NCBI RefSeq assembly: GCF_025857195.1
Contig: NZ_CP109787.1
Span: 1,739,501-1,803,500 of the forward strand
Source: Leisingera thetidis
GTDB lineage: Bacteria > Pseudomonadota > Alphaproteobacteria > Rhodobacterales > Rhodobacteraceae
Length of the DNA stretch: 64,000 nt
Direction of reading: 5' to 3'
Position numbers and translations under genes: made by a program. Positions 1-64,000 of this stretch are shown here, piece by piece; position 1 is the first letter of the stretch, and each line of letters opens with the position of its first letter. Under the pieces are notes generated by a model. The model was not told the DNA's origin. It did not search any database and saw only the letters and a program-made list of their open reading frames with translations.

Positions 1-609
1 GTTGCAATTGCCCGCCGCCACGGGGTGCAGATCGTCGAGGACGACTGCTACCGCCTGGGAGAGTCCCGGGCGCCCAGCTACCGGGCACTGGCGCCGGAAC
101 TGGCGTGGCATGTGTCGTCGATCTCCAAGATCCTGACACCGGCCCTGCGGGTCGGCTTTGCGCTGGCGCCTGAAGGCCGCGCCGCGGATCTGCGGCGGGT
201 GGCGGAATACGGCTACTTCGGGCTGGCGCAGCCGCTGGCGGAACTGGTCCGCATCCTGCTGAGCGACCCCCGGCTGCCGGAACTGGTCGAAAACGTGCGT
301 GCCGAAATGGCGCGCTATGTGCGGGTGGCGGTCAATGCGCTCGGCGGATTTGACCTGACCTGGAATCCGGATGTGCCCTTTGTCTGGCTGCGGCTTCCCT
401 CCGGCTGGCGGGCGGCGGCCTTTACCCGGGCGGCGGAGGCAAACGGGGTGCAGATCCGTTCGGCCGATGAATTCGCGCTGCGTGACGGCCGCGCGCCGCA
501 CGCTGTGCGCATTGCCATCAATGCGCATGTGTCTCTGAAGCAGTTTGAGGAGGCGATGCTGCGGCTGCGCGCGCTGCTGGACAACCCGCCGGAGCAGATC
601 AGCGTATGA
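1..609 (+). CDS. MocR/GntR-family PLP-dependent regulator, C-terminal part (5' end outside window)
   Basis: The reading frame is open from base 1, so the gene starts upstream of the window. The visible 202 residues are the C-terminal half of a fold-type I aminotransferase domain. The motif SSISKILTPALRVGF matches the pyridoxal-phosphate lysine site (SxSKxxxPxLRxG) of MocR-type regulators, and IVEDDCY matches the conserved EDDY segment that contacts PLP. Such proteins carry a GntR winged helix in front of this domain and act as PLP-sensing transcription factors; that HTH part is not visible here. A stand-alone aminotransferase cannot be excluded. A hairpin follows the stop at once, and the next gene is convergent. 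Confidence 0.85.
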   Translation, partial: VAIARRHGVQIVEDDCYRLGESRAPSYRALAPELAWHVSSISKILTPALRVGFALAPEGRAADLRRVAEYGYFGLAQPLAELVRILLSDPRLPELVENVRAEMARYVRVAVNALGGFDLTWNPDVPFVWLRLPSGWRAAAFTRAAEANGVQIRSADEFALRDGRAPHAVRIAINAHVSLKQFEEAMLRLRALLDNPPEQISV

Positions 610-618
610 CCAAAGGAA

Positions 619-639
619 GGCCCCCCGCTGCGGGGGGCC
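619..639. terminator. Hairpin between convergent genes
   Basis: A 9-bp perfect stem (GGCCCCCCG pairing with CGGGGGGCC) encloses a 3-nt loop. It lies between the stop of the MocR-like gene and the convergent lipoprotein gene. There is no clear T-tract on the + side; on the - side the sequence after the stem is T-rich (CTTCCTTTGG). It is probably a shared intrinsic terminator. Confidence 0.6.
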
Positions 640-664
640 GTCTGCGCGGACCGCGGGCGGATAG

Positions 665-1207
665 TTACTGGTCTTCCAGCGGGATCCAGACCGGGACTTC
701 ATTGACGCCATAGGACCAGTTGTCCTTGCTGGCGGCAATGCCTGCGGTGACTGCGGCCGCGACCAGCCCGGCAACAGAACCGCCGCCGACGACCACGCCA
801 TCCAGCGACGGGCCAAATTTGAACTCCGCTTTCTGGTCAGGGGTTCTGCAGGTGACCCGCAGAGGCGTCGGCCGGCCCTTGAACTTCGGCAGCCGGACGA
901 TGGCCGGAGTTGTGAAGGAGGCCGAGACTTCGGCGGAATCCAGGGTGCAGGCCGCGCCCGTCACTTCCTTGCGCTCGACACCGGCGGTGGCCCGGTTGAC
1001 GCTGGCATGATCGGCCCGTTTTTTGGCCTCTTCGTCAATGACGTTGATGAACGTGCGCATGACCGGCTCGGAATAGCCGGTAACGCGGCTGGCCGTATGG
1101 GCTGCCTTGAAGGCTACGGTGACCGGCGGCTGTTCGACCGGCGCATACTGCATGCAGCCGCCAGCCAGCAGGGCCAGGGGCAGCAGGGTGAAATTGGACA
1201 GTTTCAA
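665..1207 (-). CDS. Putative lipoprotein, TTG start
   Basis: This 180-residue protein begins with a lipoprotein signal peptide: MKLSNF, a hydrophobic stretch (TLLPLALLA) and a lipobox ending LAGGC, with the acylated Cys about residue 17. I chose TTG at 1207 because it places the signal peptide at the N-terminus; the open frame extends to 1441, but those 78 upstream residues are low-complexity and cross the rplM promoter region. The mature part is soluble until a Gly/Ala-rich hydrophobic segment near the C-terminus (VVVGGGSVAGLVAAAVTAGI), which could be a glycine-zipper membrane segment. I do not recognise a named family. It is probably anchored in the outer or inner membrane; function unknown. 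Confidence 0.7.
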   Translation of the reverse strand: MKLSNFTLLPLALLAGGCMQYAPVEQPPVTVAFKAAHTASRVTGYSEPVMRTFINVIDEEAKKRADHASVNRATAGVERKEVTGAACTLDSAEVSASFTTPAIVRLPKFKGRPTPLRVTCRTPDQKAEFKFGPSLDGVVVGGGSVAGLVAAAVTAGIAASKDNWSYGVNEVPVWIPLEDQ

Positions 1208-1404
1208 TTGAGTGTTCCCGTGGTTGAATTTCTGCCGCGGGACTAGCGGAGGCGGCTGTGCCGGTGCAAGATGGCGGCGCAGAGCAATGGAAAGTGTTGC
1301 CAATTCAGCCCGCCGCTTGGCCGGGGGCATGAGAATTTCTGAGGTATTATAATACCTAATTTTTAAGCATTTGTTTTCACTGTATTTATTGTTGTTTGCA
1401 CGTG

Positions 1405-1433
1405 TTGACGTGGCTATGTGATCCCCGTAAACC
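1405..1433 (+). promoter_or_regulatory. Possible sigma-70 promoter of rplM-rpsI
   Basis: TTGACG (1405-1410), a 17-bp spacer and a weak TAAACC -10 (1428-1433) precede rplM by about 70 bp, just after an AT-rich tract (1335-1400). The -35 is good and the -10 poor, so this is a guess from position and motif. Confidence 0.35.
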
Positions 1434-1499
1434 CCCTCCATCGCATTCAGGCAGCGTTCATTGGGATTCTGCCTTCACGACAAACAGGATTGACCTGCC

Positions 1500-1958
1500 A
1501 TGAAAACCTTCTCTGCTACTCCGGCAGATATCGAGAAGAAGTGGATCCTGATCGACGCCGAGGGCGTTGTTCTGGGCCGCCTGGCCTCGATTGTTGCCAT
1601 GCGCCTGCGTGGCAAGCACAAAGCGTCCTTCACTCCGCATATGGACATGGGCGACAACGTCATCATCATCAACGCCGACAAGGTGCAGATGACCGGCAAG
1701 AAGCGCGACGAGCACTTCTACTGGCACACCGGCCACCCGGGCGGCATCAAGTCGCGCACCAAACAGGAAATCCTGGAAGGTGCACACCCGGAGCGCGTTG
1801 TGTTCCAGGCCGTCAAGCGCATGCTGCCGGGCAACCGCCTATCGCGCCAGCAGATGACCAACCTGCGTATCTATGCCGGTGCCGAGCACCCGCATGAAGC
1901 CCAGGCACCTGAAGTTCTGGATGTTGCATCCATGAACAAGAAAAACACCCGGAGCTGA
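1500..1958 (+). CDS. rplM: 50S ribosomal protein L13
   Basis: This 152-residue protein has the standard L13 length and layout: N-terminal segment KTFSATP and WILIDAEG, then VVLGRLAS, then the conserved core [16 protein letters not shown] with the GKK and YWHTGHPGG segments. L13 binds 23S rRNA early in large-subunit assembly. The ATG at 1500 is preceded by AGGA. The stop is 5 bp before rpsI, the conserved L13-S9 operon pair of bacteria. Confidence 0.98.
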
Positions 1959-1963
1959 TATCG

Positions 1964-2449
1964 ATGGCTGATCAGATCAACACTCTCGAAGAGCTCGCAG
2001 CTGCAACCGGTGTGGAAGCAGTGGCTGAAGAAACCATCGCGCGTGAGCCGGTTCGTGACGAACTGGGCCGCTCCTATGCCACCGGCAAGCGTAAAGACGC
2101 TGTTGCCCGCGTCTGGATCAAGCCGGGCTCCGGCAAGGTCGAGGTGAACGGCAAGGAAATCAACAAGTACTTTGCCCGTCCGGTGCTGCAGATGATCCTG
2201 CGCCAGCCGTTCCAGGTGGCCGGCGTCGAAGACCAGTTCGACGTCTACGCCACCGTCAAGGGCGGCGGCCTGTCCGGTCAGGCCGGCGCGGTCAAGCACG
2301 GCATCTCCAAAGCGCTGCAGCTGTTCGACCCGTCGCTGCGCGGCGCTCTGAAAGCCGCCGGCTTCCTGACCCGCGACAGCCGCGTTGTGGAACGTAAGAA
2401 ATACGGCAAGGCCAAAGCCCGCCGTTCGTTCCAGTTCTCGAAGCGTTAA
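1964..2449 (+). CDS. rpsI: 30S ribosomal protein S9
   Basis: This 161-residue protein carries an alphaproteobacterial N-terminal extension of about 35 residues (acidic, Ala/Glu-rich) before the S9 core. The core shows [21 protein letters not shown] and ends in the basic tail [17 protein letters not shown], whose C-terminus reaches the P-site tRNA in ribosome structures. It is co-transcribed with rplM (5-bp gap, GGAG 8 nt before the ATG) and followed by a strong terminator. Confidence 0.98.
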
Positions 2450-2474
2450 TTCGGGACACACTGTGTACTGGAAA

Positions 2475-2499
2475 GGTCCGCCGCCGGCGGGCCTTTTTT
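2475..2499 (+). terminator. Rho-independent terminator of rplM-rpsI
   Basis: An 8-bp G+C stem (GGTCCGCC with GGCGGGCC, one G-T pair) with a 3-nt loop is followed directly by six T residues, 25 bp after the rpsI stop. Confidence 0.9.
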
Positions 2500-2959
2500 G
2501 TTGGTGGCTTCCTGTTTCGCGGGACGTCCATTGCGGCCTTGTGCGCGCGTTGCACCAATCCGCGGGGGGCGCAGCGCGCTGAATTTTCAGCCTTTGGCCG
2601 AACCGTGAAGAGCGTTTGTGCGCTGCGGCAACGCGCCGGCCACTGCCGTTGCCCCTTGTTCGAGGCCAAGGAATTCCCGAAAATGCGGCGCAGGGGCTGC
2701 TCCGGGCGTTGCAGTTTCTCTCCCCAGTTCCAGCCGGAGCGCCAGCCGCACGGCACCGGGCCGTCTTCGGCGGAGCCGGGATATCCTCGGCCCGGAATCC
2801 TCCGGCATTGCGGTGGCGATCCGCTGCGCCAGCCGGCATGGTGAACCCCGCTGAGCCGCCAGCCCCGGGTTTTCTCCGAAGATTTTCAGGGTTCTTTTAG
2901 AAAGATTTTCTAGTTTGTTCCGGGATTCGAGGAACCAGAAAGCGAAGGCAGGACAGACC
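2500..2959. other. 460-bp intergenic region without a convincing gene
   Basis: Open frames exist on both strands but none has a recognisable domain, a good ribosome binding site or family resemblance; they look like by-products of high G+C. Near the 3' end (about 2881-2920) composition turns AT-rich, as expected for the promoter of the acetyltransferase gene. There TAGAAA-GAT-TTTCTA (2898-2912) is a short perfect inverted repeat that could be an operator. Confidence 0.5.
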
Positions 2960-3583
2960 ATGGCGACACCGGAGAACTTCAAGACTGCTCCCATTGGCAA
3001 CGGGCAGCTGGAAATCGGCCGCTTTACCTACGGGTATGAGGCAATGGATATCCAGGAACAGGGCGGTGGTTCCAACGTGGCAATCGGCTCCTTCTGCTCG
3101 ATCGGGCGGGGCGTGCGGGTGATGCTGGATGCCTCGCCGCTGCTGGACCGGATTACGGCCTTCCCTTTTGGCGAGGTGTTCACCGAGGAGCTGGGCGGCG
3201 CCGACGTGCATGTGCCGCAGCAGCGCGGCGGCGATGTAACGATCGGCAATGACGTGTGGATCGGGGCCAATGCCACCCTGCTCGCAGGGGTGACCATCGG
3301 CAATGGCGCGGTGATCGGCCCGAATGCCACCGTGGCGGGCGATGTGGGCGCCTATGAGGTCTGGGCGGGCAACCCGGCCCGGCTGGTGAGCAAACGTTTT
3401 GACAATGCGGTCTGTGAAAAACTGCAGGAGCTGCGCTGGTGGGACCTGCCGCTGCCGCTGATCCAGGAAATGGCGCCTTTGCTGTCGGCGCAGCCCACGG
3501 TAGAGCTGATCGAGGGGCTGCAGGGGATCGTCAGTGACCTTGTCACCTTCACCGGCGGCAGCGCGGACGGCAGCGCAGCCTGA
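2960..3583 (+). CDS. CatB/Vat-type hexapeptide-repeat acetyltransferase
   Basis: This 207-residue protein belongs to the left-handed beta-helix acetyltransferases (xenobiotic acetyltransferase branch). Hexapeptide repeats are visible in two blocks: about residues 35-50 (VAIGSFCSIGRGV) and 95-125 (VTIGNDVWIGANATLLAGVTIGNGAVIGPNATV), followed by the family segment YEVWAGNPARLVSKRF. Family members use acetyl-CoA to O-acetylate chloramphenicol, streptogramins, sugars or other hydroxyls; the substrate here cannot be read from sequence. The ATG at 2960 follows AGGA with good spacing; an upstream in-frame ATG at 2915 lacks one. It is monocistronic, and a 136-bp gap separates it from the globin gene. 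Confidence 0.88.
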   Translation: MATPENFKTAPIGNGQLEIGRFTYGYEAMDIQEQGGGSNVAIGSFCSIGRGVRVMLDASPLLDRITAFPFGEVFTEELGGADVHVPQQRGGDVTIGNDVWIGANATLLAGVTIGNGAVIGPNATVAGDVGAYEVWAGNPARLVSKRFDNAVCEKLQELRWWDLPLPLIQEMAPLLSAQPTVELIEGLQGIVSDLVTFTGGSADGSAA

Positions 3584-3719
3584 CGCGGGGCAGGGCTGCT
3601 GCCCCCGCCAACCCGGCTGGAACACCGGCCCGCGGCCCCGCCGGATCCCTGGGCCGTTAACTTTTCTGCAAAAGTGGCGTAACATGGGCTGCACTGCTTC
3701 CTGTTGGGGGAACGCTGCT

Positions 3720-4088
3720 ATGCCGCAATCCATCTACGAGAAATACGGCGGATTCAGTGCCATAAGCCGTGTGGTGATGACCTTTTACGAGATGGCGCTC
3801 GAGTCCGATCAGATCGGAGACTACTTCGCCGATGTCGATATGGCGCGGTTGATCGATCACCAGACCAAATTCATTTCCTCGCTGCTGGGCGGGCCTGCAT
3901 CATTCAGCGACGAAAGGCTGGAGGCGGTGCACCGGGCCTTGGCCATCAGCCATGAGGATTTCGATGAAATGGGGGCGCTGCTCAAGGCGGCGCTGGAGCA
4001 GCATGGCCTGTCCGAACCGGATGTGCGGACCACACTCTCGGCGATCGAGGCCAAACGGAATATCATCGTTGCCAGGACTGCCGCATGA
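3720..4088 (+). CDS. Group 1-like truncated hemoglobin
   Basis: This 122-residue protein has the length of a truncated globin. It starts with IYEKYGGFSAISRVV (A/B helices), has Phe22/Tyr23 near the B10 region, the E-helix segment HQTKFISSLLGGP, and VHRALAIS with His71 as the likely proximal heme ligand. Truncated globins bind O2, NO or CO. The ATG at 3720 follows GGGGG. The last bases overlap the next start (ATGA at 4085-4088), so it is translationally coupled to an adenylate cyclase. This suggests it serves as a separate heme sensor or gas-scavenging partner for the cyclase, though that is inference. Confidence 0.88.
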   Translation: MPQSIYEKYGGFSAISRVVMTFYEMALESDQIGDYFADVDMARLIDHQTKFISSLLGGPASFSDERLEAVHRALAISHEDFDEMGALLKAALEQHGLSEPDVRTTLSAIEAKRNIIVARTAA

Positions 4089-5143
4089 GCATTGCCGCCA
4101 TCAACGAGCAGCTGCTCCGGGCGATTGGCGTCGGGGTGGCGGTTGTGCGGGCCTCGGACTTCGGTTTTGTTTTCCACAACCAGCCCTTTGCGGAATGGTT
4201 CGGCACCCCGGGCCCGCACGCCGCCCTGACCGACGCTATCGAGGGGTTGAGCCCGGAGGATCTTGGTCCGCTGTGCGAGGAAGGTCTGCGCTATTCGGCG
4301 GAACTGAAAATCAAGCGCAAGCGCCGCACCCTGGTCTTTGCCATCAACATCTCGTTAGCCAGCCATCTGGACGAGGCGCTTCTGGTGGTGGAATGCCAGA
4401 ACATCACCCGCATCCGCGAGCTGGAGAGCATGATCGACAGCTATTCCGCCATGGTCGAGCGCAACACCCGCGAACTGGAGCGCGAAAAGGAACGGGTGGA
4501 GCGGCTGCTGCTGAACCTGATGCCGCGCCAGGTCTATGAGGAGTTCAAGACCTTCGGCGTGGTGACCCCGCAGCTGTATCCGCAAGTGTCGGTGGTGATG
4601 CTGGATTTTGTCAATTTCACCGACTTCGCCTCCCGCACCGATCCGACCGTAACCCTTGGAGAGCTGAACGACATCTTCACCGCCTTCGACCGCATCGTCG
4701 AGCAATTCGGCTGCGAGCGGATCAAGACCATCGGCGATGCCTATCTGGCGGTGTCCGGAATGCCGGAACCGGTGCCGGAGCACGCCACCGCGGTCGCCCA
4801 CTGCGCCACCCGCTTCCTGCGCTACCTGGACCGGCGCAATCAAAGCCATCAGCACAAGTGGCAGGCGCGGATCGGGCTGGGCACCGGCTCCGCCGTCGGC
4901 TCGGTGGTGGGGATCCAGAAATACGTCTATGACGTTTTCGGCCCGGCGGTGAACCTGGCCTCACGCCTGCAGGTCTTTGCCAATCCCATGAAAATTGTGG
5001 CACCAGCAGAGATGAAGGAGGCACTTTCGGAGGAATTCCGCGTCACCGACATCGGACCCGAGGACATCAAGGGCATTGGCGAGGTTCATCTGGTCAATGT
5101 CGGCGGCGAACTGAGCACGCCGCAGCCGGCCAGCCGGTTCTAG
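4085..5143 (+). CDS. Class III adenylate cyclase with PAS-like N-terminus
   Basis: This 352-residue protein has a PAS-like N-terminal domain (about 1-108), a coiled-coil linker (about 109-145, ending LLLNLMPRQVYEEFKTFG as in gas-regulated cyclases) and a class III cyclase domain (about 160-335). Metal-binding Asp174 and Asp218 are present. Lys214 (IKTIGDAY) and Asp283 (YDVFG) occupy the base-specifying positions and indicate ATP, hence cAMP, rather than GTP. Asn290 and Arg294 (AVNLASR) are the transition-state residues. No transmembrane segment is visible, so it is cytoplasmic. It overlaps the upstream globin gene by ATGA. A gas- or redox-responsive cAMP source is the natural hypothesis. Confidence 0.9.
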   Translation: MSIAAINEQLLRAIGVGVAVVRASDFGFVFHNQPFAEWFGTPGPHAALTDAIEGLSPEDLGPLCEEGLRYSAELKIKRKRRTLVFAINISLASHLDEALLVVECQNITRIRELESMIDSYSAMVERNTRELEREKERVERLLLNLMPRQVYEEFKTFGVVTPQLYPQVSVVMLDFVNFTDFASRTDPTVTLGELNDIFTAFDRIVEQFGCERIKTIGDAYLAVSGMPEPVPEHATAVAHCATRFLRYLDRRNQSHQHKWQARIGLGTGSAVGSVVGIQKYVYDVFGPAVNLASRLQVFANPMKIVAPAEMKEALSEEFRVTDIGPEDIKGIGEVHLVNVGGELSTPQPASRF

Positions 5144-5152
5144 GGGGCAGGC

Positions 5153-5770
5153 CTAGCCGTCCGGCGCAATCAGCCCAAGCCCGCGCAGGTAGATGCCGAT
5201 GCCGCTTTCCAGCAGGTCTTCGGGCGGGAAAGGCGAGGCGGCGCCGGGGGAATTGCGCGCATAAAGCTCCACCACCCCGTGGCTCATGGCCAGCACATGG
5301 GCCGAGAACATCGAGGCCGGCGGGCGTTTGTCCGCCGGGATATGCTGGCTCAGGTCCGCGGCGGCACGCTCAAGGATCGCCCGGGCACGGGCGGCGGCAT
5401 CGGCCAGCTCCGGCGTCCGGTTCACTGAAATGCCGCTTTCGAACATGGCGATGTAGTGGCCGGGATGTTTGCGGGCAAAGGCGAGATAGGCGCGTCCCGT
5501 CGCCTCGAACGCCGCCAGCGCCGAGGGCTGGTACTTGTCATAGGCGTGCCGCATCAGGTCGGCAAACATCACATAGCCCTGCCGCGAGGCCTCGGCGATC
5601 AGGTCCTCGCGCCCTTCGAAATGGCGGTAGACCGCCGCCGGGGTAACACCCGCCTGCTTGGCCGCTTCCGACAGGGTGAACCCGGCCGGGCCCTTGGCCT
5701 CGATCAGCTGCAGGGCGGCTTCGACCAGCGCCTGGCGCAGGTTGCCGTGATGATAACCGCGTTTAGGCAT
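5153..5770 (-). CDS. TetR-family transcriptional regulator
   Basis: This 205-residue protein begins with a typical Tet[18 protein letters not shown], then [28 protein letters not shown] (about residues 30-57), followed by a mostly helical ligand domain of about 145 residues that resembles the WHG-type C-terminal domain. It is read on the same strand just after ppk2; its ATG at 5770 overlaps the last 8 bp of ppk2, so the two are probably translationally coupled. The ligand and targets are unknown; autoregulation of the ppk2 operon is possible. Longer open frames upstream would run into ppk2 and are rejected. Confidence 0.88.
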
Positions 5771-6632
5771 CCCAGATATCCGGGCCTCCGCAAATCTTGG
5801 TGTCCAGAGCGCCGATGGCCCGGGTGTCCTTGTTGCCATAGCTGATGGCGTGCAGCACGGTGCGCATCGCTGCCAGCCGAGCGCGCCTTTTGTCATCCGA
5901 CCGAATGATGGTCCAGGGCGCCTCAGTGCTATGGCTGCGCGCAAAGGTTTCTGCAATGGCGGAGCTGTAATCGTCCCATTTTTCCAGCCCCTTCACGTCA
6001 ATCGGGCTTAGCTTCCATTGCTTCAGGGGATCGGATTCCCGCGCCAGGATCCGGCGCAGCTGTTCGGCCCGGCCGACATTCAGCCAGAATTTGAACAAGT
6101 GGATGCCGTCCTCGGCCAGCGCCCGTTCGAATCCCGGAACCTGATGGAAAAACCGCTCGCGCTGCGCGTCCGTGCAAAAGCCGAAAACCTTCTCCACCAC
6201 GCCGCGGTTGTACCAGCTGCGGTCGAAAAACACGATCTCTCCGCCGCCCGGCAGATGCTGGACATAACGCTGGAAATACCACTGGCCTTGTTCCGTCTCA
6301 GTGGGCTTGGGCAGCGCCACAACGCGCGCGCCGCGCGGGTTCAGGTTTTCCCGGAACCGCTTGATGGTGCCGCCTTTGCCTGCCGCATCGCGGCCCTCAA
6401 AGACTAGGGCAATGCGGGCACCGCTGGATTTGACCCAGGATTGCAGCTTCACCAGTTCTATTTGCAGCGCTTCCAGTTCCGCCTCATAGGCCTTGCGTTT
6501 CATCCGCTCCCGGTGCGGATAGCTGGGGCTGAGGATGTCATCCTCGCCCGCGCCCCGGATGGCCTTGCGGACGTCCTTCGGTGCGCCGTTCTGGAAATAG
6601 CGGCTGATGGCCCCGTCAAACGGCAGCGGCAT
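5763..6632 (-). CDS. ppk2: Polyphosphate kinase 2
   Basis: This 289-residue protein is a single-domain PPK2. Walker A is GRDAAGKGG (residues 80-88), with [15 protein letters not shown] just after it; Walker B is [10 protein letters not shown] (135-144); a lid-type segment follows ([21 protein letters not shown]). PPK2 enzymes transfer phosphate between polyphosphate and nucleoside mono- or diphosphates, usually making GTP or ATP from polyphosphate. I set the start at ATG 6632, preceded by GAAGGG at 8 nt, rather than the TTG two codons upstream. The 3' end overlaps the TetR start by 8 bp. Confidence 0.95.
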
Positions 6633-6758
6633 GTGCAAAACCCTTCTGTCCTCAATCCCTTATACGGGAAGAGAGTATGGAATGTGAATCGCTTTGACGC
6701 AAATGTGCCCGTGCTCCGCCTGCACGCTTTGACAAAAGCGCGCCGGCGGCGGGGCCCG

Positions 6759-6788
6759 TTGCAGCCCCGGGCCTGGCCGGGGCTGCAA
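6759..6788. terminator. 12-bp hairpin between DUF995 gene and ppk2
   Basis: A perfect 12-bp inverted repeat (TTGCAGCCCCGG / CCGGGGCTGCAA) with a 6-nt loop lies 13 bp downstream of the DUF995 stop on the - strand. No T-tract follows immediately, but position and stability suggest transcription termination between the two same-strand genes. Confidence 0.55.
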
Positions 6789-6800
6789 GCCGGGATTGCC

Positions 6801-7286
6801 TTATACTTTGAGTTTTTTGCGCAGCCGCCTGATTTTCGATTTCAGCTTGAATCCCTTTTCCAGGCTGGCGCTGTTGGTTGCCTTCCACCATTCCCGGTCC
6901 TTGGGCCAGCTTCGCCAAACGATGCCATCCTCAGCTGTCAGATGAGAAATGCATTCTTCCTCACCCTCTTTGGATGTGAGCTGGCCGTCCACGGACCAGT
7001 ACCAGGTCAAGTTTTGGCAAACGCGGCCTTTTCCGTCGATACGCCACGTACCGACGCCAACGCTGTTCGGGTGCTGGGCGCAATAGGCCTGCGCTTCCCA
7101 GCGGGGCCCGTAGTATATTCCCCCCTGGCATTTCTTCCATATCTGGGTTTTGCCGCCGTACAGGGCCGCAAGCGCCTGTCCGCCAGTAACCGATGCATTC
7201 CTTGGCTTCGGATCTGCAAAGGCGCCGGCCGCAAACAAAAATGTGCCAGTAATCGTTACACTGATGGCGAGTTTGAATGGCTTCAT
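6801..7286 (-). CDS. DUF995-like secreted protein
   Basis: This 161-residue protein has a clear Sec signal peptide (MKPFKLAISV, hydrophobic core TGTFLFAAGAF, probable cleavage after AFA). The mature part resembles the DUF995 family: GGIYYGPRWEAQAYC, GTWRIDGKGRVCQNLTWYWS and EECISHL contain spaced Cys residues that may form disulfides, and the C-terminus is highly basic (KLKSKIRRLRKKLKV). The ATG at 7286 has an ideal GGAGGG 5 nt upstream; a TATACT box on the - strand (7311-7316) may be its -10. Family function is unknown; a periplasmic location is expected. Confidence 0.72.
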   Translation of the reverse strand: MKPFKLAISVTITGTFLFAAGAFADPKPRNASVTGGQALAALYGGKTQIWKKCQGGIYYGPRWEAQAYCAQHPNSVGVGTWRIDGKGRVCQNLTWYWSVDGQLTSKEGEEECISHLTAEDGIVWRSWPKDREWWKATNSASLEKGFKLKSKIRRLRKKLKV

Positions 7287-7451
7287 TTTTCCCTCCATTA
7301 CCAGAAGGATAGTATAACACAATTTGCGGTAATTTTCCGCCTGAGTTGAGCGTCCGGGATTCCATTCAACAGGGCGTAGCTGCTGCTCACGCGCCAATTT
7401 GCGAGCAGGCAGGGCGCAGGCCGGAGACCTGGAGACAGGTTTCCGGCGGAA

Positions 7452-7485
7452 TCCGCTTGCAGCGGAACGGGAGGCTGCAAGCGGA
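7452..7485 (-). terminator. 12-bp inverted repeat downstream of metA
   Basis: TCCGCTTGCAGC (7452-7463) and GCTGCAAGCGGA (7474-7485) form a perfect 12-bp stem with a 10-nt loop, about 43 bp past the metA stop. No strong T-tract follows. It may be a terminator or mRNA-stabilising hairpin. Confidence 0.5.
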
Positions 7486-7527
7486 AATGCACAGCCGGAC
7501 GCGGAACATGCTTGTCAGATCAGCCTC

Positions 7528-8445
7528 CTAATGGCCGATCTGCTCCATTTCATATGGCGTGGTCTGGTAGATCTCGTTGATCCAGTTGCCATACAGAAGA
7601 TGCGCGTGGCTGCGCCAGCGGTTCTGCGGCTGTCGGCTGGGATCATCGTTCGGGTAGTAGTTGCCCGGCACGTTGATCGGCGTGCCATTGGCCACGTCGC
7701 GGTCGTATTCCTGCTTCAGCGTATCGCTGTCGTATTCGAAATGGTTGAAGATATAGAGCGCCCGGTGCGCCTTATCCTCGATCAGGCAGGGGCCGACCTC
7801 GTCACTGCCCAGCAGCGTTTTCAGTCCGGCAACCGCGTCGACCTCCGCCTGTTTCATCTCGGTCCAGCGGCTGACCGGGATCACGAAATCGTCGGAGAAG
7901 CCGCGCAGGTATGGCGAGGCCGGCGCCAGGTTCCGGTGCCGGAAGCAGCCGAACGCCTTGTGGTCCAGCATGTGCTTTTTCACGCCGTGGAAATGGTTGA
8001 TCATCGCCATGCCGCCCCAGCAGACGCCAAAGGTCGAATGCACGTTGGTCTGGGTCCATTCGAACACCTCGCGCATTTCGTCCCAATAGGTGACCTCCGG
8101 AAACTCCAGATGCTCGATCGGCGCGCCGGTGATGATCAGCCCGTCGAACTTCTCGTGCTTCACTTCCTGGAAGGAGTGGTAGAACTCCTCCATATGCTCC
8201 GCCGCGGTGTTCTTGGTCTGATGCTCGGTCATCCGGATCAGGCTCAGATCGATCTGCAGAGGGGTTGCCCCGATCAGCCGGGCAAACTGGTTCTCGGTCT
8301 GGATCTTCTTGGGCATCAGGTTGAGCAAGCCGATGCGGATCGGCCGGATGTCCTGACGCGCCGCCTGATCCGGCGACATGACCATCACGCCTTCGTTCGT
8401 CAGAACGTCATAGGCGGGGAGGTCTGCGGGGATCTTGATGGGCAT
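7528..8445 (-). CDS. metA: Homoserine O-acetyltransferase (MetA family)
   Basis: This 305-residue protein is a full-length MetA-family enzyme that acylates homoserine in the first committed step of methionine synthesis. The nucleophile is Cys142 (FGVCWGG) and the His/Glu pair is His235 and Glu237 (FNHFEYDS), at the E. coli numbering. Residue 111 is Glu (GAPIEHLEF) where E. coli has Gly; Glu111 is known to favour acetyl-CoA over succinyl-CoA, so this is more likely an acetyltransferase (MetAA). The 59 bp upstream show no SAM-II riboswitch core that I can recognise. Confidence 0.95.
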
Positions 8446-8504
8446 GTCACTGTCCTGATTTGCGGAAAAATGTGCGATATAGCGGAAGCCGACAGATAAG
8501 CGGC

Positions 8505-9368
8505 TTAGCCGCGGGCCTCAAGAGCCGAGGCGATCAAATCCACGAAACCGGCCTCATCCCTGACGGCGGAAATCTGGTCGGCGGTGACGGTAACGCCCCA
8601 ATTGTCCGCCATCGCCTGATAGCGCGGCTGGCGGTGCGCCAGCGCCTGGGCATAGGTCCAGCGGATAAAGGCGTCGGGGTCCACATCCGCCTCAGCTATG
8701 CCGTTTTCCTTGAGGTACTCCTGCCAGACCCGGTTCAGGAACTCGGGCTGATAGGACATCGGCTTGGGCGCGCGGTCAAAGCGGCGCACCAGTTCGGCGG
8801 TGTGTTCGTCGCTGCCCTTGATCCAGACCATCAGCGTGTGCTTGCTGAGTTCGGTCAGGATCTGGTCGTTGGGATCGTTTGCATCCACCCATTCGCAGAT
8901 CGACCCGCCGGTGTCGCAGATGAAATTGGGATAGCCATACAGCTGCTGCGCCCGGCCTGCGAAATATTCCGTATCCAGCAGCGCGCGGATCTCGGCAATC
9001 CGGAACTGCTCCTGCCGGCGCCTGTATTCAGCAATCGGAAGCCCGCCCTTGGCGGTATCGCCAGGCTTGCCCAGGTAGGCAGAGACCGGCCGCAGGTTCT
9101 CAAAGGTGATGTTGGAGCCGATGAAGATCGAATCCGTCAGCAGCAGCTCGCGCAGGAACGGCACCTTCATCGCCTCCGCCTTGGCGTTGTCAGCGATGTA
9201 CTCACCCATGTAGCGGGTGCCGATGCGGTAATCGATCGAGTAGTGGAACCAGCTGCCCGCGCCGCGCAGGACGTTGCTGACATATGTTTTGCCAAGCCCG
9301 GACATGCCAAAGAACAGCACCCGTTTGCTGCGGGCGTCGCGCCAGTCCTGTGCGGAAGAGTAAAGCAT
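8505..9368 (-). CDS. P-loop ATPase/kinase-like protein, conserved unknown
   Basis: This 287-residue protein starts [28 protein letters not shown]: a short lead then a strand and a Walker A loop (GMSGLGKT, about residues 22-29). A hydrophobic strand ending in an acidic residue ([13 protein letters not shown], near 165-177) may act as Walker B. The layout resembles small P-loop kinases, but I see no known substrate motif. The start at ATG 9368 is preferred over an in-frame GTG at 9395. It lies 59 bp upstream of metA on the same strand, and co-transcription is possible. Cytoplasmic; function unknown. Confidence 0.7.
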
Positions 9369-9423
9369 GAGATCCCAAGTCCCTGAAGGTTTCACGCCTT
9401 GCTAATCACCTGCGCGGGCCTGG

Positions 9424-10338
9424 TCAATTCCGTGCGCGCTTGCGCCGCAATCCGTTCTTGCCGTTCAGGACCGCCAGTCCCGCCGCCAGCAGCGCAAAAC
9501 CGGCGTAGGCCTGCGGCCGCAAAGCCTCCCCCAGCACCAGCGCGCCCAGTCCGATGGCGACCGGCGGGATGATCAGCGTCACCAGCATCAGGTTGCCGCT
9601 GCCCGCCAGCCCCAGCACCCGGTAGTACAGCAGATAGGCCCCGGCGGTGGCGACCAGCGAGAAATAGGCGATGGAGATCCAGGTGCTTGCCTCCAGCGCC
9701 AGCGCGGGCGGACCGTCGATCACCAGCGCTGCCGGAGCCAGGCACAGGGTGGAGCCGGTCAGCATTCCCGCCGCCGCCACCTGCGGCGGCAGGCCGGACA
9801 GGTTCAGCCGCGCCCAGGCGCTGGCAAAGGCATAGGACACCGTGCCCGCCAGCACCGCCAGCTGCGCGGTGCTGCGGATGTCGAAAGCGGCAAATTGCTC
9901 CAGGCCGATGGCCGTGGCCACCCCCAGGAAGCCAATCCCCACTCCCAGCACCTTGCGCGCCGTCAGCCGCTCATCGGCAAAGACCAGGGCCGCCACGATC
10001 ACTCCGAAAATTGCCGTCGCCGCATTCAGGATCGAGGTGAGGCCGGTTTCGATATGCAGCTGTCCCCAGGCCATCAGCCCGAAGGGGATCACATTGTTCA
10101 ACAGCCCCATCACCAGGAAGGCGCCCCAGATCCGCGGGTCCTTGGGCACCGGCAGCCGCATCATCAGCACCACGGCCCACAAAAACAGCGCGGCCCAGCC
10201 GCAGCGGTGCAGCACCAGGGTGGCTACGGGGATTTCATCCAGGGCGATGCGGATCGACAGGAACGATCCGCCCCAGATCACGCCGAGCAGGATCAGCTCG
10301 GCCCAGGCGCGGGGCGATATGGTCTTTTGCGGGGTCAT
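9424..10338 (-). CDS. EamA/DMT-family transporter
   Basis: This 304-residue membrane protein has about ten hydrophobic helices in two repeated halves, typical of EamA drug/metabolite exporters. The first helix reads ELILLGVIWGGSFLSIRIAL, with the family's WGxxF pattern, and the second half repeats SYAFASAWARLNLSGLPP. Such proteins export amino acids, metabolites or drugs; the substrate is not predictable. The C-terminus is short and basic (NGLRRKRARN). It is read on the same strand as the porin gene upstream but separated from it by a strong terminator. Confidence 0.88.
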   Translation of the reverse strand: MTPQKTISPRAWAELILLGVIWGGSFLSIRIALDEIPVATLVLHRCGWAALFLWAVVLMMRLPVPKDPRIWGAFLVMGLLNNVIPFGLMAWGQLHIETGLTSILNAATAIFGVIVAALVFADERLTARKVLGVGIGFLGVATAIGLEQFAAFDIRSTAQLAVLAGTVSYAFASAWARLNLSGLPPQVAAAGMLTGSTLCLAPAALVIDGPPALALEASTWISIAYFSLVATAGAYLLYYRVLGLAGSGNLMLVTLIIPPVAIGLGALVLGEALRPQAYAGFALLAAGLAVLNGKNGLRRKRARN

Positions 10339-10387
10339 GGGGGGCAGGTAATGCCCAGGCCGGCGCCAAGCGACCCGTTTCTTGCGG

Positions 10388-10420
10388 CAAAAGAAAACCC
10401 CGCCCGGAAACGGGGCGGGG
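10388..10420 (-). terminator. Rho-independent terminator of the FadL-type gene
   Basis: On the - strand an 8-bp G+C stem (CCCCGCCC/GGGCGGGG, 7-nt loop, 10398-10420) is followed by TTTTCTTTT. It lies 40 bp downstream of the FadL-type stop. Confidence 0.9.
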
Positions 10421-10459
10421 CGGAAGCAGTTTCTGCACAGGCAGCTGCCTGCCGGAGGA

Positions 10460-11575
10460 TCAGAAGTTGTAGCCGACCTTCAGGCCAAAGCTGACGGCGT
10501 CATTGTCCTGGAAGTTGGTGACCGGGTTGCCGCCGGGAGAGGCGACCGCATCGCCCAGCTGGGTGTAGCGGATGCCGGCCGAGATCGTCATCCTGTCCTG
10601 CTTGTACTGCACGCCAAGGCGGATCGCCTCGTAGCCGTGCGTCGGCGCCAGCGGCGACACCAGATCATCCCCGTCAACATCAGCATAGATCAGCGCCAGC
10701 GAGCCGGACCATTGCTCGTTGAAGCGGCGGCCGACACCCAGCGTGTAGGTGAAGGAATCATCCAGGTCGATCAGGTCGCGGCCCAGAACCGTGGGAGCCA
10801 GGTCGGTCACACTGTGTTCGGCCCAGCGGATGCTGCCAAACAGCAGCGTGTCCTTGGCGACGCCGGTCTGGAAGTCCAGGTTCACCGATTGCGGCGTCTT
10901 GGTCTTGGTCGACGTCGTGGCGTTCGCGGCGGGGAAGCCGGCAAAGCTTTCGTTCAGGTTCAGATCATGTTCGATTTCCGAACTGTAGGTCAGCGCTGCA
11001 CGCAGGGCGATTTCGGGGATCTCGTAGGCGGCACCAGCCACCCAGCCAAAGGCGCCGTCCTTGTTGACCCGCACGTTGTAGGTGCCCCCGGGAATTGCGG
11101 CGTAGGCAGCGCCGGCCAGATTGATTTGGCCATCGATCTCCTGGTAGCGGAGACCGCCATGAACGCTGAAGCGTTCATTGAACTTGTAGCGCAGAAGGGC
11201 GGTGACAGCGTTCGAATCCGCCTGCGCGGTCGTGCCGCCAAGCAGCACGGACCCGCCCGCCGGATAGTCGACATCCACACCCCAGGGCTGATCGAAGATC
11301 AGGGCAAAGGACAGCTGCTCGCTGAGGTCCCGTTTGTAACCCGCGCCGAACATGCTGAAGCGGTCGCCGACATCTCCGGTGGCAGAGCCAAGCGGGTTCA
11401 GGACTGTCCGGTCGTTGCCCGACAGGTCCACGGATGTGGTCGCAAACGAGAATTCCGCGTAGGTGCCTTCCTCGAAGATGATGCCGATCGGCTGGCCGGT
11501 GCGGTCCAGGCCGCTCGCCATGGCTGAGCCGGATACCAGCGCCAAAGCCGCCGGCGTTGCAAGATAGCGTTTCAT
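10460..11575 (-). CDS. FadL/OmpP1/TodX-family outer membrane transporter
   Basis: This 371-residue protein has a signal peptide (MKRYLATPAALALVSGSAMA, cleavage before SGLDR) and then the FadL-type N-terminal segment (TGQPIGIIFEEGTYAEFSF). Alternating beta strands run to a C-terminal ...GLKVGYNF with the terminal Phe typical of outer membrane barrels. FadL porins take up long-chain fatty acids and other hydrophobic substrates. I chose ATG 11575 because GGAGGAAC precedes it; upstream in-frame codons give no signal peptide. It is monocistronic, with its own terminator. Confidence 0.9.
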   Translation of the reverse strand: MKRYLATPAALALVSGSAMASGLDRTGQPIGIIFEEGTYAEFSFATTSVDLSGNDRTVLNPLGSATGDVGDRFSMFGAGYKRDLSEQLSFALIFDQPWGVDVDYPAGGSVLLGGTTAQADSNAVTALLRYKFNERFSVHGGLRYQEIDGQINLAGAAYAAIPGGTYNVRVNKDGAFGWVAGAAYEIPEIALRAALTYSSEIEHDLNLNESFAGFPAANATTSTKTKTPQSVNLDFQTGVAKDTLLFGSIRWAEHSVTDLAPTVLGRDLIDLDDSFTYTLGVGRRFNEQWSGSLALIYADVDGDDLVSPLAPTHGYEAIRLGVQYKQDRMTISAGIRYTQLGDAVASPGGNPVTNFQDNDAVSFGLKVGYNF

Positions 11576-11678
11576 TGTTCCTCCCTGAATTGCGGCTGAT
11601 GAGTGCCGCTTTACGCGAACGTAATCGGCGGGATTTCCGCAAATCAACATTAACCGCGCGGAAACTAGCCGGATTCAA

Positions 11679-12563
11679 TCAATTCGGGGTGGAATGGACG
11701 GGCTTTCCTGCAACTATATTGAGATAATTCGCTATGCAGATGATGGCCGCACCGCTCAGCACCCAGGCATCCAGCGCCTCACCATAGATCACCATGCCTA
11801 GGATCGCGATGGCCGGCAGGCGGGCAAAATCGACCGGTACCACCACGCTGGCGGGGGCCAGCGACAGCGCGGTGGTCAGGCAGAAATGCGCAGTGAGGCC
11901 GGCAATGCCGATCAGCACCAGCCAGGGCAGGGTGGCGGCACCCGGCAGCGCCATGTCGCCGTCCCAGCCCGCCGCCAGCAGGCCCATCACCAACTGCATC
12001 GACGTGAGCCAGAACAGGATCGAGCCGGTTTTCTCGTGCCGGGTCAGGCGTTTGGTCAGGATCGCGGTGAGCGCAAAGAAGATCGCGCAGCTGGCCGCCG
12101 CCACCAGACCCGGATTCAGCGTGTCCGGACTGGGGCGGGCCACGATCAGAATGCCGGCAAAGCCCAGGCACACCGCCAGCATCCGCCGCCGGGTCAGGAT
12201 CTCGCCCAGCAGGAGCGGCGACAGGATTATGACCCACAAGGGCGAGGTGAATTCCAGCGCAAAGACCTGCGCCAGCGGCACCAGTGTCACCGCCAAGAAC
12301 CACAGGTTCTGGCCGGTGAAGTGGAACATGTTGCGCATCAGATGCACGCCCAGCCGGTCCCGCTGCACCTGGTGCCAGCGCCCGGTGGCGGTCAGCGCCA
12401 CCGCAACGATCAGCAGGCCCACCAGGCTGCGGTAGGTCATGATCTCGAAGGTGTCCAGCGTCAGCCCGGCCTCGCGGCCGGCAATGGCCATGGCGGAAAA
12501 GGAGATGATGGCGCCGACCATCCACAGGGCCGCCAGTCCCGTGCGCGCTTCACCATCTGCCAT
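11679..12563 (-). CDS. EamA/DMT-family transporter
   Basis: This 294-residue protein has about ten hydrophobic segments in two halves, including AALWMVGAIISFSAMAIAG, LWVIILSPLLLGE and VLSGAAIICIANYLNIVAG, a typical EamA exporter. It differs clearly from the DMT gene at 9.4-10.3 kb, so it is not a recent duplicate. The ATG at 12563 follows GGGGAG; the open frame begins further upstream but without a start signal. Substrate unknown. A 103-bp gap separates its stop from the FadL-type gene. Confidence 0.87.
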   Translation of the reverse strand: MADGEARTGLAALWMVGAIISFSAMAIAGREAGLTLDTFEIMTYRSLVGLLIVAVALTATGRWHQVQRDRLGVHLMRNMFHFTGQNLWFLAVTLVPLAQVFALEFTSPLWVIILSPLLLGEILTRRRMLAVCLGFAGILIVARPSPDTLNPGLVAAASCAIFFALTAILTKRLTRHEKTGSILFWLTSMQLVMGLLAAGWDGDMALPGAATLPWLVLIGIAGLTAHFCLTTALSLAPASVVVPVDFARLPAIAILGMVIYGEALDAWVLSGAAIICIANYLNIVAGKPVHSTPN

Positions 12564-12707
12564 GCCGGCGTCTCCCCGTTTGTTCCGGCAGGACCAGACA
12601 GGGATTCCGTGCCGGGGGTCAAGCACAAGATAGGCCCGGCTGCAGCAGGAGCGCAGCAGGGCCGGGCAGCAGGTTCCGCCGTGCCGCTGCCGCCGGAGAT
12701 GCGGAGA

Positions 12708-14213
12708 TCAGGCCGCGGCGCTGCGCTGTGCCGGAGCGTCCAGGGCGCGGCCCGCGTTGATGTAGGCGGTCGCTGTGGCCACCGGGTCGAAATCCAGCCG
12801 GTCCAGCAGGATCCGGATTTCGGCGGTCAGCGCTTCGGTGACCTCGGACTGGTTGCGGGTGGCGTTCTTCTTCTCAGGCAGCACCGGCGCGCCGCCGCAG
12901 CCCAGGGCGGCCAGCAGTTTGGCAGCGCCCTCCGGCTTGGTGGCCTCTTCCAGCCTGGCTTCGACAAAATTGACCCGGCCGGCGTATTTGATCTGGTAGT
13001 AGGCATAGCGCGCTTCCATTTCCAGCGCGTACCAGATGGCCCAGCCGATCTGCCCCATCTGGTGGAAGACGGACGGGTTCACGATCACGTTGCGGTAGCT
13101 CATGTCCAGGTACCATTGCCAGGGGATGGTGATGTTCTGGAAGTCATTGCGTCCGACGTAGCTGGCGCATTGCTTGGCCAGGTCGCGGCGCAGGACGATG
13201 ACAGCGGTGCGGCTGCAGATGCTGCTGTCCGCCAGCGCCTCGATCAGCCCGCATTTGCCCAGCGTGTGGTTGGACTCGGCATATGGCGCCTGGAGCGAGC
13301 CCAGCTTGTTGTGCCAGAAGTCCCGCATCACCCCGTCCATGCCCAGGGTATTGAACCTGCGCATATGGCGGATTTCCGGCATTGCCGTGCCGAAATCCTC
13401 GACGCCCAGGGGTTCGTGCACGGAGCGTATCTGCAGGTTGTCCCCCAGGAATTGCGCCAGCCAGGCTGTGCCGGTCCGCCCGGCGGACAGGGTAAAGATA
13501 AAGTCGTTTTTGCCGGCCGGCTCCGCCCTGGCCATGGCGGGCACTGTGCCAGGGCGGGTGTAGCCGAATTTGCGGATCTCGGCTGCGCATTGTTCTGCCA
13601 CGGTATCGGCCGCCCCCGGGTGCCGGGTGTACAGCGTGTCCGGATCGGCCCCGCTGCGCGGCCGGAAGGCGCCTTTGGCGCGCAGTCCGCAGAACCGCTC
13701 CCACAGCCCGTCAATGCCAAGCGCGGCGATATCGTCCTCCAGATGCTCGTAGCGCAGGTAGACGTCCATCGCATCCGGCCCCTCCAGCGGGGCGATGCGG
13801 CAGTTCTCGGTCAGCATTCCCTTGAATTCGCGCACGAATTTTCCGAACGGAATGCCGGCAACGTCGGCTTTCTCCCAGTAGTAGCGGGAGATGATGGCAT
13901 CATAGGGATCCCGCCAGATGGTGACCTTGGTGTAGCTGTCCCAGATATCCTGCGGGATGCTGGCTTTGGCCTGGGCCGCGGGGATGTGGTTAAAGAACAG
14001 CGCAGCTGTCTCAGTGCCGTCGGGCCAGGCCTGCTGCTCGTGATTCTGCGCTCCGGGATAGCCCAAGTCGGCACGGGTCTTTTCGTCGTCGGGGGAAATC
14101 GGGGTGATGACACTGGTTTCGTCGCAGAAACTGGACAGGGCGATTTCAAAAGATGTGCCGCCAACCTTCTTGGTCTTGATGAAGATAAGTTTCAGCGGGT
14201 GGCAAATGATCAT
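12708..14213 (-). CDS. Protein with two fused sulfotransferase-like domains
   Basis: This 501-residue protein contains two PAPS-type sulfotransferase cores. Domain 1 (about 1-225) has the 5'-phosphosulfate loop KTKKVGGTS (13-21) and the 3'-phosphate segment RDPYDAIISR (101-110). Domain 2 (about 236-501) has SAGRTGTAWLA (243-253) and RRDLAKQCASY (342-352). Each pair matches the P-loop-like and 3'-phosphate-binding motifs of sulfotransferases, which move sulfate from PAPS to an acceptor. No signal peptide is visible. I chose ATG 14213 (GGAG at 7 nt) over a TTG four codons upstream. Acceptor unknown; glycans, tyrosines or small molecules are possible. Confidence 0.72.
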   Translation of the reverse strand: MIICHPLKLIFIKTKKVGGTSFEIALSSFCDETSVITPISPDDEKTRADLGYPGAQNHEQQAWPDGTETAALFFNHIPAAQAKASIPQDIWDSYTKVTIWRDPYDAIISRYYWEKADVAGIPFGKFVREFKGMLTENCRIAPLEGPDAMDVYLRYEHLEDDIAALGIDGLWERFCGLRAKGAFRPRSGADPDTLYTRHPGAADTVAEQCAAEIRKFGYTRPGTVPAMARAEPAGKNDFIFTLSAGRTGTAWLAQFLGDNLQIRSVHEPLGVEDFGTAMPEIRHMRRFNTLGMDGVMRDFWHNKLGSLQAPYAESNHTLGKCGLIEALADSSICSRTAVIVLRRDLAKQCASYVGRNDFQNITIPWQWYLDMSYRNVIVNPSVFHQMGQIGWAIWYALEMEARYAYYQIKYAGRVNFVEARLEEATKPEGAAKLLAALGCGGAPVLPEKKNATRNQSEVTEALTAEIRILLDRLDFDPVATATAYINAGRALDAPAQRSAAA

Positions 14214-14294
14214 TGGATTCTCCAAACCGGCGGTGTTTGGGGAACTATTTCATTAACACCTGACGGATTGGTTAACCGGCCCGGACAAACAGAA

Positions 14295-14316
14295 CCCCCG
14301 GCCACTGGGCCGGGGG
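14295..14316 (-). terminator. Hairpin downstream of guaA
   Basis: A perfect 9-bp stem (CCCCCGGCC / GGCCGGGGG) with an ACTG loop lies 17 bp past the guaA stop; the - strand continues TTCTGTTTGT. Confidence 0.7.
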
Positions 14317-14332
14317 GCTTTAAAAAACGGGG

Positions 14333-15901
14333 TTATTCCCACTCGATGGTGCCCGGAGGCTTCGAGGTGATGTCATAGGTGCAGCGGTTGATGCCCTTGA
14401 CCTCGTTGATGATCCTGGTGGCGGTCTCACCCAGGAAGTCATGGCTGAACGGGTAGTAATCCGCCGTCATGCCGTCCACGGATGTCACCGCGCGCAGCGC
14501 GCAGGCGTAGTCATAGGTGCGGCCGTCGCCCATCACGCCGACGGTGCGGACCGGCAGGATGGCCACGAAGGCCTGCCAGATTTCGTCGTACAGGCCGTGG
14601 CGGCGGATCTGGTCGATATAGACCGCGTCCGCCTCGCGCAGGATTTCCAGCTTCTCGCGGGTGATCTCGCCGGGGCAGCGGATCGCCAGCCCCGGTCCGG
14701 GGAAGGGGTGGCGGCCGATGAACGACTGCGGCAGACCCAGTTCGCGGCCCAGGGCGCGGACTTCGTCCTTGAACAGCTCGCGCAGCGGCTCGACCAGTTT
14801 CAGGCCCATCTTTTCAGGCAGGCCGCCGACATTGTGATGCGACTTGATGGTGACCGAGGGGCCGCCGGAGAAAGAGACCGACTCGATCACATCCGGATAC
14901 AGGGTGCCCTGCGCCAGGAATTCGGCGCCGTCGATGGTGTCGGCGTGTTTCTGGAACACGTCGATGAACAGCTTGCCGATGATCTTGCGCTTGGTCTCCG
15001 GGTCGGAGACGCCATCCAGCTCGCCCAGGAACAGCTCGCTTTCGTCCGCGTGGATCAGCTGGATGTTGTAGTTGTCGCGGAACATCTTGACGACTTCTTC
15101 CGCCTCGTTCTTGCGCAGCAGCCCGTGGTCGACAAAGACGCAAGTGAGCTGGTCGCCGATCGCTTCGTGGATCAGGATCGCCGCAACCGAGGAATCGACG
15201 CCGCCGGACAGGCCGCAGATTACCTTCTTTTCGCCGACTTGCGCGCGGATCTTCTCGATCATCTGCTCGCGGTAGGCGCCCATGGTCCAGTCGCCCTTGA
15301 AACCCGCCAGACGCACGAAGTTCTCATAGAGCTTGGCGCCGTTCGGGGTGTGATGCACCTCGGGGTGGAACTGCACCGCATAGAAATTGTGGCTGACATC
15401 GGCGGTGATGGCAAAGGGCGCATTGGGGGAGGTGCCATAGACCTCGAACCCCGGCGCGATCTGGCTGACGTGGTCGCCGTGGGACATCCAGACCTGCTCG
15501 CGGTCGGCGTCATTGGCGAACCAGCCTTCCAGCAGCGGCGGGGTCTCCACGGTGGGGGTGACATAGGCGCGGCCGAATTCGGCGGTGCCGTGGCCGCTTT
15601 CCACCTTGCCGCCCAGCTGATGCATCATCACCTGCTGGCCATAGCAGATGCCGAGGATCGGCACGCCATAGTCGAAAATCTCCTGCGGCGCCCGCGGAGA
15701 TCCCTCGCGCGTCACGCTGTCCGGCCCGCCGGAGAAGATCACCGCCTTGGGCGCCAGTTGGCGCACAAAGTCCATGGTGACATTCTGATAGGGGTGGATT
15801 TCGCAATAGACGTTCAGCTCGCGCAGGCGGCGCGCAATCAGCTGCGTGACCTGGCTGCCAAAGTCGATGATGAGAAGGCGGTCATGGGATGTCTCTGTCA
15901 T
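14333..15901 (-). CDS. guaA: GMP synthase (glutamine-hydrolysing)
   Basis: This 522-residue protein has both GMP synthetase domains. The class I amidotransferase domain has Cys86 (LGICYGQQ) with His179 and Glu181 (FHPEVHH). The ATP-pyrophosphatase domain carries SGGVDSS (232-238), and the C-terminal dimerisation domain ends PPGTIEWE, the family's conserved ending. It converts XMP, glutamine and ATP to GMP in purine synthesis. It is a single gene, with a hairpin downstream and an upstream region shared divergently with mttB. Confidence 0.98.
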
Positions 15902-16100
15902 GCACGCGCCATAGGGCAGGAAAGCGGTTTCTGCAAGGGGGTTTGGCCCCGCGGCGGCGCGCGGCCCGGTTTTTCACGGCGGGCCGGTGCGGAATGCGGA
16001 AAGGTATGCCAAAGTCCACCGCCGCGGTGCAAAATGCCCCGGCAATGTCGCTTTTCAACTTGAATGGCCGTAATCCTGCGGCGGCGGCGCACGCACTGGC

Positions 16101-16106
16101 TATAAT
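16101..16106 (+). promoter_or_regulatory. Possible -10 element upstream of mttB
   Basis: A perfect TATAAT lies 37 bp before the mttB start, with TG 2 nt upstream of it (near-extended -10). No matching -35 at 16-18 bp is evident. Identified by motif and position only. Confidence 0.4.
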
Positions 16107-16143
16107 ACCCTTCGCAATGAAATGCCTGTGGTGAGGATAAACC

Positions 16144-17688
16144 ATGACAGAAGCAGCACCGCGCCGTCGCGCCCGGGGTGGCGGAGGCGCCGCCCGCCGC
16201 GCAGAACGCACCAGCGTCAAGATCGAGACCGCCAAGTACATCGAGCGCAACATCCCGAACTTCGAGATCCTGAACGCGGAAGCGCTGGAGATCATCGAGC
16301 ATAACGCCGACACCATTCTGGAAGAGGTCGGCGTCAACTTCGTTGACAACCCGGCGGCGCTGGAGCGCTGGCGCGAAGCCGGTGCGGATGTGCAGGGCGA
16401 GCGCGTGCGCATCCCCCGCGGCCTGGCCCGCAAGCTGTGCGGAACCGCGCCCGCGGAATTCACCCAGCACGCCCGCAACCCCGAGAAATCGGTGGTCATC
16501 GGCGGCCGCAACCTGGTTCTGGCGCCGGTCTACGGCCCGCCCTTCGTGCGCGACCGCAACGGCGGCCGCCGCTATGCGACCATGGACGACTTCAACAAGT
16601 TCGTGAAGCTGGCCTATATGTCGAAGTGGCTGCACCACTCCGGCGGCACCGTCTGCGAGCCGACCGACATCCCGGTGAACAAGCGCCATCTGGACATGCT
16701 GATGGCCCACATGACCCTCAGCGACAAGCCGTTCATGGGCTCGGTCACCGAACCCAGCCGCGCCCAGGACTCGGTCGACATGGCCGGCATCCTGTTCGGC
16801 CAGGAGTTCGTGCAGAACAACACCGTGATGACCTCGCTGACCAACATCAACTCGCCGATGACCTTCGACGATGTGATGATGGGCTCGCTGGAAGTCTATG
16901 CCCAGAACATGCAGGCCTGTATCATCTCGCCGTTCATCGTCGGCGGCGCCATGGCGCCGGTGTCGGTTGCCGGCACCCTGACGCAGGTTCTGGCCGAGGT
17001 TCTGGCCGGCATCGCCTACAGCCAGCTGTGCCGCCCCGGCGCGCCCGCGATCTTCGGCGCCTTCGTGTCCTCGATCGACATGAACTCCGGCGCGCCGACC
17101 TTCGGCACCCCCGAGGCGTCGCTTGTCACCTATGGCGCAGGCCAGCTGGCCCGCCGCCTCGGTGTGCCGTTCCGCTCGGCCGGCTCGTTCTGCGGCTCCA
17201 AGCTGCCCGACGCGCAGGCCGCGTATGAAACCGCCAACTCGCTCAACATGGGCCTGCTGTCCGGCGTCAACTTCATGCTGCACTCCTGCGGCTGGCTCGA
17301 AGGCGGCCTGGTCGCCGACTTTGAGAAGTTCGTGATGGACGCCGACCAGCTGGGCGTGCTGCATGGCCTTGCCAAGGGCGTCTCCGTCGACGAGAACGGC
17401 CAGGCGATGGAAGCCATCCGCGAGGTCGGCCCCGGCGGCCACTACCTGGGCTGCGAGCATACCCAGGCCAACTTCAAATCGGCCTTCTGGAAGTCCGAGC
17501 TGCTGGACTACAAGCCGTTTGAACAATGGGAAGAGGAAGGCGCGCGCGACACCTACGCGCTGGCCTCCAACCGGGTCGAGAAGCTGCTGGCCACCTATGA
17601 GCAGCCCGCAATGGATCCGGCGGTCAAGCAGGCGCTTGAAGAGTACGTGGCCGAGAAGAAAGCCTCGATGCCCGACGCCTTCATGTAA
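16144..17688 (+). CDS. Trimethylamine methyltransferase (MttB)-superfamily protein, non-pyrrolysine
   Basis: This 514-residue protein is a full-length MttB-superfamily member with the TIM-barrel corrinoid-dependent methyltransferase fold. The N-terminal 25 residues are basic and Gly/Ala-rich. The frame has no in-frame TAG, so it lacks the pyrrolysine of archaeal MttB; such homologues demethylate glycine betaine, proline betaine, carnitine or other quaternary amines, usually with a corrinoid protein. The 'GAPTFGTPEASLVTYGAGQL' segment lies in the conserved core. GAGGA precedes the ATG. No corrinoid-protein or methyltransferase partner gene is adjacent, so the substrate and methyl acceptor are unknown. 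Confidence 0.88.
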   Translation: MTEAAPRRRARGGGGAARRAERTSVKIETAKYIERNIPNFEILNAEALEIIEHNADTILEEVGVNFVDNPAALERWREAGADVQGERVRIPRGLARKLCGTAPAEFTQHARNPEKSVVIGGRNLVLAPVYGPPFVRDRNGGRRYATMDDFNKFVKLAYMSKWLHHSGGTVCEPTDIPVNKRHLDMLMAHMTLSDKPFMGSVTEPSRAQDSVDMAGILFGQEFVQNNTVMTSLTNINSPMTFDDVMMGSLEVYAQNMQACIISPFIVGGAMAPVSVAGTLTQVLAEVLAGIAYSQLCRPGAPAIFGAFVSSIDMNSGAPTFGTPEASLVTYGAGQLARRLGVPFRSAGSFCGSKLPDAQAAYETANSLNMGLLSGVNFMLHSCGWLEGGLVADFEKFVMDADQLGVLHGLAKGVSVDENGQAMEAIREVGPGGHYLGCEHTQANFKSAFWKSELLDYKPFEQWEEEGARDTYALASNRVEKLLATYEQPAMDPAVKQALEEYVAEKKASMPDAFM

Positions 17689-17704
17689 GCGCGCCTGCGA
17701 CAGC

Positions 17705-18064
17705 TCAGGGGCAGGGGGCTGCGCTCTCTGCCGCATCGGAACGGCGGTCCGCATGGGCCGCCGTTCCTGCATCCCGCAGGTGCTCCGGCCTGTGCAGGTA
17801 ACCCGCTTCGCCAGCCAGCGCGATCAGCACATCCACATGGCGGATCAGCGAATACCCGGCTTCTCCCGCCAGACGCGCGGCGTTGAAGGCGCTTTCTATT
17901 TCCAGCAGCCGCATCACGGCGGCAGCGGGCTTGGGGACCGCCCCGTAGCCCAGTATCCGGCGCAAGTCGCGCTTGCGGCAATAGTTCTGTGCCCCAAGGC
18001 GGGCCGCCCGTGCCAGGATCCGCGGGCGCCGGAGCAAGGTAAGCCGGCTGAATACATCCTGCAT
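17705..18064 (-). CDS. DUF6477-like small protein
   Basis: This 119-residue protein is basic and helical at its N-terminus (MQDVFSRLTLLRRPRILARAARLG, then YCRKRDLRRILGYG) with a helical core (AVMRLLEIESAFNAARL and GYSLIRHVDVLIALAGEA). The pattern and its divergent partner, a DUF6456 gene, match the DUF6477 family of Rhodobacterales. ATG 18064 follows GGAGAGGA. The C-terminal 25 residues are Ala/Asp-rich and look disordered. It is convergent with mttB (16-bp gap) and divergent from the HTH/DUF6456 gene. Function unknown; the family assignment is from memory of its pattern. Confidence 0.65.
   Translation of the reverse strand: MQDVFSRLTLLRRPRILARAARLGAQNYCRKRDLRRILGYGAVPKPAAAVMRLLEIESAFNAARLAGEAGYSLIRHVDVLIALAGEAGYLHRPEHLRDAGTAAHADRRSDAAESAAPCP
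17738..17767. terminator. 10-bp inverted repeat inside the 3' end of the DUF6477-like gene
   Basis: GGAACGGCGG and CCGCCGTTCC pair perfectly around a 10-nt loop. It lies 50 bp past the mttB stop and within the convergent coding region, so it may terminate mttB transcription from inside the opposing gene. No T-tract follows. Confidence 0.35.
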
Positions 18065-18296
18065 TGTCCTCTCCTTTCCATTCTCAGTACCGGCTCTGCT
18101 ATACCACAACCTTACGTAGTGTTGCGGATGGGTAGCTACCGGCGAACGGTACGTTTTGTGATGATTATTTATTTTCGGGAAACAATGACGCCTGATCCGC
18201 GATTTTTGTTCACATGCAGTCGGGTGTTCGTGGAAAGGCCGTAGGCGTCATATTGCAGCCGGCAGGCGGACCCGACTGACGACCGGGGGTTGATAT

Positions 18297-19370
18297 ATGC
18301 AAAACATACCGCAGGCGCCCTTGCCTGGCTGGGTCCCGCTTGAGACATGCCGCTACCTTCAGCACACGGAGGCGGGGAGGCCGATCCGGCAACTGGCCCG
18401 CAAGGCGGGATGCCATCCCTCCACCATACTGCGCCAGGTGCGGCGGGTAGAGACGCTGCGGGACGATCCGCTGATCGACGAAGTGCTGACCTATCTGGCC
18501 GGGCGCTATCAGGCGGCTGCCCTGAAACCTGGTCCTGCCGCCGGCAAGCAGGCGGCCCCCCGCGGCCTGTCGGCGGGGTTCGAGCAGGAAGCGGCCAGCG
18601 TGCTGACGCTGCTCAGCCGCGGCGGTGCGGTGCTGGCTGCGGCCGAGGGCATGGAAATGGCGGTTGTCGTGCGCGAAGGTGCCGAGGCGGATGGCCAGAA
18701 GGTGGCGGTTTCGCGCCCGCTCGCCGGGGCGCTGGCCCTGACCGGATGGATTGCCTGCTCGCGGCAGGGGCGGATCAGCCGCTACTCCATCACCACTGCA
18801 GGCCGTGCCGCGCTGAACCGGATCATTGCCGATCAGGAAAACCGCGCCCGGGCGCGGCTGGAGGGCGGTTTTGCCGAGGCGCAGATCCCCTTTGCCGCCC
18901 ACGAAGCCCCCGGCGGCGGCGGTTATGGCCGCAAACCACGCTATGGCAGCTCGGAGACGCCGCTGGAAATGCTGGCCCGGCTGGCGGACAAGGACGGAAA
19001 TCCATTTCTGAGTCCGGGCATGGTCACGGCCGGAAAACGGCTGCGGGAAGACTTCGAGCTGGCCCAGATCAGCGGTCATCTGAGGCAGGAAAAGCTTTAC
19101 TTCACCCAGGCAAGCCGAGCGATGCGCAGCAGCAGCCAGGAAGCCGGCGCGGCCGCGCGCGAGAGGATGACTGATGCGTTGCAGAAACTGGGCGCGGGGC
19201 TCAGCGATATTGCCCTGCGCTGCTGCTGCCATCTGGAAGGGCTGGAAACCGCCGAGCGCAACCTGGGCTGGCCGGCCCGCTCCGGCAAGGTGGTGCTGCG
19301 GATCGCCCTGCAGCATCTCGCGGAATATTACGGCGAGGGCAGGGAGCAGGAAGCGGAGCTGATCGGCTGA
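18297..19370 (+). CDS. HTH protein with DUF6456 domain
   Basis: This 357-residue protein starts with an HTH region (about 25-50: AGRPIRQLARKAGCHPSTILRQVRR, which reads as two helices with a recognition helix), then a variable middle, and a C-terminal domain from about residue 218 (YGSSETPLEMLARLADKDG, then FLSPGMVTAGKRLREDFELAQISG) that matches DUF6456. The combination occurs in Rhodobacterales and suggests a DNA-binding regulator. The ATG at 18297 follows GGGGG. It is divergent from the DUF6477-like gene over a 232-bp shared region, so it may control both. Targets unknown. Confidence 0.75.
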   Translation: MQNIPQAPLPGWVPLETCRYLQHTEAGRPIRQLARKAGCHPSTILRQVRRVETLRDDPLIDEVLTYLAGRYQAAALKPGPAAGKQAAPRGLSAGFEQEAASVLTLLSRGGAVLAAAEGMEMAVVVREGAEADGQKVAVSRPLAGALALTGWIACSRQGRISRYSITTAGRAALNRIIADQENRARARLEGGFAEAQIPFAAHEAPGGGGYGRKPRYGSSETPLEMLARLADKDGNPFLSPGMVTAGKRLREDFELAQISGHLRQEKLYFTQASRAMRSSSQEAGAAARERMTDALQKLGAGLSDIALRCCCHLEGLETAERNLGWPARSGKVVLRIALQHLAEYYGEGREQEAELIG

Positions 19371-19392
19371 GCATGCCGCAATGCAAACGAAT

Positions 19393-19417
19393 ACGGGCCC
19401 GCACCTGGCGGGCCCGT
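19393..19417. terminator. Bidirectional terminator between convergent genes
   Basis: A perfect 10-bp stem (ACGGGCCCGC / GCGGGCCCGT) with a 5-nt loop lies between the DUF6456 gene and the convergent peroxiredoxin gene. GAAAATG follows on the + strand and ATTCGTTT on the - strand. Confidence 0.75.
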
Positions 19418-19441
19418 GAAAATGCCTGAAACGGCAAAGCC

Positions 19442-19990
19442 TTAGGCGGCGACTTCTGCCTTGGCTTCGGTCAGGTGCTTCAGCACGGTCTCCGGCGAGG
19501 AGACGCCATAGGGGTCTTCCGGGTGGTTGTCGGACAGGCCCGGCTCTTCGAACCATGCCTCGACCACACCGTCGTTGATGATGGCGGCATAACGCCAGGA
19601 GCGCGCGCCGAAGCCGAGGTTGGCCTTGTCGACCAGCATGCCCATTTTGCGGGTGAACTCGCCGGAGCCGTCCGGGATCACCTTGACGTTTACCAGGTTC
19701 TGCGCTTCGGCCCATTTGTTCATCACGAAGCTGTCGTTCACCGACATGCAGTAGATTTCATCGATGCCTTCGGCCTGGAAATCGGCAAAGCCTTTTTCAA
19801 AGCCCGGCAGCTGGTAGGTGGAGCAGGTCGGGGTAAAGGCGCCGGGCAGCGAGAACAGCACAACGCGCTTGCCTGCAAAATAGTCGGCGGTGGTCTTGTC
19901 TTCCCAGCGGAAGGGGTTCGGGCCTTCGACCGCTTCGTCACGGACGCGGGTGTGGAAGGTCACGTCGGGCAGCTTAACGCCAGCTTTCAT
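19442..19990 (-). CDS. Peroxiredoxin, Prx5-like
   Basis: This 182-residue protein is a redoxin-domain peroxiredoxin. The peroxidatic Cys lies in PGAFTPTCS (about residue 56), the Prx5-type motif, and other Prx5 segments are seen (CMSVNDSFVMNKWAE, GFGARSWRYAAIINDGVVE). It reduces H2O2, alkyl hydroperoxides or peroxynitrite with thioredoxin or glutaredoxin as donor. A second Cys lies in EIYCMSVND, so both 1-Cys and atypical 2-Cys chemistry are possible. ATG 19990 follows AGGAGC. It stands alone, facing the DUF6456 gene across a terminator. Confidence 0.93.
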   Translation of the reverse strand: MKAGVKLPDVTFHTRVRDEAVEGPNPFRWEDKTTADYFAGKRVVLFSLPGAFTPTCSTYQLPGFEKGFADFQAEGIDEIYCMSVNDSFVMNKWAEAQNLVNVKVIPDGSGEFTRKMGMLVDKANLGFGARSWRYAAIINDGVVEAWFEEPGLSDNHPEDPYGVSSPETVLKHLTEAKAEVAA

Positions 19991-20174
19991 TTCGGAATGC
20001 TCCTGAAGGTGAGTGTTCGTTCGGCGCGCAGGCTTAAAATGATTCTAAGCTGGGGGCAACAACCGCGTGCGCCGGAGGCAAAGGTTCCGGACAAGACGCC
20101 GCAGATGCGCCGCCCGGGCGGCCGGATACGGCGCCGGGATCCCGTTTTTTATTCCGTCAGGAGGCTGGCAGCTG

Positions 20175-21089
20175 CTAGGCCGCGGCCTTTTTGATCGTCA
20201 CCGTGGTGCCGCGCAGCTTGCGCTCGGCCGCGGCGGTGAGGTCATTGAATTTCTTCAATGTGGCCAGCAGCTTCTTCTTGTCCTTCGAATCGTCGATCGC
20301 GCCCGGGAACTTCTTCTTCACGGTCTGGTACTGGTCGTTGATCTTCTTCAGATCCTTGAACTTCGCCGCCGCCGCCTTGAGGTCCGGCGCCGCGGCCTTG
20401 AGATCCTTTCCGGCCTTGTCGATGGCCGCGATGCAATGGGCGTTGATTGCCTTCACCAGGATGCCGACCTGATTGGTGTATTTCTTCAGATTCCGGTCCA
20501 CCAGAAGCTGCGGCAGCTCGGTTGCGTCCAGCTTTTTGTCGTGGCCTTCCGGGTTTTCCTTCATGATCCTGGCGACGGTTTTCTGGAAATTCGCCGCATA
20601 CAGTTTTTGCGCCGCATTCAGCTTGCCTTCGTATTCCGAGGCCTTCTTCACCTCGGCAATCTCCTTGGCCAGCGTCCCCTGCAGCCCCTCGATGTCCTTC
20701 TTGGAGGCAGAGGTTTTCGACCGTTTCTTCAGGTCTTTCTCGATGTCGCCGGCCAGCTTGTTCATCTTGGCCATATGCGCCTTGGCCTCGGTGCAGAAGC
20801 CTTTCATCGCGTCGACTTCCTGCTGATGGATGTCCACCGATTTGTTCCAGGTGGCCATGCCATCCTTGAAATGCTTGTTCTTCTGGAAATCGGCCATCTT
20901 GCCGGAGGTCACCCCGTCGGCCCGCGCCTTGGCCAGGCTCTCGCGGAAATAGTCTTCGCCCTCCCAGGCATTGCCCAGCGAAATCCCGATCCGCTTTTTC
21001 AGCTTGTCGCCCTCGGCGGCGGTGTATTTCTTGGTGGCTGCGGCCAGCTTCTTGTGTTCTGTCTTGAACTTCTCCAGCTCCTTGGCCAT
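20175..21089 (-). CDS. Lysine-rich coiled-coil protein of unknown function
   Basis: This 304-residue protein is extremely rich in Lys and Ala, with long amphipathic helices throughout (for example KELEKFKTEHKKLAAATKKY and the near-repetitive GKDLKAAAPDLKAAAAKFKDL). No signal peptide, membrane segment or catalytic motif is visible; two Cys residues occur. ATG 21089 follows GGGAGGGACCC; the open frame reaches upstream to 21200, but without a start signal. It is divergent from lipA. The composition fits a structural or nucleic-acid-binding protein, but I do not recognise a family and assign no function. It stands as a single gene. Confidence 0.68.
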   Translation of the reverse strand: MAKELEKFKTEHKKLAAATKKYTAAEGDKLKKRIGISLGNAWEGEDYFRESLAKARADGVTSGKMADFQKNKHFKDGMATWNKSVDIHQQEVDAMKGFCTEAKAHMAKMNKLAGDIEKDLKKRSKTSASKKDIEGLQGTLAKEIAEVKKASEYEGKLNAAQKLYAANFQKTVARIMKENPEGHDKKLDATELPQLLVDRNLKKYTNQVGILVKAINAHCIAAIDKAGKDLKAAAPDLKAAAAKFKDLKKINDQYQTVKKKFPGAIDDSKDKKKLLATLKKFNDLTAAAERKLRGTTVTIKKAAA

Positions 21090-21298
21090 GGGTCCCTCCC
21101 TGAACGTGTCAACGGCGTGATTGATTGGCTTGAGCGGATTATGTGTCCTGTTGCGGCGTTTTGGCAAAAGAAAACGGCGCATTTCCCGAGTTTGAGCCAT
21201 GACAAAGCCGCAGGACAGGGTTGACGATATGACCGTGCCAAGCCAGATCAGCTGTGTTAAACCCGCTCAGAACGCCAAAGGCCGGAAGGGAAACCCAC

Positions 21299-22249
21299 GT
21301 GAGAGACCTTAAGATCCCGGAGCAGCGCCACCCCGAAAAGGCGCATCGTCCCGACAATGCTCAGCCCAAGAAGCCAAGCTGGATCCGGGTCAAGGCGCCG
21401 GGCGGCCAAGGCTATGCCGAGACGCATAAGATCATGCGCGACAACAACCTGACCACCGTCTGCGAAGAGGCCGGCTGCCCCAACGTCGGCGAATGCTGGA
21501 GCCAGGGCCACGCCACCATGATGATCATGGGCGAGATCTGCACCCGCGGCTGCACCTTCTGCAACATCGCCACCGGCCGCCCCGATGCGCTGGACGCGTT
21601 CGAGCCGGGCCGGGTCGCCCATGCGGTGCAGAAACTGGGCCTCAATCACGTGGTGATCACCTCCGTCGACCGCGACGATCTGGAAGATGGCGGCGCCGAG
21701 CATTTCGCCCAGACCATCCGCGCCGTGCGCCACCGCAGCCCGTCAACCACCATCGAAATCCTGACGCCCGATTTCATCAAATGCGATGACAGCGCGCTGG
21801 AACTGGTGGCCGAGGCCAAGCCGGATGTGTTCAACCACAACCTGGAAACCGTGCCCGGCCTGTACCCCGAGGTCCGCCCCGGCGCCCGCTACTTCCACTC
21901 CCTGCGCCTGTTGCAGCGGGTCAAGGAACTGGACCCGTCGATCTTCACCAAATCCGGCATCATGGTCGGCCTGGGCGAGGATGCGCAGGCGGTGAAACAG
22001 GTGATGGACGACATGCGCGCCGCAGACATCGACTTCCTCACTATCGGCCAGTACCTGCAGCCGACGCCCAAGCACCACGCGGTCGACCGGTTCGTGACGC
22101 CCGAGGAATTCAAGACCTACGAGAAAGCCGCCTATGGCAAGGGCTTCCTGATGGTCTCCGCCACGCCGCTGACCCGCTCCTCCTACCACGCGGGTGATGA
22201 TTTTGCCCGCCTGCGCGAGGCGCGGAACAAGAAGCTGGGCCTGGCGTGA
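21299..22249 (+). CDS. lipA: Lipoyl synthase
   Basis: This 316-residue radical-SAM enzyme inserts two sulfurs into octanoyl-lipoyl domains. Cys55, Cys60 and Cys66 form the auxiliary cluster ([12 protein letters not shown]), Cys81-Cys85-Cys88 form the radical SAM CxxxCxxC (ICTRGCTFC), and the RSSY motif ligating the auxiliary cluster lies near the C-terminus (TRSSYHAG). The start is GTG 21299, with GGAAGGG 8 nt upstream, giving [14 protein letters not shown] as in other Rhodobacteraceae; a GTG at 21254 is less likely. Its stop overlaps the next gene by 4 bp, suggesting coupling. Confidence 0.97.
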
Positions 22250-23388
22250 CACCAGAGCGTCTGGCGCGGCTCACCCGGCTGCGCCACGCCCTGCACCAGA
22301 TCCCCGAAGTGTCTGGCGCCGAGGAAAAGACCGCCGCCATGGTGGCAGGATACCTGCGCCAGCATGAACCCGATCAGCTGCTGACAGGCCTCGGCGGGCA
22401 TGGGGTTGCCGCGGTCTTTGAGGGCAGGGCAGAAGGCCCCGCCGTGCTGATCCGCTGCGAGCTGGACGGGCTGCCGATCGAGGAACTCTCGGACCAGCCC
22501 TACCGCTCCACCCATGCGGGCCGCGGCCATCTCTGCGGCCATGACGGCCATATGGCCATGGTGGCGGCGCTGGCGGAGGATCTGGCCGCCACCCGCCCCG
22601 CACGGGGCCGCGCGGTGCTGCTGTTCCAGCCGGCCGAGGAAACCGGCAAGGGCGCGGCAGCGGTGATCGCTGATCCCGCCTTTTCCCGGATTGCCCCGGA
22701 CTATGCCTTCTCGCTGCACAACCTGCCGGGGCTGCCGGTGGGGCAGGCGGCTTTGTGCGCGGGGGCTGCCAACTGCGCGTCGCGCGGAATGCGGATCCGG
22801 CTCACCGGCAAGACCTCCCACGCTGCGGCACCGCAGGACGGGGTGTCTCCCGCCGGTGCCATCTCCCAGCTGCTGCCGGGGCTGGTGGCGTTGGGCAGCG
22901 GCGGGGATTTGGGGCCGGAGTTTGCTCTGGTCACTTTGACCCATGCCCGGCTGGGCGAGGCCACCTTCGGCATCGCGCCCGGCCAGGCAGAGGTCTGGGC
23001 CACCCTGCGCACCGTCACCAACAGCCGCATGGAGCAGCTGATTGCTGCTGGCACGGCGCTGGCGGAGCAGGTCTGCGCAGCCGAGGGGCTGGGCGTCGCA
23101 ATCGAATTCGACGACGTCTTTGACGCCTGCACCAACCACCCGGAAGCGGTGGAAGTACTGCGCGCAGCGGCAGCTGAGGCGGGCCATCCGATGCAGATGC
23201 GGGACCTGCCCCAACGCTGGTCCGAGGATTTCGGCCAGTTCGGCCAGGAGGCAAAGGCGGCGATGTTCTGGCTCGGCTCCGGCGCGGACCAGCCGCAGCT
23301 GCACAACCCGGATTACGATTTCCCGGACGCAGCGATCCCGGTCGGGGCCGGGATATTTCTGCATACGGTCAGAAACCTGCTGGGCTGA
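22246..23388 (+). CDS. M20-family amidohydrolase
   Basis: This 380-residue protein is an M20D-type amidohydrolase, as in hippurate hydrolase or IAA-amino acid hydrolase. Metal-binding segments are visible: [10 protein letters not shown] (about 96-105) and [10 protein letters not shown] (about 127-136), with a lid domain that includes [15 protein letters not shown]. These enzymes hydrolyse N-acyl amino acids with a binuclear metal centre; the substrate is not predictable. GTG 22246 overlaps the lipA stop (GTGA), so they form an operon, although no lipoate link is known. No signal peptide; cytoplasmic. Confidence 0.9.
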
Positions 23389-23391
23389 CCG

Positions 23392-23757
23392 TCACTTGGT
23401 CAGCGCATCGACAACGGCCACTGCGCCGATGATCGCGAGGGTGCCCTTGACGACCTCAAAGATCTGGTTGTCCTTGCGCACATAGCGGTGGCCGTCGCGC
23501 GGCGGGTTCAGGCCCCAGCGGCCGTAGTCATCCACATAGACCCAGTCGTCACCGCGGATGCGGCCGTCGTAGCGGTCATGATCATGGTCATGGCTGTGGC
23601 TGTGTTTGGCGCCGTGGCGTTTCTTGACCTGGCCCGGGGCGTAATGGGCGGCACTGTTCTTGTGGCCCGGCGCCCATTTCGGCGGCCCGGCATGGGAGGC
23701 CGCGGGGGCAAGGGTGAGGCTCGCAGCCGCGGCTGCGGCCATCAGAATCTTTTGCAT
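23392..23757 (-). CDS. RcnB-like periplasmic protein
   Basis: This 121-residue protein has a Sec signal peptide (MQKILMAAAAAASLTLAPAASHA) and a His/Asp-rich stretch (HSHSHDHDHDRYDGR, about residues 52-66) followed by the RcnB-type segment DDWVYVDDYGRWGLNPPRDGHRYV. RcnB-like proteins are periplasmic and linked to Ni/Co homeostasis in enterics; the His-rich stretch would suit metal binding. Its C-terminus is hydrophobic (VKGTLAIIGAVAVVDALTK). ATG 23757 is preceded by AGGAGAT. It is convergent with the M20 gene; the 256-bp gap upstream holds no gene that I see. Confidence 0.78.
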   Translation of the reverse strand: MQKILMAAAAAASLTLAPAASHAGPPKWAPGHKNSAAHYAPGQVKKRHGAKHSHSHDHDHDRYDGRIRGDDWVYVDDYGRWGLNPPRDGHRYVRKDNQIFEVVKGTLAIIGAVAVVDALTK

Positions 23758-24013
23758 TGCGGATCTCCTGTGATCTCTGCGTTTGGATCTCAGATGAGCG
23801 AGCCAGGCAGAAAAGGCAAATCCGCTGCGCCGGAATGCGCCGGCGGCGGGCGGAAACCGGCGGACTGGCGCCGGTTCCCGGTTGCGCGCAGGTTTCTGTA
23901 ATCTGTGGCTTTTTCGCACGAAACCGGCGGCCGGCTGTTTGGCCGGTGCTCAGGGGGTGTACGGGGGGGCACAGGAGGGGGTGTTCGCGGGGTGCCGCCC
24001 TGTTCGGACCGGA

Positions 24014-24559
24014 TCAGCCTTCGTCGGTGAACCGCACTTTGCCGATATGCGGCAGGTTGCGGTTGCGCTGCGCATAGTCGATGCCGTAGCCCACGACAAA
24101 CTCGTCCGGGATCTCGAAGCCGATCCAGTCTGAGCGGAAATCCACCTCGCGCCGGGACGGCTTGTCGAGCAGGGCGATGGACTTCAGCCGGGCAGGGTTG
24201 CGGCTTTGCAGCAGGTGGATAACGTGGTTCAGCGTGTGGCCGGTGTCGACGATATCTTCCACCACCAGCACGTCGCGCCCTTCAATGGCGCCGCGCAAGT
24301 CCTTGAGAATGCGCACTTCCCGGCTGCTCTCCATCGCATCGCCATAAGAGGACGCCTCGAGGAAATCGACCTCGATCGGCAGGTCCAGCTCACGCACCAG
24401 ATCGGCGATGAACACGAAACTACCGCGCAGCAGGCCAACCACGACCAGCTTGTCGGTGCCCTCGAATTCACGCTGAATTTCCGCGCAAAGCTCCTCGATC
24501 CGTGCTGCAATCGCCTTGGCCGAGATCATCACATCAATGACATATGGACGCTGTGACAT
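24014..24559 (-). CDS. hpt: Hypoxanthine phosphoribosyltransferase
   Basis: This 181-residue enzyme of purine salvage has the PRPP-binding motif [14 protein letters not shown] (about 95-108) and the hood/core segments [12 protein letters not shown] and SSYG. It makes IMP or GMP from hypoxanthine or guanine and PRPP. GGGGG precedes the ATG at 24559, and the usual length and C-terminal [21 protein letters not shown] segment are present. It is divergent from the COQ10-like gene over 73 bp. Confidence 0.95.
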
Positions 24560-24632
24560 GGCTGCCCCCTTGAATTTCCCGCGCGTACATAGGACATGAC
24601 GCCCGACAATTGTAGCAGAAAATCAGCAGGTC

Positions 24633-25079
24633 ATGCCCACACACTCGGAAACCCGCCAGATGCCCTATACGGCGCAGCAGATGTACAATCTGGTGGCCGA
24701 TGTCGCGCAATACCCCCAGTTCCTGCCCTGGTGCGCCGCCGCCCGCATCCGCAGCCGCGCAGTCCTGGGCGAAGCCGAGGTGATGGAGGCGGATCTGGTG
24801 ATCTCCTTCAAGGTCTTCCGCGAGCGGTTCGGCAGCCGGGTAACTCTGTATCCTGGCGAAAAAAAGATCGACACCGAGTATCTGGACGGCCCGTTCCGCT
24901 ACATGAAATCCCACTGGATCTTCGCGCCGCGGGAAGACGGCACCTGCGACGTGTCCTTCTTTGTCGATTTCGAATTCAAGAATGCGGTGCTGCAAAGCAT
25001 TATCGGCGTGGTCTTCAACGAGGCGATGCAGCGCATCGTGCGCGCGTTCGAGCGCCGCGCGGCGGACCTGTACAGGTAA
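24633..25079 (+). CDS. COQ10/RatA-type START-domain protein
   Basis: This 148-residue protein has the polyketide-cyclase/START fold of the COQ10/RatA family: TAQQMYNLVADVAQYPQFLPWC, then a beta-rich core and the C-terminal helix RIVRAFERRAADLYR. In eukaryotes COQ10 binds ubiquinone; in E. coli RatA was reported to block ribosome association. Alphaproteobacterial homologues are usually annotated as coenzyme Q-binding, which I favour. ATG 24633 is preceded by a weak site, CAGGTC. It is divergent from hpt. Confidence 0.9.
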   Translation: MPTHSETRQMPYTAQQMYNLVADVAQYPQFLPWCAAARIRSRAVLGEAEVMEADLVISFKVFRERFGSRVTLYPGEKKIDTEYLDGPFRYMKSHWIFAPREDGTCDVSFFVDFEFKNAVLQSIIGVVFNEAMQRIVRAFERRAADLYR

Positions 25080-25173
25080 GGCCGGGCAGGCCGGCCCCCT
25101 CTTGACCCAAAGCCGGCTTCAAGCTGTATCACTGGCGGGGCTTGCGATTTTGCAATGGAAGGAACGGCTCGTG

Positions 25174-25815
25174 ATGGATCAGGATTTCTGGCAGGCGCGG
25201 TGGCGCGATAACCGCATCGGCTTTCATGAAGCGGCGCCCAACTCCCTTTTGGCACAACATTTTACCCGGCTTGGTCTGCAGGCCGGGCAGTCGGTCTTTG
25301 TGCCGCTCTGCGGCAAGGCGCTGGATCTGGACTGGCTGGTTGGCAAGGGTTTGCGGGTGACAGGCGTCGAGTTCAACCAGGGAGCGGTGGAAGAGGTGTT
25401 TGCGCGCCAGGGGCTGGCACCGCAGGTGGCGAAGACGGGTGCCCTCACACGGTATCAGGCCGGAACGCTGACCCTGTACGCCGGGGACTTCTTTGCGCTG
25501 ACAGAGGAGCATATTGCGCCGGTCGATGCAGTCTACGACAGGGCTGCGCTGGTTGCGGTCAAACCTGAAGATCGAAGGGCATATGCGGCGCATCTCAACC
25601 GGATTGCCGGTACTGCCAAACAGCTGCTGATCGGGTTCGACTATGACCAGTCGCTGATGCAGGGGCCGCCGTTTTCGGTGCCGGGGGAAACCGTTCAGGC
25701 GCTCTATCAGGACACCCATGCCATCACCCTGATCGAAGAACGCGCAGCCGATGGCCGGATCGGCGAGCGCTGCAATGCGCTGGAGCAGGCCTGGCTGCTG
25801 GCACCTAAGGGGTGA
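25174..25815 (+). CDS. TPMT-family methyltransferase
   Basis: This 213-residue protein matches thiopurine S-methyltransferase. The N-terminal WQARWRDNRIGFHEAAPN and VFVPLCGKALDLDWLVGKG (SAM-binding motif I region) are family signatures, with VYDRAALVAVKPEDRRAYA downstream. Bacterial members methylate thiols or metalloids such as tellurite and selenite. The ATG at 25174 follows AAGGAACGG; the open frame begins upstream inside the previous gene. It stands 94 bp after the COQ10-like gene, followed by a hairpin and the convergent amtB. Confidence 0.93.
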   Translation: MDQDFWQARWRDNRIGFHEAAPNSLLAQHFTRLGLQAGQSVFVPLCGKALDLDWLVGKGLRVTGVEFNQGAVEEVFARQGLAPQVAKTGALTRYQAGTLTLYAGDFFALTEEHIAPVDAVYDRAALVAVKPEDRRAYAAHLNRIAGTAKQLLIGFDYDQSLMQGPPFSVPGETVQALYQDTHAITLIEERAADGRIGERCNALEQAWLLAPKG

Positions 25816-25822
25816 AACGAAA

Positions 25823-25844
25823 GCGGGTCCCCGAAGGGACCCGC
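25823..25844. terminator. Hairpin between TPMT gene and amtB
   Basis: A perfect 9-bp stem (GCGGGTCCC / GGGACCCGC) is closed by a CGAA tetraloop, 7 bp past the TPMT stop and 53 bp from the convergent amtB stop. No T-tract; termination is inferred. Confidence 0.55.
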
Positions 25845-25897
25845 GCGGTGCGCAACAGGCACCGTCTGCCGTGAGTGGTGGCATGCGTTATGGGGGG

Positions 25898-27079
25898 TCA
25901 GCTGTTCATGTCATATGCCCGCTCGCCATGAACCGACAGATCGAGGCCGTTGGTCTCGCTTTCAAGATCCACCCGCAGGGATGTGATCGCGGCCGCAACT
26001 TTCACCAGCACGATGGTCACCACCACGGTGAAGACGCCGACGATGACCAGGGCGCCCAGCTGCGCGGCCCAGGCGCCGGCGCCGAAGACGGCGATCATGA
26101 TAGTGCCGAAGATGCCGCCGACGCCGTGAACTGCGAAAACATCCAGCGTGTCGTCGATCTGCATCCTGTTGCGGATCAGGTTGACCATCTCCTGGCACAG
26201 CACACCGGCGATGGCACCGATGATCAGCGCTTCCACCGGGCCGACAAATCCGGAGGCCGGAGTGATCGAGGCCAGCCCTGCAATGGTGCCGGTCACCAGG
26301 CCGACGAGGGAGGCCTTGCCGTATTTGATCTTTTCCCACAGCGCCCAGCTGAGCGAGGCGGTTGCGGCGGAGAGATGGGTCACGGTCAGCGCCATAGCAG
26401 CACCTCCGTCCGCCGCCAGCTGCGAGCCGCCGTTGAAGCCGAACCAGCCGACCCACAGCATCGCCGCACCAATCATCACATAGCCGGGATTGTGCGGCGG
26501 GATGCTGCGGTTTTTGCGCGGGCCGAGGAAGAAGGCGATGATCAGCGCGGCCAGGCCTGCGGTCTCATGCACCACGATGCCGCCGGCAAAGTCCCTGACC
26601 CCGGTGTCACCGAAGATGCCGCCATCAGCCAGAAAACCGCCGCCCCAGATCCAATGCACCACCGGCGCATAGCACAAGAGCATCCAGAGGCCGGAGAACA
26701 CCAGGACAAAGCCAAAGCCCACCCGCTCCACATAGGCGCCGACGATCAGCGCGGGCGTGATGATGGCGAATGTCATCTGGAAGGCAAAGAACAGCACCTC
26801 GGGCAGGGTGCCGGAGAGGCTGTCCGCGGTCACGCCATTGAGGAACATCTTGTCCAATCCGCCCCACAGGCCGGACGTGCCGCTGCCGAAGGCGACGGTG
26901 TAGCCGAAAGCCAGCCACAGTACGCTCATCAAACAGGCAATGGCGTAGCAATGCATGAACACGCTGAGCACATTGCGGGCACGCACCAGCCCGCCGTAGA
27001 ACAGCGCCAGTCCCGGCAGTGTCATGAAGAGGACCAGGGCCGTGGCCACAATGATCCATGCTGTATCCGCTCCGTTCAT
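25898..27079 (-). CDS. amtB: Ammonium transporter
   Basis: This 393-residue protein has about 11 membrane segments. The twin pore histidines lie in VVHETAGLAALI and DVFAVHGVGGI, as in AmtB. It conducts ammonium across the inner membrane and is normally closed by GlnK binding, but no glnK gene is adjacent. ATG 27079 follows GAGGGGAAGGAA. Nitrogen regulation by the NtrBC system encoded at 30.5-33 kb is plausible, but I did not find a clear NtrC site. The short C-terminal tail ends SVHGERAYDMNS. Confidence 0.95.
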   Translation of the reverse strand: MNGADTAWIIVATALVLFMTLPGLALFYGGLVRARNVLSVFMHCYAIACLMSVLWLAFGYTVAFGSGTSGLWGGLDKMFLNGVTADSLSGTLPEVLFFAFQMTFAIITPALIVGAYVERVGFGFVLVFSGLWMLLCYAPVVHWIWGGGFLADGGIFGDTGVRDFAGGIVVHETAGLAALIIAFFLGPRKNRSIPPHNPGYVMIGAAMLWVGWFGFNGGSQLAADGGAAMALTVTHLSAATASLSWALWEKIKYGKASLVGLVTGTIAGLASITPASGFVGPVEALIIGAIAGVLCQEMVNLIRNRMQIDDTLDVFAVHGVGGIFGTIMIAVFGAGAWAAQLGALVIVGVFTVVVTIVLVKVAAAITSLRVDLESETNGLDLSVHGERAYDMNS

Positions 27080-27217
27080 CCGTCTGTTCCTTCCCCTCTT
27101 AAAACGGTGGGTCAGGAAAAAGCGGAAAGCCTGCGCAGAAAAAAGCGGCAGAGGCGCGGAAGGCGCCCAAAAACGGGGCTTTTCTGCAAGTGCTGAAAAA
27201 TTGAGCGCTGTGGCGGG

Positions 27218-27709
27218 TCAGCTGCCCGTTTCGCGTTCGATTCGGGAAATCGCCCCGGCCAGCAGTTCCAGCGCGTGGTCCCGGGTGGCGGCGCGGACCT
27301 TGTCCCGCCCGATGGCGCCGAAGTCCACCGTCTCGGTAAGGGGCTCCCGGCCGGTGCGCGCGAGGCCAAAGCAGACGCGGCCCTCGGGTTTGAACTCCGA
27401 CCCGCCGGGGCCGGCGATGCCGGTGACGGAGACCGCCAGCGTGACGCCTGCGTTGTTCAGTGCGCCTGCGGCCATTTCCGCAGCCACCTCTTCACTGACG
27501 GCGCCCACAGCGTCCAGGGTTTCCGCACGCACGCCCAGCATCTGCATCTTGGCGGCGTTGGAATAGGTGACAAACCCCCGGTCCACCACGGCGGAGGAGC
27601 CGGGGATATCCGTCAGCGCGGCCGCGATCATGCCGCCGGTGCAGCTTTCGGCGGTGGCGATGGTGATGCTTGCGGCGGCGGCGCGGCGGATGATCTCTGC
27701 GGTGTCCAT
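27218..27709 (-). CDS. pncC: CinA C-terminal family nicotinamide-nucleotide amidohydrolase
   Basis: This 163-residue protein is a stand-alone CinA C-terminal domain (PncC). The motif ATAESCTGGMIAAALTDIPGSS and the segments VTYSN and VSVTGIAGPGG are typical. It deamidates NMN to nicotinate mononucleotide for NAD recycling. It is the third gene of an operon with ispDF and pgpA (2-bp gap from pgpA). Confidence 0.92.
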   Translation of the reverse strand: MDTAEIIRRAAAASITIATAESCTGGMIAAALTDIPGSSAVVDRGFVTYSNAAKMQMLGVRAETLDAVGAVSEEVAAEMAAGALNNAGVTLAVSVTGIAGPGGSEFKPEGRVCFGLARTGREPLTETVDFGAIGRDKVRAATRDHALELLAGAISRIERETGS

Positions 27710-27711
27710 GA

Positions 27712-28209
27712 TCAGAACCCCAGCACGCGGTGCGACAGGAAGGCAAGCAGGCCCACTCCGATGGCGGCCATGATCCCGGCGATCAGGTCATCCATCATCA
27801 CACCGGTTGCGCCTTTCTGCCGGTCGGCCCAGCCCACCGGGCCGGGTTTCCAGACGTCGAACAGGCGGAACAGCACAAAGGCGGCGATCCAGCCCGGCCA
27901 CAGGGCGGTGATGTCGATATCATGTGCCCAGGCGGGATAGGAGATCGCCCAAAGTGCTGTGAACTGGCCGGCAACCTCATCCATCACAAATTCGGAAGGA
28001 TCCAGGTCCTCCTTGCCGCGGGTCATTACCTCGGCGGCCCAGACGCCGGCGCCGACTGAGATCAGCGTGGCCGCGGCCAGCAGCAGGAAGCCGCCGAGCT
28101 GGTGCAGCCCATAGGCCAAAGGCAGTGCTGCGAGCGATCCCCAGGTGCCGGGCGCCGGCCTGAGATAGCCGACGCCGCAGACGGTGCCGATCAGCGTCGC
28201 GATTCTCAT
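27712..28209 (-). CDS. pgpA: Phosphatidylglycerophosphatase A
   Basis: This 165-residue protein starts [24 protein letters not shown], the PgpA signature, and has several membrane segments, a WAAEV helix and the [11 protein letters not shown] segment. It dephosphorylates phosphatidylglycerophosphate in cardiolipin/PG synthesis. Its ATG at 28209 overlaps the ispDF stop (ATGA), and pncC follows 2 bp later; all three belong to one transcription unit. Confidence 0.93.
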
Positions 28210-29342
28210 GACTTCACCAGCGCGGCGGTGGCAATCGCGGCGATGCCCTCACCGCGTCCCGTAAAGCCGAGGCGTTCCGAGGTGGTGGCCTTGATCGACA
28301 CCCGGTCAGCCCCGATGCCCAGGATTTCTGCCATCACGTCGCGCATCTTGGCGGCGTGCGGTCCGACCTTGGGATATTCGCAGACCAGGGTGCAGTCGAT
28401 GTTGGACAGGGTGAAGCCCATCTGCCGCGCCAGGTCGGCGGCGTGGCGCAGGAAAATCTCGCTGGCGGCGCCTTTCCACTGCGGGTCGGACGGCGGGAAG
28501 TGCTGGCCGATGTCGCCCTGCGCCAGCGCGCCATAGATCGCGTCGGTCACCGCGTGCATGCCGACGTCGGCGTCGGAATGGCCTTGCAGGGATTTCTCAT
28601 GCGGGATTTCGACACCGCAGAGGATCACGCTGCTGCCGGGGCCGAAGCGGTGCACGTCGTAGCCATTGCCAAGCCTGATATCCATTTCTGCTCCCAGAAT
28701 GCGTTCGGCCCGGGCGAAATCCTCAGGCCGGGTGATTTTGATGTTGTCCGGCTCGCCCGGAATGATGGCGACGTCAAGCCCTGCGGCGCGCGCAACCTCC
28801 ACGTCGTCGGCTGCGCCGCCCGGATGGGCAAGATGTGCGGCGAGGATGTCCTGATAGCGGAACCCCTGCGGGGTCTGCGCAGCATAGAGCCCGCTGCGGT
28901 CCCGGGTGCCGGTCACGGTGCCCTCGGCGCCAGTCCACAGAGCGTCGGTCACGGCAAGTGCCGGGGCTGCCGCAGCCGTTTCATCCAAGGCATCAAGAAT
29001 GCTGTTGATCAGAGCGGGGCTGACACAGGGGCGGGCGGCGTCGTGGATCAGCACCTTGTCGACGCCTTGCTGTTCCAGCGCCTGCAGCCCGTTCAGGACC
29101 GAAGCTGCACGCTCGCTGCCGCCCTTGGCCAGACTCAGGCCGGGCGTTCCGGAGAATTCCTCCCACGCGGTTTCATCATCAGGGGAGAGAACCAGCACAG
29201 TGAGGTCCACGCCAGCCTTTGCAAAGGCTTCCAGCGTCCAGTCGATCACCCGGCGGCCCTTGAGCGGGCGCCACTGCTTGGGCATGCCGCCGCCTGCGCG
29301 GGTGCCGCGGCCGGCGGCGACGATCAGGGCGGCTGTGGTCAT
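28206..29342 (-). CDS. ispDF: Bifunctional IspD/IspF enzyme
   Basis: This 378-residue fusion starts [24 protein letters not shown], the IspD cytidylyltransferase P-loop-like motif. Residues from about 222 onward are Isp[13 protein letters not shown] and [15 protein letters not shown] (metal and substrate sites). It does two non-consecutive steps of the MEP isoprenoid pathway; IspDF fusions are common in alphaproteobacteria. ATG 29342 is preceded by a weak site. It is divergent from dusB across 181 bp. Confidence 0.97.
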
Positions 29343-29523
29343 GAAAGCCTCATTGCAAATCCGGGTTTTGTTTATGAGGTGGCGCGGCGATAGGCAATCA
29401 CCTGGGGGAATATGCTTAAAAGATAGGCAAATGGCGGCTGGCTGTGCCTTGCAGAGGGCAGTTTCATTGCTGCATAGCAGGGACTTCGGATAAAAACGCT
29501 TCAGTTGCACAAGGATTAGGCAG

Positions 29524-30510
29524 TTGTCTTTCACGCTTGGAACCACCTCCATGTCCCCGCCGATCGCCCTGGCGCCGATGGCCGGAATCACCGACCGTCC
29601 GTTCCGGGATCTGGTCCGCTCCTTTGGGGCCGGGCTGATGGTGAGCGAAATGGTGGCAAGCCAGGAGATGGTGCAGGCGAAACCCGGCGTGCGGGAGCGC
29701 GCCGAGCTGAGCGCCGATGTTGAGAACACCGCGGTGCAGCTGGCCGGGCGCGAGGAATACTGGATTGCAGAGGCCGCCAGGCAGGTTGCCGGGCAGGGCG
29801 CGCGGATCATCGATATCAACATGGGCTGCCCCGCCAAGAAGGTGACAAACGGCTATTCCGGCTCGGCGCTTTTGAAAACGCCGGATCATGCGCTGAAGCT
29901 GATCGAGGCGGTGGTGGGCGCAGTGGATGTGCCGGTCACGCTGAAAACCCGGCTGGGCTGGGACGAAAACTGCCTGAATGCCCCGGATGTGGCCCGCCGC
30001 GCGGCGGAGGCCGGGGTGCAGATGGTGACGATCCACGGCCGCACGCGCTGCCAGTTCTACAAGGGCTCGGCGGATTGGGCTGCCATCCGGGGGGTGAAAG
30101 ACGCTGTGAATGTGCCGCTGCTGGCCAATGGCGACATTGTGGACACCGCCTCTGCCCGCAAGGCGCTGGAGTTGTCCGGTGCGGACGGCGTGATGATCGG
30201 GCGCGGGGCTGAAGGCAAGCCCTGGCTGCTGGCCGAGGTGGCGCACCATCTGTGGGGCACGCCGGCTCCGGATGTGCCGGAGGGTGATGCGCTGATCGCA
30301 ATGGTTTCAGAGCATTACAAGGCGATGCTCGACTTTTACGGGCCGGAGCTGGGGGTGCGTGTCGCGCGCAAGCATCTGGGCTGGTACATGGATGAGGCCG
30401 GCACCGGTCCTGCCATGCGCCGGGCGGTGCTGACCGAAAAGACGCCGCAGCAGGTGCTGGCGCTGCTGCCGGAGGCATTGAGCATGCAAAGTCCGGAGGC
30501 CGCCGCATGA
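29524..30510 (+). CDS. dusB: tRNA-dihydrouridine synthase B
   Basis: This 328-residue flavoenzyme, called NifR3 in Rhodobacter, reduces uridines in tRNA. Signatures: [19 protein letters not shown], then [10 protein letters not shown] and the catalytic/FMN segments [10 protein letters not shown] and [13 protein letters not shown] chose TTG 29524 since AAGGATTAGG lies 8 nt upstream; a downstream ATG at 29551 is the alternative. Its stop overlaps the ntrB start by ATGA, as in many alphaproteobacteria, so it heads the ntr operon. Confidence 0.95.
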
Positions 30511-31586
30511 TGGACAGTTCTGCCCTCTGGGCCTCCCTGCCGGTGCCGGCCTTCCTGATCGATGCCGGGGACAATATCGCCGATGTGAACGCGGCCGGAG
30601 AGGGGTTCCTCAACACTTCCCGCAAGGCGCTGCTGGGGCAGCCGGTCTGGGACACGCTGGCAATCGATGCACCGATCGAGGAGGCCTTTGCCCGCGCCCG
30701 GGTGCAGGGCACGCCGCTGTTTGTGAATGATATCGATGTGGGCTCCGGCAGCCGGGCGCCCTTGCAGTGCGGGGTGCAGATTGCCTCGCTGCAGGGGCAG
30801 GAAGGGGTGATGCTGCTGATGGTCACCCCGCGGGAGCTGGCCGGGCGAATGACGCAGACCCATTCCGCCAAATCCGCCGCCGCCTCAGCCATTGGCATGG
30901 CGGAGATGCTGGCGCATGAGATCAAGAACCCGCTGGCAGGGATCACCGGCGCGGCGCAGCTTCTCAGTATGAACCTGACGGCGGACGACCTGGAGCTGAC
31001 CGATCTGATCGTCAGCGAAAGCCGCCGCATCGTGAAGCTTCTGGAGCAGGTGGAGCAGTTCGGCAATCTGACGGAACCGTCCTTCCAGCCGGTGAACCTG
31101 CATGACGTGCTGGACCGGGCGCGCCGTTCCGCGCTGCTGGGGTTCGGCGCCCATATGACCATCACTGAAGAATACGATCCCTCGCTTCCGCTGGCCTGGG
31201 GCGATGCGGACCAGCTGCTGCAGGTGGTGCTGAACCTGTTGAGGAACGCCTCAGAAGCGGCTGATCGGAAAGGCGGAAACATCCACATCCGCACCTTTTA
31301 TGAACATTCCTTCCGGCTGCGCCGCAGCGACGGCACCGGCAAGCTGCTGCCCTTGCAGATCGAGATCTGCGATGACGGGCCGGGGCTGCCGGAGACCATC
31401 AGGGATGACATTTTCGACCCGTTCGTGTCGGGCCGGGAGAATGGCACCGGGCTGGGCCTTGCATTGGTGAGCAAGATCCTCTCGGAGCATAATGGCTGGA
31501 TCTCGGTAAGCTCGGTTCCCGGGCGCACTGTGTTCCGGCTGTCGCTGTCGCGCGTGCCGCGCGACGGAAAACCGCAGGAGAGCTGA
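30507..31586 (+). CDS. ntrB: Nitrogen regulation histidine kinase NtrB
   Basis: This 359-residue cytoplasmic kinase has a PAS domain (about 5-100), a DHp helix with phospho-acceptor His137 (MLAHEIKNPLAG) and a C-terminal ATPase with ICDDGPGLP and GTGLGLALVSKIL. NtrB phosphorylates NtrC when nitrogen is low, through PII signalling. Its ATG overlaps the dusB stop, and ntrC starts 3 bp after its own stop. Confidence 0.96.
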   Translation: MMDSSALWASLPVPAFLIDAGDNIADVNAAGEGFLNTSRKALLGQPVWDTLAIDAPIEEAFARARVQGTPLFVNDIDVGSGSRAPLQCGVQIASLQGQEGVMLLMVTPRELAGRMTQTHSAKSAAASAIGMAEMLAHEIKNPLAGITGAAQLLSMNLTADDLELTDLIVSESRRIVKLLEQVEQFGNLTEPSFQPVNLHDVLDRARRSALLGFGAHMTITEEYDPSLPLAWGDADQLLQVVLNLLRNASEAADRKGGNIHIRTFYEHSFRLRRSDGTGKLLPLQIEICDDGPGLPETIRDDIFDPFVSGRENGTGLGLALVSKILSEHNGWISVSSVPGRTVFRLSLSRVPRDGKPQES

Positions 31587-31589
31587 TCC

Positions 31590-32957
31590 ATGGACGGCAC
31601 CGTTCTGGTCGCTGACGACGACCGCACCATCCGCACCGTACTGACCCAGGCGCTGACCCGCGCCGGCTGCAAGGTGCATGCGACCTCTTCGCTGACCACG
31701 CTGATGCGCTGGGTGGCTGAGGGCAAGGGCGATGTCATCATCTCGGATGTGATGATGCCGGATGGCAACGGGCTGGAGATGCTGCCCAAGATCCAGGCCG
31801 ACCGGCCCGGGCTGCCGGTGATCGTGATCTCGGCGCAGAACACCATCATGACGGCGATCAAGGCGGAAGAGGCCGAGGCGTATGATTACCTGCCGAAACC
31901 CTTTGACCTGCCGGAACTGATGAAGCGCACCGCCAAGGCGCTGGCGGCAAAGCGGGTGGCCCCTTCTGCGCCTCGAACGGATGCGCCGGAGCACCCGGAG
32001 GAGCTGCCGCTGATCGGCCGCAGCGAGGTGATGCAGACGCTGTACCGGCTGATCGCCCGGGTGATGAACACCGATCTGCCGCTGCTGATTACCGGCGAAA
32101 GCGGGACCGGAAAGTCGTTGATTGCCCGGGCTATACATGACTTTTCAGACCGGCGGACGTTACCTTTTGTGCAGGCGGACGCTGCGGCATTGATCGAGCT
32201 GGAAGGCCCGTCACGGCTGCTGGCGCAAGCAAAAGGGGGCACGCTGGTTATTGATGAGCTGGCCGATCTTCCGGAAGAGGCGCAGGCACGGCTGGTGCGG
32301 ATGATGGATGCGCCGGGTGATCATGCGCCCCGTTTCATCGCCTCCAGTCAGAAAGACCTTGCCGTGGTCATGGAGGCCGGGGACCTGCGCCAGGATCTGT
32401 ACTACCGGATCTGCGGCTCGGCGCTGCATGTGCCTGCGTTGCGGGAAAGGGTGGAGGATATTCTGCTTCTGGCGGAGCACTTCCTGATCCGGGCCGAGAA
32501 TGACGGCGCACCGCACCGCGTGCTGAGCGAGGGCGCGCGCGAGGTGCTGCGCCATTTCGGCTGGCCTGGAAATGTCCGGCAGCTGGAGAACACCGTGCGG
32601 CGGCTGGCGCTGACCGCGCGCAGCGAAGACATCAGCCAGGCTGATGCCGCTTCCGTGCTGGGGCCGCAGTCCGGACCGGAACCGGCCGTGGCGGGGCTTG
32701 CCAGCGAGAAGCTTTCGGAAGCGGTCGCCCGCCACCTTCAGCGCTACTTCGACCTGCATGGCGACCTGCTGCCGCCGCCGGGGCTGTACATGCGGCTGCT
32801 GCGCGAGGTGGAGACGCCCTTGATCGAAATCGCCCTGGCGGCGACCGGCGGCAACCAGGCAAAATGCGCCGAACTTCTGGGGATAAACCGGAATACCCTG
32901 CGTAAGAAGATTACGGATCTGGATATTGAGGTGACACGCCGCCGCAAACTGATGTAA
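31590..32957 (+). CDS. ntrC: NtrC response regulator lacking the GAFTGA loop
   Basis: This 455-residue protein has a receiver domain (phospho-acceptor Asp53), an AAA+ domain (Walker A GESGTGKS 169-176, Walker B VIDELADL around 222) and a C-terminal Fis-type HTH ([13 protein letters not shown]). The loop between Walker A and B is shortened: [28 protein letters not shown] replaces the segment with GAFTGA. GAFTGA contacts sigma-54, so this NtrC probably acts on sigma-70 holoenzyme, as described for Rhodobacter NtrC. It is followed by a small hairpin, then ntrY. Confidence 0.93.
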
Positions 32958-32961
32958 TATC

Positions 32962-32977
32962 GCCACAGAAATGTGGC
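32962..32977 (+). terminator. Small GAAA-tetraloop hairpin between ntrC and ntrY
   Basis: GCCACA-GAAA-TGTGGC lies 5 bp past the ntrC stop and is followed by TTGGCTA rather than a T-tract. It may lower read-through into ntrYX or simply be a stable mRNA end. Confidence 0.35.
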
Positions 32978-33057
32978 TTGGCTATGAATTTCCTAGGCTG
33001 GGCCACGAGATATGGCGGTGACTCGCAAAGAGTCGCACATCAGAATGAGGGCAGTCA

Positions 33058-35337
33058 GTGGCGCATAAGTCACATCTGAGGGCGGCATACGGGCCATTTG
33101 CAGCCTTTGACCGGTGGCGGAGGACCCGCCGCGCCCGCAATATCGGGACAATCGGGCTGGTGCTGCTGGGGCCGGTACTGGCGCTGGCTACTTTCCTCAT
33201 TATCGGACCGTTCGGGCAGGGCGCATCCTCCAGACCGCTGCGGCTGATTCTGCTGGCGGATCTGGTTTATATCCTGACCATCGCGGCGCTGGTGATGACC
33301 CAGATCGTGCGGCTGTTTATGGCACGCCGCTCGAAATCCGCCGGATCCCGCCTGCATTTGCGGCTGATCGGGGCGTTCGGGTTTCTGGCGCTGATCCCGA
33401 CCGTCATCGTTGCGGTGTTTGCGGTGCTGACGGTGAATGTGGGACTTGAGGGCTGGTTCTCGCAGCGCGTGCGGCAAGTGATCGGCAGCTCGCTGGCGGC
33501 GGCCGAGGCTTATCAGGCGCAGCAGAAAAACGATCTGACCGAAGACGCGCATGCGCTGGCGCGATACCTGGACAACAGCCGAGCCCGCAGTTTCTTTATC
33601 AACGACGCCGAGCTGCGTCTGGTTCTGGCGCAAGGCCAGCTGCAGATTCAAAGGGGTCTGCGCGAAGCCTATATCGTCGACAGCGCCGGGCTGATCCGGG
33701 CGCGCGGGGAACGTTCATACGAGTTCGATTTCGAGAAGCCGAACGACCGCCAGATCGGAGTTGCCCGCTCCGATGGATTCCTGCTGATCGAGGATTGGGA
33801 CAACAGCGAATTCCGTGCCCTGGTGCAGCTGGAGGCTTTTGTCGACCGGTTCCTGTACATCAGCCGGGACGTGGACGGCGAGCTGCTGAACCTGCTCGAT
33901 GACACCCAGGAAACCGCGCATCTCTACCAGCAGCTGGAAAGCGAGCGCGGCCGGGTTCTGTTTGAATTTGCGCTGCTTTACATCGGTTTTGCGGTGATCC
34001 TGATCCTGGCGGCGATGTGGCTGGGCATGTGGTTCGCCGAACGGCTGTCGCGGCCCGTCGGACGGCTGACGGTAGCGGCGCAGCGGGTTGGTTCCGGCAA
34101 TCTGGACGTGCAGGTGCCGATTGATGATGGCGGCGACGAAATTTCCCAATTGGGCCAGTATTTCAACCAGATGACCCGGGAGCTTAAGGCGCAGCACGGG
34201 CGGTTGCTGGACAACACCCGGCAGATCGAACGCCGCCGCCGCCTGTTCGACTCTGTGCTGTCTTCGGTGACATCCGGGGTTGTGGGGCTGGACGCGGACG
34301 GGCGGGTGACATTCGTCAACCGTTCGGCTGAGCGGCTGCTGGACTGGCAGGAGGATCAGCAGTCGCTGGCGCTGGCGGTGGCAGTACCGGAGTTCGGGCC
34401 GCTGTTTGCCGAGCTGATCGAAACCGGTGCCGAGGTGGTGCAGGAGGAGATCAAGGTGACCCGCCAGGGCCAGCTGGAAAACCTGCTGGTGCGGATGTCT
34501 CCGCGCCGCTCCGGGGAGGGCGGGCTGGAAGGCTATGTGGTGGCCTTTGACGATGTGACCGATCTGGTCAGTGCCCAGCGGCTGGCGGCCTGGGGCGATG
34601 TGGCCCGGCGGATTGCCCATGAGATCAAGAACCCGCTGACCCCGATCCAGCTGAGTGCGGAGCGGATCAAGCGCAAGTTCGCCCCCAAGCTGGGCGAGGA
34701 GAACAGCGATCAGCTGCAATCGATGACCGATGTGATCGTGCGCCAGACCAATGATCTGCGCAGGATTGTCGATGAATTCTCGAAATTCGCCCGCATGCCG
34801 GAACCGGAGAGGCGCGAAGAAGATCTGGCCAAACTGGTGCGGGACGCAGTGATCCTGCAGCAGCAGGGCCAGCCCGGTGTCCGGATCAGGGCGGAGCTGC
34901 CGCAGGCAGCGATGCCGTCGGATCTGGACGCCACCATGATTGGCCAGGCGCTGACCAATCTGATCAAGAACGCAGGCGAAGCCATTGAAAGCCTGCAGCA
35001 AAAGAAAAACCCGCAAGGCCTGGTGCCGGAAATCCGTGTGGCGGCGGCAAAAGCGGGACACTTCTATGAAGTCCGCATCGCCGACAATGGCATCGGCCTG
35101 CCGGAAGACCGGGCACGGCTGTTCGAGCCTTATGTGACCACGCGCGATGCGGGCACCGGGCTGGGGCTGCCGATCGTCAAGAAAATCATCGAAGAGCATG
35201 GGGGCACGCTGACGCTGGAAGATGCCCCGGTGTTCGAGGGACACGCGCATTACGGCGCGATGGCGGTGATCCGCCTGCCCGCCGCAAACCGGGCGGCGGC
35301 GCCAAACAAGAGCACAGTGAAAGCAGGTCTGACATGA
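33058..35337 (+). CDS. ntrY: Sensor histidine kinase NtrY
   Basis: This 759-residue membrane kinase has a cluster of N-terminal membrane segments (about 30-135), a periplasmic domain, another membrane helix (about 300-325), HAMP, PAS and kinase domains. The H-box is RRIAHEIKNPLTPIQLS and the ATPase has NLIKNAGEAIE and GTGLGLPIVKKII. NtrY pairs with NtrX and has been tied to nitrogen and redox control. GTG 33058 follows GAGGG. The end overlaps ntrX by ATGA. Confidence 0.95.
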   Translation: MAHKSHLRAAYGPFAAFDRWRRTRRARNIGTIGLVLLGPVLALATFLIIGPFGQGASSRPLRLILLADLVYILTIAALVMTQIVRLFMARRSKSAGSRLHLRLIGAFGFLALIPTVIVAVFAVLTVNVGLEGWFSQRVRQVIGSSLAAAEAYQAQQKNDLTEDAHALARYLDNSRARSFFINDAELRLVLAQGQLQIQRGLREAYIVDSAGLIRARGERSYEFDFEKPNDRQIGVARSDGFLLIEDWDNSEFRALVQLEAFVDRFLYISRDVDGELLNLLDDTQETAHLYQQLESERGRVLFEFALLYIGFAVILILAAMWLGMWFAERLSRPVGRLTVAAQRVGSGNLDVQVPIDDGGDEISQLGQYFNQMTRELKAQHGRLLDNTRQIERRRRLFDSVLSSVTSGVVGLDADGRVTFVNRSAERLLDWQEDQQSLALAVAVPEFGPLFAELIETGAEVVQEEIKVTRQGQLENLLVRMSPRRSGEGGLEGYVVAFDDVTDLVSAQRLAAWGDVARRIAHEIKNPLTPIQLSAERIKRKFAPKLGEENSDQLQSMTDVIVRQTNDLRRIVDEFSKFARMPEPERREEDLAKLVRDAVILQQQGQPGVRIRAELPQAAMPSDLDATMIGQALTNLIKNAGEAIESLQQKKNPQGLVPEIRVAAAKAGHFYEVRIADNGIGLPEDRARLFEPYVTTRDAGTGLGLPIVKKIIEEHGGTLTLEDAPVFEGHAHYGAMAVIRLPAANRAAAPNKSTVKAGLT

Positions 35338-36743
35338 GTGACATTCTGATTGTAGATGACGAGCGCGATATCCGCGAGCTGGTCTCGGACATTCTGGAGG
35401 ACGAAGGCTATGCCACCCGCAAGGCCGGCAGTTCCGATGAATGCATGGCCCGGCTGGAGGAATCGCAGCCGGCGCTGATGATCCTGGATATCTGGCTGAA
35501 GGACAGCCAGATGGACGGAATCGACATCCTGAAGACGGTCAAGCGCGACACGCCGGATATTCCGGTGGTGATCATCTCGGGCCATGGCAACATCGAAATT
35601 GCCGTGGCGGCGATCAAGCAGGGCGCCTATGACTTCATCGAGAAGCCCTTCAACATCGACCAGCTGATGGTGGTGATCCGCCGCGCCATGGAAACCTCGC
35701 GCCTGCGCCGGGAAAACTCGGATCTGAAGCGCAAGGACACGGGTGCGGCGGAAATGATCGGCACCTCCGCGGCTTTCCGGACATTGACCAGCCAGCTGGA
35801 CAAGGTGACCAAATCCAACGGCCGGGTGATGCTGACCGGTCCCGCAGGCAGCGGCAAGGAGATTGCGGCCCGCTACATCCACGCCAATTCGAACCGGGCC
35901 TCGGCGCCGTTCATTACCGTGAACTGCGCCAGCATCGAGCCTGACCGGATGGAAGAGGTGCTGTTCGGCCGCGAAACCTCCGAGCGCGGGGTGGAACCCG
36001 GCTTGCTGGAGCAGGCGCACGGCGGGGTGGTGTTCTTTGACGAGGTCGCCGATATGCCGCTGGGCACCCAGTCCAAGATCCTGCGGGTGCTGGTGGACCA
36101 GCAGTTCCAGCGGGTCGGGGGATCGGACAAGATCCGGGTGGACCTGCGGGTGGTCTCCTCGACCAACAAGGATCTGGACGCCGAGATTGAGTCCGGCACA
36201 TTCCGCGAGGAGCTGTATCACCGCCTGAACGTGGTTCCGGTTGCGGTGCCGTCGCTGGCGGACCGGCGCGAGGATATTCCGCTGCTGGCGGGCCATTTCA
36301 TCGCCCAGTTCAACGAGGCCCAGGGCCTGCCGCTGCGCGAGCTGACGGATGAAGCGGTGGCGCTGATGCAAACCATGCTGTGGCCGGGCAACGTGCGCCA
36401 GCTGAAAAACCTGGTGGAACGGGTGCTGATCCTCGGTGACGGCAGCGGCCCGATCGAGGCCAGGGACCTGCCGCGCGAGGAGGACAAGCCGCAGGAGGAG
36501 GGCCGGGTGGTGCTGTCCGGCGCGCTGGCAACGCTGCCTCTGCGCGAGGCGCGCGAGGCATTCGAGCGGGAATACCTGCTGACCCAGATCAACCGTTTTG
36601 GCGGCAATATCAGCCGTACGGCGTCTTTTGTCGGCATGGAGCGCTCGGCACTGCACCGCAAGCTGAAGTCGCTGGGGGTTGTGACCTCGAACAAGGCAGG
36701 AGCCCGGGTGGCGCATGTGGAAACCGAGGAAGAGCAGGCCTGA
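35334..36743 (+). CDS. ntrX: NtrX response regulator lacking GAFTGA
   Basis: This 469-residue protein has a receiver (Asp52), an AAA+ core (Walker A GPAGSGKE 169-176, Walker B GVVFFDEVAD 231-240) and a C-terminal HTH (ISRTASFVGMERSALHRKLKSL). The loop reads LFGRETSERGVEPGLLEQ, without GAFTGA, so sigma-54 activation is unlikely. Walker A ends KE in place of the usual K(S/T), so ATP hydrolysis may be altered. It overlaps ntrY by ATGA and ends the operon at a hairpin. Confidence 0.93.
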   Translation: MSDILIVDDERDIRELVSDILEDEGYATRKAGSSDECMARLEESQPALMILDIWLKDSQMDGIDILKTVKRDTPDIPVVIISGHGNIEIAVAAIKQGAYDFIEKPFNIDQLMVVIRRAMETSRLRRENSDLKRKDTGAAEMIGTSAAFRTLTSQLDKVTKSNGRVMLTGPAGSGKEIAARYIHANSNRASAPFITVNCASIEPDRMEEVLFGRETSERGVEPGLLEQAHGGVVFFDEVADMPLGTQSKILRVLVDQQFQRVGGSDKIRVDLRVVSSTNKDLDAEIESGTFREELYHRLNVVPVAVPSLADRREDIPLLAGHFIAQFNEAQGLPLRELTDEAVALMQTMLWPGNVRQLKNLVERVLILGDGSGPIEARDLPREEDKPQEEGRVVLSGALATLPLREAREAFEREYLLTQINRFGGNISRTASFVGMERSALHRKLKSLGVVTSNKAGARVAHVETEEEQA

Positions 36744-36748
36744 TCATT

Positions 36749-36780
36749 CAGTCCCTGCGCCCGTCCGGGTGCAGGGACTG
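36749..36780. terminator. Hairpin ending the ntr operon
   Basis: CAGTCCCTGC and GCAGGGACTG form a perfect 10-bp stem, with an inner CCCG-CGGG pairing. It lies between the convergent ntrX and caspase-like genes, without a T-tract, and probably serves both. Confidence 0.6.
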
Positions 36781-36793
36781 CAGAGCCCGGGGA

Positions 36794-39127
36794 TCAGAAC
36801 AGGTCCTGCCGGATCGGGTTCAGCGCAAAATGAACCTGCGCGGCCAGTTGCAGTTGGCTGATGGCGTCTTCCGGGACGATTGCAGGCAACCCTGCCTCCC
36901 GGGCCCAATTGGCCAGCTGTTTGCGGGACTCGGGGCCGAACTGGCCGTCAATGGCAATCCCCGATCCAAGCTGGCGCAGGACGTATTGGGTGCCGGCAGA
37001 AACGTCCGTTTCAGCCATGCCGGACAGCAGATCCCGTGCGGCGGCGCGTGCGTCGGGATCATTCAGCGCCATCGCCTTGCCTGCCCTGGCGGCAGCGGCA
37101 TGAACCGGGATGCGGTCTGAAAGCTGGTTCAGCGCGACCCAGGCGCCATTGGCACCGCCCCAGGCGTCGCCGCGCGATAGCCCCATATCATACCATTCCA
37201 GCGCTTCGGCAGCGTCACTGCCGGGCAGATCTCCATTCATGATCATCCGACCGATCTCGCCCGGAGCATGGGGGTGGCCCAGCTGGGCGGCTTCGGCGAA
37301 CAGCGCGCGGGCTTTTTCCTTGTCCACGGGCTGGCCCGCTCCGCCATCACGGTAGACATAGCCCAGGTTGGCGGTGCCGTAGATATCGCCGCGTCCGGCA
37401 GAGGCTTCGAGATAGGACAGCCCGCGTTCCGGCTGCGCCAGCTCATCGCCGCTCCACAGGAAGAACACGCCCAGTTCGTTCATCGAATAGGTATGCCCAA
37501 GCTCCACCGCCCGGCTGAGCAGGTCAAAACCGCGCTGTTTTTCCTCGGCGGTGCTGCTTTTGCGCAAAAGCCGTTTGCCGCGGGCGTGCATCGAGAAGGG
37601 GTCGCCTGCCTCGATCCCCTTGTCCCAGAGGGCAAAGGCCTTTCCCGGGTCGTAGGGGATGGGCACGGTCTCGCGATCGACATTCGGGGTGATATGCAGA
37701 TAGGCCACGGCATTATAGGCGCGGGTATGGTTCAGTTCCGCAGCTTTCCCAAAGGCTTCGTAGGCTTCGATCAGGCGGCCCTGGCCCTGCAGAGCCCGGC
37801 CCAGCTGGTAGTGCAGCCGGCCGATATCCGGCGCGGTCTGCACCGCCTCGCGGCAGGCGGCCTCAGCCGCTTTGAGATTGATCTCATTGGGATAACGGTA
37901 AAGGCCGACCCCTTGCGGATCCAGCAGATCTCCGGCTTCCAGATCGCATTGACGGGCAATCATTTCGAGGTTCACTGTGACATTCCGCACGGTCCCGGCC
38001 TGCGCCAGGCGCAGCACCATGCGGTCCTTGCGCACCTGGCCGCCGTCTTTGCGGGCCGGCAGTTCCGCCAGCTTGGGCGCGTAGCTGAGGCTGAGTGCGC
38101 TGCCGTCACCCGATTGCAGCGAGGTGACACCTGCCGCGGGCGTTTCGACAATCGTCACCGTCGTGCCTGCGCGGACATAGGGGCTGATCTCCGGCGCCAG
38201 TTCCAGCGAGCGGCCTAGCGGCACCTTGACCGACAGCTCGGCAGGCAGTTGATCCAGGCTGACCAGGGTGGTTTCCGTCTCTGCCTTGGCAACGTTCAGG
38301 GACCGCTCTGCCGGACGCAGGTAGATCTTTTGCATCAGCGTCGAGCTTTCCCAGGGCACCTGGGTGTTGCCGGTCGCGCTGTAGACGTCGCCGCGGATGG
38401 CAGCGAGAACGGTCATCGCGTCCTCGTCGGGCCGGTCCGGAAAATGCCGCACAACCGAGGCGGTGTAGGGGCTGTTGCTGCCCGGCTCGCCATCCAGAGC
38501 AGTGGCGCCGGGCGAGGTGGAGAAGGCGACCAGCGTGTTGAGGGGCGGGCGGAACACGTCGAACCCTTCGCGCGCCTCATAAAGCTGGGCACCGACTTCG
38601 GCATTGAGCCTGGCGTCGGGCACCGGGTTGTCGCGGCAGGAATCCAGCATCAGGATCTGGCTGCCCGCCTTGCCGCCAAGAATGGCCGACACCCGGTCAA
38701 GGGTGACTGACTGGAACGGCAGGTCGTGAATGCCCGACAGTTCCGCGTCGCTGGTCAGCAGGTAGTTGCGCCGCCCCAGCTGGATGCCGTGGCCGGCGTA
38801 ATAGAAGAACACCTGGCTGCCGTCGCGGATATTGAGGGCAGCCTGTCGCAGCAGCGCCTCAAACCCGCGCTTGTCCAGGTCATAGCCTTCATAAACCGTA
38901 TAGCCGAAGGACTTGAGCATCGCCGCCATTGCCTCGGCATCCTGGCGGGTGTTGGTCAGGTCGGTGACATGGTCGTAATCCTGGATGCCGATCACGATGG
39001 CGGTTTCCGGGGCAGTGCCCCGTTCACTGGTTTCATAGGCCGCAAGTGCGGCGTTTGCAGGAAGCAGGGCTGCACTGGCCAGAAGTGCTGCCGCAAGCGA
39101 GGTGCAGGAAGATTGCAGGGGTTTCAT
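36794..39127 (-). CDS. Periplasmic caspase-like (C14) protein with Sel1-like repeats
   Basis: This 777-residue protein has a signal peptide (MKPLQSSCTSLAAALLASAALLPANAALA), then a caspase-like C14 domain (about 40-270). His113 (FFYYAGHG) and Cys164 (LMLDSCRDNP) form the catalytic dyad. A beta-rich middle follows (about 285-400), then TPR/Sel1-like repeats (about 420-700) and a C-terminal segment near 725 (GIAIDGQFGPESRKQLANW) that looks like a peptidoglycan-binding fold. Metacaspase-like proteins cleave after Arg or Lys, but the substrate is unknown. ATG 39127 lies 14 bp after the Gly-rich lipoprotein stop, so they are probably one operon. Confidence 0.87.
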   Translation of the reverse strand: MKPLQSSCTSLAAALLASAALLPANAALAAYETSERGTAPETAIVIGIQDYDHVTDLTNTRQDAEAMAAMLKSFGYTVYEGYDLDKRGFEALLRQAALNIRDGSQVFFYYAGHGIQLGRRNYLLTSDAELSGIHDLPFQSVTLDRVSAILGGKAGSQILMLDSCRDNPVPDARLNAEVGAQLYEAREGFDVFRPPLNTLVAFSTSPGATALDGEPGSNSPYTASVVRHFPDRPDEDAMTVLAAIRGDVYSATGNTQVPWESSTLMQKIYLRPAERSLNVAKAETETTLVSLDQLPAELSVKVPLGRSLELAPEISPYVRAGTTVTIVETPAAGVTSLQSGDGSALSLSYAPKLAELPARKDGGQVRKDRMVLRLAQAGTVRNVTVNLEMIARQCDLEAGDLLDPQGVGLYRYPNEINLKAAEAACREAVQTAPDIGRLHYQLGRALQGQGRLIEAYEAFGKAAELNHTRAYNAVAYLHITPNVDRETVPIPYDPGKAFALWDKGIEAGDPFSMHARGKRLLRKSSTAEEKQRGFDLLSRAVELGHTYSMNELGVFFLWSGDELAQPERGLSYLEASAGRGDIYGTANLGYVYRDGGAGQPVDKEKARALFAEAAQLGHPHAPGEIGRMIMNGDLPGSDAAEALEWYDMGLSRGDAWGGANGAWVALNQLSDRIPVHAAAARAGKAMALNDPDARAAARDLLSGMAETDVSAGTQYVLRQLGSGIAIDGQFGPESRKQLANWAREAGLPAIVPEDAISQLQLAAQVHFALNPIRQDLF

Positions 39128-39141
39128 TTGATTGCCTGGGC

Positions 39142-39438
39142 TTAACCCCAGCCTCCGCCGCCACCGGACCCGCCGCCGCCGCCAGATCCACCGCCGCCAC
39201 CGCCAGATCCACCGCCGCCGCCGCCGGATCCACCGCCGCCGCCCTGGCTGGCAGGCTCAGGCGCTTCTTCCGCCGGAATGACCGGAGCCCGGGTGGCGGT
39301 TACAGGAGCTGGCGCCCGGTAGGTCGCAGAAGCTGGTGCGGGGGCCGCGGCGGGCGGGGGGGCAATGGGGGCCACCGGCTCGCAGGCTGCTGTCACAGCG
39401 GCAAGAGGCAGCGCGGCAAACAGGAAGTGTATCCGCAT
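39142..39438 (-). CDS. Small lipoprotein with a Gly/Ser tail
   Basis: This 98-residue protein has a lipoprotein signal peptide with a lipobox ending TAAC (Cys at about residue 19), then a Pro/Ala-rich spacer ([18 protein letters not shown]) and a tail of 27 Gly and 4 Ser in units such as GGGGGGS, ending WG. The ATG at 39438 has AAAGG upstream. The tail looks like a flexible linker or display arm rather than a folded domain. It sits just before the caspase-like gene and shares its strand, so a joint role in the periplasm is likely but unproven. Confidence 0.75.
   Translation of the reverse strand: MRIHFLFAALPLAAVTAACEPVAPIAPPPAAAPAPASATYRAPAPVTATRAPVIPAEEAPEPASQGGGGGSGGGGGGSGGGGGGSGGGGGSGGGGGWG
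39151..39243 (-). repeat. Tandem GGC/GGT-rich units encoding the Gly/Ser tail
   Basis: A 93-bp tract (31 codons) consists mostly of 18- to 21-bp units with a Ser codon at the end of each. Codon choice varies between units (GGT GGA TCC versus GGT GGA TCT), so it is not a recent exact duplication, but it could change length by slippage. Confidence 0.8.
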
Positions 39439-39568
39439 CGGGTACCTTTCTCTTTGGAGAATACTGATCAACAAACAATCCGGTAACCAGCTTACTTGAT
39501 CCGGCGCCGCAAATCAAAGCCAACCCGCCGCAAAACGGGCGGCAGCGGGGCCGGAACCGGCCAATGGC

Positions 39569-40036
39569 TCAGCCGCCGGTGCGGATGCTGATGCTGCCAT
39601 CCCGGTTGCGCTGCGCGCAGGAGGCTTCGGTCAACGGCTCCAGATACGGACCCGCGGGAGCCGAAGCGCTGCGCTGCGTGCAGCGTTTCAGGGTGATCTG
39701 CTGATAGCCCTTGGCGGCCATGCAGGACTTTTCCAGACGCTGGCGCAGCGGCTTGTTCACGTCCACCGTGTAGATGCTGCCGTCCACCCAATAGCCGGGG
39801 CGGTAATAGCAACCGCCGCTGTGGCAGACTTTGCGCCCGGGGTAGAAGATTGGCGGATTCTGGCGGATTTCATTGGCGACCGGCGCGTCTTTCAAGGCCG
39901 CCGCCTGGCAGCCGAGCTCGTCGGTTTGCAGGCGGGCGGTCTCGGTTCCCGGTTTGTAGTAGACCGGAAGCGGCCCGCAGGCTGCCGCGCCGAGCAGCAG
40001 CAGGGATCCGCAAAGGAACTTCAGCGGCTTGAACAT
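39569..40036 (-). CDS. Putative lipoprotein
   Basis: This 155-residue protein begins MFKPLKFLCGSLLLLGAAAC, a lipoprotein signal with Cys20 as the acylated residue. The mature part has several Cys residues, a YYKPGTETARLQTDELGCQAAA segment and the repeat-like PGRKVCHSGGCYYRPGYW. It resembles small Cys-containing lipoproteins of Rhodobacteraceae, but I do not recognise a named family. ATG 40036 has no strong ribosome binding site. It is followed on the same strand by the Gly-tail lipoprotein after 130 bp, so it may head that cluster. Confidence 0.68.
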   Translation of the reverse strand: MFKPLKFLCGSLLLLGAAACGPLPVYYKPGTETARLQTDELGCQAAALKDAPVANEIRQNPPIFYPGRKVCHSGGCYYRPGYWVDGSIYTVDVNKPLRQRLEKSCMAAKGYQQITLKRCTQRSASAPAGPYLEPLTEASCAQRNRDGSISIRTGG

Positions 40037-40149
40037 GAGGCAAGAATGGCTGCAATCAGAGCATGTTACAATTAAATTGACCGTGAAAGCGGCTTCTGTC
40101 ATTCACGTCGGGCGAAACTCTGCCCGAAATTCCGCCAAGGGATGCGCAA

Positions 40150-41526
40150 ATGAAGGTCATTATCTGCGGTGCGGGCCAGGTCGGCTGGCAGATCGCCCGG
40201 CACCTGTCCGGCGAGCACAATGATGTCACCGTTGTTGACAACAACCCGGAGCTGGTGCGGCGGGCCACCGATACGCTGGACGTGCAGGGGATCCACGGCT
40301 TTGCCTCTTATCCGGATGTGCTGGAGCGGGCCGGGGCGCGGGATGCCGACATGATCATCGCTGCCACCCATTCGGACGAGGTCAACATGGTGACCTGCCA
40401 GGTGGCGCATTCGGTGTTCAAGATCCAGCGCAAGATTGCCCGCCTGCGGGCCAAGAGCTATCTGACCGCGATCTATTCCGACCTTTATCAGCGCGAGCAT
40501 CTGCCGATCGACGTGGTGATCAGCCCGGAACGCGAAGTGGCTGCGGCAGCGATGCAGCGGCTTTCGGCCCCGGCAGCGTTTGACACCGAAACCTTCATGG
40601 GCGGGCAGGCGCAGCTGCTGGGGATCCAGATCGACGAACATTGCCCGGTGGTGAATACGCCGCTGCGTCAGCTGACCGACCTGTTCTCCACCCTGCGGGC
40701 CATCGTGGTCGGGGTGCGCCGCGAAGGCACGCTGTTCGCGCCTGAGCCGGGTGACCAGCTGTTTGTGGGCGACAGCTGCTATGTGTTCAGCCATTCCGAT
40801 GACGTGCCCCGCACAATCGAAGTTTTCGGCAAGAAGGAAAAGCGCCAGGACCGGGTGGTTGTGGTCGGCGGCGGCAATGTCGGGCTGGAAGTGGCCAAGG
40901 CGCTGGAGGCCGGTACCGGGCGGATCCGCGCCAAGATGATCGAGCGCGACCGCAAATGCGCCGAGCGCGCGGCCGAGGAACTGGAGCGCACGATCGTGCT
41001 GCACGGCGACGGTCTGGACCGGGCGCTGATGATCGAGGCGGGCATCGACAAGGCCGATGCCATGCTGGCGGTGACGGATGATGATAAGACCAACATGCTG
41101 GCCGCAGTGCGCGCCAAGGCCGAAGGCTGCCCGCTGGCGATTGCGCTGATCAATGACCCGACACTGGTGCCGCTGCTGCCGCACCTGGGGATCGATGCCT
41201 ACATCAATCCGCGGTCCACCACGGTCAGCTCTATCCTGCGCCACATCCGCTATGGCCGGGTGCGGCAGGTCTACTCATTGGGCGATGCCGAGGCAGAGAT
41301 GATCGAGGCCGAGGTGCTGTCGACCTCGCCGATTGCCGGCCAGATGATCCGGGAAACGGATTTCCCCGAAGGCGTGCTGGTCGGCGGGGTGCTGAAAAAC
41401 GGCGAAATGCTGCGCCCCTCGGGCCATATGCGGATTGAGGAGGGCGACGTGATCGCGCTTTTTGCTGTGGCCGCAGATGTGCCGGAGGTCGAGCGCCTGC
41501 TGCAGGTGTCGATCGACTATTTCTAA
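40150..41526 (+). CDS. trkA: Trk potassium uptake regulator TrkA
   Basis: This 458-residue protein has two RCK units. The first has an NAD-binding fold at MKVIICGAGQVGWQIARHL and the second at VVVVGGGNVGLEVAKAL (about 237-253), each followed by a TrkA-C domain. It gates TrkH by binding NAD(H) or ATP/ADP on the cytoplasmic face. AAGGG precedes the ATG. trkH starts 1 bp after its stop, so they form one operon. Confidence 0.97.
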   Translation: MKVIICGAGQVGWQIARHLSGEHNDVTVVDNNPELVRRATDTLDVQGIHGFASYPDVLERAGARDADMIIAATHSDEVNMVTCQVAHSVFKIQRKIARLRAKSYLTAIYSDLYQREHLPIDVVISPEREVAAAAMQRLSAPAAFDTETFMGGQAQLLGIQIDEHCPVVNTPLRQLTDLFSTLRAIVVGVRREGTLFAPEPGDQLFVGDSCYVFSHSDDVPRTIEVFGKKEKRQDRVVVVGGGNVGLEVAKALEAGTGRIRAKMIERDRKCAERAAEELERTIVLHGDGLDRALMIEAGIDKADAMLAVTDDDKTNMLAAVRAKAEGCPLAIALINDPTLVPLLPHLGIDAYINPRSTTVSSILRHIRYGRVRQVYSLGDAEAEMIEAEVLSTSPIAGQMIRETDFPEGVLVGGVLKNGEMLRPSGHMRIEEGDVIALFAVAADVPEVERLLQVSIDYF

Positions 41527-41527
41527 G

Positions 41528-43063
41528 ATGCGCCGCGTGGTCAAAGCCCCCCTTGGCGTGCTGCGCCTGCCATTGTTCCTGCTGATCTGGGGCATCGGTT
41601 CGCTGGCGATGTGGGTGCCGGCCATCCATGCGCTGGTGCTGGACGATCACCACACCTCGCAAAGTTTCTTTTATTCCGGTGTCGCCGGGCTGATGCTGGT
41701 GGTGCTGATCGGCCTGTCGATGGGCAACCGGGTGCCGCGCTACGGGATGCCGGGGCAGCTGCTTTCCCTGTTGGCAACCTTCACCGTGCTGCCGCTGTTT
41801 CTGGCGGTGCCGGTGCAGGACGCTTTGGTCAGCACCCGGTATTTGAATGCCTATTTCGACATGGTCAGCGCGATCACAACCACCGGTGCCGACATCTGGG
41901 GCGACCCGGCGCGGCTGCCGCCAAGCGTGCATCTGTGGCGGGCCATTGTCGGCTGGCTGGGCGGGCTGCTGATGTGGGTTGCCGCCTCGGCCGTGCTGGC
42001 GCCGATGTCGCTGGGCGGTTTCGAGGTCACCGCCAAAGGCGAACCCGGCGGCGGCACGGCAGCGCCGGCACATATGGAAAAAGCCGATCCCCGCCGCCAG
42101 CTGGTGGAAGTCACCCGAACGCTGGCGCCGGTTTACGCGGGGCTGACCTTGGTGCTGTGGCTTTTGCTGATGATCACCGGCGAGCAGGCGCTGGCGGGGC
42201 TCAGCCACGCCATGTCGGTGATGGCAACCTCGGGCATTTCCGCAACCGGCGGGGTGGAATATGCCTCCAGCGGCATTGCCGGTGAGATGGTGATGTTCCT
42301 GTTCATGTTCTTTGCGCTGTCCCGGCTGACCTTTTCCAGCGACACGGTGACCGCGGGGCAGGGGCGCCTGGACAAGGATCCGGAATTCCGCACCGGGCTG
42401 CTGATCGTCTTCGGGGTGCCGCTGCTGCTGTTTTTGCGCCATTGGGTTGCCGCCTACGAGGTCAATGCGGGCGAGGATTTTCTGCTTGCGCTGAAGGCGT
42501 TGTGGGGCACCGTGTTCACAGTGATGTCCTTTCTGTCGACCACCGGCTTTGAGAGCGTTCACTGGGAGGCTGCACAGGCCTGGTCGGGACTTGAAACCCC
42601 GGGGATGATCCTGCTGGGGCTGGCAGTGTTCGGCGGCGGTGTGGCCACCACCGCGGGCGGGGTGAAACTTCTGCGCGTCTATGCGCTGTATCTCAACGGG
42701 CTGCGCGAGATGGAGCGGCTGGTGCATCCCCATTCGGTCAGCGGCGGCGGCGACCGCACCAAGCGGCTGCAGAAGAACGGTGCCTTTGTGGCCTGGGTGT
42801 TCTTCATGCTGTTTGCCCTGTCCCTGGCGCTGGTCAGCACCGCGCTGGCGGCGGTCGGCACTGATTTCGAGCAGTCGCTTGTCCTGGCGGTGGCCTCGCT
42901 GGCCACCACCGGGCCGCTGACCGAAAGCGCCAGCAGCACACCGATCGTGCTGAATCAGCTGGCGGCGCCGGCCAAACTGATCCTGTGCATCGCCATGGTG
43001 CTGGGGCGGCTGGAAACCCTGGCCTTCATCGCGCTGCTGTCGCCCAACCTCTGGCGCAGCTGA
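41528..43063 (+). CDS. trkH: Trk potassium uptake channel TrkH
   Basis: This 511-residue membrane protein has about ten hydrophobic segments and the four pore-loop repeats of TrkH/KtrB (for example ITTTGADI, MATSGISATGG, LSTTGFES and ATTGPLTES). It takes up K+ under TrkA control. ATG 41528 is 1 bp past the trkA stop; the frame that starts further upstream lies inside trkA. The 121-bp gap before hfq likely holds the hfq promoter. Confidence 0.95.
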   Translation: MRRVVKAPLGVLRLPLFLLIWGIGSLAMWVPAIHALVLDDHHTSQSFFYSGVAGLMLVVLIGLSMGNRVPRYGMPGQLLSLLATFTVLPLFLAVPVQDALVSTRYLNAYFDMVSAITTTGADIWGDPARLPPSVHLWRAIVGWLGGLLMWVAASAVLAPMSLGGFEVTAKGEPGGGTAAPAHMEKADPRRQLVEVTRTLAPVYAGLTLVLWLLLMITGEQALAGLSHAMSVMATSGISATGGVEYASSGIAGEMVMFLFMFFALSRLTFSSDTVTAGQGRLDKDPEFRTGLLIVFGVPLLLFLRHWVAAYEVNAGEDFLLALKALWGTVFTVMSFLSTTGFESVHWEAAQAWSGLETPGMILLGLAVFGGGVATTAGGVKLLRVYALYLNGLREMERLVHPHSVSGGGDRTKRLQKNGAFVAWVFFMLFALSLALVSTALAAVGTDFEQSLVLAVASLATTGPLTESASSTPIVLNQLAAPAKLILCIAMVLGRLETLAFIALLSPNLWRS

Positions 43064-43184
43064 CTGCCCTTGCTGGTAAAAAGTGTTTTTCAGCTGGAAA
43101 CTTGTTTTTTCTCCGTCCATACTGGTCTTTAACGTGCGTGCTGGTCCGCAGCGCGTGGCAAGAACAAAGGCGAGATAATAAAAA

Positions 43185-43424
43185 ATGGCTTCGGACAGAC
43201 AGAATCTTCAGGATGCCTTCCTGAATCACGTTCGCAAAACCAAGGTTCCGGTTACAATCTTTCTGATCAACGGGGTCAAACTGCAGGGTGTGATCACCTG
43301 GTTCGACAATTTCTGCGTGCTGCTGCGCCGCGACGGACAGTCGCAGCTGGTCTACAAACACGCGATTTCGACCATCATGCCGGCCCAGCCGATCAGTCTC
43401 TATGAGGGTGAAGACTCCAATTGA
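43185..43424 (+). CDS. hfq: RNA chaperone Hfq
   Basis: This 79-residue protein has the Sm1 motif ([31 protein letters not shown]) and Sm2 motif ([12 protein letters not shown]). It forms a hexamer that pairs small RNAs with mRNAs. The tail is short ([14 protein letters not shown]), typical of alphaproteobacteria. Its stop overlaps the hflX start (TGATG), as in many bacteria. Confidence 0.97.
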
Positions 43425-44695
43425 TGGAGCATGACAGGAAGCAGACCCGCGCCTGGGTCCTGCATCCGGAAATCAAATCCGACAGCGGGCGCCGCGACGC
43501 AGCCCCCGCGCTTGAGGAGGCCGTTGCGCTGGCAGCGGCTTTGCCCGATCTTGACGTGATCGGCTCCAACGTGGTGCGGCTGCCCAAGGCGCATGCGGGG
43601 ATGCTGTTCGGCTCCGGCAAGATCGAGGAGCTGGCGGGCGTCCTGAAGGCGAATGAGATCGAACTGGTCCTGATCGACGGGCCGGTGTCCCCGGTGCAGC
43701 AGCGCAATCTGGAAAAGGCCTGGAAGGTCAAGATCCTCGACCGGACCGGGCTGATCCTTGAGATTTTCTCGGACCGGGCGGCGACCCGCGAAGGCGTGCT
43801 GCAGGTCGAAATGGCGGCGCTCAGCTATCAGCGGACCCGGCTGGTGCGGGCCTGGACCCACCTGGAGCGCCAGCGCGGCGGCCTGGGATTTGTCGGCGGA
43901 CCCGGCGAAACCCAGATCGAGGCCGACCGCCGCGCCATCGACGACCAGTTGGTGCGGCTGCGCCGCCAGCTCGACAAGGTGGTGAAGACACGGACGCTGC
44001 ACCGCGCCTCGCGCGCCAAGGTGCCGTATCCGATTGTGGCGCTGGTGGGCTACACCAACGCCGGCAAGTCCACCCTGTTCAACCGGCTGACCGGGGCCGA
44101 GGTGATGGCCAAGGACATGCTCTTTGCCACCCTGGACCCGACCATGCGCCGGGTCGAGCTGCCGGACGGTCCAGAGATTATCCTGTCCGACACGGTGGGA
44201 TTCATCTCGGATCTGCCGACCGAGCTGGTGGCCGCTTTCCGGGCGACGCTGGAAGAGGTGCTGGCGGCGGATGTGATCCTGCATGTACGCGACATCAGCC
44301 ATGAGGAGAGCGAGCAGCAGGCCAAGGATGTGGAGGCGATCCTGGCCTCGCTGGGGGTGGATGGAAACCGCGTCCGGATCGAGGTCTGGAACAAGCTCGA
44401 CCAGCTGCCGCAGGAAGAGGCCGAGGCCCGACGCCAGCGTGCCGGGCGCGAGGACGGCATTCATGCGATTTCGGCGCTGAGCGGTGAAGGGCTGGAGCGG
44501 CTGCTGGCGGATATCGCCGAGAAGCTGCAGGGGGTGCGGCATGAGGAGTTGCTGAACCTCAGCTTTGCCCAGGGCAAGCAGCGCGCCTGGCTGTTCAAGG
44601 AAGACCTTGTGCAGAGTGAGGAACAGACCGAAACCGGGTTTGACATCACGGTGCTGTGGACTGACCGGCAGAAGGCCAAGTTCGAGAAACTGTGA
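43424..44695 (+). CDS. hflX: GTPase HflX
   Basis: This 423-residue protein has the HflX N-terminal domain, the linker with GGLGFVGGPGETQIEADRR and a G domain with G1 GYTNAGKST (about 209-217), G3 DTVGF and G4 NKLD. HflX rescues stalled ribosomes after heat stress. ATG 43424 overlaps the hfq stop by 1 bp (TGATG). A good terminator follows. Confidence 0.96.
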   Translation: MEHDRKQTRAWVLHPEIKSDSGRRDAAPALEEAVALAAALPDLDVIGSNVVRLPKAHAGMLFGSGKIEELAGVLKANEIELVLIDGPVSPVQQRNLEKAWKVKILDRTGLILEIFSDRAATREGVLQVEMAALSYQRTRLVRAWTHLERQRGGLGFVGGPGETQIEADRRAIDDQLVRLRRQLDKVVKTRTLHRASRAKVPYPIVALVGYTNAGKSTLFNRLTGAEVMAKDMLFATLDPTMRRVELPDGPEIILSDTVGFISDLPTELVAAFRATLEEVLAADVILHVRDISHEESEQQAKDVEAILASLGVDGNRVRIEVWNKLDQLPQEEAEARRQRAGREDGIHAISALSGEGLERLLADIAEKLQGVRHEELLNLSFAQGKQRAWLFKEDLVQSEEQTETGFDITVLWTDRQKAKFEKL

Positions 44696-44719
44696 GTTCC
44701 GGCAATTGGCACAAAAGGA

Positions 44720-44745
44720 AACGGGCGCAGATGCGCCCGTTTTTT
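44720..44745. terminator. Terminator shared by hflX and the penicillin acylase gene
   Basis: A perfect 9-bp stem (AACGGGCGC/GCGCCCGTT) with an AGAT loop is followed by a T-run on the + strand (44740-44745) and TTCCTTTTG on the other. The T-run reaches the last bases of the - strand acylase gene. Confidence 0.9.
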
Positions 44746-47221
44746 ATTGCCTGGGGATGATCCGGGTGATGCCGACGGCGGCGGCGCGGGCCAGTTCCTC
44801 GTCCAGCGACATCGGGATGTATTCACCGCGCCGCCAGAGCTGCGCCATGTCGTCGTAATAGCGCGACAAGGGGTGGCCGGACTGGCCGGTCGAAACGATG
44901 AAGACAGAACTGTCCGGATCGGCAAAATCATAGACCCCGCGGTAGCCGGCGGCGTGCACGTTCTGGAACGGATCCGGGTCCTTGCCCGAGCTTTTGCCGC
45001 GCTGCAGGGTGTTGTCGCTGCCGCTGGTGGACTGGCGGATATTCACGAAATAGCGCAGCAGCGGCACATCACCCAGCACGGGGTGGTCCTGAGCGGCCTG
45101 ATGCGCGTCGCCCCAGCGCAGCGATTCCAGCGCGTCGCCATAGCGTTCTTCGATCCAGATCAGTGCATCGTCCAGCGCCAGCCGGGCCATGTCGGTGCAG
45201 CTTTCTTCCGGTGCGCTCTGGCGCACGTCGCACCAGGCAGAGGCGCCTTCCACATCGCGGTAAACCCGTTCGATGAACAATGGCTCCACATGGCGGAAGG
45301 ATTTGGCAACCGGTCCCAGCTCATCGGTAATCAGCCGGTTTTGCAGCGCCCGGACCCAGGCGGCGTAGATCAGCGGCTCCGGCAGGTGCTCGTTCATCTC
45401 GCCGTTCCATTCAGACAGCAGGGTCAGGGCAATCTGGCGCTGGCGCTCGCGGGTGCCGGCGGCGGCGGCCTCGCCGGTGAACCACAGGTTTGCACCAATC
45501 AGCGGCAAGAGGGTGCGGGCAGTGTATGACACCGTGTCCAGCTGCGCCTCGATGAAGCTGTCGCGGGTATGCACCTCGCGGTTCTGCATCAGTTTCTGCC
45601 AGCGGTGGATGCGCTGGGTGTCGCCCCAGTCAAAGGAGACATGATTGGGGAAGGGCCGGTCGAGGACCTTGTTGTTGGTATTGCCCAAAATGCCGCCGGC
45701 GGGGCGGAGGAACTCTGGATTTCCGGAATAGGGCGTGCGGCCCTGCCAGCGGTTTTCCGGCCGCCAGCCCTGGCTTGGCATGCGGCCCTTGCTCTGATGG
45801 GCCGCGTCACGCAGCGGGAAGGCGCCGACGGTCTTGAGCGCAATGGTGTCCCTGTCCGCCAGCGTCAGGTTCTGCGAGGGCGCGACGAACTCCTCGCCGG
45901 CGGCGATGGCCTCCTGCACCGAGGTGCTGCGCATCAGGTTTATCGCCGCGCTCATCGAGGTGTCGTTTGGGCTGAGCACGGTCCAGCTGAGCGACACGAC
46001 GTGGCTGGGCGGAGTGATCTCCGCAAGGTTGAACATGGAGCCGGGCAGCACCGGGCCATTGTCGGTCCAGCGCAGCGTCAGGGTGACGGGAGGCTCATCC
46101 TTGATCGTGATGATCGATGGGCGGGAGATGAACTCCTTGTATCCGTCAACCCCCAGGTATTCCTGGCGGTTTTCCGGGTTGAGCCGTTCGATGAACAGGT
46201 CCTGGTCATCGAGGTAGGAAGACGTGACGCCCCAGCCCAGGGTGTCGGACCGGCCGGTGATCACCGCCGGGATGCCGGGGATGGTGCCGCCGATCACCCC
46301 GCCGGTGCCCAGCTCCAGCCGCGCCAGGTACCAGACGCCCGGCGCGCTAAGGCCGAGGTGCGGGTCATTGGCCAGCAGCGTGCCGCCCGCCGCCGAGCGG
46401 CTGGGTGCCGCGGCCCAGGCGTTGGAGGCCCCAGCCAGCCCGCGCGGGGCAACCGGGAACAGCAGGCTGTCCGCTTCGGTGCTGTCCGCAGTCGCAAACT
46501 GCCGGGCTCCGGGCACAAGCTCGGCATATTCGGGCAGGGCGGCTAGGCCCGTGCCTGGCGCATCCGGCAGGATGTCCTTGATCCGGGCGGAGTCATTCAG
46601 AGCCAGCGAGGTGCGGGCACGCAGGATTTCTTCCTTCATGTGGCCGGAGAACTGCAGCGCCATCAGCTTCATGATGGCGATGCTGTCGGCGGGCTGCCAG
46701 GGGGCGACCGGCATGTTGAACAGGAACATCTCCGGCGCGCCGCGGCCAAGCGCGTCTTCGTTGATTTCTTGCAGCCGGGCGTTGACGCCGGCGGCGTAGG
46801 CCTTGAGCGCCGCCATGGCTTCCGGCGATTGCACCGCGACCGACTGCTGCGCCAGCCGGTAGATGTCCAGGCGGCGCAGGTAGGTGTCGGTTTCGACCGT
46901 GCGGGTGCCGAAGATTTCCGACAGGCGGCCCTGGGCGGTGCGGCGCATCACCGCCATCTGCCACAGCCGGTCCTGGGCATGGGCATAGCCAAGGCCGAAA
47001 TAGACATCCTCGTCGCTGGCGCCGAAACTGCCGAAGATATGCGGCACGTTGGCGTTGTCGCGGACAATCTCCACCGGGGAGGAGAGGCCGGGCAGGGCAA
47101 GCTGCTTGTTGTATTCGGGCAGCGACTGCGAGGCGAGGTAATAGACCAGCAGGGCGGCCAGAACGCTCAGCAGAATCAGGCCCGCAGCAAGACGCAGAAG
47201 CCAGCGGAAAAGATGTCCCAT
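44744..47221 (-). CDS. Penicillin acylase-family Ntn-hydrolase
   Basis: This 825-residue protein starts with a signal anchor (about 5-30) and has an alpha subunit, a spacer and a beta subunit that starts at Ser266 (SNAW), the Ntn nucleophile formed on autocleavage. Conserved beta-subunit motifs follow (NDPHL, TLGWGVTSSYLDDQDLF). Members cleave penicillins, cephalosporins or acyl-homoserine lactones; which one is not clear here. It is on the - strand with 116 bp to the divergent dehydrogenase. The stop overlaps the shared terminator. Confidence 0.9.
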   Translation of the reverse strand: MGHLFRWLLRLAAGLILLSVLAALLVYYLASQSLPEYNKQLALPGLSSPVEIVRDNANVPHIFGSFGASDEDVYFGLGYAHAQDRLWQMAVMRRTAQGRLSEIFGTRTVETDTYLRRLDIYRLAQQSVAVQSPEAMAALKAYAAGVNARLQEINEDALGRGAPEMFLFNMPVAPWQPADSIAIMKLMALQFSGHMKEEILRARTSLALNDSARIKDILPDAPGTGLAALPEYAELVPGARQFATADSTEADSLLFPVAPRGLAGASNAWAAAPSRSAAGGTLLANDPHLGLSAPGVWYLARLELGTGGVIGGTIPGIPAVITGRSDTLGWGVTSSYLDDQDLFIERLNPENRQEYLGVDGYKEFISRPSIITIKDEPPVTLTLRWTDNGPVLPGSMFNLAEITPPSHVVSLSWTVLSPNDTSMSAAINLMRSTSVQEAIAAGEEFVAPSQNLTLADRDTIALKTVGAFPLRDAAHQSKGRMPSQGWRPENRWQGRTPYSGNPEFLRPAGGILGNTNNKVLDRPFPNHVSFDWGDTQRIHRWQKLMQNREVHTRDSFIEAQLDTVSYTARTLLPLIGANLWFTGEAAAAGTRERQRQIALTLLSEWNGEMNEHLPEPLIYAAWVRALQNRLITDELGPVAKSFRHVEPLFIERVYRDVEGASAWCDVRQSAPEESCTDMARLALDDALIWIEERYGDALESLRWGDAHQAAQDHPVLGDVPLLRYFVNIRQSTSGSDNTLQRGKSSGKDPDPFQNVHAAGYRGVYDFADPDSSVFIVSTGQSGHPLSRYYDDMAQLWRRGEYIPMSLDEELARAAAVGITRIIPRQ

Positions 47222-47337
47222 CAGCGGTTGTTTTCCCTTGGGTTTTTGTCATTTCCATTGCCAGGCAGATTGCGCCCGGCGGCGGCGGTGGTAGGGTTGG
47301 CGCCAACATATGCGAAGACAGATCAGGGGAAAAGCAG

Positions 47338-48210
47338 ATGGCAAAAATCGCGTTTCTGGGGCTCGGGGTCATGGGCTATCCGATGGCCGGGCACCTGCAG
47401 GCCGCGGGCCATGACGTCACCGTCTACAACCGCACCGAAGCCAAGGCCAACGCCTGGGTTCGTGAGCATGGCGGGCGGTTTGCGGCCACCCCGCGCGCTG
47501 CCGCTGCCGGGGCCGAATTCGTGATGGCCTGTGTCGGCAACGATGATGACCTGCGCTCGGTCTGCCTGGGGCCGGATGGCGCCTTTGCCGGCATCGGCAA
47601 GGGCGCGGTGTTTGTCGACCACACCACGGTATCGGCCAAGGTGACGCGCGAACTTTACGCTGCAGCGCAGGCGCACGGGGCCGCCTTTGTGGATGCGCCG
47701 GTCTCCGGCGGCCAGGCCGGGGCGGAGAATGGCGTTCTGTCGGTCATGTGCGGCGGCGATGGCGACGCCTATTCCAAGGCAGAGCCGGTGATGGATGCCT
47801 ATGCCCGGATCTGCCGCCGGATTGGCGGCAGCGGTGCCGGTCAGATGACCAAAATGTGCAACCAGATCGCCATTGCCGGGCTGGTCCAGGGCCTGAGCGA
47901 AGCGCTGCATTTCGCCGAAAAGGCCGGTTTGGACGGGCGTGCGGTTGTTGAGGTGATCAGCCAGGGCGCGGCCGGCAGCTGGCAGATGGCCAACCGCTAT
48001 GAAACCATGCTCGACGACCACTTCGAGCACGGCTTTGCGGTGGACTGGATGCGCAAGGACCTGGGCATCTGCCTGGATGCCGCGGATGAAACCGGCGCCA
48101 GCCTGCCGGTGACCGCGCTGGTCGACCAGTTCTACAAGGATGTGCAGAAGATGGGCGGCGGGCGCTGGGACACCTCGTCGCTGGTCAAGCGGCTGCGCGC
48201 GCTGGACTGA
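47338..48210 (+). CDS. Beta-hydroxyacid dehydrogenase (3-hydroxyisobutyrate dehydrogenase family)
   Basis: This 290-residue protein has a Rossmann motif GLGVMGYPMAGHLQAAGHDV, the substrate segment DAPVSGGQAGAENG and the catalytic Lys region MTKMCNQIAIAG. It oxidises a short 3-hydroxy acid with NAD(P). Whether this is 3-hydroxyisobutyrate, tartronate semialdehyde or another acid is unclear. GGGGAAAAGC precedes the ATG. A hairpin follows, and the next gene is convergent. Confidence 0.93.
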   Translation: MAKIAFLGLGVMGYPMAGHLQAAGHDVTVYNRTEAKANAWVREHGGRFAATPRAAAAGAEFVMACVGNDDDLRSVCLGPDGAFAGIGKGAVFVDHTTVSAKVTRELYAAAQAHGAAFVDAPVSGGQAGAENGVLSVMCGGDGDAYSKAEPVMDAYARICRRIGGSGAGQMTKMCNQIAIAGLVQGLSEALHFAEKAGLDGRAVVEVISQGAAGSWQMANRYETMLDDHFEHGFAVDWMRKDLGICLDAADETGASLPVTALVDQFYKDVQKMGGGRWDTSSLVKRLRALD

Positions 48211-48224
48211 CCGGCAGCGGAAAA

Positions 48225-48252
48225 ATGGCCTTTCCCGCGGGGGAAAGGCCAT
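48225..48252 (-). terminator. Terminator of the SYLF gene (also facing the dehydrogenase)
   Basis: A perfect 12-bp stem (ATGGCCTTTCCC / GGGAAAGGCCAT) with a GCGG loop. The - strand continues TTTTT, so it best fits the SYLF gene, but it also lies past the + strand dehydrogenase. Confidence 0.85.
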
Positions 48253-48318
48253 GCCTTGGGCAGGGGTGTTTGTGTCCGGGAAGAAGCGGTGGCCGGACCG
48301 CCGCTTGGGCCGGCATGA

Positions 48319-48894
48319 TCAGGGGATGATGCGGGTGTATTTGGTGCCTTCCAATGTGGCGCCGACGCGCAGGCCCGCCTGGCCGAAGACCACTGCCAGA
48401 ACCGGCGAGGTCAGGGTGTTGGTGTCGGCTGTCAGCGCGTTGCCTTCGTCCTTGATCACATATTCCACATCGGCGCCTGCCGCCCAGCCGGAGGAGCGGC
48501 GGAAGCCCGCCAGCGCGCCTTCGGTCATGAAGAACAGCACATGGGCATATTGCTGGGCGCCGATCTGCAGGCCGGCATTGCCCTTGTAGGTGGCGTAATA
48601 GTCGACCGTGACGTCATTGATCCGCAGCGCGCCGCGGCCGTAGGCGCCGCCGAAGACGAATCCCGCCTCGGTTACCAGCGGCATTACCAGCATGCCGGTT
48701 GATTTTTCGGCCAAGGTGCGGGTGTTGGGGTATTGGCTGTACATCTGGTTCAGCGTGGCGTCGACGCGGGCATCGATTGTGGCGGCGTTGCTGTTGCCGA
48801 CGCCATTGCCGCAAGCGGCGGTAACGCCCGCGCCGGCCAAAGCAGTCAAGGCAAAGCCGCGGCGGGTCATGCGTGAAGAGGAAATATCGCTCAT
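48319..48894 (-). CDS. SYLF-domain Tat-type lipoprotein
   Basis: This 191-residue protein has a twin-Arg signal with a lipobox (TRRGFALTALAGAGVTAAC) and then a SYLF (YSC84) domain: LVMPLVTEAGFVFGGAYGRGAL, YYATYKGNAGLQIGAQ and VLFFMTEGAL. SYLF domains bind lipids; in bacteria their role is unclear. It is likely a membrane-anchored periplasmic protein. Confidence 0.8.
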   Translation of the reverse strand: MSDISSSRMTRRGFALTALAGAGVTAACGNGVGNSNAATIDARVDATLNQMYSQYPNTRTLAEKSTGMLVMPLVTEAGFVFGGAYGRGALRINDVTVDYYATYKGNAGLQIGAQQYAHVLFFMTEGALAGFRRSSGWAAGADVEYVIKDEGNALTADTNTLTSPVLAVVFGQAGLRVGATLEGTKYTRIIP

Positions 48895-49043
48895 ATTTCA
48901 GGTGCCTGTAATGATTTGCTCCAAGGCCGGTTTGGTCCGGCTCTGGCCTTTGTATACGCGGAAAACCGCTGCCTGTCATCCGCTGCAAGGCGGACATTGG
49001 CGGCTTCCCGCTGAATCGATCCGGCGCAGATGCGCCAGCGGCG

Positions 49044-50042
49044 TCAGCCGTTCAGAAGCCGTGCCGCAGCAGGTGCGAAATAGGTGAGCACCCCGTTGCA
49101 GCCCGCCCGTTTGAAGGCCATCAGGCTTTCCATCATCACTTTTTCGCCGTCGATCCAGCCATTCTGGGCTGCCGCCTGGATCATCGCGTATTCGCCGGAG
49201 ACCTGATAGGCATAGGTCGGCACCCCAAAGGCGGATTTCACCCGCTGGCAGATGTCCAGATACGCAATCCCCGGTTTGACCATTACCATGTCAGCGCCTT
49301 CCTGCAGGTCACGCTCGATCAGCCGCAGGGATTCGTCGCTGTTTCCGGGGTCCATCTGGTAGGTCTGCTTGTCGCCTTTCAGCGCGCCGGTTGCTCCGAC
49401 CGCATCGCGGAACGGCCCGTAATAAGCAGAGGCATATTTGGCCGAGTAGGACAGGATCGCCACATTGTGGTGGCCCGCCTGTTCCAGCGCGCTGCGCATG
49501 GCGCCAATGCGCCCGTCCATCATGTCGGACGGGCCGATGATGTCGGCGCCTGCTTCGGCCTGGGCCAGAGTCATCTTGACCAGCGCCTCGACAGTCGCGT
49601 CATTGACGATCTCGCCGTCAACGACATATCCGTCATGGCCGTTGACGTTGTAGGGGTCGAGCGCCACGTCCGTCATCACCGCGATGTCCGGCGCCGCCTG
49701 CTTGATCGCCCGGATAGCCCGGTTGGTCAGGTTGTCCGGGTTCCAGGCCTCGGCGCAATCCTCGGTCTTGAGCGACGCATCGGTGTAGGGAAACAGGCAG
49801 ATGGCCGGGATTCCCAGGGCCTGGGCCTCAACAGCCGCTTCGGCAATCCTGTCCACCGAGCGGCGCAGCACGCCGGGCATCGAGGCGACCGGTTCTTCCA
49901 TCCCTTCGCCCTCGCGGACAAACACTGGCCAGATCAAATCGGCTGCGGTCAGGGTGTTTTCCCGGACCAGATTGCGGATGGACTGGCTGGCACGGGTGCG
50001 GCGCAGGCGGGCGGCGGGAAAGGGCGCGACGGTGGGCTTCAT
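49044..50042 (-). CDS. hemB: Delta-aminolevulinic acid dehydratase (porphobilinogen synthase)
   Basis: This 332-residue enzyme makes porphobilinogen for heme and tetrapyrroles. Signatures include WPVFVREGEGMEEPVASMPGV, DVALDPYN, the catalytic Lys in MVMVKPG and YQVSGEYAMI. ATG 50042 follows GAGAGA; the open frame continues upstream without a good start. It is divergent from the SufBCD-component gene. Confidence 0.96.
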   Translation of the reverse strand: MKPTVAPFPAARLRRTRASQSIRNLVRENTLTAADLIWPVFVREGEGMEEPVASMPGVLRRSVDRIAEAAVEAQALGIPAICLFPYTDASLKTEDCAEAWNPDNLTNRAIRAIKQAAPDIAVMTDVALDPYNVNGHDGYVVDGEIVNDATVEALVKMTLAQAEAGADIIGPSDMMDGRIGAMRSALEQAGHHNVAILSYSAKYASAYYGPFRDAVGATGALKGDKQTYQMDPGNSDESLRLIERDLQEGADMVMVKPGIAYLDICQRVKSAFGVPTYAYQVSGEYAMIQAAAQNGWIDGEKVMMESLMAFKRAGCNGVLTYFAPAAARLLNG

Positions 50043-50226
50043 GGCGGTCTCTCGTTTGGGCTGGCCAATGGGTGGCACACAAGCCGCCCCGGGAACAAGA
50101 GGCACATTCGCCGCGCCGGAAAACTTGTGTGCCCTGCGGGCTTGCCTGCGGAGGATTCCCGGTTGATATAGGGCCGGTTACACAACACAGGCCCAGCGGG
50201 CCGGCAGCGGCAAGACGGGGGCTGGA

Positions 50227-50748
50227 TTGGACCTGCTTCATATTATCTATGAGATGATTGACCTGCGGTCTTTCTCCAACCTGTGGTATTGGATTTCGCT
50301 GGCGGTTCTCTGGTCGTCCGCCAGCCACTGGATCCTGGGGGTCCCTTACGACATGGTCTACCGGGCGCGGCGCAAGGGCGGCCAGGCGGAACAGGACCTG
50401 GAAGATATCGCCCGGGTCAACGTGAACCGGATGCTGTACATCGCCGAAGTGTCCGGCCCTTGGGTTGTTGCCTCGGCGTGTTTCCTGCTGTCGGCTCTTG
50501 CGACGCTCGGGTTTGTCTATCTGCTGGAGATTGCGCAGGCGGTGTTCATGCTGGCCTTTCCGATGTCCGTGGTCGGGCTGATCAGCTTTTTCACCGCGCG
50601 CCGGATCGCGCAGGAGGGGGCCTCGGGCGAAGTTTTGCGGAAGCGGCTGGCGTTTTGCCGGTTGTACATCCAATTCGTCGGCATGGTCTCAATTCTGGTC
50701 ACAGCGTTCTGGGGAATGTACCAGAACCTCATGATCGGGGCATTGTGA
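50227..50748 (+). CDS. Membrane protein annotated in relatives as 'component of SufBCD complex'
   Basis: This 173-residue protein has about four hydrophobic segments. It starts with MIDLRSFSNLWYWISLAVLW and has SHWILGVPYDMVYRAR, a pattern shared by Rhodobacteraceae proteins that carry this database name. Despite the name, no Fe-S or Suf motif is visible. TTG 50227 follows GGGGG, and an in-frame ATG at 50254 is the alternative. It lies 43 bp before mfd, so the two may be co-transcribed. Confidence 0.7.
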   Translation: MDLLHIIYEMIDLRSFSNLWYWISLAVLWSSASHWILGVPYDMVYRARRKGGQAEQDLEDIARVNVNRMLYIAEVSGPWVVASACFLLSALATLGFVYLLEIAQAVFMLAFPMSVVGLISFFTARRIAQEGASGEVLRKRLAFCRLYIQFVGMVSILVTAFWGMYQNLMIGAL

Positions 50749-50791
50749 CAGACGGGCGGACCCCGTTAAGGGCTTCTGGAAAGGATAAGGC

Positions 50792-53700
50792 ATGGCACAG
50801 CGTGCAATCACTATGGGCGGCGCGCCCGAAGGGTTCGATGCCCGGCTGATCCTGAAGGAAGCGCAGACATCCGGCGCGCCGGTGCTGCATGTGGCGCGCG
50901 ATGACAAGCGGATGGAAGCGATGCGGGCCGCATTGGCCTTTTTCGCCCCGGACATGCCGGTGTTCATCTTCCCGGGCTGGGACTGTCTGCCCTATGACCG
51001 GGTGTCGCCCAACGCCGATATCTCGGCGGCGCGGATGGCAACGCTGGCAGCACTGGTGCATCAGATGCCCAGCCAGTTCGTGCTGCTGACCACGCTCAAC
51101 GCGGCCAGCCAGCGGGTGCCGGCCCGGTGGGTTCTGCGCGAGGCTGCCTTTACCGCCCGTGTGGATCACCGGATTGATGAAAGCGCGCTGCGCAGCTTCC
51201 TGGTGCGCATGGGGTTTACCCAAAGCCCGACGGTGATGGAGCCGGGCGACTATGCGATCCGCGGCGGCATCATCGACATCTTCCCGCCGGGCGAAAGCGG
51301 CCCGGTGCGGCTGGACCTGTTCGGCGATGTGCTGGATGGCGCGCGGCGGTTCGATCCGGGCTCGCAGCGCACGACTGAGAAGCTCGAGGTGGTGGAACTG
51401 GCGCCTGTCTCGGAGGTCATTCTGGACGAGGCGGCAGTCACCCGGTTCCGGCAGAACTACCGGATCGAGTTCGGGGCAGCCGGTACTGACGACCCCTTGT
51501 ATGAGGCGGTGAGTGCCGGGCGCAAGCATCAGGGCATCGAACACTGGCTGCCGTTCTTTCACGAAAAGCTGGAAACGCTGTTCGATTACCTGCCGCAGGC
51601 CACCGTGACGCTGGACGACCAGGTGACACCGGCCCGGCTGGCGCGCTGGGAGACCATCAAGGACCAGTATGAGACCCGCAAGCATGCGATGGCGCAGAAA
51701 GGGCGGATCGATACTGTTTACAAACCGGCGCCGCCGGGGCTTTTGTACCTGGATGAAGCGGCTTGGGAGGCGGCGTCAGCAGAGCACCGCGTGGTGCAGC
51801 TCCATCCGCTGCCGCAGGCGTCTGGACCTGGCACCGTGGATGCCGGCGGGCGGATCGGCCGCAACTTCGCGCCGGAGCGGCAGCAGGAAAACATCAGCCT
51901 GTTTGGTGCCTTGGCGGATCATATTAAAGCGCGGATGCAAGAGGGTCCGGTACTGATCGCCTCTTATTCCGAAGGCGCGCGCGAACGTTTGACCGGCCTG
52001 ATCGAGGACGAGGGCCTAGCCGAAGCGATCCCGGTCATGGATGGCACCCGTATCGGCAAATCCGGACTGCATCTGGCGGTCTGGGCGCTGGAGCACGGGT
52101 TCGAGGCGCCGGACATGACGGTAATCTCGGAACAGGATGTTCTGGGCGACCGGCTGATCCGCGCGCTGAAGAAACGCCGCAAGGCGGAGAACTTCCTGAC
52201 CGAAACCCAGTCGCTCAGCCCCGGCGATCTGGTGGTGCATGTGGACCACGGCATTGGCCGCTACAAGGGGCTGGAGGTGGTGACTGCCGCGGGTGCGGCA
52301 CATGAATGCATCCTGCTGGAATATGCCGAACAGTCGAAGCTGTATCTGCCGGTCGAAAACATCGAGCTGCTGTCGAAATACGGCCATGAAGAGGGGCTGC
52401 TGGACCGCTTGGGCGGCGGCGCCTGGCAGGCGAAGAAAGCCAAGCTCAAGGAACGCATCCGCGAGATGGCGGACAAGCTGATCCGCATCGCCGCCGAGCG
52501 CGCCCTGCGCAAGGCGCCGGTGATGGACCCGCCGCCGCATGCCTGGGAGGAGTTTTCGGCACGCTTCCCGTATCAGGAAACGGATGACCAGCTGCGCACG
52601 ATCGAAGACGTGATGGAGGATCTGCACTCCGGCCTGCCGATGGACCGGCTGATCTGCGGCGACGTGGGCTTTGGCAAGACAGAGGTGGCAATGCGCGCGG
52701 CCTTTGTCGCCGCCATGTCGGGGCTGCAGGTGGCGGTGGTGGCGCCGACCACGCTGCTGGCCCGCCAGCACGCGGCGTCCTTCAAGGATCGTTTCCGTGG
52801 TTTTCCATTGCACGTCAGGCAGTTGTCCCGCTTCGTCAGCGCCAAGGAAGCCAGCCAGACCCGCGAAGGGCTGGCCAAGGGAACGGTCGATATCGTGGTC
52901 GGTACGCACGCGGTTCTGGCCAAGAACATCAAGTTCCAGAACCTTGGCCTGCTGATCATCGACGAAGAGCAGCATTTCGGGGTCGCCCACAAGGAACGGC
53001 TGAAGCAGCTGCGCAGCGACATTCACGTGCTGACCCTGACGGCAACTCCGATACCGCGCACGCTGCAGTTGTCGCTGACTGGCGTGCGCGATCTGTCCAT
53101 CATCGGCACGCCGCCGGTCGACCGGCTGGCCATCCGCACCTATGTGAGCGAATTCGACAGCGTCACCATCCGCGAGGCATTGCTGCGCGAGCATTACCGC
53201 GGCGGCCAGAGCTTTTACGTGGTGCCGCGCATCACCGACCTGCCGGAGGTCGAGGAATTCCTCAAGGCGCAGCTGCCGGAACTCACTTACGTGGTGGCGC
53301 ACGGGCAGATGGCGGCGGGCGAGCTTGATGACCGGATGAATGCTTTCTACGACGGCAAGTATGATGTGCTGTTGGCGACGACGATCGTGGAAAGCGGGCT
53401 GGATATCCCGACCGCCAATACGATGGTAGTGCACCGCGCCGACATGTTCGGCCTGTCGCAGCTTTATCAGATCCGCGGCCGGGTCGGGCGTTCGAAAACC
53501 CGCGCCTATGCCTATCTCACCACCAAGCCGCGCCAGCGGCTGACGCCGGCGGCCGAGAAACGCCTGCGGGTGCTGGGGTCGCTGGATACGCTGGGCGCGG
53601 GCTTTACCCTCGCTTCGCAAGACCTTGATATCCGGGGCGCCGGCAACCTCCTGGGCGAGGAGCAGTCCGGCCAGATGCGCGATGTCGGCTATGAACTGTA

Positions 53701-54247
53701 CCAGTCGATGCTGGAAGAGGCGATTGCCAAGATCAAGGCCGGCGGGATGGAGGGCCTCAGCGACGCCGACGACCAGTGGGCACCGCAGATCAACCTCGGC
53801 GTTCCGGTGCTGATCCCCGAGGATTACGTGCCGGATCTGGACGTGCGGCTGGGCCTGTACCGGCGTCTGTCGTCGCTCAGCACCAAGGTGGAGCTGGAGG
53901 GCTTTGCGGCTGAGCTGATCGACCGCTTTGGCAAGCTGCCGAAGGAGGTGAACACCCTGATGCTGGTGGTGCGGATCAAGGCAATGTGCAAACGGGCCGG
54001 GATTGCCAAGATGGACGGCGGGCCCAAGGGCGCGACGATCCAGTTCCACAACGACAAGTTCGCCTCCCCTCAGGGGCTGGTAGAGTTCATCCAGGCGCAG
54101 AATGGGCTGGCCAAGGTCAAGGACAACAAGATCGTCGTGCGCCGCGACTGGAAGAAGGACAGCGACAAGATCAAGGGGGCGTTCGCCATTGCCCGCGATC
54201 TGGCGGAGAAAGTCGTGGCGGAGAAGAAGAAGGCCAAGGCCGGGTAA
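50792..54247 (+). CDS. mfd: Transcription-repair coupling factor Mfd
   Basis: This 1151-residue protein has the UvrB-homology region, a CarD-like RNAP-interaction domain (about 465-560), a helicase motor with Walker A GDVGFGKTEVAM (about 620-631) and DEEQHFG (about 723), and the C-terminal TRCF domain. It removes stalled RNA polymerase and recruits UvrA. AAGGATAAGG precedes the ATG. The 52-bp gap to the TPR gene shows no clear terminator. Confidence 0.97.
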   Translation: MAQRAITMGGAPEGFDARLILKEAQTSGAPVLHVARDDKRMEAMRAALAFFAPDMPVFIFPGWDCLPYDRVSPNADISAARMATLAALVHQMPSQFVLLTTLNAASQRVPARWVLREAAFTARVDHRIDESALRSFLVRMGFTQSPTVMEPGDYAIRGGIIDIFPPGESGPVRLDLFGDVLDGARRFDPGSQRTTEKLEVVELAPVSEVILDEAAVTRFRQNYRIEFGAAGTDDPLYEAVSAGRKHQGIEHWLPFFHEKLETLFDYLPQATVTLDDQVTPARLARWETIKDQYETRKHAMAQKGRIDTVYKPAPPGLLYLDEAAWEAASAEHRVVQLHPLPQASGPGTVDAGGRIGRNFAPERQQENISLFGALADHIKARMQEGPVLIASYSEGARERLTGLIEDEGLAEAIPVMDGTRIGKSGLHLAVWALEHGFEAPDMTVISEQDVLGDRLIRALKKRRKAENFLTETQSLSPGDLVVHVDHGIGRYKGLEVVTAAGAAHECILLEYAEQSKLYLPVENIELLSKYGHEEGLLDRLGGGAWQAKKAKLKERIREMADKLIRIAAERALRKAPVMDPPPHAWEEFSARFPYQETDDQLRTIEDVMEDLHSGLPMDRLICGDVGFGKTEVAMRAAFVAAMSGLQVAVVAPTTLLARQHAASFKDRFRGFPLHVRQLSRFVSAKEASQTREGLAKGTVDIVVGTHAVLAKNIKFQNLGLLIIDEEQHFGVAHKERLKQLRSDIHVLTLTATPIPRTLQLSLTGVRDLSIIGTPPVDRLAIRTYVSEFDSVTIREALLREHYRGGQSFYVVPRITDLPEVEEFLKAQLPELTYVVAHGQMAAGELDDRMNAFYDGKYDVLLATTIVESGLDIPTANTMVVHRADMFGLSQLYQIRGRVGRSKTRAYAYLTTKPRQRLTPAAEKRLRVLGSLDTLGAGFTLASQDLDIRGAGNLLGEEQSGQMRDVGYELYQSMLEEAIAKIKAGGMEGLSDADDQWAPQINLGVPVLIPEDYVPDLDVRLGLYRRLSSLSTKVELEGFAAELIDRFGKLPKEVNTLMLVVRIKAMCKRAGIAKMDGGPKGATIQFHNDKFASPQGLVEFIQAQNGLAKVKDNKIVVRRDWKKDSDKIKGAFAIARDLAEKVVAEKKKAKAG

Positions 54248-54299
54248 GCAGGGCCAGGGAAAGCAAATTTCCCTAGTAAATGCATGTGCCGAAGTCTTC

Positions 54300-55973
54300 T
54301 CAGCCGCAGCAGCGGTCCGGCACCATGGCCGCCTGGGCACAGAAACAGGAGGCTCCGACTGCACGGTCAGCGCGGGCAAGAGCGATGTCGAGTTTCTGTT
54401 TTATGTGTTTGATCTCAACAGTTTCGCTGCGGGCCTTCAGACAATCGTGCAGCCCCTTGAGGCTCCAGATATTGTCCGGATGGATTGACGCGCGCGGCAG
54501 GCTGGCGTCCAGCCCGAGGTCGGCGCGGTAGACGGCCTCGGCTTCGTCCGTTTGCCCCTGCTCAAACAGCAGCGCCCCCAGGGCGTGGCGGGCCGGCTGC
54601 ATCCACCCCCAGGGCTCATCATAGGGCAGCGTGTCGTCTAATTCGGCAGACCGCCGCAAATGGGCAAATGCCGTGTCATGGTTGCCCTTGCGGTATTCGA
54701 TCTCGCCCCGCAGCATTTCGGCTGCAATGTCCAGCAGATCAACCACCCGGTTATTGTGCAGCAGGCGGGTTTCCGGAACCCGGGCCCTGGCGGCGAGGAA
54801 AAGCAACTCCTCAGCCTCGGCCTGTTCCACGCGGCCCGTCGCGGCAAAGGCGATGGCGCGGGCATAACGGGTATTGGCTGCAAGGGTCAGGTACAGGTCC
54901 GGGTCCGCGGGCAGTTCCAGCGCCATCGCCTCCTCCCAGCGGCCGAAACGCACCAGGATATGCGGAAGCATCGCCATGTAGCTCTCGAAATAATCCGCCA
55001 TCGGCGGGCTTTCTATCCGCAGAAAGTCCTCTGGCGTGGTGTCCAGAATGCCCTGATTGGCCTGCAGTGCCGGTTCGATCCGGCCCAGGAACATGGCGCC
55101 GTAAATGACGAAGTGATAATTGTGCTGGCGGTAGCCGGTGTAGATGTTGAAGGCGCCTTCGCGCTGGTAATACTTGAGATCCGCCTCGATCGCTTTCTGG
55201 TTCCAATGCACCACACTGTGATAGTCGCCGCACAAGACGTCGATATGGGTGGGCATATGCACCAGGTGGCCGGCATCCGGCACCAGCGTGCGCAGCACAT
55301 CCGCGGCCTTCAGGGCTTTCTCCGGCGCGGGCGACATCTCCATCAGATGCACGTAAAGATGCAGAAGGCCGGGATGCTGCATGGCACCGGGAGCATGTTC
55401 CATCGCCCATTCCAGCACCTCCTGCGCTTCCAGCGTGGCGGCGCCCTCGGCAGGCTGGCCGGACTTCAGGTCCCACATCTGCCAGGGTGTCAGGTTCAGC
55501 AGGCTCTCGGCGTAGACCGTGCGCAGGTCCAGGTGGTCCGGGCAGGCGGCGAAGGCCGCGCGCATCGCCTCGGCAAAGGCATAGTCCCAGGCGTGCATGT
55601 CCTCCACCGCTTCGCGCTGGGGATAGCGGGCCTGCAGGGCGCGGATCAGCTGCTGTTCGGGTTCCGTGCAGCCCTTGATGCAGGCCAGGGCGGACTGCGC
55701 CGCATCATGGGCCTCGGCCAGCGCCTTGGCCCGGCCCTTGTCGTCGCGCAGGGCCCAAGGCAGGTTGTAGTTCGGGCCGGCCGCATAGGCGACGCCCCAA
55801 TGGGCCATGGCGCAGCCAGGGTCATATGCCAGCGCCTGCTGGAAACACTTGATGGCTTCCTCGTGGTTATAGCCGTAAGTCCACACCAGGCCGCGGTCAA
55901 ACCAGCGCTGTGCCTCGGGCGAAGAGGTGGTCACCGGGCAGGAATAGCGGCCGAGATCATAATCGTAGCTCAT
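54300..55973 (-). CDS. TTC38-like tetratricopeptide-repeat protein
   Basis: This 557-residue protein begins YSCPVTTSSPEAQRWFDRGLVWTYGYNHEEAIKCF and shows TPR helices across its length, with GVAYAAGPNYNLPW typical of the TTC38-type TPR family. No enzyme motif, signal peptide or membrane segment is visible. Its ribosome binding site GGGGAGG is 7 nt before ATG 55973 and lies within the 3' arm of an upstream terminator. Function unknown; a scaffold is likely. Confidence 0.8.
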   Translation of the reverse strand: MSYDYDLGRYSCPVTTSSPEAQRWFDRGLVWTYGYNHEEAIKCFQQALAYDPGCAMAHWGVAYAAGPNYNLPWALRDDKGRAKALAEAHDAAQSALACIKGCTEPEQQLIRALQARYPQREAVEDMHAWDYAFAEAMRAAFAACPDHLDLRTVYAESLLNLTPWQMWDLKSGQPAEGAATLEAQEVLEWAMEHAPGAMQHPGLLHLYVHLMEMSPAPEKALKAADVLRTLVPDAGHLVHMPTHIDVLCGDYHSVVHWNQKAIEADLKYYQREGAFNIYTGYRQHNYHFVIYGAMFLGRIEPALQANQGILDTTPEDFLRIESPPMADYFESYMAMLPHILVRFGRWEEAMALELPADPDLYLTLAANTRYARAIAFAATGRVEQAEAEELLFLAARARVPETRLLHNNRVVDLLDIAAEMLRGEIEYRKGNHDTAFAHLRRSAELDDTLPYDEPWGWMQPARHALGALLFEQGQTDEAEAVYRADLGLDASLPRASIHPDNIWSLKGLHDCLKARSETVEIKHIKQKLDIALARADRAVGASCFCAQAAMVPDRCCG

Positions 55974-56004
55974 AAAAAAACCTCCCCAAGTGATTGGAGA
56001 GGTT
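55974..56004 (-). terminator. Terminator of the MFS gene that overlaps the TPR gene's ribosome binding site
   Basis: On the - strand a 9-bp stem (AACCTCTCC / GGGGAGGTT, one G-T pair) with an 8-nt loop precedes a 7-T run (55974-55980) and then the TPR start codon. GGGGAGG in the 3' arm is also the ribosome binding site of the TPR gene. Confidence 0.85.
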
Positions 56005-56033
56005 AGGGTTGCACTGCCGGTCGGGCAAGGCGG

Positions 56034-57257
56034 TTATTCGGCGGGCAACCGGGCTTCGGCCCGTGCCATCTGCAGCATCAGGAGGAATGCAAGGCCCGCC
56101 ATCGTCAGCAGCCCGGCTGCCAGCGGCAGCAGCGAGCCGTCGAACAACAGGCCCACTGGAGCGGCGATCGCGGCGGCCAGCACGGTCGAAATCGCACCGA
56201 TCACCGAAGCGGCCATGCCTGCGATATGTCCCATGGGTTCCAACGCGATGGCGTTGAGATTGCCAAGCGTGGTACCGGCCAGGAAGAACACGCTGGTCTG
56301 CCAGGCAACGAACAGGCCGAACAGCAGCGTTTCGGGCAGTGCCTGGCTGCTGAGCACCAGCATCATGGCAGAAATGCACACCTGCGCTGCCAGGGACCAG
56401 GTCACAATACGGCGCATGCCGACCCGGACAACGATCGCCGCATTCAGCAGGCTTGCGCTGCCGGCCATCAAGGCGACAAAACCGAACCAGATCGGGAAGC
56501 TTTCGGCGCGGTCAAAGATCACGTCATAGACCTGCTGTACCATCGTCAGCATGGTGAACAGCATCCCCAGGCACAGGGTCTGCACCAAAATCGACAGGCG
56601 CACGGCCGGATGGGCAGACATCTCCTTTACGGCGCCAAGCAGCAGAGGCAGGCGGAAGGGGCGGCGGTTCTCCACGGCCAGAGTTTCCGGCAGGCGCAGA
56701 CCCATCCAGATAACGACAATGATGGCGAAGACGGCGAAGGCAAGGAAGATGCTGCGCCAGTTGGAGAAAGCAATGATGCCCGCCCCCAGCATAGGGGCAA
56801 AGGCTGGAACCAGTGTGAAGATCATCATCGCAATCGACATCAGCCGTGCCATTTCCCGGCCAGCGTAAAGGTCTCGCACGATGGCAATGCCAACAACTCT
56901 CGGACCAGCCGCACCCAGCCCCATGACCATGCGGGAGGCCAGCAGCAGCTCCAGAGATTGCGCCCGCCAGGCGACAGCAGCCGCGATGATGTAAAGCGCC
57001 GCGCCGCCGGCAATGACCCGCTTGCGGCCAAAGGCATCGGACAGCGGGCCGGTAAAGAAGGTGCCGATCCCCATTCCTAGCACAAAAGAAGTCAGCACCA
57101 GCTGGGCACGGTTGATTTCGTCCGGGCTCAGCGCCTGACCGATTTCGGGAAGGGCGGGCAGCATTGCGTCAATGGAAAAGGCGATGGTGGCAAACATCAT
57201 CGCGATCAGCGCGACGAACTCACCTTTTCCCATGCCGTGTGCAGGGGATTGTGTCAT
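56034..57257 (-). CDS. MFS transporter, Bcr/CflA type
   Basis: This 407-residue protein has about 12 membrane segments and the Bcr/CflA patterns (IDAMLPALPEIGQAL, GTFFTGPLSDAFGRKRV). It probably exports drugs or metabolites with proton antiport. ATG 57257 follows AGAGG. A terminator lies between it and the downstream TPR gene. Confidence 0.9.
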   Translation of the reverse strand: MTQSPAHGMGKGEFVALIAMMFATIAFSIDAMLPALPEIGQALSPDEINRAQLVLTSFVLGMGIGTFFTGPLSDAFGRKRVIAGGAALYIIAAAVAWRAQSLELLLASRMVMGLGAAGPRVVGIAIVRDLYAGREMARLMSIAMMIFTLVPAFAPMLGAGIIAFSNWRSIFLAFAVFAIIVVIWMGLRLPETLAVENRRPFRLPLLLGAVKEMSAHPAVRLSILVQTLCLGMLFTMLTMVQQVYDVIFDRAESFPIWFGFVALMAGSASLLNAAIVVRVGMRRIVTWSLAAQVCISAMMLVLSSQALPETLLFGLFVAWQTSVFFLAGTTLGNLNAIALEPMGHIAGMAASVIGAISTVLAAAIAAPVGLLFDGSLLPLAAGLLTMAGLAFLLMLQMARAEARLPAE

Positions 57258-57419
57258 TCGGAACCTCTAACGGCACTGCAGGCGGACCCGGGGATCGGGG
57301 CCGGTCTGGGAGCCGTCCGGTTCCGCTAGCACGAATTCCGCAACAGGGCCAGAAGCCCGGCTGCACAGATATCTGTGCATTGTTGCGATGCTAAGTAATT
57401 TGCCTCCGGGCAGGCAGCC

Positions 57420-58076
57420 TTACCCGGGTTCGCCCGCCTTCAGCTGCAGCTGGATATCTTCGATGACCTGCTTCCACAACTCCGGCGGCTGGGCACCGGG
57501 TACTGCGTGCTGGCTGGCGACGATGAAGGTCGGCACCGAACTTACGCCCATCTTGCGGGAATGGGCGTCGCGGTCCCGGATGGTCTGCACATCGCTGTCG
57601 CCTTCCAGCAGGCGCGCGGCCACGCCCGCTTCCATTCCGGCCCCGCCTGCGACCTCCGCCAGAACCGTGTGGTCTCCGATGTCCTTGGCGTCTACGAAAT
57701 AGGCTTTGAACAGGGCGTCCACAACCTCGGTCTGCTTGCCCTCGATCCCGGCCCAATGGATCAGCCGGTGCGCGTCCAAAGTGTTGGGGGTGCGCTGCAT
57801 GGCCTCGAAATTGATCGTCAGCCCGGCTTTTTCGGCGTGCTCCACGACCGGCGCATAGGCTTTGACCGCGCCTTCCTTGCCGCCGAACTTGCGCTCCAGG
57901 TAGTCACGCCGGTCCATGCCCTCGCGCGGCATGTCCGGGTTCAGCTGGAACGGGTGCCATTCGATGACAAAGGGATGATCCGGCACCTCGGCCAGCGCCT
58001 TGTCCAGATGGGTCTTGCCGATATAGCACCAGGGGCAGATCGGATCCGACAGGATATCGAGCTTGACGGGGGCCAT
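57420..58076 (-). CDS. DsbA-family FrnE-like oxidoreductase
   Basis: This 218-residue thioredoxin-fold protein has the active site Cys14-Pro-Trp-Cys17 (SDPICPWCYIGKTHL) and an alpha-helical insert with the FrnE-type segment. No signal peptide is visible, so it should be cytoplasmic and may act as a 2-hydroxychromene-2-carboxylate isomerase or disulfide isomerase. ATG 58076 has AAAGGA 8 nt upstream and is preferred to ATG 58085, whose spacing is too tight. It follows the acyl-CoA ligase on the same strand. Confidence 0.88.
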   Translation of the reverse strand: MAPVKLDILSDPICPWCYIGKTHLDKALAEVPDHPFVIEWHPFQLNPDMPREGMDRRDYLERKFGGKEGAVKAYAPVVEHAEKAGLTINFEAMQRTPNTLDAHRLIHWAGIEGKQTEVVDALFKAYFVDAKDIGDHTVLAEVAGGAGMEAGVAARLLEGDSDVQTIRDRDAHSRKMGVSSVPTFIVASQHAVPGAQPPELWKQVIEDIQLQLKAGEPG

Positions 58077-58081
58077 GTGGG

Positions 58082-59593
58082 TCATCCTTTTAACAGGGCA
58101 GGCAGGGCGCGGCGCAGCAGCTTGCCGTTGGCGCCCGTTGGCAGGGCGTCGAGACGGACATAGGCGCGGGGCTGCTTGTAGCGGGCCAGGCGTTCGGATG
58201 CAAAGGCCTCCAGCTCCTGGCGGGTCAACTCTTCGGGACCGGTGTAGAAGGCGGCGATGATATAGGTGTCCGGCTTCACCTCTACCGCGGCAGCGCCGGC
58301 TTGGGTGATGCCGGGATGGGCGGCCAGCGCGGTCTCTACCTCGATCGGCGACACCCGGTAGCCGCCCGCGTTCATCATGTCGTCGCTGCGCCCCAGGTAG
58401 CGGATCTGGCCGTCCGCCGACATTGCCCCCTGATCACCGGTCAGGAACCAGTCCCCCTGATAACGGGCCGCGGTTTCCTCTGGCGCGTTCAGGTAGCCGA
58501 GCATCAGCCCCGGGTCGGACCGGTGGATGGCGATGGTGCCCTCTTCGCCCAACGCGACCGGTCCGTCCGCACCCAGTATGGCCACCCTGCGGCCTCTTTG
58601 CGGCTGGCCCAGAGTGCCGTCCTGCGCCGGGCTTGCAGGCGAGGAGGAGATGAAAGTGGAGCATTCCGACATGCCGAATGCCTCATACAGGCTGCAGCCG
58701 GTTGCTGCATCCCAGGCCTCGTGAAGGTGGCGTGAGAGCTTTTCACCTGCGCAAAGCCCATGCCGGAGGTCCGGCAAATCCAGCGGACCGCCGCGCAGGA
58801 CCTTGCGGTAGACGCCAGGGGCGGCTGCAAAGATCGTCGCCTGGTGCCGGCGCAGGAGATCCGGCAGGTCTTCAAGCGGTGTTCCCGGGGCCGGGATCAG
58901 CGCGGTGGCGCCTGCTGCCCAGGGGTCCATCAGCCCGGTGCCGAGCGTGTAGGTCCAGTTGAAGGCGCCTGCATGCATCAGCCGGTCATTCTCCGCCAGG
59001 CCGTACCAGCCCTCCACCATCATCTGCCGTGCCCAGACGGCGCGGTGGGCATGCGCCACGGCGCGCGGATTTCCGCTGGTGCCGGATGTGTAGACCACAT
59101 AGGCCATCCGGTCAGGGTCTCCAACGGCGTACTCACAAAGAGGCAGATCCTGCATCTTCAGCAGCTCCGCAGTGCTGATCTGCAACGGGTGACTCGCACA
59201 GGCCACTGCCGGATCGCACAATACCGCCGCGGGGTTCAGATCGGCGATGATCCGGGCGGTCTCCGGTTCCGTCAGCTGGGCCGAGGTGGGCACCGGCACC
59301 AGCCCCGCGGCAATGGCGCCCAGGTAGGCGATGGGAAACTCCACCGTGTTCCCCAGCCGCATCAGCACGATGTCGCCGGGATTCAGCCCCGCTGCCAGCA
59401 GCCCGGATCCGGTGCCGCGGACGGCGGCCTCCAGCCGGGCATAGCTCCACTCCTCGCTCGCTTGACCCTCAAGGACCATCAGTGCGGTTTTGTCCGGCAG
59501 CCTTCCGGCATGGCGCAGCACATGGGCGGCGAGATTGAAGGGGGCGGGGCAGGGCGCAAACGGCCCCTGATCAAAAATCGACAGCATGGCCAT
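58082..59593 (-). CDS. Acyl-CoA synthetase (AMP-forming)
   Basis: This 503-residue adenylate-forming enzyme has A3 AYVVYTSGTSGNPRAV, A5 YEAFGMSECSTF, A7/A8 WFLTGDQG and YLGRSDDMMNAGGYRVSPIE and a C-terminal Lys in GANGKLLRRAL. It activates a carboxylate to its CoA thioester; the general pattern resembles aryl or medium-chain ligases. The start at 59593 has a weak site. It is followed within 6 bp by the DsbA-like gene, and is divergent from the XRE-cupin gene. Confidence 0.9.
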   Translation of the reverse strand: MAMLSIFDQGPFAPCPAPFNLAAHVLRHAGRLPDKTALMVLEGQASEEWSYARLEAAVRGTGSGLLAAGLNPGDIVLMRLGNTVEFPIAYLGAIAAGLVPVPTSAQLTEPETARIIADLNPAAVLCDPAVACASHPLQISTAELLKMQDLPLCEYAVGDPDRMAYVVYTSGTSGNPRAVAHAHRAVWARQMMVEGWYGLAENDRLMHAGAFNWTYTLGTGLMDPWAAGATALIPAPGTPLEDLPDLLRRHQATIFAAAPGVYRKVLRGGPLDLPDLRHGLCAGEKLSRHLHEAWDAATGCSLYEAFGMSECSTFISSSPASPAQDGTLGQPQRGRRVAILGADGPVALGEEGTIAIHRSDPGLMLGYLNAPEETAARYQGDWFLTGDQGAMSADGQIRYLGRSDDMMNAGGYRVSPIEVETALAAHPGITQAGAAAVEVKPDTYIIAAFYTGPEELTRQELEAFASERLARYKQPRAYVRLDALPTGANGKLLRRALPALLKG

Positions 59594-59651
59594 TGGCTAG
59601 CCTGCACTGTCCTGCGTTGCAAGCGGCGCGGCGGCGGCTTATAGAGTGGCT

Positions 59652-60275
59652 ATGACTGGCCGCGACCCGAAATCCCTGATCACCATCGCCCGCGCCAATG
59701 GCGGCGAAGACGACGCAGAACCATTGGACCTGGGCGCCCGCGTGCGCGAGCTGCGCAAGGCGCGGGACTGGACTCTGGAGCATGCGGCCAATCAGGCCGG
59801 GCTGGCGCGTTCGACCCTGTCCAAGATCGAAAATGGCCAGATGTCACCGACTTACGAGGCATTGAAGAAGCTGGCCGTGGGCTTGCAGATCTCGGTGCCT
59901 CAGCTGTTTACCCCGCCGCAGCGGGACCAGGTGAACGGCCGGATGACGGTGACCAAATCCGGTGACGGATCAGCCCATGCCACCGCGACATATGAGCACG
60001 AGCTGCTGGCCGACGGTCTGTCGCGCAAGCAGATGCTGCCTTACCGGGCGCGGGTGCGGGCGCGGTCGATGGAGGAATTTGACGGCTGGGTGCGCCATGA
60101 CGGCGAGGAATTCCTCTATGTGCTGACCGGGGTGGTCAAGCTCTATACGGAATTCTACGAGCCGGTCGAGATGCGCCGCGGCGACAGCGCCTATTACGAC
60201 GCGGCCATGGGGCATAACGTCATTTCCGTCAGCCCCGAAGATGCAATGATCCTCTGGGTGACGTCGCTGGCCTAA
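59652..60275 (+). CDS. XRE-type HTH regulator with cupin domain
   Basis: This 207-residue protein has an HTH (about 26-80: RVRELRKARDWTLEHAANQAGLARSTLSKIENG) and a C-terminal cupin (HDGEEFLYVLTGVV, then RGDSAYYDAAMGHNVIS). Such regulators respond to small ligands bound by the cupin. It is divergent from the acyl-CoA ligase over 58 bp, so it probably controls that gene and the DsbA-like gene. I chose ATG 59652 over a GTG two codons upstream. Ligand unknown. Confidence 0.9.
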   Translation: MTGRDPKSLITIARANGGEDDAEPLDLGARVRELRKARDWTLEHAANQAGLARSTLSKIENGQMSPTYEALKKLAVGLQISVPQLFTPPQRDQVNGRMTVTKSGDGSAHATATYEHELLADGLSRKQMLPYRARVRARSMEEFDGWVRHDGEEFLYVLTGVVKLYTEFYEPVEMRRGDSAYYDAAMGHNVISVSPEDAMILWVTSLA

Positions 60276-60284
60276 GGCGGGGAG

Positions 60285-60515
60285 CTAGTGCGGGCGTCCG
60301 TCCAGCTCTCTCAGCAGGCTTTCGATATAGAGGAAATCGTCCACCTCTTCCTTGGCTTCATTCAAGGTGAGGTGATGGGTGCGGGCCAGATAGGCAACGA
60401 ATCTGTCCCGGTCATCCAGTATCGATGGCGCATTGCTGGCTTTCAGATGCGGAAAGCGCTGTTTGATGCGGGGCATCCTGTCAATCCAGCTGGCAGCTGC
60501 TGCTTGTACAGGCAT
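60285..60515 (-). CDS. Small hypothetical protein (76 aa)
   Basis: This 76-residue frame begins MPVQAAAASWIDRMPRIKQRFPHLKASNAPS and ends with a helix, EVDDFLYIESLLRELDGRPH. GGGAG lies 9 nt before ATG 60515. No family or membrane segment is evident. It starts inside the read-through 3' end of the aqpS remnant and is convergent with the XRE-cupin gene. Weakly supported, but it has a plausible start and composition. Confidence 0.45.
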   Translation of the reverse strand: MPVQAAAASWIDRMPRIKQRFPHLKASNAPSILDDRDRFVAYLARTHHLTLNEAKEEVDDFLYIESLLRELDGRPH

Positions 60516-61306
60516 TGGGGGGCACTCCCTGACAAACGGTTTTTTTGGGGTCTTGGCCCCCCATGGTAGCATTTTTTCGGCCAGTATGTAACGCCAGCCC
60601 TGAGCCCCGGTATCCGGTCTGCCGCGCTTGGCGGGATTCCGCCGGGAGGCTGGGGGCTGCAAACAGTTTCGACGGTACCATATGGCCGATTCCCACTGCT
60701 ATCAGCTGCATTGCAAAGAACACCGGAATGTGGCCCGGATAGATGCCGGCGAAGGTGTTGCTGAAGCCGCGGGCACTTGTCACGGCCGGGTTGGCAAGGC
60801 TGGTGGAGGAGGTGAACCAATAGGCGCCGGTGATGCAGAGGCCGACCAGCGCAGGTACCGCTTCGGGACGCGCGCGCAGCCCGCCGAAGATCACGAACAG
60901 CAGGCCGAACGTGGCCAGGGTTTCAGAGAACCACTGGCCGGTCCCGGTCCGGTGCATGGTGGTGGAGCTTTGCAGATTTGCAAGATCGAACATCGCATGG
61001 CAGGCCCGGTTGCCGAGGATGCCGCCAGTGATCTGCACCAGGATATAGGGAGCCGCTGCCCGTCAGGGGTGCCCTCCCCGCAGCGCAAAGGCCAGGGCCA
61101 CAGCCGGATTGAAATGGGCGCCGGATATCGGGCCAAGCGTGGTGGTGATCACGTACAGCATGCAGCCGGTGGCGATTGAATAGGCCAGCAGTGCCAGCAC
61201 CGCGTTTCCGTCCGCGAGGGTTTCGGCCATGATGCCGGATCCGGCCGCCCCGATCAGCAGCATGGCGGTGCCCAGGCCCTCGGCGAGCAATTTTTGGGGC
61301 GGTCAT
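60481..61306 (-). pseudogene. aqpS-type aquaglyceroporin remnant (frameshift and premature stop)
   Basis: Two blocks in one frame show both NPA motifs of a MIP channel: SGAHFNPAV and, after a premature TGA at 61063-61065, STSLANPAVTSARGFSNTFAGI. The ATG at 61306 overlaps the arsC stop (ATGA) but is one base out of frame with the rest; dropping one A from the five-A run (61291-61295) gives MTAPKLLAEGLGTAM. The TGA replaces a likely Trp (context RGGHP*RAAAPYILVQ). AqpS channels move arsenite in ars operons. The reading frame runs on past the usual C-terminus, so the natural 3' end is unclear. Confidence 0.7.
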
Positions 61307-61780
61307 GCGTTCTCTCCAATCCGCTTGAGCTGCTGCGGCAGTTCTTCCGGGCGCATGGATTCGAAAGGCAGATCCAGCAGCTCCGCGGCGCGTTTTGCCA
61401 GAGTGGTGAAGGCGGTGCGGAAGGCGGTATCCCATTCCGGTTCCGCGGCGGCGCCCGGGGCGTCATCCCCCCAATGGGCCCGCACCGGCGCGCCGGGCCA
61501 GAGCGGGCATGTTTCTCCCGCGGCTGAGGCGCAGACAGTGATTGCCATGCCCATCTCCGGTGCTCCGGGGGGCGGTAAACTCGTCCCAGCTCTCGGACCG
61601 GGCCTCAGAGGTATCATGCCCTAGCATGCCAAGCAGCACCCGGGATTGCGGATGCACCTTGCCTGTTGGGCTGGATCCGGCCGAATTAGCACGGATGCGG
61701 CCGGCCCCTAGGGTATTGAAAACCGACGCCAGCAGGATGGAACGCGCGGAGTTGCCTGTGCAAAGGACGAGAATGTGCAT
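61303..61780 (-). pseudogene. arsC arsenate reductase with a single-base frameshift
   Basis: The 5' part encodes MHILVLCTGNSARS, the low-molecular-weight phosphatase-type ArsC P-loop, then reads to SWDEFTAP. A 6-C run on the - strand (61567-61572) shifts the frame; with one base fewer, the protein continues GAPEMGMAITVCASAAGETCPLWPG and ends normally at 61303, about 158 residues. ArsC reduces arsenate to arsenite with thioredoxin or glutaredoxin. The lesion may be a sequencing error in a homopolymer, but both neighbours are also damaged. Confidence 0.75.
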
Positions 61781-61802
61781 GGAAGCAGACCATTCTGGAG
61801 GG

Positions 61803-62283
61803 TCAGCCGGAAAAGTTCAGCCGGCCGATATCGTCAAGCTGATGCTGGAGCGACAGGCGGTTGAGGGTTTCGAAAGGAAGCGCAGCGAAGGCCTTGATCC
61901 TGTTGCGCAGCAGTCCATAGGCCTGCTGAAAGACGAGGTGGCGCTCGGCGTCGGTGCCTGCTGCCTTGACTGGGTTGGCCGGCCCCCAATGCGCGCTCGT
62001 AGGCTGACCAGACCGGGCGGGACGGCAGGCCGTCGAACATGCCGCGCAAGCCCGGCAGGTCGGCAGTATACATCAGAGAGGTGCCGATCCGGTCCTGGCT
62101 GATCAGCCCGGCCTGCCTCAGCGCAGGCAGATTGGCTGAGGCAGTGTCGGGCTTGAAGCCCAGCGCTGAGGCGATCTCGCCGGCTGGAACACCGTCCGGG
62201 TGGCGGCGCATCAGCAGCCGGAACGGTGCCAGGCGGTTGGGAAGCGCCAGCGCGGCCAGTTTTTCTGAAATCTATTTATCCAT
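61803..62283 (-). pseudogene. arsR remnant joined to the 3' end of a second arsC
   Basis: From ATG 62283 the frame reads M-D-K then TAG (62272-62274), then ISEKLAALALPNRLAPFRLL, an ArsR winged-helix start; Gln to stop is the simplest change. ArsR sequence continues to about GMFDG (near 62030) without its usual C-terminal Cys motif, and then the reading changes frame to SAHWG, DAERHLVFQQAYGLLRNR and ALPFETLNRLSLQ, the C-terminal third of an ArsC, ending at 61803. The junction points to a deletion between neighbouring genes. Confidence 0.7.
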
Positions 62284-62299
62284 ATTTATCGAAATATGG
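62280..62299. promoter_or_regulatory. Perfect palindrome at the arsR start, possible ArsR operator
   Basis: CCATATTT (62280-62287), a 4-bp spacer and AAATATGG (62292-62299) form a perfect inverted repeat. Its left arm on the + strand contains the CAT complement of the candidate arsR ATG. ArsR operators are AT-rich palindromes near the promoter, but overlap with the start codon is unusual. Confidence 0.4.
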
Positions 62300-62353
62300 A
62301 ATTTGCTGTGCGGGTGAGTAAGGGGATCGGCTTCGGGGGCCGGCGTCAGCGGT

Positions 62354-64000
62354 TCAGTCTTCCTGGTACCACCACACGTCGGGCATGAATTCGGTCCGGT
62401 CGCCATAAAGCGGCAATGCCTGAGGGAAGCGCATTTCCTTGATATGGGCGATCCGGCCTGCGTCGAAAGTCCAGAACGGGATCACGTAACGTCCAGCCGT
62501 CAGCACCCGGTCCAGCGCCCGCACTGAAGCCGTGAACTCCTCTGTGTCGGTCGCTGTGAGCATCACAGAAATCATCGCGTCCGCCGCGGGGCTGTCCATG
62601 CCCATCAGGTTGCGGCTGCCGGGCTGGGAGACGCCCTCGCTGCCCCAATAATAACGCTGTTCGTTGCCTGGGCTCAGCGATAGCTCCAGGCGGTAGCGTG
62701 TCAGGTCAAAATCGTACGCGTTTTCCCGTTCGGCATACTGAGCGTTGTCAACGGTTTCCGCCGTCAGGGTGATGCCGAGCCTCTCCAGCGCTCGGGCATA
62801 GATTTCGGCGACGGTCTTCATCTCGCCATCGCCCTGCCGGATCAGTACATTGATGCTGAACGGCGTGCCTTGGCCGTTGCGGAGTTCGCCGTCCGTGACA
62901 GTCCAGCCCGCGTCTTCCAGCAGGTTCATTGCTTTGCGCAGGTTGCCGCGGTTGCGCTTGCTGCCATCGCTCTGAGGCAGGGTGTAGCCGTCCAGCGTGC
63001 CCGGCAGCAGCGTGTCTGCATATGGGGCCAGAAGGTCCCGGACCTTGCCTGTGGCTGCGCCCGGCTGCATCCCCAGCGCCGATCCGGAGAAGTAAGAGCT
63101 GATCCGCGGCTGTACGCCGCCGGTGACCGTTCCATTGATGTATTCGAAGTTGAAAGCCAGAATGAGCGCCTCGCGCACGCGCCAGTCATCCAGCGGCGCG
63201 CGCCGGGTGTTCATCACCAGCCCGGTCATGCCGGACGGGCGCTGATGCGGGATCTCGCTTTTGACCACATTGCCGCGGGTGACCGCCGGGAAATTATAGA
63301 CGCTGTCCCATTTGTCGGCGTTGAACTCGCGCACCGCGCTCAGCTCGCCCGCTTTGAAGGCCTCGAACAGCACCGTTCCGTCACCGAAGAAGTCGATGCG
63401 CATTTCGTCAAAGTTCTGGGTGCCGCGACGCAGCGGAAGGTCCTGGCCCCAGTAGTCGGGGTTGCGGGTCAGGGTGACGAAGCGGCCGGGTTCGAAACCG
63501 GTCACCACATAGGCGCCGGTGCCGATCGGGGCGCCTTCGACCGTATCGCTGGCGAAATCCTTGCCCTCCCATTGCGCCTTCTTGAGGATCGGGCGCATGC
63601 CGGCGATCAGCGCCAGCTCGCGGTCTTCGGTGTTGAAGGTCAGGCGCAGGCTGCGCTGTCCGGTCTGTTCAATCCGCTCCACCTTGGTCCAGAAGCCGCG
63701 GTAGCGGGGGTGGCCCTTGGTGCCGAGTGTTTCATAGGACCAGATCACATCTTCGACGGTCACCGGGCTGCCATCGGAGAATCGCGCCTCCTCCCGCAGG
63801 GTGAATTCCACCCAGGAACGGTCCTCCGGCACCTCAACCGATTCGGCCAGAAGCCCGTAAAGGGTGAAGGGCTCGTCCCAGGAACGGCCCATCAGACTCT
63901 CGTATCCCCAGAACCTCAGCTGCCACGGAGAGGTCCCCTTAAGGGTGAACGGGTTCAAAGAGTCAAAGCCGCCGGTGTTGCCGAAGACCACCTTGCCGCC
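62354..64000 (-). CDS. ABC transporter solute-binding protein family 5, partial (5' end outside window)
   Basis: The frame is open to base 64000, so the start lies outside. The 548 visible residues match the family 5 peptide/nickel/oligosaccharide binding proteins, as in YejA: FGNTGGFDSLNPF, then VEFTLREEARFSDGSPVTVEDVIWSYET, then VLRRGTQNFDEMRI-like core and WGSEGVSQPGSRNLMG. Such proteins deliver substrates to an ABC permease. The signal peptide is not visible, and no permease gene is inside the window. It is followed by 54 bp and then the ars remnant on the same strand. Confidence 0.93.
   Translation of the reverse strand, partial: GGKVVFGNTGGFDSLNPFTLKGTSPWQLRFWGYESLMGRSWDEPFTLYGLLAESVEVPEDRSWVEFTLREEARFSDGSPVTVEDVIWSYETLGTKGHPRYRGFWTKVERIEQTGQRSLRLTFNTEDRELALIAGMRPILKKAQWEGKDFASDTVEGAPIGTGAYVVTGFEPGRFVTLTRNPDYWGQDLPLRRGTQNFDEMRIDFFGDGTVLFEAFKAGELSAVREFNADKWDSVYNFPAVTRGNVVKSEIPHQRPSGMTGLVMNTRRAPLDDWRVREALILAFNFEYINGTVTGGVQPRISSYFSGSALGMQPGAATGKVRDLLAPYADTLLPGTLDGYTLPQSDGSKRNRGNLRKAMNLLEDAGWTVTDGELRNGQGTPFSINVLIRQGDGEMKTVAEIYARALERLGITLTAETVDNAQYAERENAYDFDLTRYRLELSLSPGNEQRYYWGSEGVSQPGSRNLMGMDSPAADAMISVMLTATDTEEFTASVRALDRVLTAGRYVIPFWTFDAGRIAHIKEMRFPQALPLYGDRTEFMPDVWWYQED

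Follow-up and report, generated by a model that had tools for sequence, protein, structure and literature searches.

Separate heme sensors that act on the product of a neighboring gene are already known: in the H-NOX systems described in PMC12329717, a free-standing heme sensor acts on a signaling enzyme, either HnoK or a c-di-GMP enzyme, and the genes are adjacent in Caulobacter. Globin-coupled sensors also use a globin as the gas sensor of a signaling output, but sensor and output form one protein and the globin is of the 3/3 type (PMC7082302). HemAC-Lm of Leishmania links heme-based O2 sensing to an adenylate cyclase within a single protein (PMC12755159). Cyanobacterial GlbN and Chlamydomonas THB1 are group 1 globins in which the residue at position E10 is able to ligate the heme iron: GlbN uses its distal His as ligand, with a conformational change coupled to the dissociation of that His (PMC11904497), and Lys E10 ligates the iron in THB1 (PMC7082302); the portions of both sources that were open to us mention no cyclase partner for either protein. 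We found no report of a gene pair formed by a truncated hemoglobin and a cyclase in the literature searched, which consisted mostly of papers outside subscription and is therefore weak evidence of novelty, and no such pair is mentioned in the accessible parts of PMC1592074, PMC4720485, PMC7082302, PMC11904497, PMC12329717, PMC12755159 and PMC13313319.

We analyzed a stretch of 64,000 nt of DNA (hereafter, the window; G000:C1:1739501-1803500) that carries such a pair, with both ORFs on the + strand. The first gene (3720..4088, +) encodes a group 1 truncated hemoglobin of 122 aa followed by a TGA codon, and the second (4085..5143, +) a protein of 352 aa with a predicted PAS, signaling-helix and class III adenylate cyclase architecture. 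The start codon of the cyclase and the stop codon of the globin share the same four nucleotides (ATGA; 4085..4088, +), an arrangement consistent with translational coupling; this overlap between a 122-residue globin and a class III cyclase had been proposed in the first-pass annotation and was borne out by the ORF list and by Pfam. The mechanical ORF call also offers a longer globin of 184 aa starting at a GTG codon (3534), but we preferred the ATG at 3720 because most of the 120 listed globin homologues are 122 aa long. Of 94 records (one being a duplicate of the window), 73 have an overlap of exactly 4 nt and six have one of 11 nt; the remaining 15 were scored as gaps, some of which result from uncertain automatic starts (L101, L102, L103), and one of them (L107) presents an overlap of 1 nt on separate inspection.

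The two genes probably encode one receptor in two pieces, that is, a trans-acting heme sensor of gas or redox state that would control cAMP. As in the H-NOX systems, the heme sensor would be separate from the signaling enzyme, but here the sensor is a truncated globin, the output is a class III adenylate cyclase and the genes overlap. Compared to globin-coupled sensors, the globin is unfused and belongs to the 2/2 group 1 instead of the 3/3 type, and the functions joined in HemAC-Lm are distributed over two proteins. The earlier statement that heme sensors are usually fused to their outputs was thus half right: H-NOX proteins act on a neighbor's product (PMC12329717), and it is the class of globin and the cyclase output that differ in the present case.

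The best named matches of the pair are from Leisingera. We searched for relatives of the cyclase without reference to the globin and kept the best 80 of 169 relatives. The globin was found directly upstream on the same strand in 80/80 of these loci, whose titles include Leisingera, Ruegeria, Tritonibacter, Shimia, Roseibium, Stappia, Limibaculum, Pelagibius and assemblies of Rhizobiaceae and Kiloniellaceae. When these were pooled with 13 alphaproteobacterial loci (one of which, L095, is the window again), L138 and the window, both genes were present, as two separate genes, in 94 of 95 records (93/94 without the duplicate), and the only exception (L106, in G027) has both genes broken. A search of 149 Rhodobacteraceae genomes located 13 copies of the cyclase in 12 of them (E up to 1e-60) and likewise 13 copies of the globin (E up to 1e-12), confined to these 12 genomes and each adjoining a cyclase by coordinates. 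The chance of drawing the same 12 genomes is 1 in C(149,12), or 6e-18, under an assumption of independence that related genomes do not satisfy. A lack of conservation of the pair had been set in advance as an observation that would refute the proposal, and we found the opposite, both genes being adjacent in all 12 genomes that carry them.

The pairing extends beyond this family to Stappia, Roseibium, assemblies of Kiloniellaceae and Rhizobiaceae, and Novosphingobium. Among 289 alphaproteobacterial genomes, 13 possess the cyclase and the globin lies beside it, by coordinates, in 13/13, one pair being broken; when the limit was relaxed, at least 48 further class III cyclases appeared in these genomes and, among the matches listed, none lies beside a listed globin. 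A clear gap separates the two sets of listed matches (E 2.3e-99 or better for cyclases of the paired type; 6.4e-49 or worse for the rest). Among 398 genomes of the phylum, at least three possess the cyclase: the window's, one of the same family and one of the same class. The distances between globins and those between cyclases are correlated (r = 0.91; 92 records), although shared ancestry alone also raises r. In the samples taken, which consist of a selection of genomes and of loci picked for their similarity, the pairing is near obligate.

We detected no globin-cyclase fusion among 315 candidates (261-830 aa) in a word-based search with the joined pair in which the globin part alone was scored. 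The sole match was a 327-aa protein carrying PF01968 and PF19278 (25% of the scored part), families that we take to represent a hydantoinase, and it was discarded as spurious or chimeric. The cyclase yielded no phage match at 1e-40 and one plasmid record at 1e-80, and nine other plasmid records contain short DNA matches to part of the cyclase.

The globin matches the Pfam family Bac_globin (PF01152; E = 6.4e-16; 59.1 bits against a cut-off of 21) and the solved structure nearest to it is that of a group 1 truncated hemoglobin (E = 1.5e-14, or 8.7e-22 when the family profile is used); the group 1 assignment relies on this score above the curated cut-off and on the closest solved relatives, which are of group 1. 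The hallmarks of this group, namely His F8, Phe CD1 and two Gly-Gly motifs, are each present in 94/94 records, and the residues fixed across these same records (one being a duplicate) are G10, G11, Y23 (B10), F36 (CD1), D46, H47 (E10), Q48 (E11), F51, G57, G58, P59 and H71 (F8). The helix labels come from alignment to solved globins combined with the conventional globin numbering. Tyr23 (3786..3788, +) is placed in the distal pocket and aligns with the Tyr of the Tetrahymena globin, where one solved variant presents a Phe; His71 (3930..3932, +) is the predicted proximal heme ligand. These features suggest that the globin would bind heme.

We compared 27 representatives of the family (mean identity 49%) to 16 other truncated hemoglobins of matched divergence (50%), from which L001 and L119 were excluded. 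Seven residues (F12, S29, D46, H47, T49, K50 and D101) reach 90% or more within the family, whereas no more than 2/16 of the other proteins have any one of them. Four of these seven lie on helix E around the heme: D46, H47, T49 and K50, each present in 0 or 1 of the 16. They belong to the stretch D46-H47-Q48-T49-K50 (E9-E13; 3855..3869, +), whose residues are found in 26 or 27 of the 27 representatives. This family-specific signature is not absolute, with exceptions at position 29 (Asp in L139, L153 and L156), position 50 (Gln in L139), position 49 (Ser in L154) and position 12 (Ile in L144). His47, which aligns with the His of cyanoglobin, is a candidate distal heme ligand, so that the heme may be six-coordinate. 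Cyanoglobin has other residues at the positions of D46, T49 and K50, and the geometry of the helix suggests that these three should lie on its outer face and may touch a partner.

Alternatively, the globin could be a scavenging enzyme (NO dioxygenase or peroxidase) that is merely co-expressed with a cyclase sensing something else through its PAS part. Tyr B10 together with Gln E11 would suit an enzymatic globin of high affinity; however, Gln E7 is also named for that type of high-O2-affinity protein (PMC11904497), and E7 (position 44) is mostly Leu in the paired globins (Leu 81, Met 9, Gln 3 and Ile 1 in 94 records). In addition, a truncated hemoglobin of Roseobacter denitrificans, belonging to another group, has peroxidase activity (cited in PMC4720485). 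One close relative of the globin (E = 2.8e-40), in G039 (L119), was found without the cyclase, which indicates that the globin can have another use; in this single protein, D46 and H47 are retained and positions 12, 49 and 50 are occupied by I, A and Q. A scavenger should, however, often occur without this cyclase, and none was listed in the 149 Rhodobacteraceae genomes at E 1e-12. The family-specific residues of helix E and the retention of the globin beside catalytically dead cyclases (see below) also speak against this explanation. The near-obligate pairing and these dead cyclases make co-expressed scavenging hard to accept, and we consider it unlikely. We also observed that the cyclase-less globin of G039 (L119/L158) sits upstream of a different gene, which presumably encodes a Rieske-type dioxygenase.

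The cyclase matches Guanylate_cyc (PF00211; E = 2.5e-41). Its AlphaFold2 model is of moderate confidence (mean pLDDT 77.4; pTM 0.52; alignment of 20 rows) and presents strands and short helices over residues 16-106, one long helix over residues 107-145 and a catalytic domain over about residues 160-340. The first part (residues 1-106; 4085..4402, +) would comprise an N-terminal helix and a PAS-like domain, according to our own reading of the order of strands and helices in residues 16-106 of the model, and it yielded a PAS_8 match below the cut-off (18.1 bits for a cut-off of 21.8; E = 0.0026; residues 8-62). Residues 107-165 (4403..4579, +) form a putative signaling helix and cyclase transducing element; their mean conservation is 0.91-0.94 per 15 residues, about equal to that of the catalytic motifs. 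The catalytic domain, delimited by Pfam and the alignment (residues 166-340; 4580..5104, +), contains D174, K214, D218, D283, N290 and R294, which presumably correspond to the class III residues, i.e., the two metal-binding Asp, the Lys/Asp for adenine, the Asn and the Arg. All six are present in the window protein and absent in part from five relatives. Asp174/Asp218 and Lys214/Asp283 had been singled out in the initial reading and were confirmed across relatives: D174, D218, D283, N290 and R294 are found in 93/93 records, window included, and K214 in 91, with Arg in the other two. As Lys214/Asp283 point to ATP as substrate, the window protein is predicted to be a class III adenylate cyclase producing cAMP. 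A genome-wide Pfam search yielded 14 cyclic-nucleotide-binding matches.

Soluble guanylate cyclase is built in the order PAS, helix, class III cyclase. The window cyclase shares this order, and its catalytic part and helix align with soluble guanylate cyclase chains. A match of residues 93-152 to HNOBA is weak and below the cut-off (20 bits for a cut-off of 23.4). In contrast to soluble guanylate cyclase, however, the heme module would be the separate globin, the residues point to ATP and no H-NOX domain (PF07700) was found in the globin or the cyclase when Pfam families were considered up to E 0.01. We did identify one H-NOX (HNOB) domain elsewhere in the window's genome (G000:C1:1054903-1055367; E = 9e-22), which suggests that this genome may have two heme gas sensors.

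The PAS part of the cyclase presents no conserved His (best column 59/92) and its Cys104 is found in only 78/92 records, which makes a heme of its own unlikely. This bears on the view that the globin acts through a small molecule only, by removing, making or delivering NO, O2 or heme that the PAS part would sense. Although such a route would explain near-obligate pairing without contact, the PAS part offers no conserved His to ligate heme and the family-specific residues on the globin surface would be left unexplained, so we regard it as improbable.

We favor direct control of the cyclase by the globin. The truncated hemoglobin would hold heme and respond to O2, to NO or to its own heme redox state; given Tyr B10 and Gln E11, NO is no more likely a signal than O2 (or heme redox state). 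At rest, His E10 would probably cap the heme distally. A ligand may displace this His and shift helix E, whose outer face (D46, T49, K50) could then alter its contact with the cyclase partner, which is probably a homodimer. The change would be relayed through the PAS and the signaling helix to the catalytic domain and would alter cAMP production. We counted in favor of a two-piece receptor the pairing, the overlap, the correlated distances, the invariant heme pocket, the helix-E signature, the lack of a conserved PAS His, the persistence of the pair where other neighbors differ, the dead cyclases that keep their globin and the use of related globins as domains of other signaling proteins; we counted against it the cyclase-less G039 globin, the failure to find a fusion, the exceptions to the signature, the fit to enzymatic globins and the lack of a strict FNR or CRP site. 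Overall, the initial proposal of a separate globin feeding a cyclase in trans is partly supported: pairing, and globin retention beside dead cyclases, make it the best-supported reading.

We compared 28 cyclases (one of them, L150, from a broken pair) and observed that N290 and R294 are lost in five, some of which also lack D174, D218 or K214. These pseudo-cyclases are found in L139 (plasmid pLA3 of Novosphingobium pentaromativorans), L153 and L154 (two copies in G773), L155 (G674) and L156 (G689). The globins of all five loci retain Y23, F36, D46, H47, Q48 and H71. In a tree built from the globin and cyclase residues 1-165, L139, L153 and L156 group in one clade (support 100), and the intact L157 and L144 are the respective sisters of L155 (91) and L154 (84); if these branches hold, the catalytic residues were lost at least three times. 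Over residues 107-165, L139, L153 and L156 are 83-85% identical among themselves, compared to 68-97% in seven intact pairs; L155 is 66% identical to L157, and L154, which looks decayed, is 39% identical to L144. Both metal residues are retained in L139 and L155, which could therefore still form a heterodimer with another cyclase, and one metal residue is also missing in L153, L154 and L156. The retention of the globin by pseudo-cyclases argues that the globin and the cyclase-like protein form one receptor.

In four of the five loci with pseudo-cyclases, the immediate neighbor of the pair is a PAS histidine kinase, always of the same family. It follows the cyclase by 1 nt in L139, 28 nt in L153 and 2 nt in L156, and is divergent within about 120 nt of the globin in L155. 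The order on pLA3 is globin, 4 nt, cyclase (49% identity), then the PAS histidine kinase with a receiver and an OmpR-type regulator; the adjoining kinase of L153 and L156 has no receiver, and a full kinase with its regulator lies 6-8 kb away. Kinases of this family were also found about 1-4 kb from intact pairs (L086, L088-L094, L147, L157 and L160, the latter chosen for its kinase; L089 and L094 are truncated where the locus ends), and in L147 the regulator precedes the globin by 222 nt on the same strand. The kinases of pLA3 and L088 are 43% identical and their regulators 67%. Weaker kinase matches (76 to 141 bits; L079, L143, L148 and the window) were taken as unrelated family members. Strong matches were found in at least six of the 149 genomes, five of which are among the 12 with the pair (P = 8e-6, Fisher test among the matches listed, uncorrected for ancestry); the sixth (G687) covers the C-terminal half only.

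These observations lead us to suggest, tentatively and with less than even confidence, that the truncated hemoglobin and the PAS/signaling-helix cyclase protein constitute a receptor core of general use that has switched its output over evolution: cAMP in most lineages and, where catalytic residues were lost, a PAS histidine kinase, together with an OmpR-type regulator, that would read the dead cyclase as a relay. In this phosphorelay variant, the kinase would answer instead of the catalytic domain. A stronger version of this idea holds that cAMP is not the main output even where the site is intact, the cyclase-like protein relaying the globin signal to others such as the linked kinase. The existence of pseudo-cyclases, the linkage of the kinase to the pair in 14/99 cyclase-bearing loci plus L160, and the full-length kinase matches in 5/149 genomes, all five with the pair, would fit this version; against it, the metal, Asn and Arg residues are intact in 93/93 records including the window, and no kinase of the linked family was found for the window's genome at E 1e-75 among the matches listed. 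We judge it very improbable, and cAMP is retained as the predicted output of the window's pair.

To our reading, the loss of catalytic residues in at least three lineages with the globin retained, and the adjacency of the kinase, are what is new in this analysis. The role of truncated hemoglobins in most bacteria is unsettled, and the pair links one of them to a single partner with a measurable output; as this partner is the same in every sample bar one relative, the question of sensor or scavenger is testable with two purified proteins. If true, our interpretation would add a second trans-acting heme-sensor architecture beside H-NOX and a gas or redox input for bacterial cAMP, and the pseudo-cyclases would represent a natural case of an enzyme turned relay. 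The pair may also offer a compact ligand-controlled cyclase.

The genomic context of the pair varies. The window neighbors rplM, rpsI, TetR, PPK2 and metA accompany it mainly in Roseobacter-type loci, and 19/80 loci match none of seven tested window neighbors, which indicates that the pair survives rearrangement. Neighbors were not retained as a clue to function since they are mostly unrelated elsewhere, apart from the kinase with its regulator and one shared gene set. Upstream of the globin, 94 records yielded 0 strict FNR/FixK and 0 CRP sites; loose FNR sites (5 versus 3.7 in plain shuffles) and another pattern (2 versus 1.0) showed no clear excess. A hexapeptide acetyltransferase gene, with Vat/CatB matches far below the curated cut-offs, lies directly upstream of the globin in the window (2915-3583); its presence close to the pair is limited to most of the Leisingera-type loci and to L067. 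The gene set shared around the pseudo-cyclase pairs of pLA3 (L159, 7328-17674) and G773 (L153, 8996-14806) comprises a PLP enzyme (with a glutaredoxin in G773), a PLP decarboxylase, OsmC and an FAD oxidoreductase, possibly a small-molecule pathway under the control of the pair. In G674, a second, classical globin (PF00042; 140 aa; L155, 7604-8026) converges on the pseudo-cyclase gene.

Finally, some CheA-type kinases of alphaproteobacterial genomes carry group 1 truncated hemoglobin domains internally, one or two per protein (L165 2616-5654, L166 1896-4895, L164 1354-4953, L168 2-2620, L131 1057-2427 and L124 2-1471; the L131 record is cut and L124 was judged by sequence only). Their domain order is Hpt, globin, dimer domain, ATPase and CheW, with a receiver in L164-L166. 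We also found a truncated hemoglobin at the N-terminus of a chemoreceptor with an MCP signal domain and a PAS (L167 2965-5829; G287), and a truncated hemoglobin-PAS frame cut by a contig end (L169 2483-3532; G194). The occurrence of group 1 globins as domains of CheA kinases and chemoreceptors in other alphaproteobacteria indicates that such globins can be signaling inputs. Both G287 and G194 also hold the globin-cyclase pair.
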